From Calditrichia bacterium (GTDB lineage: Bacteria > Calditrichota > Calditrichia > Calditrichales > Calditrichaceae), in assembly GCA_026983775.1 (NCBI GenBank), contig JALSTK010000129.1, positions 1-42,955 of the forward strand: a stretch of DNA of 42,955 nucleotides, read 5' to 3'. Of the stretch, positions 1 to 42,955 are shown piece after piece (position 1 is the stretch's first letter; the number at the start of each line of letters is the position of its first letter). The position numbers were made by a program, and so were the translations under genes. The notes beneath the pieces are model-generated. The model saw only the letters and a list, made by a program, of their open reading frames with translations. It was not told the DNA's origin and did not search any database.

Positions 1-9
1 GAGCATATT

Positions 10-924
10 ATGTTGAACCCGAGAAAATACATCGCTTTATTGTTTCTGTTTCTCATGCTTGGACAAAACCTTTCTGCTGCGGATGGATCGTGCGGAATGT
101 CCTTCTTGAAATTGGATGTGGATAGCCGGGCTGCGGCCTTAGGAGGTGCCTATTCCGCCATGAGTAATGATGCCGGTGCCGCCTTCTGGAATCCGGCAGG
201 GCTGGCCGAAAATAATCGGCGTAATTTGCTGGTAATGCATAATATCTGGATTCAGGATATTTCTCAGGAATTTGCCGCTCTGCAATTTAATTTCGGACGG
301 AATCACTTTGCCCTGGCCGTCAATTTTTTCAATATCCCCGGCATAGAAATCAGAGACAGTCAACCCTCGGACCAGCCGCTGGGTACGGTTAGTGCGATGA
401 ATCTTTCCGGAGGAATCAGTTATGCCCGTGCCTTATCGGCTACCTGGTCGGTGGGGATTACCGCAAAATACTTGTATGAAAAATACTATTTACACGGCGC
501 TTCCGGCTGGGCAGTGGATATAGGGATACTGGGAAAAGAACTCATCCCCCGTTTGACCCTGGCTGCCGCCGTCCAGAATATAGGTGAAATGAATAAGCTT
601 GCGGACGAACGCACCACCCTGCCTGTATTGGCTCGTCTGGGATTCAAATATTCGGTACCTTTCCGGTTAAACGGACACACACCGCTTCTATTGGGCGAGG
701 TTCGATCGATTCGTGGTACCGGAATGCAATACCGAATAGGTACGGAATGGCCGATTATTGCCCATTTGCCTTTACGCCTGGGTATGCAAATTAATTCGGA
801 GAAAATTCGGTTTACTTTCGGCTTTGGGGTTAATTTTCGGCAATATCATTTTGACTATGCCTATGTTCCTCTGGGCGATTATCTGGGAAGCAGCCATCGT
901 TTAACTTTTGGAATGTATTTTTAG
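10..924 (+). CDS. PorV/PorQ-like outer-membrane beta-barrel protein
   Basis: Predicted outer-membrane protein of 304 residues. A signal peptide (basic MLNPRK, then a hydrophobic stretch to about residue 23) is followed by the hallmark of the PorV/PorQ/UPF0164 group: SRAAALGGAYSAM and then AAFWNPAGLA at residues 40-65. The rest alternates aromatic and polar residues as in beta-strands, and it ends in a terminal Phe (GMYF), typical of BamA-inserted barrels. In Bacteroidota, PorV works with type IX secretion, but many FCB bacteria carry paralogues without a proven secretion role and no other type IX gene is visible here. The gene begins nine bases into the window, so an upstream operon partner cannot be excluded. 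Family assignment is good; function is inferred only. Confidence 0.8.
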   Translation: MLNPRKYIALLFLFLMLGQNLSAADGSCGMSFLKLDVDSRAAALGGAYSAMSNDAGAAFWNPAGLAENNRRNLLVMHNIWIQDISQEFAALQFNFGRNHFALAVNFFNIPGIEIRDSQPSDQPLGTVSAMNLSGGISYARALSATWSVGITAKYLYEKYYLHGASGWAVDIGILGKELIPRLTLAAAVQNIGEMNKLADERTTLPVLARLGFKYSVPFRLNGHTPLLLGEVRSIRGTGMQYRIGTEWPIIAHLPLRLGMQINSEKIRFTFGFGVNFRQYHFDYAYVPLGDYLGSSHRLTFGMYF

Positions 925-971
925 CCGTCCGGTTTTTGTTATAATGGATCACAACGGTCCGAAGTCAATTT

Positions 972-1347
972 ATTTTAATGGCTCTACCGGGGTTCTTGTG
1001 AAGTCGTATATTAAATAAAGACTGACAATATGATTTTACTGCTTCGTTCATTTTGCATTTAATAATAAAAGTATCCGAAGGATACGAACATGAGTAGCCA
1101 CAGGCTTGACCTGTGGTAAAGCGGAAAAAGCGAGCGCGACGCTGAAGGCGTCGAATGTGGAACACAGAGCGTTTTAACGAAATAGGAGAACCTATACATT
1201 GAAAGGCCTGGTTTATTTTAACCCTATTCGGTTACATCTTGCCCACAGGCCGGAGGCTGACGGGTGCGGCTACTCATATTACATCACTTTGTGATGATTT
1301 AAGGATGCGTCGTTTAACCACAAAAAACCCGGTAGAGCCATTTTAAG
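972..1347. mobile_element. MITE-like element with terminal inverted repeats and target duplication
   Basis: A 360-bp non-coding element (980-1339) is bounded by inverted repeats. The first 12 bases (GGCTCTACCGGG) are identical at both ends, and 19 of 21 match overall (980-1000 against 1319-1339). The flanks 972-979 (ATTTTAAT) and 1340-1347 (ATTTTAAG) agree at 7 of 8 bases, as a target duplication would. There is no transposase ORF. Ends starting GGCTCT with 8-bp duplications recall the ISL3 family, but that assignment is only a guess. The element lies between the PorV-like gene and tRNA-Gln. Confidence 0.7.
1071..1296. repeat. Hairpin-rich core of the MITE-like element
   Basis: Four perfect small hairpins lie in this stretch: GTATCC/GGATAC (1071-1076 with 1080-1085), CCACAGG/CCTGTGG (1098-1104 with 1110-1116), CGACGC/GCGTCG (1137-1142 with 1148-1153) and CATCAC/GTGATG (1282-1287 with 1291-1296). 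A longer-range pair, ATGAGTAGCC (1090-1099) with GGCTACTCAT (1268-1277), encloses the middle two. The CCACAGG and CGACGC hairpins with short loops resemble REP-type palindromes mobilised by IS200-like (RAYT) transposases. That resemblance is from memory, not from a search. Confidence 0.6.
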
Positions 1348-1622
1348 GAAATACCAAACTATAGTAAGATGGATTTTTTTTCTATACTTAAAGGTAACAG
1401 TTATCAAACCGCTATTTCACTCCAATTTTAGCGGGCCAAATGGATCCGGGCTCGTTGTGATCGTCATAAACCGTAAATAGCAAAAGTTATTTCGGACTTT
1501 TCCGTAAGTGATTCCTCGGGATGCCCGCTGGTTTTCGAGTGTTCCTGTCTAAGAGATTCCCGGTAAATCAATTTTGTGTGTAGAATAGATGGGATAATTG
1601 CTGATTCACCCCCCTCTAAATC
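1348..1622. other. Gene-free stretch between the MITE and tRNA-Gln
   Basis: I see no convincing gene here. The only minus-strand reading frame (about 63 codons, 1464-1655) has no recognisable domain and runs across the tRNA promoter, so it is not called. An AT-rich run of eight T residues near 1373-1380 has no hairpin before it. Confidence 0.5.
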
Positions 1623-1651
1623 TTGACTTATAATTTGGAAGATGTTATATT
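1623..1651 (+). promoter_or_regulatory. Sigma-70-type promoter for tRNA-Gln
   Basis: TTGACT at 1623-1628 and TATATT at 1646-1651 are separated by 17 bases. This is near-consensus and lies about 25 bases ahead of the tRNA. Transcription probably starts near 1658 and may run on into rplY, since no terminator separates them. Confidence 0.6.
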
Positions 1652-1676
1652 TCAAATCTCTTGAAAATGAGAGTAC

Positions 1677-1748
1677 TGGGGTGTAGCCAAGTGGTAAGGC
1701 AGCGGGTTTTGGTCCCGCGATGCGTAGGTTCGAATCCTGCCACCCCAG
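1677..1748 (+). tRNA. tRNA-Gln (anticodon TTG)
   Basis: The acceptor stem TGGGGTG (1677-1683) pairs with CACCCCA (1741-1747), followed by discriminator base G1748. The anticodon stem GCGGG/CCCGC encloses the loop TTTTGGT, with anticodon TTG at 1709-1711. The T-loop GGTTCGAATCC is standard. The UGGGGU start is characteristic of bacterial tRNA-Gln. The 3' CCA is not encoded (CTA follows), so a CCA-adding enzyme is needed. Confidence 0.96.
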
Positions 1749-1811
1749 CTAATTATAAGAACATCAAGGCAAGCGAATCATTGCCTTTTAAACTGTAAAT
1801 AGGAGTTATCA

Positions 1812-2456
1812 ATGTCCGAAGCGAAGTTGGTTGCGGAATTACGCGAAGATCACGGTAAAGCTTCTGCGCGGCGTGTCCGCAGGGCGGGGCGGGTTCCCGC
1901 TATTTTGTATGGCGAAGTGAAAGATCCGCTGGCTCTTTCCGTGGATGCTCATGCCCTGGAAATGTTAATGAAAAAGACCTTCTCTACGATTGATATAGAA
2001 GTTGGTTCCAAAAGTCATCAAGTCATTGTACGCGACATTCAGCGGCATCCTGTGAATGATTCCTTTATGCATATAGATTTTATGCAGGTTAAAAAGGGTC
2101 ATAAAATTTCCATGATGGTTGATGTCCGTTTTGAGGGAAAACCGAAGGGCATCAAAGAAGGCGGTATTCTGGATGCTATCAAGCATGAGGTGGAGATTTC
2201 CGTTTTACCCAAGGATATTCCCGGAGAGATTGTGGTTAATATAGATGATCTTGGTATCGGCGAAGCGCTGCGTGTAAAAGATATTAAGGCGGAAAATTTC
2301 GAGCTTCTCGATGATCCGGAAGATGTATTGGTTCGTGTCGAAGTACCGCGTATTGAAACGGAAGAAGAAACGACCGAAGAGATACTGGAAGAAGAAGCTG
2401 CCGAACCGGAAGTTATTACGGCACGGGAAAAGGAAGAATCCGAAGATCAGGATTGA
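1812..2456 (+). CDS. rplY: Large ribosomal subunit protein bL25 (CTC/TL5 form)
   Basis: Binds 5S rRNA in the large ribosomal subunit. The 214 residues make this the long CTC/TL5 form. The N-terminal 5S-binding domain covers about residues 1-90 (RRVRRAGRVPAILYG is diagnostic), the TL5 C-terminal beta domain about 95-180, and a strongly acidic tail about 180-214. A good ribosome binding site (AGGAG) lies 7 bases before the ATG. The gene is followed within 8 bases by pth, the usual rplY-pth pairing in many bacteria, and is probably co-transcribed with it. Nothing is unusual beyond the long acidic tail. Confidence 0.95.
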   Translation: MSEAKLVAELREDHGKASARRVRRAGRVPAILYGEVKDPLALSVDAHALEMLMKKTFSTIDIEVGSKSHQVIVRDIQRHPVNDSFMHIDFMQVKKGHKISMMVDVRFEGKPKGIKEGGILDAIKHEVEISVLPKDIPGEIVVNIDDLGIGEALRVKDIKAENFELLDDPEDVLVRVEVPRIETEEETTEEILEEEAAEPEVITAREKEESEDQD

Positions 2457-2464
2457 CCTTTCGG

Positions 2465-3043
2465 ATGCATGTCTTTTTTGGGTTGGGAAACCCCGGTGCT
2501 CGTTATCGACGCACGCGTCACAATGCAGGTTTACTTGTATTAGAGTATCTTGAAGTTACCTTTAATATCCCCTTTCGCCCGGGCAAAGGGGATTATTATT
2601 TTGGCTGGCATAAAATTTTTGATGAGCAGGTATTGTTGATCAAGCCCGTAACTTTCATGAATAACAGCGGTCTGGCCGTGGCTCAGGTAGTAGACCAATA
2701 TGAGTTGGACCTGGAGCGGATTATGGTTATTCATGATGATTTTCATTTACCGTTCGGTACCTTACGTTTCCGGGCCAAAGGAAGTGCCGGCGGACATAAT
2801 GGGATAAAATCGATCATCTATCATTTGCAGTCGGAAGCATTTCCGCGTCTGAAAATAGGGATAGGTGAACCCCTGGATAATTCAATTGATTATGTCTTGT
2901 CAGATTTCAGTGCATCTGAACAGAAATACTTGTCGAAGATATGTGAATATGCCTATGTGGGATTGAAAACCTGGGTTCAGTCTGGCATCGAAGAGGCGAT
3001 GAATCGTTTCAACGGACCGGTTATAGATACAGGTATTAACTAA
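2465..3043 (+). CDS. pth: Peptidyl-tRNA hydrolase
   Basis: Releases tRNA from peptidyl-tRNA that drops off the ribosome (cytoplasmic). All catalytic elements are present, counted from this start: GLGNPG with Asn9, RHNAG with His19, HDDFHLPFG with Asp92, and GSAGGHNG with Asn112. They correspond to the Asn10, His20, Asp93 and Asn114 of the E. coli enzyme. A longer frame opens at a TTG (2453) overlapping the rplY stop. I prefer the ATG at 2465 because it puts the GLGNPG motif at the usual distance from the N-terminus. The protein is about 192 residues, normal for the family. It lies between rplY and the pyrophosphatase gene. Confidence 0.95.
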   Translation: MHVFFGLGNPGARYRRTRHNAGLLVLEYLEVTFNIPFRPGKGDYYFGWHKIFDEQVLLIKPVTFMNNSGLAVAQVVDQYELDLERIMVIHDDFHLPFGTLRFRAKGSAGGHNGIKSIIYHLQSEAFPRLKIGIGEPLDNSIDYVLSDFSASEQKYLSKICEYAYVGLKTWVQSGIEEAMNRFNGPVIDTGIN

Positions 3044-3061
3044 TTAAAAAGGGAATGGAAG

Positions 3062-5116
3062 ATGAGTTACAGTGTATTTTGGTTTATTCTGACAAGCGGT
3101 GTTTTGGCACTGCTCTATGCGTTGTGGCGCAGTAAATGGATTTCGAAACAGCATCCCGGTAATGAAAAAATGCAGGAAATCGGACGAGCTGTACGGGAAG
3201 GCGCAATGGCTTTTTTATCCAGAGAATATAAGGTTCTGGCCATCTTTGTTGTTTCTGTTGCCCTTCTTCTCATGTGGGGGAACTGGTCGCAGGGAACCAC
3301 CTTGGTTGCTCTTTCATTTTTAGTGGGAGCGACCTGTAGCGCTCTGGCCGGTTTTTTTGGAATGCGCGTAGCAACCCTGGCCAATCATCGTACAACCCAG
3401 GCAGCTCGCAGCAGCTTAAATGACGCCTTAATTGTAGCCTTCAACGGCGGCTCCGTAATGGGGATGAGTGTAGTAGGCCTCGGTGTTTTGGGTATCACCA
3501 TTCTGTTCTGGGCTTATGGCGGATTAAATCAGGATGTAGATCTGCACTATGTGGTAACGATTATTTCCGGTTTTGCCATGGGGGCTTCCTCGATTGCTCT
3601 GTTTGCCCGTGTCGGCGGTGGGATCTATACCAAAGCGGCGGATGTCGGCGCAGACCTGGTCGGTAAGGTGGAGGCGGGTATCCCTGAAGATGATCCCCGA
3701 AATCCGGCAACTATTGCCGATAATGTAGGCGATAATGTGGGTGATGTGGCCGGTATGGGCGCCGATTTATTCGAATCCTATGTAGGTTCTATCATCGGGG
3801 CCATGGTTTTAGGTGCGGCCGCACATGCCGCTAACCTGGTTTCCCTTCCTCTTATTCTGGCCGGCACCGGAATTATTGTTTCTATTATCGGCACCTTTTT
3901 TGTGCGTACCAAAGAAGGGGGTAATCCGCAAGCTGCATTAAATATCGGCACCTTTGGGGCCGGTGGTCTGATGGTTGTACTCAGTTATTTCATAATAAAT
4001 TATTTTGTAAAAAGTGATGTGATGTTATCCGGTAAGAGTGTCAATGCCCTGGATATATTTTTGGCAACGATTGCCGGTTTAATTGCCGGAATCGTCATTG
4101 GCCTGTTAACCGAATACTATACATCGGAATCGCGTAAACCGGTTCATAGAATTGCTAAAGCGAGCGAAACCGGTCCGGCGACCAATATCATTTCCGGGTT
4201 GGCTAACGGGATGTATTCCACAGCCTGGCCGGTTACTATGATTGCCCTTGCTATTCTGGTAGCTTATTATTTTGCCGGATTATATGGAATCGCTATTGCT
4301 GCTCTGGGTATGCTGTCCACCACAGGTATTCAACTGGCGGTCGATGCTTACGGTCCCATAGCCGATAATGCGGGTGGGGCAGCCGAAATGGCCCAGCTAC
4401 CGCCCGAAGTTCGCCAGCGTACGGATAAATTAGATGCGGTGGGCAATACGACAGCGGCTATTGGCAAAGGATTTGCCATCGGTTCCGCCGCATTAACCGC
4501 TTTGGCATTGTTTGCCGCTTACAGGGAAACGGTAGCGGTTAGCCTTGGTATCCCGAAATTGGTTTTGGATATCAATAATCCGCGGGTAATGGCCGGCCTT
4601 CTATTAGGCGGTGTTCTGCCTTTTATTTTTTCTTCTTTTGCTATGAAGGCGGTCGGTGAGGCAGCCTTTGACATGATCGAAGAAGTTCGCCGGCAATTTC
4701 GTGAAATCAAGGGATTACTGGAAGGAACAGCCCGGGCCGATTATGCACGGTGTGTGGATATTGCAACGGCTGCAGCCATTAAACGCATGATTGCTCCCGG
4801 TCTTTTAGCTATTTTAACGCCGGTCTTTTTCGGACTTATTTTAAGAATGCCGGAAATGTTGGGTGGCGTTCTGGCCGGTGTTACCGTCTCCGGCGTATTG
4901 CTGGCTATCTTTATGGCCAATGCCGGCGGTTCCTGGGATAATGCCAAAAAATATATTGAGAGCGGTAACCTTGGCGGTAAAGGCTCCGATACCCATAAAG
5001 CTGCCGTCGTTGGGGATACGGTTGGGGATCCTTTTAAAGATACGGCCGGCCCCTCGTTGAATATTTTGATCAAATTAATTTCAGTGGTTTCTCTGGTTAT
5101 TGCGCCACTGATTTAA
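3062..5116 (+). CDS. hppA: Membrane-bound ion-pumping pyrophosphatase, K+-dependent type
   Basis: Couples pyrophosphate hydrolysis to export of H+ and/or Na+ across the inner membrane. The 684 residues match the family, with about 15-16 hydrophobic segments. The substrate-binding signature [20 protein letters not shown] lies near residue 190-210, followed by [20 protein letters not shown], with a C-terminal [15 protein letters not shown]. The stretch [10 protein letters not shown] carries Ala, not Lys, at the position that decides potassium dependence, so the K+-stimulated class is expected. This class contains both Na+ and H+ pumps, and the ion cannot be read from the motifs given here. It follows pth by 18 bases and may be in the same transcript. 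Confidence 0.95.
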
Positions 5117-5167
5117 ATAGATGCGTTAAACGGTAAGTGTAAAATAATTAAATTAACTAAACATCCT

Positions 5168-5190
5168 ATCCCACCGGAAAACGGTGGGAT
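5168..5190 (+). promoter_or_regulatory. Hairpin in rpsF 5' leader (possible S6:S18 autoregulatory site)
   Basis: A perfect 9-bp stem, ATCCCACCG (5168-5176) with CGGTGGGAT (5182-5190), closes a GAAAA loop. It ends about 22 bases before the rpsF start and about 13 before its AGGAGG. No T-tract follows, so it is not an ordinary terminator for hppA. S6:S18 complexes are known to bind a leader element containing a CCG box in other bacteria. The CCG here is at the top of the stem, so the assignment is tentative. Confidence 0.4.
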
Positions 5191-5212
5191 CGTAAAGACC
5201 GAAGGAGGTTCA

Positions 5213-5653
5213 ATGTCTATTTACGAATCTATTATCATCCTGGACAGTTTGCTATCGCCTAAAGAGATCGATACGGCGGTGGAACGGTTCAGCGCCATTA
5301 TTACCGAACATGGCGGAACGATTCGCAAAGTGGATAAGTGGGGCAAGAAACGCCTTGCCTACGAAATCCAGAAAAAACAATATGGCTTTTATGTGGCCAT
5401 CGAGTTTGAAAGTTCGGGAAATATCCCCCATGAATTGGAGAAAGATTATAATTACAATGACAAGGTTCTGCGTTATCTTACCTATCGCTATGATAAGCAT
5501 AAACTGAGAGCCATGGCCAAGGCCGAACAGGAAGCCCGGCAAACGGAGACACCGGCCCCCGTGGCCGAAAAACCGGCAGAGGCGAAACCTGAAGTGGAAC
5601 CGGCTCCTGAAGAAGCCGTGACCGATACGGAGAACAGCGAAGAAAAAGAATAA
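5213..5653 (+). CDS. rpsF: Small ribosomal subunit protein bS6
   Basis: Small-subunit protein that pairs with S18 on the 30S platform. Residues 1-98 form the S6 fold: YESIIILDSLLS at the start, then a GGTIRKVDKWGKKRLAYEI core. From about residue 105 a Pro/Ala/Glu-rich acidic tail extends the protein to 146 residues, longer than the roughly 95-135 typical. A strong binding site (AAGGAGG) precedes the ATG. It sits 19 bases before rpsR. Many bacteria have ssb between rpsF and rpsR, but here there is none. The tail is low complexity and probably disordered. Confidence 0.95.
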   Translation: MSIYESIIILDSLLSPKEIDTAVERFSAIITEHGGTIRKVDKWGKKRLAYEIQKKQYGFYVAIEFESSGNIPHELEKDYNYNDKVLRYLTYRYDKHKLRAMAKAEQEARQTETPAPVAEKPAEAKPEVEPAPEEAVTDTENSEEKE

Positions 5654-5671
5654 GAATAAGGGGATATCAGT

Positions 5672-5899
5672 ATGTTGAGAATGAGAAGAAAAAGAGTTTG
5701 TCTCTTTTGTCAGGGAGACATTGACTATATCGATTTCAAAGATGAGCGTAAACTTTTTAGGTATATGACCGAACAAGGTAAAATCATTCCGAGACACACT
5801 TCCGGAACATGCGCCAAGCATCAACGCCAGTTAGCCCAGGCAATTAAGCGGGCCCGTCACCTGGCTTTAATCCCGTTTGTAACCGATTTTACCCGTTAA
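5672..5899 (+). CDS. rpsR: Small ribosomal subunit protein bS18
   Basis: Small-subunit protein, partner of S6. The 75 residues show the family core: IDYIDFKD, then [19 protein letters not shown], then [18 protein letters not shown] near the N-terminus together with the later Cys-Ala-Lys-His suggests the zinc-binding (Cys-rich) variant of S18. AAGGGG lies ahead of the ATG. The gene is directly behind rpsF and 120 bases before rplI, forming the usual rpsF-rpsR-rplI unit minus ssb. Confidence 0.95.
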
Positions 5900-6020
5900 C
5901 CGTACCTTATTCCGCTCTTTAAATGATTTGCGGCATAAGTTTTATAAAGAAATGGGTGGATTCCCCCAACCCGGAATTGACCTTTTCTATACGAGTTAAA
6001 GAAATAAAAGGTGAGTATCA

Positions 6021-6464
6021 ATGGAAATAATATTGCGTCAAGATATGGAGAGCCTGGGCAAGGCCGGCGAAACAGTCAAAGTAAAAGACGGCTATGCCAG
6101 GAATTTTTTAATTCCGAAGGGCATTGCCTATATAGCGAACGAAGCAAACAAAAAGCGTTTTACCAGTGAGATGGAAAAGCTGAGTATGCGTGCCGAGCGC
6201 GAGCGAAAAAATGCGGAAGTGTTGGCTGAAAAATTGTCAAAAGTATCCTGTACGATTCCTGTTCAGGTTGGTGAGGAAGATAAACTGTTCGGATCCGTTA
6301 CCTCGCAGAGTATCGCCGAATCATTAGCAAATCAGGATATTCAAATAGACAAACGTAAAATTTTGCTGGATGAACCGATCAAATCACTCGGCATCTACTC
6401 CGTACCCATTAAATTGCATCCTGAAGTGGAAGCAACCGTTAAGGTATGGGTAGTTAAAGAATAA
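6021..6464 (+). CDS. rplI: Large ribosomal subunit protein bL9
   Basis: Large-subunit protein with two globular domains joined by a long helix. The N-terminal domain is diagnostic: LRQDMESLGKAGETVKVKDG followed by YARNFLIPKGIA. The connecting helix is about residues 40-75, and the C-terminal 23S-binding domain (GSVTSQSIAE, then KSLGIYSVPIKLHPEVEA) ends at 147 residues, the normal length. It is the last gene of the ribosomal block and a terminator follows at once. AAAGGTGAG precedes the ATG. Confidence 0.96.
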   Translation: MEIILRQDMESLGKAGETVKVKDGYARNFLIPKGIAYIANEANKKRFTSEMEKLSMRAERERKNAEVLAEKLSKVSCTIPVQVGEEDKLFGSVTSQSIAESLANQDIQIDKRKILLDEPIKSLGIYSVPIKLHPEVEATVKVWVVKE

Positions 6465-6469
6465 AAAAC

Positions 6470-6493
6470 GGCGGGTTTTCCCCGCCTTTTTTT
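6470..6493 (+). terminator. Rho-independent terminator after rplI
   Basis: GGCGGG (6470-6475) pairs with CCCGCC (6481-6486) around a 5-base loop, directly followed by seven T residues. It begins 5 bases after the rplI stop. Confidence 0.9.
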
Positions 6494-6637
6494 GTTTTAT
6501 AAAGAAAAGTTATTTTGTTGTATAGTTTTCAACTTAGAATTTTATTACCTTCTGTCATAGCGTTTTCGCCAAACCTTTCGGCGATTTGTTCTAAATGTAC
6601 CTGTGTATCAAATTAGTGTCTCAGACGAGTGAGGATA

Positions 6638-9103
6638 ATGGGTGAAGTAAAGCGGATGTCCTATGCTCAGGTTGTTTTTAATCTGCCCATAAACCATGCC
6701 TATACCTATCGGATTCCTTCGGAGATGGACCATTTGAAGCCGGGAATGCGGGTACTGGTTCCCTTCGGTAAACGAATGATTACCGGCATCACCATCGAAC
6801 TGATCGAAAAATCCACCCTTACCTCTCTTAAATATATTATCGATATCCTGGATGAACAGCCACTGATCTCACCGGAGATGATGGAATTAACCAGATGGAT
6901 CTCCGAATATTATCTTTGTAGCTGGGGGCAGGCCTTACAGTTGGTTTTGCCCAAAGGGATCGATGTTCGTGATGAAGAACTGATCTTTCTTCAAGAGGAC
7001 CCGACAGAGGTTGAATTAACCGAACGTCAGAATGAACTTTACACTCTGATCGGTGACAACCCGGGTAACAGTAAAGCAAGTTACCGGAGAAAATTCGGTC
7101 AGGCCGGATTTTATTATTTACTGAGCAGATTGGACGAACTCGGTTTGATTATACGTCGGGATAAAAGAAAGGCCGCCCGGGTTCGCGCCCTGATACGCAA
7201 ATATGTGGTCATTCCGGAAAACTATGATGATCTGAAATTGAAGCATGAAGATTATTTGAAATACATTAAGCGGCGACCCGAAGTAGACCTTTTTTTAAAG
7301 GAAAAATCCGGGACGACCCTTCTTATGTCCGATTTTTTAAGGGATACGGGTATGGCTTCGGGCACACTACACAAGATGGCCGGATATGGGCTTTGTGCCA
7401 TTGAAGATCGCCCCTTGCAACGTCAACCGCAATGGCAGTTTGAGGAGGAAGACAAGGATATTGAACTGACCGCCGAGCAGGTTTCGGTGGTGGCGCAGAT
7501 CAAGTCCCGGCTTTCGAAGAAAGAATTTTCGCCTTTCTTACTTCATGGTGTAACCGGCAGCGGCAAGACACAGGTGTATATCGAAATTCTTCAGGATATA
7601 CTGGCCATGAATCGAAGTGCCGTCATTCTCATCCCGGAAATTGCCCTGACTCCCCAGACCGTGGGACGTTTTCGTGAAGTAACAAAGGATAAGATGGCCG
7701 TGTTCCACAGTAAAATGTCAGCCGGGGAGCGCCTGGATGCCTGGATGGCCTGTTATACGGGTAAGGTAAGAGTAGCCATAGGACCGCGTTCCGCATTGTT
7801 CGCTCCTCTTAAAAATATAGGACTGATCGTGGTGGATGAAGAGCAGGAAGGTTCCTATAAACAAAGCGATACCAATCCGCGCTACAATGCCCGGGATGTT
7901 GCCGTCTTCCTGGCCAGACAGCATGATGCAGTGATTATAGCCGGTTCCGCCACTCCCAGTATGGAATCGTATTATAATGCCCGCCGTGGGAAATACCATT
8001 TATTGGAAATGCGAAACCGAATCAATAATGTTCTTATGCCCTCGGTTTATATCGTGGATATGAAACAGAAGCGGGCCAGGGTCGCCGGGAAAATTTCTTT
8101 ATTTTCACAAATTATGGTCGATAAAATTAAAGAACGGTTAGCCCGGCGGGAACAGGTTATTATTCTCCAGAACAGGCGGGGATATGCTTCCTTTATGCAA
8201 TGTAAATCCTGCGGATTTATTCCGGTATGCCCCCATTGCGATGTAACCCTGACTTATCATTCTTATCATGAGAAGCTACAGTGTCATGTTTGTGGTTTCC
8301 AGCAACCGGCTTATACGGATTGCCCGAATTGTGGTGGAAAACAGATTATCTATAAAGGAGTCGGTACTCAGCGTGTTCAGAGTGATTTGCAGCAACTATT
8401 ACCGGAGGCACGAATCCTGCGTATGGATCAGGATACGACTAAGGGTAAAAACAGCCATGATTTGATTCTCACACAATTTGCGGAACGGAAAGCGGATATT
8501 TTATTGGGCACCCAGATGATTGCTAAGGGGTTGGATTTTGAGAATGTTACCATGGTCGGTGTTATCTCTGCTGATGTGGGCCTGGCCATCCCCGACTTTC
8601 GGGCACCGGAGCGTGTCTTTCAGTTGCTTACTCAGGTGGCGGGCCGGGCCGGACGAGGGTCCAAACCGGGAGAAGTGGTGGTCCAGAGTTATCTGTTTAG
8701 TCATTATGCCATTCAGATGGCCCGTAATCATGATTTCATCGGATTTTACATGGAAGAGATGCAGCATCGGCGTACCTACAAATATCCTCCCTTCTACCGG
8801 TTGATTCAGGTGCTGATCAGTGCTGCGAACCTGAGCGAAGCCATTAGTACCGGCAGGAGTCTGGCGGCCGCTGTCCAACGCCGGACACGTCTCTATTGTC
8901 AGGTGATCGGTCCGGCTCCGGCGATTATTCCCCGGGTCAGCAATATGCACCGCTGGCAATTCTATTTACGTCTCAATCCTAAAACGGACCCGAACGGCAG
9001 GCATACCAAGGAAATTCTGCGGCAAATTCTGGAACCCTATTTCCAAAAAAGAAATCAGAAATTGCGGGTGAGTGTAGATGTGGATCCTATTTTATTGAAT
9101 TGA
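6638..9103 (+). CDS. priA: Primosomal helicase PriA
   Basis: 3'-5' superfamily 2 helicase that reloads the replisome at stalled forks. In order: an N-terminal DNA-binding part (about 1-115), Walker A GVTGSGKTQVY (about residue 307), motif II VVDEEQEGSYKQ, the zinc-binding insert with CxxC pairs (CKSCGFIPVCPHC then CHVCG and CPNCGG), and the late motifs GTQMIAKGLDFENVTMVG and QVAGRAGRG. The second motif reads DEEQ where E. coli has DEEH. Size is near normal at 821 residues. A GTG at 6629 is also in frame, but the ATG at 6638 is preferred because GAGG precedes it, though closely. It is transcribed after a 150-base gap from rplI. Confidence 0.95.
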   Translation: MGEVKRMSYAQVVFNLPINHAYTYRIPSEMDHLKPGMRVLVPFGKRMITGITIELIEKSTLTSLKYIIDILDEQPLISPEMMELTRWISEYYLCSWGQALQLVLPKGIDVRDEELIFLQEDPTEVELTERQNELYTLIGDNPGNSKASYRRKFGQAGFYYLLSRLDELGLIIRRDKRKAARVRALIRKYVVIPENYDDLKLKHEDYLKYIKRRPEVDLFLKEKSGTTLLMSDFLRDTGMASGTLHKMAGYGLCAIEDRPLQRQPQWQFEEEDKDIELTAEQVSVVAQIKSRLSKKEFSPFLLHGVTGSGKTQVYIEILQDILAMNRSAVILIPEIALTPQTVGRFREVTKDKMAVFHSKMSAGERLDAWMACYTGKVRVAIGPRSALFAPLKNIGLIVVDEEQEGSYKQSDTNPRYNARDVAVFLARQHDAVIIAGSATPSMESYYNARRGKYHLLEMRNRINNVLMPSVYIVDMKQKRARVAGKISLFSQIMVDKIKERLARREQVIILQNRRGYASFMQCKSCGFIPVCPHCDVTLTYHSYHEKLQCHVCGFQQPAYTDCPNCGGKQIIYKGVGTQRVQSDLQQLLPEARILRMDQDTTKGKNSHDLILTQFAERKADILLGTQMIAKGLDFENVTMVGVISADVGLAIPDFRAPERVFQLLTQVAGRAGRGSKPGEVVVQSYLFSHYAIQMARNHDFIGFYMEEMQHRRTYKYPPFYRLIQVLISAANLSEAISTGRSLAAAVQRRTRLYCQVIGPAPAIIPRVSNMHRWQFYLRLNPKTDPNGRHTKEILRQILEPYFQKRNQKLRVSVDVDPILLN

Positions 9104-9189
9104 TAAAAGATTTGCAATGAAATGATGAAATCTTTAAAATTTAATTCTTTCATATTATGGCCGATTAAAGCCGGGAATTCTTGTGAACC

Positions 9190-10437
9190 GTGAGTAAACA
9201 GTATAAAAATAAAAAAGAGGCGGCCTTAACGCTGCAAAAGTTTTACTCTGCCTTAGAGGCTAACCGGCAACCGGAAGAAGCACCGCTCGACTCGGATTAT
9301 AAGTCCAAATATAATCTGCTGCTCAAACGATTCCGGGAATTGGAGAAGGTATTTGATTTCCACAGGGGAATCATCCAGCAAATCTCCAGCGGGGTTATAA
9401 CCACCGATTTGAATGGGTCGATCACTTTTATAAATCGGGCGGCTCAGGACATCTTCGGTTATCATTACCTTGATATTCAGGGACAAAATATCAGTACTCT
9501 TTTCGCTGAACCGGAGCAGGGAACTCAGTTTTTTAAACGCGTCATTAAAGAGGGGCACCAGTATCAAAGTAAGGAAACCTATCTGATCACCAAGGACGGT
9601 GAACTGATTCCTGCCGGCTTTAGTACCAGTTATTATTTGAATCCGGAGAATAAGGAGCCGGAAGGTGTCATTTTTATTTTCCGAAATATTACCGTGGTGA
9701 ATAATTTAAGAAGACAACTGGAACGCATGGAGCGACTGGCAACACTCGGCGAAATTTCGGCCGGTATTGCTCATGAAATCCGTAACCCTCTGGCGGGCAT
9801 TAAAACCTCGGCGCAGGTCCTCGAAGAGTCCTTCAGTCCGGGTGATTTTCGCAGTCAGTTGGTTTCACGCATTGTGAAAGAAATCGACCGAAGCAATGAT
9901 CTGCTGAAACGATTTTTTAATTTTGCCAAACCCGGACGACCGAAACAGGAGTTCCAGGATATTGAGATGATCATTGACGGAGTGTATCTGTTGATGGCTC
10001 CCAGACTTAAAAAACGCAATATTACCTTCCATACTGATTTTTCAAGTGAAATGCCGCGGTTATACATCGATGGCAGTCAGATCGAACAGGTAATTCTCAA
10101 CCTGTTCATTAATGCCGTTGAAGCCATGCCGGAAGGCGGAAAAATTATGATCAATACCAAAATCGTAAAAGAGTACGTTTTCGAACAGGGGTCTCAGCAG
10201 GCCGTTGTCGTTGAGATAGCGGATACGGGCCGGGGGATTCCGATTGATCAACAGGAAAAGATTTTTAATCCGTTCTTTACCACAAAAAGCGATGGCGTCG
10301 GCCTGGGCCTTTCCATATCGACCCGTTTGCTGGAAGAGAATGGAGGTAAAATTGAAGTAGATTCCGCAGAGGGCAAAGGGAGTTCCTTCCGCATCTATTT
10401 CCCTGTAATCGAAAGTGATACTTCCAAAATCAGGTAA
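9190..10437 (+). CDS. Cytoplasmic PAS-domain sensor histidine kinase
   Basis: Soluble kinase of 415 residues with no membrane segment. The N-terminal 55 residues are charged and helical, followed by one PAS domain (about 57-170), HisKA with phospho-acceptor His195 in GIAHEIRNPLAG, and a catalytic domain with N-box Asn304/Asn308 (NLFINAVEAM), G1 DTGRGI (345-350), F-box NPFFTTK and G2 GVGLGLS. The layout is NtrB-like. The start is a GTG and its binding site is weak. Five bases separate it from the stand-alone receiver, which is its obvious partner. It opens the MglA/roadblock cluster, suggesting that an intracellular signal feeds that system. The ligand is unknown. Confidence 0.9.
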   Translation: MSKQYKNKKEAALTLQKFYSALEANRQPEEAPLDSDYKSKYNLLLKRFRELEKVFDFHRGIIQQISSGVITTDLNGSITFINRAAQDIFGYHYLDIQGQNISTLFAEPEQGTQFFKRVIKEGHQYQSKETYLITKDGELIPAGFSTSYYLNPENKEPEGVIFIFRNITVVNNLRRQLERMERLATLGEISAGIAHEIRNPLAGIKTSAQVLEESFSPGDFRSQLVSRIVKEIDRSNDLLKRFFNFAKPGRPKQEFQDIEMIIDGVYLLMAPRLKKRNITFHTDFSSEMPRLYIDGSQIEQVILNLFINAVEAMPEGGKIMINTKIVKEYVFEQGSQQAVVVEIADTGRGIPIDQQEKIFNPFFTTKSDGVGLGLSISTRLLEENGGKIEVDSAEGKGSSFRIYFPVIESDTSKIR

Positions 10438-10442
10438 CTAAT

Positions 10443-10808
10443 ATGGCCAAAAGATTACTCATTGTGGATGATGAAGAAACACTGACTTTTAGTCTGTACC
10501 AGAGTTTTATACGTTCTCCCAAAGATTACGAAGTGGTTACGGCCGCTTCCGGAGAAGAGGCTCTGGAAAGACTGTCGGAAAAACCGTTTGATCTGGTTGT
10601 AACGGATATTTTTATGCCGGGAATAAGCGGCATTGAGGTTCTTGAAAAGATCCGTAAGGAATACCCCCGCACCGAGGTGATCATCATGACCGCTTACGGA
10701 TCGCAAGAGCACCGTGAAAATGCGATGAGTAAAGGTGCCAAGTATTATATTGAAAAACCATTTGACATGAAAGAATTTAAATCGTTAGTCATCGATTTGT
10801 TGGGATAA
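10443..10808 (+). CDS. Stand-alone response regulator receiver
   Basis: CheY-like protein of 121 residues with only a receiver domain: acidic pair Asp9/Asp10, phospho-acceptor Asp55 (VVTDIFMPG), Thr83 (IIMTAYG) and Lys105 (IEKPFD). All switch residues are intact and there is no DNA-binding or enzymatic output, so it must act by protein contact. It lies between the PAS kinase (5-base gap) and the DUF4388-roadblock protein (1-base gap) and is surely co-translated with them. In MglA polarity systems such as that of Myxococcus, a receiver-containing protein (RomR) links signalling to MglA/MglB. This one could have an analogous role, but that is inference. Confidence 0.92.
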   Translation: MAKRLLIVDDEETLTFSLYQSFIRSPKDYEVVTAASGEEALERLSEKPFDLVVTDIFMPGISGIEVLEKIRKEYPRTEVIIMTAYGSQEHRENAMSKGAKYYIEKPFDMKEFKSLVIDLLG

Positions 10809-10809
10809 T

Positions 10810-11451
10810 ATGGCACTGGTAGGAAATTTAAAAGATCTAAAACTGCCAAGTTTAATCCAGTTGAACTGCATGGAACGGAATACCGCCAAACTGACCATCG
10901 AACATAGCGGTAAATTCGGATTTGTTTATTTCGAGAACGGCCAGGTTGTTCATGCGGAATACGATCCGGATATCGGGGAAAAAGCGGTATTTCGTTTATT
11001 AACCCTCTATGCCGGTAAGTTTAAAGTTGAGAGTGGAATCCGGGCACCGGTACGAACCATTCATACCAACTGGAACAACCTTTTACTGGATGGTTTACAT
11101 CAACTGGATTCGATGGATGATAATCCGGAACGCCGTTATGATCATCTTTTCGAACGATTATTCACGGTAAAAGGAGTGAAGACTGCTTTGATTTTTGACA
11201 AAGAGGGGGCGATTATCGCCAATAGTTCGGGCAAGTCCCAAAGCGAAGATGCCTTACATGCCCTGGTACTCAATGCAGCCGATAAGATCGGCATGCTGTT
11301 AAAAAGAGAAGGGCCGGACTACATCAGTATTTCTGCAGCGTCACAGAAATATATCTATGCAAAATACAATCAATATTTCGTTCTCTTAGAGATGGATCAA
11401 AAAATAAAACTGGATGTCGTGTTACCTTTAATCAAGCAGGCATTGGCTTAA
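10810..11451 (+). CDS. DUF4388 (PATAN-like) plus roadblock/LC7 fusion protein
   Basis: A 213-residue cytoplasmic protein with two parts. Residues 1-80 match the DUF4388/PATAN pattern (GNLKDLKLPSLIQL, then GFVYFENGQVVHAEYD, then GEKAVFRLLTLYAGKF), a domain often attached to receivers. Residues 105-213 look like a roadblock/LC7 domain (VKGVKTALIFDKEGAIIANS, then KYIYAKYNQYFVLLEMD). Roadblock proteins such as MglB are GAPs or scaffolds for MglA-type GTPases. The fusion sits one base after the stand-alone receiver and is a plausible bridge between the phosphorelay and the GTPase module. Domain calls are by pattern only. Confidence 0.8.
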   Translation: MALVGNLKDLKLPSLIQLNCMERNTAKLTIEHSGKFGFVYFENGQVVHAEYDPDIGEKAVFRLLTLYAGKFKVESGIRAPVRTIHTNWNNLLLDGLHQLDSMDDNPERRYDHLFERLFTVKGVKTALIFDKEGAIIANSSGKSQSEDALHALVLNAADKIGMLLKREGPDYISISAASQKYIYAKYNQYFVLLEMDQKIKLDVVLPLIKQALA

Positions 11452-11528
11452 CCGATTATTTTTCTAAACTTTAGCAGTAATTTGACGAGTATCCTTAGAA
11501 AATACGAACATTCTTGAGTTGAAATGAT

Positions 11529-11966
11529 ATGATTGAAGATATCCTTAAAGATGTAACGGAAATAGATGCGGTTGAGGGAGTGTATCTGGCCTCCAACCGG
11601 GGGGAAATACTCGATGCCCGCGGCCTGTCGTTTGATATGGATGCACTGAAAGAATTATCACGACGTCTCTTGAGCATTTCGGCTTTTTATGCCACGCTCG
11701 GTAAAAAGGTAACGGAATTGGAATTTTATTGGGCGAGAAATTTTATCACCTGTAAGGTATCGGATCACTTTATGGTTGTCGCGTTCAGTCATTCTACTCA
11801 GGTCCATTCTCTTTTGCGCATTACGCTCAACGTTACCATGTCAAAATTATTGGAAAATAAGAAATTTAATAAATGGGTTAAGTCTCATTTAGCCGATCGG
11901 ACCTATATTATAAAAAAATGTGAGTGGACCGAAGCCGAAGAAAAATTGCTGGCAAAATTGAAATAG
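11529..11966 (+). CDS. Roadblock/LC7-domain protein (second of three)
   Basis: A 145-residue protein whose first 110 residues fit the roadblock/LC7 fold: an N-terminal helix (IEDILKDVTEIDAVEGVYLAS), a turn with NRGEILDARG, a central helix, and beta-strands such as FITCKVSDHFMVVAFS. The C-terminal 30 residues are basic and helical. It has no transmembrane segment or enzymatic motif. It lies 77 bases after the DUF4388-roadblock gene with only a weak binding site. Its probable role is as a dimeric partner or GAP-like regulator of the downstream MglA-type GTPase. Which roadblock protein acts as MglB is undecided. Confidence 0.75.
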   Translation: MIEDILKDVTEIDAVEGVYLASNRGEILDARGLSFDMDALKELSRRLLSISAFYATLGKKVTELEFYWARNFITCKVSDHFMVVAFSHSTQVHSLLRITLNVTMSKLLENKKFNKWVKSHLADRTYIIKKCEWTEAEEKLLAKLK

Positions 11967-12013
11967 GGCTTTAAATCATTTATATTTAAAATGTTAGTGG
12001 ATACGGATAGTAA

Positions 12014-12496
12014 GTGGATAAAAATATAGCCTTACATGAAGCGGTTATTTTTGCTCTTTCAAAAAGTAAATCTCCCGCAGAAGTAACCTTACGATCTGCG
12101 GAATGGGCTGTTATTACTCAGGTTGACGGTCAGAAAACTGTCGGTGAAGTAGCTGAAGTTTTGGCCATGGATCTGGATGAGGCGCTGAACCTGTTCAATG
12201 AATTGTATGAAAAGGGTTTGCTGGAACTCATCTCCACCAGGAAAGTCGAAGAAAAATTTCTTCCCGCAGAGTTTTTTGATATCCTGGAAAATGAACTGAC
12301 CCGAATCATCGGACCGGTGGCGCCCTATGTGATCGAAGATGTGCTCTGGGCCATGGAAGCGAATAAAGACCAGTTTGCGGAAGATCGGGAAGCGGAATTA
12401 ATAGAAGCCATCAGTGAAGAAATTCCCGATGAACATAAAAAAGTTTTGTTTCAACAAAGTATGTTATCGAAAATGAAGGACATGCATTCGGAGTGA
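12014..12496 (+). CDS. Small helical signalling protein (winged-helix-like plus DUF8082-like)
   Basis: A 160-residue soluble, mostly helical protein that I cannot name firmly. Residues 15-75 resemble a winged-helix or PqqD-like fold (EWAVITQVDGQKTVGEVAEVL). Residues 80-150 carry a pattern, IGPVAPYVIEDVLWAM followed later by EISEEIPDE, like a domain (DUF8082-type) found at the C-terminus of bacterial signalling proteins. The start is GTG. Its stop overlaps the next gene's start (GTGA), so it is translationally coupled to the HAMP membrane protein. This suggests an adaptor between the membrane protein and the GTPase module; it could also be purely structural. Confidence 0.6.
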   Translation: MDKNIALHEAVIFALSKSKSPAEVTLRSAEWAVITQVDGQKTVGEVAEVLAMDLDEALNLFNELYEKGLLELISTRKVEEKFLPAEFFDILENELTRIIGPVAPYVIEDVLWAMEANKDQFAEDREAELIEAISEEIPDEHKKVLFQQSMLSKMKDMHSE

Positions 12497-13236
12497 AATT
12501 TTTAAGCCTACGTTGGAAAATTAGCGGTATTTTATTAATTAGTAACTTGCTTATGGGCATCCTTTTGGTTATCCTTGTAAGTCAGCAGGTTTCGAAAAAA
12601 CTGGAGAATGAACTGATTGAGCGAGGTCGGGCCATTGGTTCGAATCTGGCCCATTTTACGGAAGAGCAAATTCTGGAAAATGACGAAGTAGGACTACGCC
12701 AGCTATTGAGTAATATACTCAATTTTGAAAGCGTGGAATATATTTTGATTCAAAAGAGTGATTCTACGGTTTTAGCTGATACCTACAACGGGCAGATACC
12801 CAAAGAGTTATTGGCTCAAAATCCGTCGTCTGCCAATCAACCCCCGGTATTGGTTGATTTAAAAGCTTCCAATGCCGAGTGTTACGATATTTGGGTACCG
12901 ATTGAAGAGGGATACATCGGATACATCCGGGTAGGCATGCGTCAGGATTATATTAAGGCCTCGGTACAAAAAACAAAAATTATGTTGTTAATGATCATCG
13001 GTGCTCTGACCCTGATAGGAATCATTATTGTTATTTTTCTGGCTAATCGAATGATTAATCCCATTCTTTATTTAACAAAGAGGGCGGATGATATTAGTCA
13101 GGGTAAGCTGGAAGAAAAGATTAATGTGACTACCCACGATGAAATAGAACAGCTTGGTCAGGCGTTAGAACGTTTACGGGAAAGCGTAAAAATTGCGCTG
13201 GATCGCTTAAAGAAGCAACATACATTACGCGTTTAA
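12493..13236 (+). CDS. HAMP-domain membrane protein without output domain
   Basis: A 247-residue inner-membrane protein. TM1 is about residues 9-31 (ISGILLISNLLMGILLVILV), an extracytoplasmic sensor-like loop spans about 35-155, TM2 about 157-182, and a HAMP domain about 183-237 (NPILYLTKRADDISQGKL, then DEIEQLGQALERLR). The protein stops there, with no kinase, cyclase or methyl-accepting domain, which is unusual for a HAMP receptor. The GTG start overlaps the previous stop by 4 bases. It probably passes a periplasmic signal to a separate partner, most likely one of the neighbouring roadblock or helical proteins. Confidence 0.8.
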   Translation: MKFLSLRWKISGILLISNLLMGILLVILVSQQVSKKLENELIERGRAIGSNLAHFTEEQILENDEVGLRQLLSNILNFESVEYILIQKSDSTVLADTYNGQIPKELLAQNPSSANQPPVLVDLKASNAECYDIWVPIEEGYIGYIRVGMRQDYIKASVQKTKIMLLMIIGALTLIGIIIVIFLANRMINPILYLTKRADDISQGKLEEKINVTTHDEIEQLGQALERLRESVKIALDRLKKQHTLRV

Positions 13237-13256
13237 ATTAAAATGGGGACGACACA

Positions 13257-13769
13257 ATGGTACAAACCAGAAAATTGAAGGATGGTAGCCGCCAGGTCAT
13301 TTTAAATGGTAATCAGTACGATGCCATCACCAAGATATTATCCGATTTAGCCACAAAGACCAAGGCTTCCGCCATTCTATTTGCCGACATGAGCGGGCAG
13401 CTCATCAGTCAGCGGGGGCATACGGAAGACATGAATACGACCGTACTCTCCGCTCTGGCTGCCAGTGATTTTGCGGCCACATCTGAAATGGCCAAATTGG
13501 TTGGAGAAGAAGCTAAATTTAAACTTCTTTTTCACGAAGGCGAAAAGCGCAATGTTTATCTTTCAAATGTAGGGGAAGACTTTTTCCTGGTCGTTGTATT
13601 CGATGTAAGCGTCACCCTGGGTTTGATTCGTATCTATACCAAGAAGGCCATTGAGGATTTGCGTAATGCGCTGGCCGAACAGGAGGAGGAAGGGCAGGAA
13701 AGCGATCAGATCATTGATGATGATTTTAGTACGCTGCTCGGCAATGCATTGGATGATAGCTTCAAATAA
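13257..13769 (+). CDS. MglB-like roadblock/LC7-domain protein (third of three)
   Basis: A 170-residue cytoplasmic protein whose residues 15-130 form the most typical roadblock/LC7 domain of the cluster: ITKILSDLATKTKASAILFAD, then SGQLISQRG, then NVYLSNVGEDFFLVVVFD. The C-terminal 40 residues are strongly acidic (EEEGQESDQIIDDDF). Its position directly before the MglA-type GTPase makes it the best candidate for the MglB-type GAP. A good GGGGACGA-like site lies near the ATG. The pairing is inferred from context, not shown by sequence alone. Confidence 0.82.
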   Translation: MVQTRKLKDGSRQVILNGNQYDAITKILSDLATKTKASAILFADMSGQLISQRGHTEDMNTTVLSALAASDFAATSEMAKLVGEEAKFKLLFHEGEKRNVYLSNVGEDFFLVVVFDVSVTLGLIRIYTKKAIEDLRNALAEQEEEGQESDQIIDDDFSTLLGNALDDSFK

Positions 13770-13814
13770 AGATAAACGATAGAATCGTTTCCAAACTAAA
13801 TTGATGAGGACAGG

Positions 13815-14399
13815 ATGTTTATTAATTGGGCATTACAGGAAATCAATCTGAAAATTGTGTATTATGGACCCGGTATGAGTGGAAAGACCACGAATCTGGA
13901 ATATATTCATTCCAAGCTCGATCCATCGTTAAAGGGTGATCTGGTCTCATTGAAGACCAAAGAAGATCGGACCATATTTTTTGATTTTATGCAGATAGAA
14001 GTGGGTAGAATCAAGGGTAAAAAACCTAAATTTAATCTCTATACAGTGCCGGGTCAGGTCTATTATGCTTCCAGTCGTAAGGTTATTCTGAACGGTGTGG
14101 ATGGGATTGTTTTCGTTGCGGATTCTCAACCCCACCGTATGGAGGCGAATATCGAGACCTTACTCGATCTGGAACAGAATTTAAAAGAAGACGGCCAATC
14201 TCTTGAAAATTTTCCCTGGGTGATCCAGTATAACAAACGGGATTTGCCGGGGGTGGAATCTTTGGAAGAGTTACAAAAACGGCTGAATTTTTTTAATGTC
14301 CCCCATTTTGAGGCCATTGCCGTCCGGGGCGATGGTGTGTTTAACACCTTAAAATCGGTAATCAATTCAGTGGTTCAGAATGTCCAGAATCAATTATAA
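13815..14399 (+). CDS. mglA: MglA-type small Ras-like GTPase
   Basis: A 194-residue P-loop GTPase of the prokaryotic MglA branch. G1 is YYGPGMSGKTT (residues 16-26). The switch region contains TVPGQVYYASSRK (78-89), where MglA replaces the usual DxxG with a PGQ form, and G4 is NKRDLP (140-145). The late AVRGDGVF corresponds to the G5 region. In Myxococcus, MglA-GTP sets the leading pole and MglB is its GAP. Here the gene ends a cluster with three roadblock proteins, a HAMP membrane protein and a two-component pair, and a strong terminator follows. No gliding or pilus genes are seen nearby, so the output process is unknown. Confidence 0.9.
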   Translation: MFINWALQEINLKIVYYGPGMSGKTTNLEYIHSKLDPSLKGDLVSLKTKEDRTIFFDFMQIEVGRIKGKKPKFNLYTVPGQVYYASSRKVILNGVDGIVFVADSQPHRMEANIETLLDLEQNLKEDGQSLENFPWVIQYNKRDLPGVESLEELQKRLNFFNVPHFEAIAVRGDGVFNTLKSVINSVVQNVQNQL

Positions 14400-14425
14400 C
14401 TGATTCGGAAAAAAATCGGGCTCTT

Positions 14426-14459
14426 AACCTTCTCAATCTCTTTGAGAAGGTTTTTTTTT
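14426..14459 (+). terminator. Rho-independent terminator closing the MglA cluster
   Basis: AACCTTCTCA (14426-14435) pairs with TGAGAAGGTT (14443-14452) around a 7-base loop, and the T run continues to 14459. It lies 26 bases after the mglA stop and separates this cluster from the transport block. Confidence 0.92.
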
Positions 14460-14522
14460 ATCTTATATTAAGAGGACTCATTCAACGTTTGACTCCCGGA
14501 CAGGGTAGAAGGGGAACAAGAC

Positions 14523-15824
14523 ATAGGAACGGTATTAAAAAAAGAGCGTCATTCCAGGCGCAGAGAGATATTCGCCTGGACCCTGTATGATTTCGCCAAT
14601 ACAGCCTATAGTGTCATCGTGGTTACGGTGGTTTATGCGGTTTATTTTAAACAGTATATTGTCGGCGATTTTCGGATGAATTTCTTCGGTTTGGAACGGA
14701 ATCCCGGAGATCTGTTCTGGGGGCTGGGCGGAGCCCTCTCCATGTTGTTTGTCGGTTTGACCTCTCCCTTTATCGGAGCCATCGCCGACTATAGCAACAA
14801 AAAAAAATACTTTCTTCTTTCCTATTCATCCGTTTGTATCATAGCCACTATCTCGCTCTATTTTTTAAGTTCGGGAATGATCTGGCAGGGTGTCCTGCTT
14901 TTTATCATCGGCAATATCGGTTTTGAGGGTGCGATTGTCTTTTACAATGCTTTTTTGCCGCAAATTAGCAATACGGATAATATCGGTAAAATTTCGGGCT
15001 ATGGATTTGCCCTGGGTTATGTGGGCTCATTGGTTTCGTTGCTGATCGCCATGCCTTACGCAAATCTGGCCTTTGCCCGCCACGATCTTTCCCTGATGCG
15101 GCCGACCTTTATTTGGGCCGGACTCTTTTTCCTCTCCTTTTCCCTGCCTTTCTATATCTTTGTAAAAGAAAAAAAAGGAATTGTTGAACACCAAAAGCAA
15201 TCGATACTAAAAGGGTACCGGCGTACTAAAGCCACTTTAAAACGCATCCGTGAATTCCCTCAAATCACTAATTTTTTACTGGCCTATTTTATTTATATTG
15301 ACGGAGTGAATACAGTTATTTATTTTAGTGGTATCTATGCCAGTGATACGCTTGGTTTTTCACTGAAAGAAGTAATCCAGTTCTTTGCCATTGTTCAGGC
15401 TTCGGCTATTTCGGGTTCCTATATCTTTGGATTTTTGACGGATAAACTGGGGCCGAAAAAGACGATCGGCCTGACTCTGATTCTCTGGATGGTTGTAACC
15501 GTCGGAGGCTTTTTGGCCCGGGATGCAACGGCTTTTTATCTGGTAGGTCTGATCGCAGGGGTTGCCATGGGCTCTTCGCAATCTGCCAGTCGCGCCATGA
15601 TGGGCAGGCTTATGCCGAAAGGCATGGAAGCCGAATTCTTCGGGTTTTATGCGTTGACCGGTAAGTTCTCTGCCATTCTGGGACCCCTCCTTTTCGGCTT
15701 GACTTCGACCATAACCAATAGTCAGCGCGTCGCGGTTTTATCGGTGCTGGTATTCTTTATTACAGGATTTGTTCTTCTGCGTCGTGTAAATGAAAACATA
15801 ACATATAAAAATGTGGCTCTTTAG
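14523..15824 (+). CDS. MFS transporter of the UMF1 family, apparent ATA start
   Basis: Inner-membrane major facilitator with about 12 TM segments. The UMF1 (Atg22-like) hallmark is complete: REIFAWTLYDFANTAYSVIV at the start of TM1 and later FIWAGLFFLSFSLPF. The substrate of the family is uncertain. The frame is open only from 14493 and has no ATG, GTG or TTG until a GTG at 14619, which would delete most of TM1. The only sensible site is ATA at 14523, 8 bases after AGAAGGGG, giving 433 residues, the family's length. Either this is a real AUA start or an ATG changed by one base. The 3' end overlaps the following histidine kinase by 14 bases, so the two are coupled. Confidence 0.8.
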   Translation: MGTVLKKERHSRRREIFAWTLYDFANTAYSVIVVTVVYAVYFKQYIVGDFRMNFFGLERNPGDLFWGLGGALSMLFVGLTSPFIGAIADYSNKKKYFLLSYSSVCIIATISLYFLSSGMIWQGVLLFIIGNIGFEGAIVFYNAFLPQISNTDNIGKISGYGFALGYVGSLVSLLIAMPYANLAFARHDLSLMRPTFIWAGLFFLSFSLPFYIFVKEKKGIVEHQKQSILKGYRRTKATLKRIREFPQITNFLLAYFIYIDGVNTVIYFSGIYASDTLGFSLKEVIQFFAIVQASAISGSYIFGFLTDKLGPKKTIGLTLILWMVVTVGGFLARDATAFYLVGLIAGVAMGSSQSASRAMMGRLMPKGMEAEFFGFYALTGKFSAILGPLLFGLTSTITNSQRVAVLSVLVFFITGFVLLRRVNENITYKNVAL

Positions 15825-18800
15825 AAAAAAACAAAAAAATTCGGTTAAATCCGAAGAAAAACGGACACTGGGGAACATATGGAGCTATTACCCGAATGCC
15901 CGTTTCGGGATATTCCGCCGGGTTCTGATTTCATTCCTTCTGCTCTCTGTAATCCCTCTAATTATTCTTGGTGCGTACACTCTGCATAAAATTGACCGGG
16001 TAGGGACACAGATTTCCAGAGAGGCTACCCAGTCCCTGAACCGTAAAATTCGTGATGCTCTGGAATTGCAGGCTGTTTTGACCGCCCGGTCGGTATCTCA
16101 ATTTTTACAGCAACGAATAAAAGATATTCATGAATTAAGTATGATTCCCAGAACCAATGAATCCTATCTTCATTTTTCGAAGCAATATCAGAGTGAGATC
16201 TGGGTGCGGGTGGGTACGAACCGCAATCCCGAAGAAGTGCATCAGTTTATCCCCCTTTTTAAAGAGGTGGAGTTTATAGATGCCAAGGGGAATCAACGCA
16301 TTAAAATAAAAGAGGATCAAATTGTACCTGAAAAAGATTTAAGAAATATCAGCCGGCCGCAAAATACGACCTATCGGTGCGAAAATTATTTCAATGAAGC
16401 CAAAAAACTCGCTCCCGGGAAAGTCTATGTCTCTCATTTAAATGGATTCTATGTAAGTAAACAGGAACAGCTGCAGGGTGTGGAACGGGTGGAAGATGCC
16501 GTGCAAGGGAAAAAATACGATGGAGTAATTCGCTTCGCCACTCCGGTCTATGCTCACAAAAAATTGATCGGGGTTCTTGCCCTCGGCCTCGATCACCGCC
16601 ATCTTATGGAATTCACGCAACATATTTTACCGAACCAAAAAGAAACCGTTGTCTTTCCCAGTTATTATTCGGGTAACTATGCCTTCATGTTCGATGATCA
16701 GGGCTGGATCATAACCCATCCGAAATTTTGGGATATTCGAGGTTTTGATAAGAAGGGCAAGTTGGTTGCTGCATATACACGTCACAGTACGGAAGAAGAT
16801 ATACAAAGGGGACGCATTCCCTTTAATCTGGATAGTGCTGCCTTTGTTCATCAAAACTATCCTTTCGTTGCCCGGCAGGTAAGAAACGGATTTTCAGGAT
16901 CGGTCATCACGACCAATGTGGGGGGTACGACAAAAATAATGGCCTATGCGCCTATACAGTTTAATGCCGGACCTTACTATAAATATGGAGTATTCGGTGG
17001 GATAACCATCGGCCTGGAGATTCAAAGTTTCCAGCTTCCCGCCTTTTTCATCGGCAGTTCGATTCATCAGGCGATTACTTTAATGCGTAAGAACTATTTA
17101 TTTATCATCTTGCTTATAGGTCTGCTTAGCCTGGCGGTATCCTGGATGGTCTCCCGTGGAATTACCAATCCCGTTCTGAAAATTGTCGTCGCTGCCCGCG
17201 AACTGGCTTTTGGGGCATCCGGGAAAAGTTTGGAAGTAAATCGAAGGGATGAAATCGGAGTCCTTGCTACGGTTTTCAATTTTATGGCTTATGAACTCGA
17301 TAAGAGCCGGACGGAATTGCTTCGTTCTTACAACCGCCTTCAGGAATCGAAAACGAAAATCGAAAACTATGCCAATGATCTTGAATATCAGATTAAGATA
17401 TTGAAAAGTATTCAGCGCATAAGCAATATACTCGGTAGTACATTCGATATGAATGAGGTCATCGGTTTGATCTTGCAAAATTGTGTTCAGAGTATCGGAT
17501 ATGACCGGGCTATCCTGTATTTGATCGATGAAGAGGGTAAATATCTGGAATGTAAGGATACGTTCGGATTTAGCCCTGAAGGGGATAAAATAGCCAGACG
17601 TTCCCGATATAATCTGGAACGTTTTGATTGTATCGAAACGAAGGTGGCCCGGGATGGTAAAATTGTTTTTGTGGAAGATTTTGAACATTATACTCCGGCC
17701 ACTGCCCTGGATAAGAAAATTCGCCGTTATGGGCGCAGTAATTCTTTTGTATTTATTCCCTTAAAAGTCAAAGAAAAAATAATAGGTATTTTAGGTGCCG
17801 ATAAATTGCGCAGCGAGGAAACAATAACCGAGATAGATATCAATTCCTTGCAGATACTGGCCAATCAGGCCTCCCGTGTTATTGAAAGTACCCGACTCTA
17901 TCACCAAATAGTACGACAGAGAAATTTTGTGGAAGATGTACTTCGTAATATGGTGAATGGGGTCATGACCATCAGTACGGAAGGGGTGATTACGAGTATC
18001 AATCGAGCCGCACGTTCTATTTTAGGAGTAACAAAAGCCGGTGCCCGGGGCAAACGCGTCTGGGATGTGTTTAGTGCCAATAAAAAGGAGATGCAGAACA
18101 TTCAGCAGGTTTTGCTGGACCATGGTTTTTATCACGGATATAATCTGCATTTTTATGGAGCGGGACAGGATAAGTATCTGACGGTACATGCTTCGGTGAT
18201 GAATGCCGGCAGGGATGGAAGGGGCGAATCTATCGTTATTATTGAGGATGTTACGGATAGAAAATATTTGGACGAGCATTTGCAACGTGTCGAACGACTG
18301 GCCTCCCTGGGCCGCTTTGCGGCCGGAATTGCCCATGAAATACGTAATCCGCTTACCGGTCTCAGCCTGTTTTTGGATGACCTGCACGATAAGATATCAT
18401 CCGAACCGGAAATAGCCACCATGGTCTCCATGGCTCTCAATGAGATCGAGCGGCTGGAAAATCTGACTCATGAAGTTTTAAACTACGCCAACCCGCAAAA
18501 AGGAAAATATCATGCTGTAAACATCAATGAACTCATTACCAGTACCTTACAATTTGTTGCCAAGCAGTGTAAGGATGCGAACATCACGGTGGAAAGGGAA
18601 CTGGATGAAACCTTGCGTCCTCTCTGGATAGATGCTGAAAAAATTAGGCAGGCGCTTTTGAATATTTTTTTAAATGCCATTCAGGCAATGAAACAGGGGG
18701 GCAAGCTCATCGTACGTACGGAAAATATAGAAAAAACGATTGCCGAGTATCGATTCCAATTACCAAACATTCCTCCCGTGCACCACTGGGTTCGAATCAG

Positions 18801-19026
18801 CATAAAGGATACGGGGCCGGGGATACCTAAAAAAGACCGTGAACGAATTTTCGAGCCCTTCTTCACAAAATATAAGGACGGAACGGGTTTGGGACTGTCT
18901 ACTACCCAAACCATTATTGAGGAACATAAGGGACAGATACAGGTCAAGGGAAAGGTCGGACAGGGTTCCGTTTTTGTAATTACTCTGCCTGCCGGTAAAA
19001 TTGAGAAGATGACTTTAGTTGAATAG
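15811..19026 (+). CDS. Membrane sensor histidine kinase (Cache-like, HAMP, GAF, PAS)
   Basis: A 1071-residue inner-membrane kinase. TM1 is at about 40-60. A large periplasmic sensor, about 60-415, looks like a double Cache domain. TM2 is about 427-448, HAMP about 449-505, a coiled coil about 505-545, GAF about 545-700 and PAS about 705-815. HisKA carries His842 in GIAHEIRNPLTG, and the catalytic domain includes DTGPGI, EPFFTK and GTGLGLS. The Cache-type sensor fits binding of a small periplasmic solute. It overlaps the MFS gene by 14 bases and is followed after 8 bases by an NtrC-family regulator, its clear partner. Domain limits are approximate. Confidence 0.9.
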   Translation: MWLFRKKQKNSVKSEEKRTLGNIWSYYPNARFGIFRRVLISFLLLSVIPLIILGAYTLHKIDRVGTQISREATQSLNRKIRDALELQAVLTARSVSQFLQQRIKDIHELSMIPRTNESYLHFSKQYQSEIWVRVGTNRNPEEVHQFIPLFKEVEFIDAKGNQRIKIKEDQIVPEKDLRNISRPQNTTYRCENYFNEAKKLAPGKVYVSHLNGFYVSKQEQLQGVERVEDAVQGKKYDGVIRFATPVYAHKKLIGVLALGLDHRHLMEFTQHILPNQKETVVFPSYYSGNYAFMFDDQGWIITHPKFWDIRGFDKKGKLVAAYTRHSTEEDIQRGRIPFNLDSAAFVHQNYPFVARQVRNGFSGSVITTNVGGTTKIMAYAPIQFNAGPYYKYGVFGGITIGLEIQSFQLPAFFIGSSIHQAITLMRKNYLFIILLIGLLSLAVSWMVSRGITNPVLKIVVAARELAFGASGKSLEVNRRDEIGVLATVFNFMAYELDKSRTELLRSYNRLQESKTKIENYANDLEYQIKILKSIQRISNILGSTFDMNEVIGLILQNCVQSIGYDRAILYLIDEEGKYLECKDTFGFSPEGDKIARRSRYNLERFDCIETKVARDGKIVFVEDFEHYTPATALDKKIRRYGRSNSFVFIPLKVKEKIIGILGADKLRSEETITEIDINSLQILANQASRVIESTRLYHQIVRQRNFVEDVLRNMVNGVMTISTEGVITSINRAARSILGVTKAGARGKRVWDVFSANKKEMQNIQQVLLDHGFYHGYNLHFYGAGQDKYLTVHASVMNAGRDGRGESIVIIEDVTDRKYLDEHLQRVERLASLGRFAAGIAHEIRNPLTGLSLFLDDLHDKISSEPEIATMVSMALNEIERLENLTHEVLNYANPQKGKYHAVNINELITSTLQFVAKQCKDANITVERELDETLRPLWIDAEKIRQALLNIFLNAIQAMKQGGKLIVRTENIEKTIAEYRFQLPNIPPVHHWVRISIKDTGPGIPKKDRERIFEPFFTKYKDGTGLGLSTTQTIIEEHKGQIQVKGKVGQGSVFVITLPAGKIEKMTLVE

Positions 19027-19034
19027 GAGATTTC

Positions 19035-20420
19035 GTGCAAAATAAGAATATTTTAATTGTTGATGATGAAGAATTCATTCGCCTCAATCTGAAACGGATA
19101 TTCAAAGAAGATCACTACAAAGTATTTTTGGAAAGTGAGGGCCGGCCTGCGATTCGAACCGTCCAAAATGAAGATATCGATCTGGCGTTATTGGATTTAA
19201 ATTTACCGGACATGTCCGGATTGGAAATATTAAAAGAATTCAAAAAGATAAAACCGGACCTTTTAGTGATCATTATTACCGGTTATGCCTCGGTAGAATC
19301 GGCCGTTGAAGCACTTAAATTGGGAGCCTATGATTATATAAAAAAGCCTTTTAAGGCGGATGCTATTCGCCTGATTGCCCGTCTGGCGCTGGAAACCCAG
19401 GTTCTGAAAAAGAAAGTAAAGAATTTGCAAAAGCAGCAAGCGGATATCGGCATTGATACCATCCTCGGCAAAAGTGAAGCCATTCATAAAGTAAAACAAC
19501 AAATCCTGGAATTTGCCAAATTTGATTCGGAAACCGTGTTGATAACCGGTGAGAGCGGATCCGGAAAAGAGTTGGTTGCTAAAGCTCTTCACCATCTAAG
19601 CCCGCGTAAGGAACAATCTTTTATCGAAATCAATTGCGCCTCTATACCGGAGACCTTGTTGGAGAGTGAATTGTTCGGCTATGAAAAAGGAGCCTTTACC
19701 GACGCCAAGCAACGTAAGATGGGCTTATTCGAACGCGCCGACGGAGGGACTCTTTTCCTCGATGAGATCGGGGAGATGACTTTGTCTCTACAGGCTAAAT
19801 TGCTGCGCATTATAGAGAACAAGAAGATTCGCCGTCTCGGTTCAACCGAAGATCGGGAAATCAACGTTCGTATTATTGCCGCCACCAATAAAAATTTTAA
19901 GGAAGCTCTTTCCAAAAAGGAATTTCGTGAAGATTTGTATTACCGTTTGAATGTGCTTCGTTTGGATTTACCCCCTCTGCGCGACAGGGGAAATGATATT
20001 TTGGATTTTGCCCATTCCTTCCTTGAAAGTTTTAACCGCAAGTTTAATAAAAACATCAAAGGATTCAGCGAAGAAGCCGAAATGATCCTGCTGCAATATG
20101 ATTGGCCCGGCAATGTACGTGAGTTGAAAAATATGGTAGAACGCATATGTATTTTGCAGAAGGAACCCATAATTGAGGCCGGCCATCTTCCCGCAGAATT
20201 GCTGAAAGAATCTGTGGCTAGACCTCTGAATATTTGTGATGAATTGTTTGAGAATAAAAACCTGACTTTAGATGAAGTATTACGGGAAACAGAGATTACC
20301 ATCCTTAAGAGGGCTTTTCTACTCAGCGGCCGGAATACCAGTAAAACGGCCCGTTTGTTGAAAATTCCCCGCGAGACTTTACGCTATAAATTAACAAAGT
20401 ATGAAATTGGTGAAAATTGA
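19035..20420 (+). CDS. NtrC-family sigma-54-dependent response regulator
   Basis: A 461-residue activator. The receiver (1-120) has Asp10/Asp11, phospho-acceptor Asp54 and Lys104. The AAA+ domain (about 143-370) has Walker A GESGSGKE (172-179), the sigma-54 contact loop as GAFTDA (219-224) where the classic form is GAFTGA, and Walker B GGTLFLDEIGEM. A C-terminal Fis-type helix-turn-helix ends the protein (NTSKTARLLKIPRETLRYKL). GAFTDA also occurs in other FCB activators as far as I recall, so it should be functional. GTG start with AGGAG upstream. A sigma-54 promoter lies about 100 bases downstream, before the porin, making that its likely target. Confidence 0.95.
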   Translation: MQNKNILIVDDEEFIRLNLKRIFKEDHYKVFLESEGRPAIRTVQNEDIDLALLDLNLPDMSGLEILKEFKKIKPDLLVIIITGYASVESAVEALKLGAYDYIKKPFKADAIRLIARLALETQVLKKKVKNLQKQQADIGIDTILGKSEAIHKVKQQILEFAKFDSETVLITGESGSGKELVAKALHHLSPRKEQSFIEINCASIPETLLESELFGYEKGAFTDAKQRKMGLFERADGGTLFLDEIGEMTLSLQAKLLRIIENKKIRRLGSTEDREINVRIIAATNKNFKEALSKKEFREDLYYRLNVLRLDLPPLRDRGNDILDFAHSFLESFNRKFNKNIKGFSEEAEMILLQYDWPGNVRELKNMVERICILQKEPIIEAGHLPAELLKESVARPLNICDELFENKNLTLDEVLRETEITILKRAFLLSGRNTSKTARLLKIPRETLRYKLTKYEIGEN

Positions 20421-20516
20421 CCGTTTTTCACTGATTTCCGCCACCGCAGTCTTTACTTTTTATCCGTATTTATTAATAATCCTGCCTAAGTTCAATATTT
20501 GACCTACATCACAATT

Positions 20517-20533
20517 TGGCACATCAATTGCTA
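20517..20533 (+). promoter_or_regulatory. Sigma-54 (RpoN) promoter upstream of the porin gene
   Basis: TGGCACATCAATTGCTA contains the -24 element (TGGCAC, 20517-20522) and -12 element (TTGC, 20528-20531). The GG and GC dinucleotides are exactly 12 bases apart, as sigma-54 requires. It lies about 65 bases before the porin start and 96 after the NtrC-family gene. An upstream activator site is not certain; a weak pair ACTG (20430-20433) and CAGT (20447-20450) is the only candidate I noticed. Confidence 0.85.
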
Positions 20534-20596
20534 ATTTTATGGCATTAATTCCTAACTCAAATCCACTTAAACCAAATTACTTTACGAGGAGGTTTT

Positions 20597-21688
20597 ATGA
20601 AAAAGCTATTCACTTTTTTAATGGTGATGGTATTTGCCGGAAGTCTGTTTGCGCAAATTACCTTTACGGGAAGTGCCCAGGTCCGTCCCAGATTGGACAC
20701 AAAGGATTGGGGCGGTTATGGCAAAACGGGTACAAAAACAGGGTTGGATCATCAGTCGGATATGTACTATATGTATCGCTTCCGGATTAATGTGGCGGCC
20801 AAGATCGGTGGCGGCTGGTACGCCAAAGCCCGCTTGGCTCATTACGGTTATGCCGAATACGGTTTCACCAGCGGCCTGGGAATGGGACCGAAATTGGGCG
20901 GTGATCTTGACGTAACGGCTAAACCCTCTCTTGCTTTTACTCAAATGTTTCTTGGGTACAAATCGGATAAATGGGGGTTTATGGGTGGTCAGATTCCTAT
21001 GAACGGCCTGGCTAATCCCATGCTGGACGTCCATTATTATCCCTTTAAGATGATTGATATTCCATGGACGATTTACGGTCTGGGCAGCCATTTCGGTTTC
21101 GCCGGATTTGTGAAGGCCGGACCCGGAAAATTGAATATTACGGCTACAAAAGATGCTAATAATTTGACTAAAGAGAACGTAGACGGTACAAAACCAACCG
21201 ATTTACACGATACTTACAGCTTCGGTTTTAATTATGAATTTAAAGTAGCCGGTTTTGCTCTGCAACCGGCGTTGTATTATGCCTGGGCCGATAAGGATAT
21301 TGCCGCCCCTATGACTTATGGCGTAAATGCAAAAACTCCGAAATTTTCCGGTTTTACTTTTGGGGCAACCGCAGCCATGACCAGTAATTCTGTTGATCAT
21401 ACTTTTAAATATGACGGTTCTTTCTTCCGCTTAAAAGTCGACGGAAAGCTGGGTCCCGGGGCGATCAGCGCCTGGTATGATATGGCCAAAAGAACCGACA
21501 AAGGGGTAACGGATGTTGATACGGATTACAGCTATCTGTGGTTGATGTACAAATATAAAGTGTATAGTGGTGACCATGGATTGGTCTTGATAGCACCGAG
21601 ATGGCGTATGATAAAAGAATCGATCAGCAATGTTAAGGATTATACACGTAACAAGATCGAATGCCTGGTCATCGTAAAATTTAAATAA
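20597..21688 (+). CDS. Outer-membrane porin-like beta-barrel protein
   Basis: A 363-residue protein with a clear signal peptide (MKKLFTFLMVMVFAGSLFAQ, probably cleaved after the Ala-Gln region). The mature part is rich in aromatic residues and Gly with alternating strand patterns (GGGWYAKARLAHYGYAEYG, then DYSYLWLMYKYKVYS) and ends in Lys-Phe, a barrel-type C-terminus. I recognise no specific substrate family. GAGGAGG lies before the ATG. With the sigma-54 promoter upstream and the ABC-transporter genes downstream, it is most likely a diffusion channel for the same solute. It is the first gene of the inferred regulon. Confidence 0.8.
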   Translation: MKKLFTFLMVMVFAGSLFAQITFTGSAQVRPRLDTKDWGGYGKTGTKTGLDHQSDMYYMYRFRINVAAKIGGGWYAKARLAHYGYAEYGFTSGLGMGPKLGGDLDVTAKPSLAFTQMFLGYKSDKWGFMGGQIPMNGLANPMLDVHYYPFKMIDIPWTIYGLGSHFGFAGFVKAGPGKLNITATKDANNLTKENVDGTKPTDLHDTYSFGFNYEFKVAGFALQPALYYAWADKDIAAPMTYGVNAKTPKFSGFTFGATAAMTSNSVDHTFKYDGSFFRLKVDGKLGPGAISAWYDMAKRTDKGVTDVDTDYSYLWLMYKYKVYSGDHGLVLIAPRWRMIKESISNVKDYTRNKIECLVIVKFK

Positions 21689-21707
21689 TAAACCTAATTA
21701 AATTATT

Positions 21708-21730
21708 GGGGTTGCTTTTCTAAGCACCCC
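21708..21730 (+). terminator. Possible attenuating hairpin between porin and binding-protein genes
   Basis: GGGGTTGC (21708-21715) pairs with GCACCCC (21724-21730) with one bulged T, around an 8-base loop. The following CTATTTCATT is not a true T-tract. It may be a weak terminator that lets the porin be made in excess, or an RNA-stabilising 3' end. Confidence 0.45.
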
Positions 21731-21773
21731 CTATTTCATTCTTGTTGGATGTAACAAGAAAGGAAGCGTTAAA

Positions 21774-23018
21774 ATGAAATATATTAAAACTTTGCTCATC
21801 CTGATTTTAACCGCGGCCCTTATGATAGGTATCAACGGCTGTGGTAAAAAGGGGCATCCGCAACTTAAGGTGGGTGTGTTGCTGCCCTTAACCGGTTCAA
21901 TGGCCAATTTTGGCGAAATGGAACGGAACGCATTTGAATTAGCCAAAGCAAAAATAAATGCCGAACGAGCCAAAGCCGGAATGGATTCCATTCAGTTTAT
22001 TTACGAGGACGACACGGGTAAACCGGATGTGGGTCGCGCCGCTATGGAGAAACTGATCAATGTGAATAAGGTACTGATGGTAACGGGTGGATATAGTTCC
22101 TCCGTAACTTTTACAGCGGCTGCGGTAGCCCAACAATATCGTACACCGTTCCTGGTTAATACGGGTTCCGTAGATAAAATTACCGAACCGGAAGCCTTTA
22201 ATTTAACGACCAATGATGGGGATAAATTTTATATTTACCGGTTAAATCCGCCTGTTTCGGAATATGCTTCCGGGCTGGAAGGACTGCTGGCAGAAGTAGT
22301 AAAACCGAAATCGGTTTTCATCATTCATGAAAACACCGCTTTTGGTACCAAAGGGGCCAAGGCCTTTCAGAAATCAGCCGATAAACTGGGCATCAAGGTG
22401 CTCGGCGTACAATCCTATTCCAGCGGTACGATTGATTTTAAGCCCCTTCTTTCTCAGGTTAAAAAAGCAAATCCCGATTTAGTGTATATGATTTCGTATG
22501 TGATGGATGCGGCACAGATCATGAAACAGGCCCGCGAACTGAATTTAAAGCCGAAACTATTTGTCGGCGCAGGTGCTGGTTTTACCATGCCCGCTTTTAA
22601 AGAAAATGCAGGAGTCGCTTCCCGTCGGGTTTGCTCGGCTACGTTGTGGCATAAAGCCCTTCCTATTAAAGGAGCTAAAGAGTTTAATGATGCTTTTATC
22701 GCTAAATACGGTGGAGATGGGCCCGACTATCATGGCGCCGAAGCTTATTCTGCCGCATTTGTGGTTGACAATGTGCTGAAAAGATGCAAAGGTAAATATG
22801 ATAAAGAAACGGTTAAAAAAGCGCTGGATGCTACCGATATGATGACCGTTTTCGGTCCGGTTAAGTTTCAGGCTTATGGAAAGAAAATTCATCAAAACAA
22901 GATGGCTACCTACGTGGTCCAATGGATTCATGGCGATCTGAAACTGATTTGGCCGAAAAATTTGGCGAACGCTCAGTTTGAATATCCGATCAATTGGGAT
23001 AAAATCTGGGCGGAATAG
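21774..23018 (+). CDS. livK: Branched-chain amino-acid-type substrate-binding lipoprotein
   Basis: A 414-residue periplasmic-binding protein of the LivJ/LivK (Peripla_BP_6) family. The N-terminus has a lipoprotein signal with INGC as the lipobox (Cys24), so it is probably anchored by lipid. LKVGVLLPLTGSMANFGEMERNAFELA is the family start, and a GGYSSSVTFTAAAVAQQY stretch carries substrate contacts. Family members bind Leu/Ile/Val but also amides, urea or aromatic acids, so the ligand is open. AAGGAAG lies ahead of the ATG. It is first of the five transporter genes and is followed by a gap with a long inverted repeat. Confidence 0.9.
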   Translation: MKYIKTLLILILTAALMIGINGCGKKGHPQLKVGVLLPLTGSMANFGEMERNAFELAKAKINAERAKAGMDSIQFIYEDDTGKPDVGRAAMEKLINVNKVLMVTGGYSSSVTFTAAAVAQQYRTPFLVNTGSVDKITEPEAFNLTTNDGDKFYIYRLNPPVSEYASGLEGLLAEVVKPKSVFIIHENTAFGTKGAKAFQKSADKLGIKVLGVQSYSSGTIDFKPLLSQVKKANPDLVYMISYVMDAAQIMKQARELNLKPKLFVGAGAGFTMPAFKENAGVASRRVCSATLWHKALPIKGAKEFNDAFIAKYGGDGPDYHGAEAYSAAFVVDNVLKRCKGKYDKETVKKALDATDMMTVFGPVKFQAYGKKIHQNKMATYVVQWIHGDLKLIWPKNLANAQFEYPINWDKIWAE

Positions 23019-23053
23019 TCATAAGCGATATCAAGGAGGTTAATTAAATAGTA

Positions 23054-23159
23054 CAGAAACCGGATCCTATTCTCCTGGATCCTCGATCACATGCGGAATC
23101 TGTTTAATAGGCTTGAAGATGAAAATTGAATTAAAGAATTATCCGGTTTCTGTTTTTTG
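23054..23159 (+). promoter_or_regulatory. Long inverted repeat with T-tract between livK- and livH-like genes
   Basis: ACAGAAACCGGAT (23054-23066) is perfectly inverted as ATCCGGTTTCTGT (23142-23154), and six T residues (23154-23159) follow. The 75-base interior includes two GGATCC sites. A strong binding-site-like AAGGAGG (23033-23039) precedes it with no ATG/GTG start. The layout suggests an intercistronic terminator or RNA-processing signal that sets binding protein above permease levels. Confidence 0.5.
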
Positions 23160-23186
23160 CGCTGAGCGAAAATGTTGAGGTAAGTA

Positions 23187-24062
23187 ATGGAATTATTCTT
23201 ACAAACTTTGGTGGCAGGTACTCTGATCGGCGGGCTATATGCGATTATCGGAATCGGAATGACGTTGATAATGGGCGTGATGGGCATTATCAATTTAGCG
23301 CACGGCCAAATCTTAATGGTCGCCATGTATATTACCTGGGTTCTGTGGCAATATCTGGGTATTGATCCCTATATCGGGATCATCGTTGCCGTACCCGTGG
23401 TTTTCTATCTTGGCGAAGGTATCACTAAGTATCTTTTGCATCCCCTGATGGAGAAGGATTCAATCATTCCGGAGAATCAGGTTCTGATGACCGTTGGTAT
23501 TGGCATGGTCCTCGTTGAATTGGTCCGGTCTATCTTTTCCAGCGATTATCGTTCGGTCCAGACCAGTTATACGGAATCTATCTGGCGCATCGGTCATATA
23601 TCGTTAAGTGTACCCATGGTCATTGCTTTTGTGGTAGCTCTTTTACTGACACTCGGTTTGTTTTTGCTGCTTATACGGACGGATTTGGGCCGTTCCATTC
23701 GGGCTACGGCTCAGGACAAAGACGCGGCCATATTAATGGGTGTAAGTGCGGAAAAAATTACCATTCTTACCTTTGGTATCGGCAGTGCTTTAACCGCTGC
23801 TGCCGGTTCTTTGTTTTTACCCATTTATTACTTGTATCCGGACCTAGGCCCTATCTTTACAGTTAAGGCTTTTGTAATTACTATCCTCGGTGGATTGGGA
23901 TCCACCGTCGGAGCTATTGCAGGTGGACTTGTTTTAGGAATTGCTGAAACATTTGGAGCAACCTATATTTCTATGGGATATCGCGATGCGGTTGGTTTGG
24001 TCATTTTCCTGCTGGTACTGATCTTCTTCCCGGGCGGATTAAAACGATTGACTAAGATATAA
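23187..24062 (+). CDS. livH: ABC transporter permease LivH-like
   Basis: Inner-membrane permease of 291 residues with about 8 hydrophobic segments. The diagnostic motif for LivH/LivM permeases is present: GLYAIIGIGMTLIMGVMGIINLAHGQ near the start and later GGLGSTVGAIAGGLVLGIAE. It uses LivM as its partner. The ATG follows GAGGTAAGTA, and the gene is 3 bases from the livM frame. It forms the transmembrane channel of the uptake system downstream of the sigma-54 promoter. Symbol given by family similarity; the actual substrate is unknown. Confidence 0.92.
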   Translation: MELFLQTLVAGTLIGGLYAIIGIGMTLIMGVMGIINLAHGQILMVAMYITWVLWQYLGIDPYIGIIVAVPVVFYLGEGITKYLLHPLMEKDSIIPENQVLMTVGIGMVLVELVRSIFSSDYRSVQTSYTESIWRIGHISLSVPMVIAFVVALLLTLGLFLLLIRTDLGRSIRATAQDKDAAILMGVSAEKITILTFGIGSALTAAAGSLFLPIYYLYPDLGPIFTVKAFVITILGGLGSTVGAIAGGLVLGIAETFGATYISMGYRDAVGLVIFLLVLIFFPGGLKRLTKI

Positions 24063-24068
24063 GGTGTG

Positions 24069-25070
24069 ATGATGGCAAAAAAAAGTACTAAAGATACAGC
24101 TCTTGTTTCCAAAAAGGAATGGATGATTATACTCGGATTGGTTGTCTTGCCCTTTGTCTTTAATTTTTCCACCTATGTGCAGGGCCTTCTGGTTATTATG
24201 ATGATTTGGGTTATGCTGGGAACTTCATGGAATTTGCTGGCCGGCTATACGGGTCTGGTATCTTTCGGCCATGCTGCTTATTTCGGTATCGGTGCGTATA
24301 CCGGAGGCCTGCTCTTTTTCCATTTTCACATTTCCCCCTGGTGGGGCTTGCTCTTAGGCGGCCCTGCAGCCGTGATTCTGGGGTACTTGTTGGGGATTAT
24401 GGTTTTCCGTCTGCGCGGACCCTATTTCGCTTTGGGAACTCTGGCCTCCGCCGAAATATTACGCATAGTTTTCGGGGAAGAAGAATGGTTAACCAACGGG
24501 CACAACGGCATATTGTATATTACAACCTGGACTACCAAATATCCTTACTATTTCATCGGGCTGGTCCTGGCCCTCGGTTCCATATTCACGGTTAAGGCCG
24601 TGATGCGGGCGAAAGCAGGCTATTATTTCCTTTCGATCAGAGAGGATGAAGATGCAGCCCAGGCTCTGGGTATCGATACCATGAAATATAAAAATATTTC
24701 GACCGTACTTTCTACTTTCTGGGCCGGTACGGCGGGTGCTTTCTATATGATCTATATGGGATTTATAGATCCCGAAGTGGTTTTTGCTCTGCATAATATC
24801 TCGATTATTACCATTTTGGTAGGAATTATCGGTGGGGTCGGCACGATTTGGGGACCTGCCCTGGGCGCTGCCGTCATGGTTTTTGTTCAGGAATTTTTCA
24901 GGTCAGCCTTTTTTGGTTTAGCCCCGTCCTGGGTTTCACGGCTGCATGCCTTAGCTTTCGGCTTGTTGGTTATTTTTGTCATTTTATACCTGGCCGGAGG
25001 TATTGTCGGGGACTGGGATATAATCCGCAAAGCCCTGCGCTTTAAACGTAAAACGGAGATAGCGGAATGA
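24069..25070 (+). CDS. livM: ABC transporter permease LivM-like
   Basis: Inner-membrane permease of about 333 residues with some 9-10 hydrophobic segments. Family motifs are LLAGYTGLVSFGHAAYFGIGAY (after residue 55) and a later GGVGTIWGPALGAAV. The sequence offers GTG at 24066 and ATGs at 24069 and 24072. AAGG at 24061-24064 fits the ATGs better. Its stop overlaps the livG-like start by 4 bases (ATGA), so the two are translationally coupled. It should form the heterodimeric channel with the preceding LivH-like protein. Confidence 0.92.
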   Translation: MMAKKSTKDTALVSKKEWMIILGLVVLPFVFNFSTYVQGLLVIMMIWVMLGTSWNLLAGYTGLVSFGHAAYFGIGAYTGGLLFFHFHISPWWGLLLGGPAAVILGYLLGIMVFRLRGPYFALGTLASAEILRIVFGEEEWLTNGHNGILYITTWTTKYPYYFIGLVLALGSIFTVKAVMRAKAGYYFLSIREDEDAAQALGIDTMKYKNISTVLSTFWAGTAGAFYMIYMGFIDPEVVFALHNISIITILVGIIGGVGTIWGPALGAAVMVFVQEFFRSAFFGLAPSWVSRLHALAFGLLVIFVILYLAGGIVGDWDIIRKALRFKRKTEIAE

Positions 25071-25810
25071 GCATCTTGAAAGTTGAGAATCTGGTCAAGA
25101 ATTTCGGCGGATTAATGGCCGTTGATCATATTTCCTTTGACATAAATGAGGGAGAAATATTCGGATTAATCGGCCCTAACGGCAGCGGAAAGACGACGAC
25201 CTTTAATTTGATCAACCACTATTATCCGGTATCGGGTGGTAAAATCTATTTTAAGGGTCAGGATATTACCGATAAGAAAACCTTTGAAATAGCCCGCCTG
25301 GGAATAGGACGTACCTTCCAGGTTGTGAAACCGCTACGGCGACTTACCGTAGAAGATAATGTTATGGCTGCTGCTTTTGCCCGGGAACAATCCTTCGCAG
25401 GAGCCAGAGCCGTAGCCAAAGAAATGATTTCCTTCTGCCGGTTAGATAAATGGAGTGAAGCCATTGCCGGCGGATTACCCATCGCAGGCCGAAAGAGGCT
25501 GGAAATTGCCAGAGCCCTGGCCACCCGGCCCTCTCTTCTATTATTGGATGAGACCGCTGCCGGTCTGAACCCCTCCGAGTTGGATGAAGCGATTGAAATT
25601 ATTATTAATATCCGCGGAAAGCTGGGCATCACGATTATTATTGTGGAACACATCATGAAAGTAATTATGAGCATCAGCGATCGGATTCATGCCATTGCTC
25701 ACGGCGCAACCATTGCGGAAGGGAAACCGGAGGAGGTCGCGAAAAATCCTACCGTTATCGAAGCCTATCTTGGTTCAGACTACAATGTGGAGAACTATTT
25801 AAATGCTTAA
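25067..25810 (+). CDS. livG: ABC transporter ATP-binding protein LivG-like
   Basis: A 247-residue cytoplasmic ATPase. Walker A is GPNGSGKTT (residues 36-44), the Q-loop lies in GRTFQ, the signature is the LivG variant LPIAGRKRLEIARAL, and Walker B is LLLLDETAAGLNP with the D-loop following, then IVEH carries the switch His. The PxxPxxxxN-like C-terminal tail fits LivG. The start overlaps LivM by 4 bases and the end overlaps LivF by 8 bases, a tightly coupled unit. It is one of the two nucleotide-binding subunits powering the LivH-LivM channel. Confidence 0.93.
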   Translation: MSILKVENLVKNFGGLMAVDHISFDINEGEIFGLIGPNGSGKTTTFNLINHYYPVSGGKIYFKGQDITDKKTFEIARLGIGRTFQVVKPLRRLTVEDNVMAAAFAREQSFAGARAVAKEMISFCRLDKWSEAIAGGLPIAGRKRLEIARALATRPSLLLLDETAAGLNPSELDEAIEIIINIRGKLGITIIIVEHIMKVIMSISDRIHAIAHGATIAEGKPEEVAKNPTVIEAYLGSDYNVENYLNA

Positions 25811-26507
25811 ACTGGAAAATATAAATATGAGTTACGGGGATGTCCAGGTTCTGTGGGATGTTTCGTTTGAAGTGAGAGAAGGTGAAATCCTGGTGCTGGT
25901 GGGCGCTAATGGAGCCGGCAAATCATCCACATTGAAAACCATCTCCGGCTTACAGAGAGCGAGTTCCGGGAAAATAACATTTGACGGTACGGATTTAACC
26001 CACATGCCGGCAGAGAAAATAATCGGGCAGGGTGTGGTGCATGTTCCGGAGGGACGGCGTTTGTTTAATGAAATGACTGTAGAAGAAAATTTGATTATGG
26101 GCGCGTTGCACGGGGAAGCCAAGAAACAGAGAAGCCAAACGATGGAAGAATGTTATGAGCTTTTCCCACGGTTAAAAGAACGCCGCAGTCAACTGGCCGG
26201 TACCTTGAGCGGCGGTGAGCAACAAATGCTGGCTGTAGCCAGGGGGCTCATGTCCAAACCGAAATTGCTTATGTTGGACGAGCCCAGTCTCGGTTTGGCT
26301 CCCGTACTGGTTCAGGATATCTTCGATATCGTCAAAAGTGTGAACAAACAGGGTATTACCGTTTTGCTGGTTGAACAAAATGTGCAGTCTACCCTTACAT
26401 TTTGCGACCGGGCATATGTGCTGGAAAACGGCCGCATCGTATTATCCGGAACCGGTAAGGAGTTGTTACACAACGAACATGTACGTTCGGCCTATTTGGG
26501 GATTTAG
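25803..26507 (+). CDS. livF: ABC transporter ATP-binding protein LivF-like
   Basis: A 234-residue cytoplasmic ATPase, the second nucleotide-binding subunit. Walker A is GANGAGKSS (residues 34-42), the signature is LSGGEQQMLAVARGLM, and Walker B is LLMLDEPSLGLAP, with LLVEQN as the switch-region motif. The size and the PxxP-free short C-terminus match LivF. It starts inside the end of livG (8-base overlap). The gene ends 29 bases before the CBS-ACT gene, which may be read on the same transcript because no terminator is visible. Confidence 0.93.
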   Translation: MLKLENINMSYGDVQVLWDVSFEVREGEILVLVGANGAGKSSTLKTISGLQRASSGKITFDGTDLTHMPAEKIIGQGVVHVPEGRRLFNEMTVEENLIMGALHGEAKKQRSQTMEECYELFPRLKERRSQLAGTLSGGEQQMLAVARGLMSKPKLLMLDEPSLGLAPVLVQDIFDIVKSVNKQGITVLLVEQNVQSTLTFCDRAYVLENGRIVLSGTGKELLHNEHVRSAYLGI

Positions 26508-26536
26508 TTTTAATTTATGAAAAAGAGAGGTTTAAT

Positions 26537-27187
26537 ATGCTGGTTAAAGATTGGATGTCGAAGAAGGTGATTACGATCGATGAATCGGATTCCCTGTCTG
26601 AAGCAATTAACACCTTAAAACGTAATAAAATCAGACGCCTGCCTGTAATGCGCGGTGAGAAGTTGGTCGGGATCGTGTCTGACAGGGATTTAAAGGAAGC
26701 GGCTCCCTCTAAAGCGACTTCTCTCGATATCTGGGAAGTCCATTACCTGATGTCCAAGATAAAAGTAAAGGATGTGATGACTCGCCAGCCCATAACCATT
26801 CATCCTCAGGCTTCCATCGAGAAAGCAGCCATTATCATGTACGATCATAAAATCGGAGGCTTGCCTGTTTTAGATGAAAAAGGAACGCTTGTGGGAATAC
26901 TATCCGTACAGGATATATTCGGCGCTTTGATAAATATTACCGGAGCCAGGATTTCTTCCTATCGTGTGGCGGTTGTTTTACCGGATAAACCGGGTTCCAT
27001 CAAAGAAGTTTGCGATTATATGCGAAAACATGACTTTAAATGTGTGAGTATTCTGACCACCAAAGAAGGCGTTCCGGATAATCAGCGTAAAGTCATTATT
27101 CGTTTTCAATCTGAAAAAGAAAAGTTGCCGCAAATCCTGCAAGAGTTACATAAAAACTATAAGAATGTTGAATTTACGGAAGATTAA
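26537..27187 (+). CDS. CBS-pair plus ACT-domain protein (AcuB-like)
   Basis: A 216-residue cytoplasmic protein with two CBS repeats (about 1-65 and 75-135: VKDWMSKKVITI, NKIRRLPVM, VKDVMTRQPITI, KIGGLPVLD) and an ACT domain (about 143-216: SYRVAVVLPDKPGSIKEV). CBS pairs usually bind adenine nucleotides and ACT domains small ligands such as amino acids. Similar proteins are annotated AcuB, but no acetoin genes are near. It may report energy or amino-acid status to the transporter or to CstA, which it separates. AAGAGAGG lies ahead of the ATG. Confidence 0.85.
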   Translation: MLVKDWMSKKVITIDESDSLSEAINTLKRNKIRRLPVMRGEKLVGIVSDRDLKEAAPSKATSLDIWEVHYLMSKIKVKDVMTRQPITIHPQASIEKAAIIMYDHKIGGLPVLDEKGTLVGILSVQDIFGALINITGARISSYRVAVVLPDKPGSIKEVCDYMRKHDFKCVSILTTKEGVPDNQRKVIIRFQSEKEKLPQILQELHKNYKNVEFTED

Positions 27188-27251
27188 TTGGACCTGCGGA
27201 GGCGTGGGTTTTTCATTCACTAAAAGTAATATTTAACAGAGAGGTGGTATT

Positions 27252-28976
27252 ATGGGGGCTTTACTTATTATGTTACTGGCTTTTGCCGGTTACCTTATTA
27301 TGTACCAGTTGTACGGAAAGTATATTGGCAATAAAATTTTCGCTCTTAATGACGCCAATACGACACCTTCCGTGGAGCTGGAGGACGGAATTGATTATGT
27401 TCCGACCAAGAAAGAAATTATTTTCGGCCATCACTTTACCTCGATTGCCGGAACCGGGCCCATTGTCGGACCGGCGATTGCCGTTATCTGGGGCTGGTTG
27501 CCGGCTCTGCTCTGGGTCTTTGTAGGGAGTATCATCATGGGGGCCGTACATGATTTCGGTTCTTTGATTATCTCTATGCGTAATCAGGGAAAATCAATTT
27601 CCGAATTTACAGCCAAATATGTCAGCTCACGTACTAAATGGTTCTTCTTCTTCATCGTTTTTATTGAGCTGTGGATTGTGGTCGCTATCTTCGGGCTGGT
27701 GATCGCCATTTTGTTCAATTTGTATCCTTCCTCGGTATTTCCGGTATGGATGGAAATTCCCATTGCTCTGGCCTTGGGTTGAGCGGTATATAAAAAGAAA
27801 GCGAATGTGACCTCCTGGTCTATTTATGCCATTATTTTGATGTATGCCACGGTCGTTTTAGGTGTTTGGCTGCCTTTTAAATTACCTGCTACGATGTTTG
27901 GGATTTCTGCAATCGGTATCTGGACCATTCTTCTTTTTATCTATGCTTTTATTGCTTCGGTTTTACCGATTACAACCCTTTTACAGCCACGTGATTATAT
28001 GAACTCTCATGAATTGCTTATTGCCATGGTGTTATTGACCCTGGGCGTCATTTTTGCCTCCTTCGGAGGAAATTTGCACATGGTAGCTCCGGCCGTTAAT
28101 TCCAACCCCGTGGGAGCCCCATCGCTTTGGCCCTTTCTGTTTATCACCATTGCCTGCGGGGCCATCTCCGGCTGGCACTCTTTGGTGTCTTCCGGTACTT
28201 CTTCCAAACAGGTACGCAAAGAATCCGATTCCCTGTTTGTCGGTTATGGATCGATGATTATGGAAAGCGTTCTGGCGGTTTTTGTTATCATCGCCGTCGC
28301 CGCCGGAATCGGCATGGGATTGCATACCAAAGACGGACAAACATTAATGGGGGTTCAGGCCTGGACCCATCACTATGCCTCCTGGGCAGCCGCTAAAGGG
28401 TTAGGTTCTAAAGTCGGTGCTTTTGTCGTCGGATCTGCAAATATGCTGGGCGCCATCGGCATTCCCTTTAAACTGGCCATTACCATCATGGGCGTGTTTG
28501 TGGCTTCCTTTGCCGGAACCACCCTGGATTCTGCAACGCGTATCCAGCGCTACGTGATAACGGAAATGTTTCCCGGAACTTTTAGAAATCGCTATATTGC
28601 CACGGCAGTCGTTATGCTCTTCGCTACCTTTTTAGTGTTCTCAACCGGAGCTAACGGTAAAGGCGCTTTGATCTTATGGCCTTTGTTCGGTGCCGTTAAC
28701 CAAACACTGGCCGGTTTGGCATTAATTATTGCGACGGTTTACCTTAAATCCCGAGGCGGCCTGAAATGGCTGGTTACCGGTCTACCCGCTGTTTTTATGG
28801 TAGTCATGTCTTTCTGGGCTACTATAATCAATCAAATTAAATTTCTCCAGGGAAATGTTCTGCTAACGATTATTAACTTTATTATTATTCTTTCCATTCT
28901 CTGGATCGTTATCGAAGGTCTTATAAGATTTTTCTCGGTAACCGATGCCGGAGAAGCTCAGTTTGAACAGGCTTAA
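27252..28976 (+). pseudogene. cstA: CstA-family transporter gene interrupted by an in-frame TGA
   Basis: A 575-codon CstA/BtsT-type transporter reading frame (peptide or pyruvate uptake; about 15 TM segments) is split by TGA at 27780-27782, codon 177. Both halves are in the same frame and match the family: HHFTSIAGTGPIVGPAIAVI in the first and SGWHSLVSSGTSSKQ in the second. The stop falls after ALALG and before AVYKKK, where Trp is plausible, so TGG to TGA is the simplest cause. The second part could be restarted at GTG 27807 but has no binding site. I see no SECIS-like hairpin after the TGA. Genes nearby use TGA as a normal stop. It is either a nonsense allele, a consensus error or a readthrough case. 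GAGAGGTGG precedes the start, and a terminator follows the gene. Confidence 0.75.
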
Positions 28977-29010
28977 CCGTTTTATTGTTTTGACGCTGTA
29001 AAAGGAGGCA

Positions 29011-29044
29011 AGAATGCCTGGCCGGAAGCCGGGCATTCTTTTTT
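29011..29044 (+). terminator. Hairpin terminator after cstA that contains the next start codon
   Basis: AGAATGCCTGGC (29011-29022) pairs with GCCGGGCATTCT (29028-29039), giving a 12-bp stem with one T-G pair and a CGGAA loop, followed by a T run to 29044. A perfect AAAGGAGG at 29001-29008 sits just ahead, and ATG at 29014 lies in the 5' arm. The hairpin may terminate cstA transcription or control translation of the next gene. Confidence 0.85.
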
Positions 29045-29487
29045 CGATGATACGAAAAGAACTTCAAAAATTGTATTGGCAATTATTGATCCCGGCTCTG
29101 ATTCTTCTCATGGCTTCGGAAGGTGCAAAAAGTATGGGTTTTATTATACATCTTACCTTTTCTGAAAAAAGAATTGTCAGTATTTTAATATTAGTCCTGG
29201 CCGCCCTCACGGCCGTTGCTTTGCCTGTTCTACTACGTACTTTCTTTATCAATCGGGTGAAGGATCAAAAATCTGTCGCCCCATTCGAATGGCTAAAATA
29301 TGAACGCCGGACAATGGCTATGGCTCTTACCACGCCCTATTTTTTCTTCCTGGCCTCATTGTTGCGGTTTAATCGATTTTATTATGTGGCCGTGTTTTTA
29401 CTATCATTGTATGGTTGTTATTATTACTTTCCTTCACAAAAGAGGATCCATTTTGAAAAACGTCTGTTCAGAATTCATGAAGAGTAA
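29014..29487 (+). CDS. Small membrane protein of unknown function
   Basis: A 157-residue protein with about four hydrophobic segments: LYWQLLIPALILLMA near residue 20, ISILILVLAALTAVALPVLL near 50-70, a segment near 105-120 (TPYFFFLASLLRF) and one near 125-138. I do not recognise the family. The ATG at 29014 has the better ribosome site (AAAGGAGG, 5 bases), but the first 9 residues come from a terminator hairpin. The ATG at 29047 (MIRKEL) is the alternative and gives a more natural N-terminus. It lies between cstA and the 97-residue protein and may be functionally linked to CstA and the ArsA-like ATPase downstream. Confidence 0.6.
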   Translation: MPGRKPGILFSMIRKELQKLYWQLLIPALILLMASEGAKSMGFIIHLTFSEKRIVSILILVLAALTAVALPVLLRTFFINRVKDQKSVAPFEWLKYERRTMAMALTTPYFFFLASLLRFNRFYYVAVFLLSLYGCYYYFPSQKRIHFEKRLFRIHEE

Positions 29488-29504
29488 TATTTCGCGGCCT
29501 GGTT

Positions 29505-29798
29505 ATGGTTGGTAAACTATTAAAATCTCTGTGGCATAATATAATCGACCTCTTCAAGGCCTACAATTCTTCCGCGAGAGGGCGATTAATTGACGTTACC
29601 GTCTGGGAAGTATCGGAGTTGGAAAATATATTCGGTTTACTGGTTTTGGGCTCTTTTGTGGGCCTCCCCTCTCCGCCGATGCAGATCACTCTGGATTTAA
29701 TGCCCGAAATGGAACGGGAGCTGATTGTCATGCTGGAAAAAGTCGATACGGCCTCAACGGCGCTATCGGAAATGTTTTCAAATTTTGATGTAGGTTAG
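29505..29798 (+). CDS. 97-residue unknown protein upstream of ArsA-like ATPase
   Basis: I do not recognise it. The 97 residues have no membrane segment or signal peptide, start with a basic helix (MVGKLLKSLWHNIIDLFKAY), and contain a short hydrophobic patch (IFGLLVLGSFVGLPSPPMQI, residues 43-62) followed by an acidic C-terminal helix. Its stop is one base before the ATPase start, so the two are co-translated. It could be a partner or substrate-binding subunit of the ATPase. It follows the membrane protein by 17 bases. The coding assignment rests on placement and on the intact frame. Confidence 0.6.
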   Translation: MVGKLLKSLWHNIIDLFKAYNSSARGRLIDVTVWEVSELENIFGLLVLGSFVGLPSPPMQITLDLMPEMERELIVMLEKVDTASTALSEMFSNFDVG

Positions 29799-29799
29799 T

Positions 29800-30702
29800 A
29801 TGGAAACAAAAGCGGTTAATTTATTTTTTTTAGGAAAAGGCGGCGTGGGAAAATCCACCTCCTCGGCTCTGCAGGCCATTGCGTTGGCCAAACAGGGGAA
29901 AAAGGTTCTCTTGGCTTCCATGGATCCGGCCCATAACCAGGCGGATATTTTCGAAATGCCTCTATTTGAAGAGCCGACCCGTTTGTCGGATTCTCTACTG
30001 CTTAAAGAAGTGGATATCGACCTGTGGGTTAAAAAGTATCTGAAAAGCGTTGAACGGCAGGTCAGCACCTCTTATAACTATTTAACCGCCTTAAACTTAC
30101 AGGACTATCTTAAGGTAATAAAATATTCCCCGGGAATCGAAGAATACGCATTGCTCCTTGCCTTCAGTGCCATCAATGAGCAATATGCCCAGGAATTGGA
30201 TTATATAATCTTTGATATGCCTCCTACGGCGCTCACTTTAAAGTTTTTCGGCCTGCCCTGGCTCTCTTTAATCTGGCTGGAAAAGCTCCTGCAATTAAGA
30301 AAAGAGATTCTTAAACGTAAAGAGATTATTACCCGGGTCCAACTCGGCACCAAGGAAATAGAGACCGATAAAATTCTCACTAAAATCAACCGACAAATGG
30401 ATGAGTATCAAAAGATAAAAACGATCTTTTCCGACCGGAATAAAACGCACATCAACCTGGTGATGAACCCGGATAAACTATCCCTGTCCGAGTCCCTCTT
30501 AATCATACGGCGCTTAAATGAATATGATTTGAAAATATTCAATATCTATGTTAATAAATTTCAGCATGAGGACCTATCCCCAATTAAGACGAATATGAAG
30601 GAAGTGCCCATGCAAATTCTTCCTTCTTCTGCGGTACCTCTCATCGGATATTCCGTAATGGAAAAATATATGGAGGAGAACAAACTCAATCTTATTCTAT
30701 AG
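29800..30702 (+). CDS. ArsA/Get3-family P-loop ATPase
   Basis: A 300-residue, single-domain ATPase of the deviant Walker (SIMIBI) class. P-loop GKGGVGKSTSSA (residues 13-24) carries the signature Lys, and the switch ASMDPAHNQADIF corresponds to STDPAHSLSD in ArsA and Get3. Walker B-like DYIIFDMPPTALTLKFF has DMPPT where ArsA/Get3 have DTAPT. ArsA drives arsenite export with ArsB, and Get3 targets tail-anchored proteins. No ArsB is near. Its operon places it with a 97-residue partner and a membrane protein behind cstA, so the target could be a membrane protein here. The true function is unknown. Confidence 0.85.
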   Translation: METKAVNLFFLGKGGVGKSTSSALQAIALAKQGKKVLLASMDPAHNQADIFEMPLFEEPTRLSDSLLLKEVDIDLWVKKYLKSVERQVSTSYNYLTALNLQDYLKVIKYSPGIEEYALLLAFSAINEQYAQELDYIIFDMPPTALTLKFFGLPWLSLIWLEKLLQLRKEILKRKEIITRVQLGTKEIETDKILTKINRQMDEYQKIKTIFSDRNKTHINLVMNPDKLSLSESLLIIRRLNEYDLKIFNIYVNKFQHEDLSPIKTNMKEVPMQILPSSAVPLIGYSVMEKYMEENKLNLIL

Positions 30703-30913
30703 AAATTCGCTCTATATTTTAACCCTTCTCCCTGTTCTATCCCCATATCCCCCAATTTCATCCATATTTCAAGATATTTTTTAAGTATTTTTGATAAACA
30801 TCCGATGATGACTCATTAGAATCAATATTTTAATCGGTGGAAGTCGCTTTATTGAAATTGAGGGATCGTTTTACAAGTTTATAAAAAATAAAACCAAATA
30901 GCTATGGCTTACA

Positions 30914-33900
30914 ATGAAATTAGGTGCCGTGTATAAGATTTGTTTCTATGTGTTCCTTTTCGGACTGATTTTTGAAAATTTATTGTCTGCCCAGACTTTA
31001 AACCTCAGAAATTATTCTGCAGAAGATGGCCTTATTCAATCCCAGATTCAAGCCATCCTTCAGGACGATGAGGGTTATCTTTGGTTTGCCACAATGAATG
31101 GCGTTTACAAATATGACGGTCATTCCTTTCTAAATTATAATCAGGATAGCGGTCTGGCTTCCAATTTTATACAATGTGCCCTTAAAGACGATCAGGGGAA
31201 TTTGTGGTTCGGTCATAATAATGGCTGTTTAACGGAATATAATTGCCGTAGTAAGTCCTTTATCGTGCATTTCTTAACTTCACAACAGTCGGATGCTTCT
31301 TTAACCGTTTATTCTCTCTTTGAAGACAGTGAACACCATATCTGGGCCGGAACGGTCGGCAAAGGTGTTTTTGAAATCCAAGAAGATACCCTGCTTAATT
31401 TTCAAAAAAAGGATGGCTTAAGTAGCAACTATATTCTTGCCATAAGTGAAGATGGAAAGAACAATATCTGGTTGGGTACCGATCATGGTATCACACTTTT
31501 CAATATCCAAACAGGGCGGATTGATTCGCTTACCGCCCGGGACGGGTTACCGGTTAAAGGAGTTTCCGGTTTACTCAGGGATGATACGGGTGATATTTGG
31601 ATCGGCACTAAAGACAAAGGATTGTACCTGTACAAACCTTCTGACCGATCGGTTATTCATTTAAACGCTGTTTCCAACCTTAGAGCCAAAAATATATGGG
31701 GCTTATATGAAGATTCAAATAGAGATATTTGGTTTCTCACTGAGAATCAGGGTGCCGTTCGATATATTGGAGGCAAACCTCCTCAAAAGAAAGGACAATT
31801 TGAGTTTTATACTACCCGCAACGGCCTGAGCTTTAATACCATCAATTGTGTTTTCGAAGATTCCGAGGGGAATTATTGGTTCGGAACCAATGGCATGGGA
31901 GTCTGTGAATTACGTGATGAGAGTTTTAAACTCTATTCGAAAGTGCAGGGACTTCAGGATAACAGTGTCTGGAGTATCTATGTGGATAATCCGAATCATA
32001 TTTGGGTCGGAACCAATAAGGGCATTTCTGAAATCGAAATCAAATCCGGCAAAATTCGGGTTAAAAATCAATTGTTTTCTAAGCTCCAGGGATCTTTCTT
32101 AAATAATGTAAACAAAATTTTTAAGGATCACAATGGAACCCTCTGGATTGTTGTGCTAAATAAGGGACTTTATTATAAGAAGGGTTTACAGCGGACATGG
32201 AAAAAATTTCGTTTACCTGTAAGATATCGGAGCTATAAAGTTTCCAGCGCGGAAATAAGTAAGCAAGGAAGTATTTTCATCGGCACACAATACCATGGTT
32301 TACTCATTTATGACCCGAATAAAAATAAATTTAAACAGGTTAATCGTACGGGTGGATTAATCAGCAGCGATACCATCCGCGTTATTAATCGGGACCGTGA
32401 CGGCGACCTGTGGATCGGAACGGAAAACGGTGGCCTGATACGGTATGACGGTTCGCACTTCAAAATTTTCAATACGGCCTTCCATTCAGCCACTTCAATT
32501 GCCAAAGGCAAAGGACAGGATATTTGGGTCGTCACCTATACGGATCAGCTGTTTTTATTGCGCAACGGTAAAGCGATCGACTATACAAAAGGGTATGGAT
32601 TAGCCGGACAGACATTATATTCGGTGGTTGCCGATTCCCACGAAGTATGGGTAGGCATCAGCAAGGGGGTTGCACGTCTGAAATACGGCCTTAAACGGTT
32701 TGAATTTTTCGGAAAACAGGGTGGTTTCCCCATTGCCGAAACCAATGAGAATGCAGCCTTCCGCGATCGGTGGGGCCATTTTTGGTTCGGAACGATCGAC
32801 GGACTGGTTGAGTTTGATCCTGCCAAGGTAAGAAAAAATATCAAAGCTCCCCTTATCCATATTACCGATCTTAAAATATTTCATCAATCGGCCCCGTTTC
32901 CCAGAGACGCCAAATTTCGATACAATCAAAATTATTTAACATTCGATTTTATCGGGCTGAGTTTTACGGTACCGGAAAAAGTGCGCTATCAATATAAGCT
33001 TGAGGGATTCGATCGAAACTGGTCACCCATAACGGACGCCGTGTATGCCACTTATTCCAATTTACCTTCCGGAACATACACCTTCATGGTTAAAGCCCGA
33101 AATAATGACGGCATCTGGGATAAGACTCCGGCGGCCTATTCGTTTACCATCATGCCTCCTTTTTGGAAGACCTGGTGGTTCGGAATTATCATCCTCTTTT
33201 TCGTAGGGTTTGCTATTTACCTGCTTATTTATTACCGCACGAGAAAAATCGATCAGGATCGCAGACGCCTCGAAGAAAAAGTAACCGAACGTACTAAGGA
33301 ATTACAACGGGAAAAAGAGGAAGTGGAAAAAGCATATGAGGCCTTGCATGAAAGTGAAACAAAGTTCAGGTCATACACGGAGTTAGCCAGTTCGGGGATA
33401 TATATTCACCAGGATGATCGCTTTAAATATGTAAATAAAGCGGGCCGACAGATTTCCGGCTATACAAATAAGGAATTGATGCAGATGAATATCTGGAATA
33501 TCGTTCATCCTGATTTTAGAGAAATGATGAAGCAACGTTTTTTGGATCGAATGCAGGGCAAAAAAACCCCTGCAAGATATGAATTCAAAATCCTTACCAA
33601 AAACAAAGAAGAGAGATGGCTTGATTTCTCGGGGAAAATAATTACTTATGACGGCAAGCCTGCATTGCTTGCGACTGTTTTTGATATCACCGATCGTAAG
33701 AAAGCCGAAGAAGCCCTGATCGCAGAGAAAGAACGACTATCCGTCACATTGCGCAATATATCCGAAGGGGTAATTTCAGTCGATACGGATCATAATATAG
33801 TACTGATGAATCGAAGAGCAAAAGAATTACTGGAATGTCCCGGCGATTGTACCGAACGAAAGATAGATAAGATTTTAAAATTACGGGATGTACATACTTC

Positions 33901-35233
33901 GAAACCGGTGAAACCGGTGGACGAACTGCTAAATTTAAACGGGAATCCGGTCGAAGAGCGAACAGCGCTTCTGATTACTCATAAAGATCAGGAACGTTTG
34001 GTGGAATATAGTGTTTCGTTATTGAAAAATAAGGAAAGCGAAACCATGGGTGCCGTGCTTGTCTTACGGGATATTACCGAGAAACATCGTTTGGAACAGG
34101 AAGTTCTGAAATCTCAGAAGCTGGAATCGGTCGGAATTCTGGCCGGGGGTATCGCCCATGACTTCAATAATATCTTAACGGCCATTATCGGCAATTTATC
34201 ATTGATTAAAATGAATATATCCCCCGATGAGAAAGTATTGAAACGTATTGAAAGTGCGGAAAAGGCCTCGGCTCGTGCCCAGGAACTCACTCAGCAGCTT
34301 TTGACCTTTTCCAAAGGAGGTACCCCGGTAAAACAACTCACTTCGATCCGGGATTTGATAAGTGATTCGGTGGAATTCATTTTAGCCGGTTCAAATGTTA
34401 AGTGCGAACTGAATTTTGATCCCGGTTTACCGGCAGTTGATGTGGATGCGGGCCAGATAAGTCAGGTTGTCCAGAACCTTGTGCTTAATGCAGATCAGGC
34501 CATGCCCGAGGGGGGAACCATCCATATTCGGGCCTACCCCGTTGCGGTCGGTAACGGCAAGAAAGCAGATTTGGATCCGGGCTCCTATGTATGTATTGAG
34601 GTGGCGGATAATGGGATCGGAATTTCCGGCGAGTATCTTCCTAAAATTTTTGATCCTTTCTTCAGCACGAAACAGAGCGGCAGCGGATTGGGATTGGCCA
34701 CTTGTTATTCCATAATGAAAAAGCATAACGGCAGTATCCAGGTGAAATCCTCCTTAGGAGAAGGAACGACTTTTTTTCTCTATCTCCCGGCATCAGAAAA
34801 ATCCGTTGAGAAGACTCCGGTTGAAATACCCTCTATATATAGTAAAGGCAGCGGTTCCATCCTGATAATGGATGATGAAGCGATTATCAGAGAGACGGCT
34901 ACGGAAATGCTAAGTTATCTGGGATATACAGTAACCACAGTGGAAGACGGGCAACAAGCGATCGATGTGTATAAAAAGTCTCTGAACAATCAGCATAAAT
35001 TCACGGCAATTATTATGGATCTTACCATACCCGGAGGCATGGGCGGGAAGACGGCTGTTCGGGAGATCCTATCTATGGATCCGGAAGCTACGGTAATTGT
35101 CTCCAGCGGATATTCCACAGATCCGATCATGGCCGATTATAAGGAATACGGATTCAGGGGACGGTTGAAGAAACCTTTTACAATTAATGAAATAGCCCGT
35201 GTTTTTACAACCCTGCGCATCGGAATGGAATGA
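30914..35233 (+). CDS. Hybrid sensor histidine kinase with two-component propeller sensor
   Basis: A 1439-residue hybrid kinase. A signal/anchor segment covers residues 8-28. Then come Reg_prop propeller repeats (about 30-650, each marked by WIGT/WFGT plus Gly; at least nine visible). A Y_Y_Y domain is about 655-745, TM about 755-775, coiled coil about 780-820, two PAS domains (about 820-940 and 945-1055), HisKA with His1082 in GIAHDFNNIL, and a catalytic domain with NADQAMPEGG, DNGIGI and GSGLGLA. A C-terminal receiver has the acceptor Asp1369 (IIMDLTIPGG). It resembles Bacteroidota hybrid systems but has no AraC output domain. It sits before rnhA and the TonB receptor, though that is across 840 bases. 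Confidence 0.93.
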   Translation: MKLGAVYKICFYVFLFGLIFENLLSAQTLNLRNYSAEDGLIQSQIQAILQDDEGYLWFATMNGVYKYDGHSFLNYNQDSGLASNFIQCALKDDQGNLWFGHNNGCLTEYNCRSKSFIVHFLTSQQSDASLTVYSLFEDSEHHIWAGTVGKGVFEIQEDTLLNFQKKDGLSSNYILAISEDGKNNIWLGTDHGITLFNIQTGRIDSLTARDGLPVKGVSGLLRDDTGDIWIGTKDKGLYLYKPSDRSVIHLNAVSNLRAKNIWGLYEDSNRDIWFLTENQGAVRYIGGKPPQKKGQFEFYTTRNGLSFNTINCVFEDSEGNYWFGTNGMGVCELRDESFKLYSKVQGLQDNSVWSIYVDNPNHIWVGTNKGISEIEIKSGKIRVKNQLFSKLQGSFLNNVNKIFKDHNGTLWIVVLNKGLYYKKGLQRTWKKFRLPVRYRSYKVSSAEISKQGSIFIGTQYHGLLIYDPNKNKFKQVNRTGGLISSDTIRVINRDRDGDLWIGTENGGLIRYDGSHFKIFNTAFHSATSIAKGKGQDIWVVTYTDQLFLLRNGKAIDYTKGYGLAGQTLYSVVADSHEVWVGISKGVARLKYGLKRFEFFGKQGGFPIAETNENAAFRDRWGHFWFGTIDGLVEFDPAKVRKNIKAPLIHITDLKIFHQSAPFPRDAKFRYNQNYLTFDFIGLSFTVPEKVRYQYKLEGFDRNWSPITDAVYATYSNLPSGTYTFMVKARNNDGIWDKTPAAYSFTIMPPFWKTWWFGIIILFFVGFAIYLLIYYRTRKIDQDRRRLEEKVTERTKELQREKEEVEKAYEALHESETKFRSYTELASSGIYIHQDDRFKYVNKAGRQISGYTNKELMQMNIWNIVHPDFREMMKQRFLDRMQGKKTPARYEFKILTKNKEERWLDFSGKIITYDGKPALLATVFDITDRKKAEEALIAEKERLSVTLRNISEGVISVDTDHNIVLMNRRAKELLECPGDCTERKIDKILKLRDVHTSKPVKPVDELLNLNGNPVEERTALLITHKDQERLVEYSVSLLKNKESETMGAVLVLRDITEKHRLEQEVLKSQKLESVGILAGGIAHDFNNILTAIIGNLSLIKMNISPDEKVLKRIESAEKASARAQELTQQLLTFSKGGTPVKQLTSIRDLISDSVEFILAGSNVKCELNFDPGLPAVDVDAGQISQVVQNLVLNADQAMPEGGTIHIRAYPVAVGNGKKADLDPGSYVCIEVADNGIGISGEYLPKIFDPFFSTKQSGSGLGLATCYSIMKKHNGSIQVKSSLGEGTTFFLYLPASEKSVEKTPVEIPSIYSKGSGSILIMDDEAIIRETATEMLSYLGYTVTTVEDGQQAIDVYKKSLNNQHKFTAIIMDLTIPGGMGGKTAVREILSMDPEATVIVSSGYSTDPIMADYKEYGFRGRLKKPFTINEIARVFTTLRIGME

Positions 35234-35237
35234 TTTT

Positions 35238-35702
35238 TCAGAAGGCAAGCAAGTTATCTTCCTTTAAATCTTTCCCGGCAGCCGCCTGAACAGCCAATTG
35301 ATCGCAACGTTCATTTTCAGAATGTCCGGCATGTCCCTTTACCCAATGAAAAGTTACCTCGTGTCGCTCCAATAATTTTAGTAATCGCTGCCAAAGGTCC
35401 GGATTTTTCGCCTTTTCTTTTTTGTTGCGCATCCAGCTGTTTTTCTGCCATCGTTTTGCCCAACCTTTTTGAATGGCATCCACGATATAGCGTGAATCGG
35501 AATAGATTTCTATGGTGCAGGGTTCTTTTAAAGCTTCCAAACCGGCAATGATGGCCATGAGTTCCATCCGATTGTTGGTGGTTTTTTTGTATCCTGCGGA
35601 TAATTCCAGTTCATGATCTCCGTAACGCAGGATGGTTCCATACCCACCCGGACCCGGATTCCCGGAACAGGCACCGTCTGTATACATTTCTACTTTTTTC
35701 AA
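35238..35702 (-). CDS. rnhA: Ribonuclease HI
   Basis: Degrades RNA in RNA-DNA hybrids. Catalytic residues are visible: the Asp in EMYTDGACSGNPGPGGYG, the Glu in NNRMELMAIIAGLEAL, the Asp in IYSDSRYIVDAI and the later His-Asn-Glu stretch (GHSENERCDQLAV). The family size is about 154 residues. I take the TTG at 35702 as start because GGAG lies 7 bases upstream and the protein then begins LKKVEMYTDG as in the family. A longer frame from GTG 35726 is possible. The gene is convergent with the hybrid kinase, 4 bases between stops, with no terminator visible between them. Confidence 0.95.
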   Translation of the reverse strand: MKKVEMYTDGACSGNPGPGGYGTILRYGDHELELSAGYKKTTNNRMELMAIIAGLEALKEPCTIEIYSDSRYIVDAIQKGWAKRWQKNSWMRNKKEKAKNPDLWQRLLKLLERHEVTFHWVKGHAGHSENERCDQLAVQAAAGKDLKEDNLLAF

Positions 35703-35726
35703 TGGGTTCTCCGTATGATAACACAC

Positions 35727-36076
35727 AAAATTTTAGATCATATAACCGACCCTTCACTCCGGCGGGAGGGTATCCCCTTTGCCAGGAATTAGAACTAAAT
35801 GAACTTAATAAAAAAACAAACAGGTTCGAAATAAAAATAGTTGGAGTGTTTTTTAAACAAATTGTATATTTTAACGTAAATTATTAAACGATAATGGAAC
35901 GGAAAAGGTTGGTTGCAATTTCAAAATGCCAAGCGTAGTCACTTTGTAGGGGCAGTTGAACCGACCCGTCGAATCAAGAGCGACTTGCCGATCGATGAAG
36001 AGTAAGGCACCTGTTATTTTGCTTTCTTTCCAGCGAAGAGGCAATAAGTGCGCAGCTTTAAAGAATTGAAGGGGCC
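35727..36076 (+). other. 350-bp gene-free leader before the TonB receptor
   Basis: No gene is seen. A possible promoter (TTGGAG at 35841-35846, TATATT at 35865-35870, 18-base spacer) may drive the TonB receptor, which would then have a leader of about 200 bases. The leader lacks an obvious riboswitch-like conserved core that I can recognise. CTCC/GGAG near 35756-35767 is a small hairpin only. Confidence 0.4.
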
Positions 36077-38446
36077 ATGGAAATAAGAGATATACGATTA
36101 ATTATTCCGATTATATTCTGTATTCCCGTTCTATTGTTATCCCAGAACAAGGCATCGATTAGCGGATTCGTTTTTGACCGGAACAATAAAGAAACGGTCA
36201 TCGGGGCCAATGTCTACTTACAGGAATTACCTCTGGGAAGCAGTACCAACCAGAGCGGTTATTACATCATCACGGATATTCCCCGCGGTAACTATACCCT
36301 GATTTGTGATTATGTCGGATATGAGAGATTCCAATTACCTGTATCCATGAAAAAGGGTGAAAAGAAACGCATCAACATCTTTCTTAAAGAGCAGACATTG
36401 ACCGGTAAAACCATCGTGGTAGCAGCCGATTCGGTTCGAATTGCAGAACGCCTGTTCCGTGAACCCATCTCGAAAATCGATTTTACACCGAGAGAAATAA
36501 AAAAGATTCCTCAGGTGGCTGAAGCGGACTTATTGCGTTCCTTACAAACGTTGCCGGGCATCGTTCCTGTTTCCGATTTTTCATCAGCTCTCTATGTAAG
36601 GGGAGGCACACCGGATCAGAATCTCTATATGATTGACGGTGCCGACGTATATAATCCGGAACATGCTTTTGGTCTTTTCTCCACTTTCAATACAGACGCT
36701 ATAAAACATGTGGATTTTTCAAAAGGCGGTTTTGGGGCCCGTTACGGAGGGCGTCTTTCGTCCATTATGGATGTAACCTATCTGGATGGCAACAGAGAGC
36801 GATTCGAGGGTACGGCCTCCGTTAGTTTACTGGCTGCAAAAACCACCCTGCAAATGCCTCTGGGCAAGTCCGGCTCCATTTCCGGCTCTGTACGGCGTAC
36901 TTATTTTGATAAGACGGTAGCTCCTTTTATCGATAATATTCCCAATTACTATTTTTACGATGCGAATCTCAAAGCCTATTTTGATTTGAACGCCGATAAT
37001 AAGTTGAGCCTTTCCTTTTTTGGCGGACGGGATGTGCTCAACTTTCGAATAAATGAAAAGAACCAGGATAGCTTCGGTTTCGATTACGATTGGGGCAACA
37101 GTACGGCCAGCCTCTTGTGGACAAGGGTATTTACACCACGTCTCTTTTCCCGGTTTTGGATTACGGGTAGCCGTTTTTCATCGCATTTTAAAACGGCCGG
37201 TGGATTTGATATTCTGGAAAATAATAAAATTGATGACCTGACCTTAAAAGGCTATCTGGAATATGCCAAATCTTCCCGATTATTTTTTAAAACCGGATTT
37301 GAACAGAAAAATATTCACGGCACCTATTATGAAGAATTCCCCGGCGGCCTCTCTGACGTGAATCGCTATGTTTACCATACAGCGGCCTTTGTGGAAACGG
37401 AGTGGAAGCCGACACGTCTATGGGACATGAATATCGGCTTACGTTACAATTATTTTAACAGTGAACGTACTTTTCAGAATGTAGCACCGCGATTTGCTCT
37501 CAAGTATCGTCTGACCGAAACCAGTAATCTTAAATTTGCCTCCGGTGTGTATTACCAGTATCTCCATCGCATCCCCCGTGGTTTCTTTACCAGTCTGTGG
37601 ACCACCTCGGACAAATATCAGGGCGCGAGCCGTGCGTATCATCTCATCAGCGGTTACCAGAAAGAATTATCCCGCAACTTTTCGCTTGATGCCGAGGTCT
37701 ATTATAAAAAGTATCACCATATTTATGCTTATAATCATAATGCTCTGGTCGATTTGGAACCTGTTGGCCATACGGCTGACGGTCGTGCTATTTACGGAAA
37801 CACAAAAGGTCTGTTTCTGCATGGTAACGGACAATCTGTAGGTTTGGAAGTTCTGCTTAAAAAAGATAACGGACCGGTTAGCGGATGGCTGGGGTATTCT
37901 CTGGCTCATACCCAATATACGTTTGACGGCATCAATCGGGATAAACCGTTTGCACCGCGTCATGACCGCTTACACACCATTAATTTGGTGGCCCATATGG
38001 ATGTGAACCGTTCGTTGGCGGCTTTGCGTAAAAAAGTATACCATCCCGGGAAGAGCCGTTGGCTGATCAGCCTAAACCTGGTTTATATGAGTGGACAACC
38101 GCTTACTGTACCCAGTTCCGCTTATCTTACCAACTATTTTCCCGATCTGGATTCTTATCTGGCCAACACCAGGCAGGGTGGAGAAGACTACTCTATTTAT
38201 CCTTCTGCTATTAATGCTTATCGTTTACCCTATTACGGAAGGATTGATCTTAGTATAACCTATGAGAAGAAATACGCATCGTGGCAGCTCTCCCCTTATT
38301 TACAGATTTACAATACCTTTAATCGGCAGAATGTGTGGTTTATCCGATATACGGATGAGAGTACCGGAGATGAGGTTATTCAGAAACCGAAGACGATCTA
38401 TATGTTACCTTTTTTACCGACTATTGGCGTAACGGTTACATTTTAA
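36077..38446 (+). CDS. TonB-dependent receptor with carboxypeptidase-like N-domain
   Basis: A 789-residue outer-membrane receptor. Signal peptide about 1-24 (IPIIFCIPVLLLSQ). A CarboxypepD_reg-like domain covers about 28-110 (ISGFVFDRNNKETVIGANVYL, then GYYIITDIPRGNYTL). The plug follows, about 130-235 (FSSALYVRGGTPDQNLYMIDG), then a long barrel ending in a terminal Phe (GVTVTF). Such receptors import large ligands such as siderophores, vitamins or oligosaccharides. The typical SusD partner is missing; instead a DUF4249-like lipoprotein follows after 18 bases. GAAGGGGCC lies ahead of the ATG. The substrate is not readable. Confidence 0.93.
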   Translation: MEIRDIRLIIPIIFCIPVLLLSQNKASISGFVFDRNNKETVIGANVYLQELPLGSSTNQSGYYIITDIPRGNYTLICDYVGYERFQLPVSMKKGEKKRINIFLKEQTLTGKTIVVAADSVRIAERLFREPISKIDFTPREIKKIPQVAEADLLRSLQTLPGIVPVSDFSSALYVRGGTPDQNLYMIDGADVYNPEHAFGLFSTFNTDAIKHVDFSKGGFGARYGGRLSSIMDVTYLDGNRERFEGTASVSLLAAKTTLQMPLGKSGSISGSVRRTYFDKTVAPFIDNIPNYYFYDANLKAYFDLNADNKLSLSFFGGRDVLNFRINEKNQDSFGFDYDWGNSTASLLWTRVFTPRLFSRFWITGSRFSSHFKTAGGFDILENNKIDDLTLKGYLEYAKSSRLFFKTGFEQKNIHGTYYEEFPGGLSDVNRYVYHTAAFVETEWKPTRLWDMNIGLRYNYFNSERTFQNVAPRFALKYRLTETSNLKFASGVYYQYLHRIPRGFFTSLWTTSDKYQGASRAYHLISGYQKELSRNFSLDAEVYYKKYHHIYAYNHNALVDLEPVGHTADGRAIYGNTKGLFLHGNGQSVGLEVLLKKDNGPVSGWLGYSLAHTQYTFDGINRDKPFAPRHDRLHTINLVAHMDVNRSLAALRKKVYHPGKSRWLISLNLVYMSGQPLTVPSSAYLTNYFPDLDSYLANTRQGGEDYSIYPSAINAYRLPYYGRIDLSITYEKKYASWQLSPYLQIYNTFNRQNVWFIRYTDESTGDEVIQKPKTIYMLPFLPTIGVTVTF

Positions 38447-38464
38447 AATGGATGAAAGAAGAGT

Positions 38465-39472
38465 ATGAAAAGAAAAGATTTCGAAAATTTTAAGAAATTT
38501 CCAAAAGCTTTTAAAGTAAAGAAGCTAAATCGGAGAGTCGGGATAGGTTCTTTTTACATTTACCTTCTTCTTCTCGCCCTTCCCTGGATGTGGATGTCCT
38601 GCGGCAAAGGGGTTGTGGAAATAAGTCCAAAGAATTATCAACCCAAGATTGTCATCGAAGGTTATTTATATCCCCATCATCCGGTTGGTCGGATCAAAAT
38701 TTCCCGTAATTTTCCTTTGAATAGCAAGATAAGCCGGGCAGCTTTACTGTTGCCGGATGCCCGGGTTTTTATTACCGATCTGGGAAGCAATCGAAAAATC
38801 GGATTGCTGTATGATTCCCGGGAACAAAAGTACTATGATCCCAACGATCAGTTGGATGTGGAATACGGCCGTTCTTATCGTTTGGAGGTTGCCGCTACCG
38901 TCGATGGCCGGGCTCTTCAGGCTTCAGCGGTTACTCGCGTCCCTCAAAAGGGTTTTGCCATTGATCGCAGCCGGACCCGTGATTCGCTCTATTATCTGCA
39001 AAAGGACCTTTCCGGTCGGGATGTGAAACCACAGATTTTTTTCAGCACATCGCCGGGAACGAATTTCTATGGTTTTTCCATTGTCGCCCTGGATACTGCT
39101 CTGAATAATTTTATCTTCCCACCGGAGAATCCGTTTTTATTTCCTAAGTGGGGAGTGGATCAGGTTAAAAAGAATTTTGAGAAATTGATCCAGAGCCGCG
39201 ATCAGATTTTTGATGTTCTGCCCGGAAACGGACGAATGGATCGTATCCTCGAATGGTTCCATTTTATGTTTTACGGCCGGTATCGTATTGTGGCCTATGC
39301 CGGTGATGATAATATGAAGGATTATTATTTCACCTTCAAGATGGTTATGGAAATGGATGGGAATTTGCATGAACCGGTAATGCATATCGACGGAGACGGA
39401 ATCGGTATTTTCGGCTCGGCCATTGCCGATACCTTGTTTTTTAAGGTGAAAAGGCCGCCCGTCGGACTTTAA
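38465..39472 (+). CDS. DUF4249-like lipoprotein
   Basis: A 335-residue probable lipoprotein. The first about 30 residues are basic, followed by a hydrophobic segment (FYIYLLLLALPWMWMSC), and Cys is the likely lipidation site in WMSC. The mature N-terminus YQPKIVIEGYLYPHHPVGRIKISRNFPL matches the pattern of DUF4249 proteins of Bacteroidota, and the C-terminal half ends with HIDGDGIGIFGSAIADT, also typical. These often sit beside TonB receptors, and here the gene follows one by 18 bases. It is likely exposed on the outer membrane and assists that receptor. The long basic N-terminus may mean the true start is downstream. Confidence 0.8.
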   Translation: MKRKDFENFKKFPKAFKVKKLNRRVGIGSFYIYLLLLALPWMWMSCGKGVVEISPKNYQPKIVIEGYLYPHHPVGRIKISRNFPLNSKISRAALLLPDARVFITDLGSNRKIGLLYDSREQKYYDPNDQLDVEYGRSYRLEVAATVDGRALQASAVTRVPQKGFAIDRSRTRDSLYYLQKDLSGRDVKPQIFFSTSPGTNFYGFSIVALDTALNNFIFPPENPFLFPKWGVDQVKKNFEKLIQSRDQIFDVLPGNGRMDRILEWFHFMFYGRYRIVAYAGDDNMKDYYFTFKMVMEMDGNLHEPVMHIDGDGIGIFGSAIADTLFFKVKRPPVGL

Positions 39473-39597
39473 AATAACGATGAATCGCACGCGCAAACGA
39501 TTTTTATTATAACATACCTACCTACTTATCCGAAACAGGCATTTTGTCCCGCTCAAAACATGCTATCCGGATTGAGGGGATCAAAGAGGGATGCCTA

Positions 39598-39626
39598 AAC
39601 CGGCCTGAAAAGCGGAAGGGCCGGTT
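39598..39626. terminator. Hairpin between convergent genes
   Basis: AACCGGCC (39598-39605) pairs with GGCCGGTT (39619-39626) around a 13-base loop. It is just downstream of the minus-strand barrel gene and 125 bases after the DUF4249-like gene. Only TTT follows on the minus strand, so it may be a weak terminator for that gene. Confidence 0.5.
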
Positions 39627-39627
39627 C

Positions 39628-40830
39628 TTAGAATGAAAATTTAAAGCGGACAAAATACCAGCTAGGCAAGGTGCCGAATTCCGAATTTTTGATTCCTTTG
39701 GAAGGGAAAGCCAATAAATAAAGGGTCCAGTTATCGGAAACAGAATATTGCAACGAAGGACCGGCTATCCAGGAATGGTCGGTCGGATTAAAGATAATAA
39801 ACAGGTCCGTCCGCCACAAAGGGGTAAGATCGTAAGCGAATTCCTGAAACAGGCTGTGCCTGGCCGGTGAGAGTTCTCCGGTAATCAATGTTTCGAATTG
39901 CCGGGCGGCCGCATTGCCGGTTGTACCCAATTCATTATACAGGTATTCCGTATGCCAATAGAAGCTGTTACTAAAGGTATAATCATAGGAAAGGGCAATC
40001 GTCCAATAGGGTTGTTTAATGTGTTTTGGGGAGAGAACAAAAGACGGTGGTTGAGGTAGAAAATAAGTGATGTGTGGTTGACTATACACGACTTCTCCGC
40101 GGAATCCACCGTCAAATAGTTGGCCTGACCAGCTACCACCCAGCCGTAAACTATTTCTCTGCCAGCCTCCAATGAGATTAAAATCATATTTCCTGTAATT
40201 AAAGAAGAACCGGGCGGCATAAATAACATCCCCGCTTGCTTTGCCCGGAGTTATCGCAAAATCAAGTTGAGAAAGCGAGCCTAAATAGTACTGCATATGC
40301 AGAGCATCCGTGCCCGGTTTCTCTTCATAATCGAAATCAAGGATATGAAAGGGATTAAATAAATCCGTAGGATTCCATACCAGACATGTTCCCCAGGCGA
40401 TGCGTTGCCGTCCCAGGGTCACCTCCAGATTATTCCACGACCAGTCCAGGTAGATACGGTCGATCTCCGAAGTAGCCTGCATATCATTGGCGTTAATCCA
40501 TTTTTTGTTAAGATTAAAATAGTAGTGGTTGGTACTAAAAAGATTGAAAAAGGAATTACTGTGTTTCGTATTTTTTTGCCAGACCAATAAATGTCTCGAT
40601 TGCAGGGCTATCGTAAAAGCCGGGGAAGCATACCATGTCATATTAAGTCGGGTTTGCAGGGTGTTTTGGAAGTGACCCGCCCTGGAGCTGAAACCGGCAA
40701 AATTTCCTCTCTGGTAGCTGGACAGATTCTTAACATAGCCACCGATATTGAAAGAAGATTCCTGTGCAAAGAGAGTTGCGCTCAGCAATAAAAACAGAAT
40801 GAGTTGTATCTCGGTAAATTTTTTATTCAT
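39628..40830 (-). CDS. Outer-membrane beta-barrel protein, porin-like
   Basis: A 400-residue protein on the minus strand. It has a signal peptide (MNKKFTEIQLILFLLLSATLFAQ), then a pattern of alternating aromatic and polar residues, TLGRQRIAWGTCLVWNPTDLFNP near residue 140, and a terminal Phe (VRFKFSF) as in barrels. The GRQRIAWG plus WNPTDLFNP motif is common in DUF1302-like or LPS-independent porins that I have seen near ABC transporters, but the family name is not certain. It follows the ATPase by 32 bases and the permease before it, so the three form an operon. It may be the outer-membrane exit or the client of that transporter. Confidence 0.75.
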   Translation of the reverse strand: MNKKFTEIQLILFLLLSATLFAQESSFNIGGYVKNLSSYQRGNFAGFSSRAGHFQNTLQTRLNMTWYASPAFTIALQSRHLLVWQKNTKHSNSFFNLFSTNHYYFNLNKKWINANDMQATSEIDRIYLDWSWNNLEVTLGRQRIAWGTCLVWNPTDLFNPFHILDFDYEEKPGTDALHMQYYLGSLSQLDFAITPGKASGDVIYAARFFFNYRKYDFNLIGGWQRNSLRLGGSWSGQLFDGGFRGEVVYSQPHITYFLPQPPSFVLSPKHIKQPYWTIALSYDYTFSNSFYWHTEYLYNELGTTGNAAARQFETLITGELSPARHSLFQEFAYDLTPLWRTDLFIIFNPTDHSWIAGPSLQYSVSDNWTLYLLAFPSKGIKNSEFGTLPSWYFVRFKFSF

Positions 40831-40862
40831 TGCTTTTTCTATACTCTATAACCGATGTTGGT

Positions 40863-41561
40863 CTATTTTCTTGATTCCGGGATGGATTCATCCCGGCTAA
40901 CTTTTCCGTCTTCCAGGGTAACGATTCGTCGGGCGCGTTTCATTACCTTCTGGTCATGGGTGGAAAAAATAAAAGTCATCCCATATTTGCGGTTCAATTC
41001 TTCCATAAGATCCAGAAGCGATTCCGCCGATATACTGTCCAGATTTGCGGTAGGTTCATCGGCCAATACAAAGTTGGGATGGGAAGCCAGGGCCCGGGCC
41101 ACGGCAACCCGTTGTTGTTGACCGCCGGAAAGTTGCGAAGGCCGACTGTTGATTCGGTCACCGAGTCCTACGGATTCCAATAACTCGATAGCACGTCGCT
41201 CGCGATCTTTTTTCGGAATATTTTGCAATAACATGATGAATTCCACATTTTCTTTGGCCGTTAAAACCGGAATCAGATTGTAGGCCTGAAAAACAAACCC
41301 GATATGGTGCAGGCGGTAATTAACCATTTCCGCAGAAGCCATGGTGGCAATGTTTACGCCGTCTATGGAGACAGATCCTCTGCTGGGTTTGTCCAGCCCG
41401 CCGATAATATTCAGCAATGTTGTTTTACCCGAACCGGAGGGACCCACAATGGCGGTGAATTCGGACTTTTTAATAGTCAGATTTATATCATTAATAGCGT
41501 GTACAGGCACGGAGGTGCTATTATATATTTTTTCAAGATCTTTAATTTCGATTAAAGCCAT
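40863..41561 (-). CDS. LolD/MacB-type ABC ATPase
   Basis: A 232-residue cytoplasmic ATPase. Walker A is GPSGSGKTT (about residues 39-47), signature LSGGQQQRVAVARALA, Walker B FVLADEPTANLDS and the switch FSTHD. The ADEPTANLDS version is typical of the LolD/MacB/FtsE-like group. It works with the FtsX-type permease encoded 48 bases upstream on the same strand. Such pairs export lipoproteins, macrolides or peptides, or extract lipids from the inner membrane, and the sequence cannot decide which. GGAGA lies ahead of the ATG. Confidence 0.93.
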   Translation of the reverse strand: MALIEIKDLEKIYNSTSVPVHAINDINLTIKKSEFTAIVGPSGSGKTTLLNIIGGLDKPSRGSVSIDGVNIATMASAEMVNYRLHHIGFVFQAYNLIPVLTAKENVEFIMLLQNIPKKDRERRAIELLESVGLGDRINSRPSQLSGGQQQRVAVARALASHPNFVLADEPTANLDSISAESLLDLMEELNRKYGMTFIFSTHDQKVMKRARRIVTLEDGKVSRDESIPESRK

Positions 41562-41609
41562 ATTGCGAATCTCCTTCTTAATAATATGAGCCCTCTATGG
41601 TTCGTCCTT

Positions 41610-42824
41610 TTAAAAAGAGCGGATAGCCTCCGCAGGCAACAGATGGGTTGCCTTCCAGGCCGGATAAAGCGCCGCCAGATTGGCAGCTATTAAAATCATA
41701 ACCGTTAATATCAAATACATAGCCAGCGGTAAGGTCGGATACAGAATGGAAGAAGAACCGAAGCTTTGCAGACTGGCCGCATAAAAAGAAAAATCAATAC
41801 CTGAATGACCGGTAAGGGCAATGGTCAAATAACTGATTAAGATGCCTGCCAGTCCACCGGTAAAAGAAAGCAGCACGGTTTCTAAAATCAGCATTGAGAC
41901 CACTCTGACCTTTTTCATCCCGATGGCTAACAAAATACCAAATTCACGTGTCCGTTCCACTACGGACATAAGCATGGTGTTGGTAATACCGAAAAGCAGG
42001 GCCAGCAGAATAATGCCCACAAAAACATAGGAGTACAAATCCATCGTTTCCGATAGGAAAGAGAGCTCGGGTGCGATTTCTTTCCAGTTTTGAATTTGTA
42101 ACTTCGGATAGCGATCTTTTAATTGTTTCTGAACCGCCGGAATGAGCGAACTGTTTTGCAGGCGAATGGCAATTTCATGAATGAAAGGTTTGCCGTCTAA
42201 GGTTGCAAAAAGGTCCTTTTGTCGCAAAAAGACGGTCAACTCGTCAAAATTAGATGAGGCGGTTTGAAAGATGCCAACGATGCGGCAAGCCATGTACGTA
42301 ATGTCCCCGTTTAAATCTTCAAAACTTAAAACAATTTTTTTATGTAATTTTAGATTCAATCGGTTGGCCAACCTACGGCCGATGATAATCGGATTTTGCA
42401 GTTCGCTCCCGAAATATGCGCCTTGTTTCATTTTTTGAAACATGCGTGTGGTCTGCCGTTCCTGTTGGGGTTGAATTGCGAAGATATTCACTCCGAAGGA
42501 GGAGGTTGGCGAGGAAGCCATGCCCTGAATGACGGTACGTCCCGAAACACCTTTGATGCCGGACAAAGAACGTATTTTGCCGACCAGCCCCGGCCCGTCG
42601 GGTATAAATTCTTTGATATCCTTATCTTTTGTAAAGTGGGATTGATGAATTTGGATATGCGCCAGGTCACGATTAATGGCGGTTTCGACAATGGATTCAC
42701 TCATCCCCACCATCATGGCATCGGAAAATAAACCGCCCCACAAGCCGAAAGCAATCGCTACTACGATGATGAGGCTTCTTTTTTTATTGCGCCAGATATT
42801 TTTCCAGGCAAGCGATAATAACAT
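41610..42824 (-). CDS. FtsX/MacB/LolE-type ABC permease
   Basis: A 404-residue inner-membrane permease. TM1 is about residues 18-38 (AWKNIWRNKKRSLIIVVAIAFGLWGG), a MacB-like periplasmic domain spans about 40-265, and three TM segments follow at about 270-292, 317-340 and 370-392 (FVGIILLALLFGITNTMLMSV, LAGILISYLTIAL, LTVMILIAANLAALYPAW). The 4-TM layout with a large periplasmic loop is typical of LolC/LolE and MacB. VVERTREFGILLAIGMKK is the hallmark coupling segment. Promoter and first gene of the minus-strand operon; GGAG precedes the ATG. Function in lipoprotein or lipid transport is possible, not shown. Confidence 0.92.
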   Translation of the reverse strand: MLLSLAWKNIWRNKKRSLIIVVAIAFGLWGGLFSDAMMVGMSESIVETAINRDLAHIQIHQSHFTKDKDIKEFIPDGPGLVGKIRSLSGIKGVSGRTVIQGMASSPTSSFGVNIFAIQPQQERQTTRMFQKMKQGAYFGSELQNPIIIGRRLANRLNLKLHKKIVLSFEDLNGDITYMACRIVGIFQTASSNFDELTVFLRQKDLFATLDGKPFIHEIAIRLQNSSLIPAVQKQLKDRYPKLQIQNWKEIAPELSFLSETMDLYSYVFVGIILLALLFGITNTMLMSVVERTREFGILLAIGMKKVRVVSMLILETVLLSFTGGLAGILISYLTIALTGHSGIDFSFYAASLQSFGSSSILYPTLPLAMYLILTVMILIAANLAALYPAWKATHLLPAEAIRSF

Positions 42825-42955
42825 AATCGTCTCCTATGATAAAATCTTTAGTGTTATGAAGATTTCAATACAAAATTAGGGAAATCTTCAAAAATTAAAT
42901 TCTCTTTTAAGGTCATATATATAATGTCCAATAATTTTCGAGACGTAGCAATAAT

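Follow-up and report, generated by a model that had tools for sequence, protein, structure and literature searches.

A single in-frame TGA in the only CstA-family transporter gene of an assembled Calditrichia genome

The window (the whole 42,955-nucleotide stretch analyzed here) is contig 129 of a 4.03-Mb genome that is assembled in 179 contigs with a stated completeness of 99.48%. Positions 27252–28976 of its + strand hold a CstA gene (PF02554) of 575 codons in a single frame. The translation contains one internal stop, the TGA at codon 177, and terminates with TAA. The locus and its neighbors comprise the following features.

26537..27187, + strand: CBS-domain protein directly upstream of cstA (PF00571, 130 bits); neighbor kept in both sisters (G007 and G003)
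27252..27779, + strand: N-terminal part of the CstA-family transporter, codons 1–176 (PF02554, 206 bits); GAGGTG ribosome-binding site before the ATG, Shine-Dalgarno match of 6 bases
27780..27782, + strand: in-frame TGA, codon 177; relatives have W, R, Y, H, V, L, Q or F, never Cys
27783..28976, + strand: C-terminal part of cstA in the same frame (PF02554, 234 bits); first possible start GTG 27807, TAA end
27809..27820, + strand: weak hairpin 3' of the TGA, GACC-UCCU-GGUC; apical loop without the G needed by a bacterial SECIS (criteria from the available part of PMC13188914)
29800..30702, + strand: ArsA-type ATPase downstream of cstA (PF02374, 179 bits); neighbor kept in G007

The two parts match consecutive stretches of the Pfam CstA profile, positions 2–175 and 189–560. 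A search of the whole genome with PF02554 returned the same locus with 453 bits over profile positions 2–560, across the TGA and with one TGA flagged inside the match; with the TGA read as tryptophan, the score was 456 bits over the same span. By this match over the length of the profile the gene belongs to the CstA family, and the initial annotation, which had described a one-frame CstA gene split by TGA at codon 177, was correct on this point. The profile search found no second CstA copy in the genome. Among the 35 open reading frames of the window picked as genes (from 81 listed), an internal stop occurs in cstA alone. Solved structures gave no sequence match to the C-terminal part, a plasmid collection gave only short matches to cstA with 60–80% identity, and a literature search joining CstA with Calditrichota returned nothing.

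The gene order of the window is common to G007, and also to G003 over the stretch compared in that genome. The nearest named record is the MAG Calditrichota bacterium Dive96_bin1.111, with 81% identity over the C-terminal part of cstA; the CstA search of 60 genomes returned no other genome of the source genus. A MAG labeled Melioribacteraceae (L033) carries a CstA that is 71% identical to that of the window and falls near the Calditrichota copies, by horizontal transfer or misbinning.

CstA matches were found in 34 of the 60 genomes searched, the source genome included, and none of the other 33 has a stop inside the matched stretch (the C-terminal part). Codon 177 was read in the 29 of these 33 genomes that were given as loci and in three further loci from a named collection. 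The 29 genomes have Tyr (7), Trp (6), His (5), Arg (5), Leu (2), Phe (2), Val (1) and Gln (1), and the three named loci have Tyr; in total, the codon is a sense codon in 32 of 32 relatives and Cys in 0 of 32. The closest sister, G003 (82% identity), has TGG at this position. The next sister, G007 (81%), has CGG, and several order-level relatives also have Arg. One transition is enough to turn either TGG or CGA into TGA and, because of these arginine codons, the change from CGA is an equally short route. This alignment, which the initial annotation had proposed as a check, supports its suggestion that a single substitution at a poorly conserved position is the simplest origin of the stop.

Both halves of cstA are as constrained as in intact relatives. 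At 236 positions that are invariant across 18 family and order relatives, the gene of the window departs four times, and four intact relatives depart 1, 4, 5 and 3 times. Values of dN against the two sisters are 0.08–0.14 in both halves (dS is saturated), and there is no extra change 3' of the stop beyond a somewhat higher rate in the C-terminal half that the intact sisters share. Over both halves the lineage of the window has 48 unique residues versus 36 and 30 in the sisters, and the two halves are alike in this respect; the excess may reflect a longer branch. Since the constraint on both halves matches that in the intact sisters, the interruption is recent, or not real, or else full-length protein is still being made. 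With a single disabling change, intact orthologues and no further decay, the gene has the marks of a recently nonsense-interrupted gene.

UGA is a normal stop codon in this genome. It ends six of the 35 genes of the window, and among 104 reciprocal-best pairs with G007 whose C-terminal ends agree, the source genome uses TAA 58 times, TGA 28 times and TAG 18 times, which confirms the remark in the initial annotation that TGA does terminate other genes here. Release factor RF2 is present (531.7 bits). The tRNA list, which may be incomplete since 150 of 233 candidates were scored, consists of 46 matches plus tRNA-Sec. It contains a single tRNA-Trp with the anticodon CCA, and no suppressor tRNA (UCA besides tRNA-Sec, or another stop-reading anticodon) was found among the 46 matches. 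Genome-wide reassignment of UGA can be rejected on the grounds that TGA provides 28 of 104 gene ends, that RF2 is present and that, among the candidates scored, the UCA anticodon occurs only on tRNA-Sec.

The same genome encodes a selenocysteine pathway. SelA (497 bits) and SelB (377 bits) are present, a tRNA-Sec lies on contig 177 and has the sole UCA anticodon among the 150 of 233 candidates scored, and a Sec-type SelD contains one in-frame TGA. The genome holds two SelD genes (G000, C153:27419-28351, L104, and C63:66230-67153, L103), one of the Sec type with a TGA and a SECIS-like hairpin and one of the Cys type. The Cys-type SelD lies within a 740-residue open frame, fused behind an apparent cysteine desulfurase, a name which we take from the look of the sequence. 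The TGA of the Sec-type gene, placed by eye, aligns with the cysteine of the second copy, and is followed after 20 nucleotides by a hairpin of 7 base pairs with a GGU loop. A profile search for formate dehydrogenase (TIGR01591) gave no match. Some UGAs of this organism are very probably translated into selenocysteine. Consequently, missing machinery cannot be used as an argument against selenocysteine in CstA, and the cstA codon itself had to be tested.

The bacterial SECIS rule, as given in the available part of PMC13188914, calls for a loop of 3–9 nucleotides with G in the first two, located 16–37 nucleotides after the UGA, on a stem of at least 4 base pairs with a minimum free energy of -7.5 kcal/mol or lower. 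At the cstA TGA the best of the hairpins that carry a loop G and lie within the allowed distance is unstable at +3.0 kcal/mol, a value that 490 of 544 cstA codons reach or better in the same test. SelD, as the positive control, gave -7.4 kcal/mol, 0.1 short of the published limit. The test is unspecific, in that 183 of the 544 codons of cstA come within the -7.5 limit; a pass would carry little weight, whereas a failure is informative. The small hairpin visible 3' of the TGA has the loop UCCU without G, and its stability does not stand out clearly from that of shuffled sequence (z of -0.5 to -1.3). Of what the initial annotation had required for selenocysteine, namely selA/B/C and a SECIS after the TGA, the genome supplies the machinery; the SECIS at cstA is lacking, as the same annotation had reported. 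Selenocysteine at codon 177, for which the presence of SelA, SelB, tRNA-Sec and a Sec-type SelD could be cited, is therefore rejected on the codon itself: none of the 32 relatives has Cys there and the best hairpin is worse than that at most cstA codons. We assign this explanation a practically negligible probability.

We also compared how often internal stops occur in the source genome (443 kb) and in G007 (971 kb). Stops at the edges, upstream of starts, were dropped, and a stop was kept only where the alignment on either side of it ran to 20 codons or more with a local identity of 40% or more. Across 118 orthologous alignments (at least two of them antisense) with 43,441 codons, the source genome has cstA as its only true internal stop; the window with cstA lies inside this sample, so that it is not an independent draw. 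Two of the three strict hits were removed since they run antisense to an intact 632-residue gene that, from the look of its sequence, is presumably ftsH-like. The reverse comparison (116 alignments, 43,221 codons) gave three internal stops in G007, all TAG.

L148:6901-8304 of G007: gene with one in-frame TAG where the source genome has S; presumably peptidase-like, from the look of the sequence
L181:3275-4735 of G007: gene with one in-frame TAG where the source genome has S; presumably membrane glycosyltransferase-like, likewise from its sequence
L099:2460-3047 of G007: gene with one in-frame TAG where the source genome has E; Arf/MglA-type small GTPase, named after its homologue in the window

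No internal TGA or TAA was found in G007 in those 116 alignments. TAG ends 21 of 104 conserved genes in that genome, and its 46 tRNA matches include none with a CUA anticodon. These TAGs could be artifacts or real. The difference between one and three internal stops is not significant (p 0.37); single internal stops occur at a similarly low rate in both assemblies and, whether real or artifactual, are no rarity among the MAGs of this group.

Elsewhere in the window, an Atg22/MFS-type transporter gene (14521-15824) lacks an ATG, GTG or TTG where its start is expected; an ATA stands there behind an AAGGGG-like site. The sisters have no ATG at the corresponding position either; a TTG is possible in G003 and none is evident in G007. 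Because the sisters also do without ATG, this lineage may use a non-standard start for the gene. The initial annotation had read this start as a similar G-to-A deviation that would corroborate a consensus error, a view that these comparisons do not support.

How, then, may the TGA in cstA be explained? On balance we favor an ordinary single-base nonsense substitution in the only CstA-family gene of this genome, real and recent, by which the transporter would have been lost. The change would have struck a freely varying position of a gene for an importer of the pyruvate or peptide type. If the cells do carry this base, UGA would act as an ordinary stop, the main product would be an N-terminal fragment of 176 residues, and the transporter would not be made, or be made only in traces through background readthrough. 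Because the rest of cstA shows no decay, the change would have arisen very recently, and would probably be at the level of the strain or still segregate. A consensus error, or a stop that is tolerated through readthrough, would account for this absence of decay equally well. An error of consensus or assembly, which would leave the cells with a sense codon and an intact cstA, ranks second, as a less likely explanation: the intact state of the gene, its place in a gene order conserved in two sisters and the fragmented assembly of 179 contigs speak for it, as do the three internal TAGs per approximately 43,000 codons in the sister MAG, which make artifacts at this frequency plausible. Against it, the aligned genes of the source genome contain no other internal stop, and the MFS start provides no second G-to-A error.

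Near-cognate readthrough of UGA would insert tryptophan, the residue that the closest sister has at codon 177. The UGA might then be decoded, with tRNA-Trp as one candidate, at a frequency sufficient to supply full-length CstA, perhaps as low-level regulation. We judge this improbable. The persisting constraint on both halves is consistent with it, but for a recent stop it would be uninformative; no relative has the stop (33 other genomes matched, codon 177 read in 32 relatives), no suppressor tRNA was found among the 150 of 233 candidates scored, and UGA ends other genes normally. Many internal stops in bacteria have been argued to be tolerated, according to the available part of PMC7918605. 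Nothing in the cstA sequence itself appears to call for readthrough, and we give very little weight to a deliberately leaky UGA, by which an organism that decodes UGA as selenocysteine elsewhere would make full-length CstA through low, possibly condition-dependent readthrough. It is likewise very unlikely that the halves are translated separately and then assemble into a two-piece transporter, as the initial annotation had offered as one option. A GTG does lie 24 bases 3' of the TGA, and a very low-confidence AlphaFold model (five sequences, mean pLDDT 37.5, unusable as a whole) ends a helix near residue 180, such that a loop may lie close to the break. However, only Shine-Dalgarno-like matches of at most three bases precede GTG 27807 and none precedes ATG 27840, in contrast to the GAGGTG site at the true ATG start, and no relative is split at this place (33 other genomes matched, codon 177 read in 32 relatives).

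The evidence does not support a novel reading of the genetic code at the cstA TGA. The case cautions that an in-frame TGA in a genome equipped for selenocysteine can mimic recoding, and the question is settled at the level of the codon, by comparing it with a Sec-type gene from that genome. If the stop is real, it would mark the ongoing loss of the sole CstA-type importer from this population, an ecological point of minor weight.

The gene resembles known systems in three respects. Like the bacterial selenoprotein SelD of the same genome, it has an in-frame TGA in a genome with selenocysteine machinery; for SelD a Cys counterpart exists and a hairpin of 7 bp with a GGU loop follows 20 nucleotides after the UGA, whereas cstA has neither. 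Like the in-frame nonsense codons in conserved bacterial genes described by Belinky et al. 2021 (PMC7918605), which the available part of that paper portrays as widespread and mostly short-lived, the stop arises from a single substitution in a gene otherwise under purifying selection; in contrast to those cases, it is known from one genome alone. Finally, the full-length match over both parts places the gene in the CstA/BtsT carbon-starvation (pyruvate/peptide) family (PF02554), whose best-known members import pyruvate in E. coli, as described in the available parts of PMC7730263 and PMC5847655. From this family the gene of the window differs by one TGA at codon 177, a position at which all relatives read are open.
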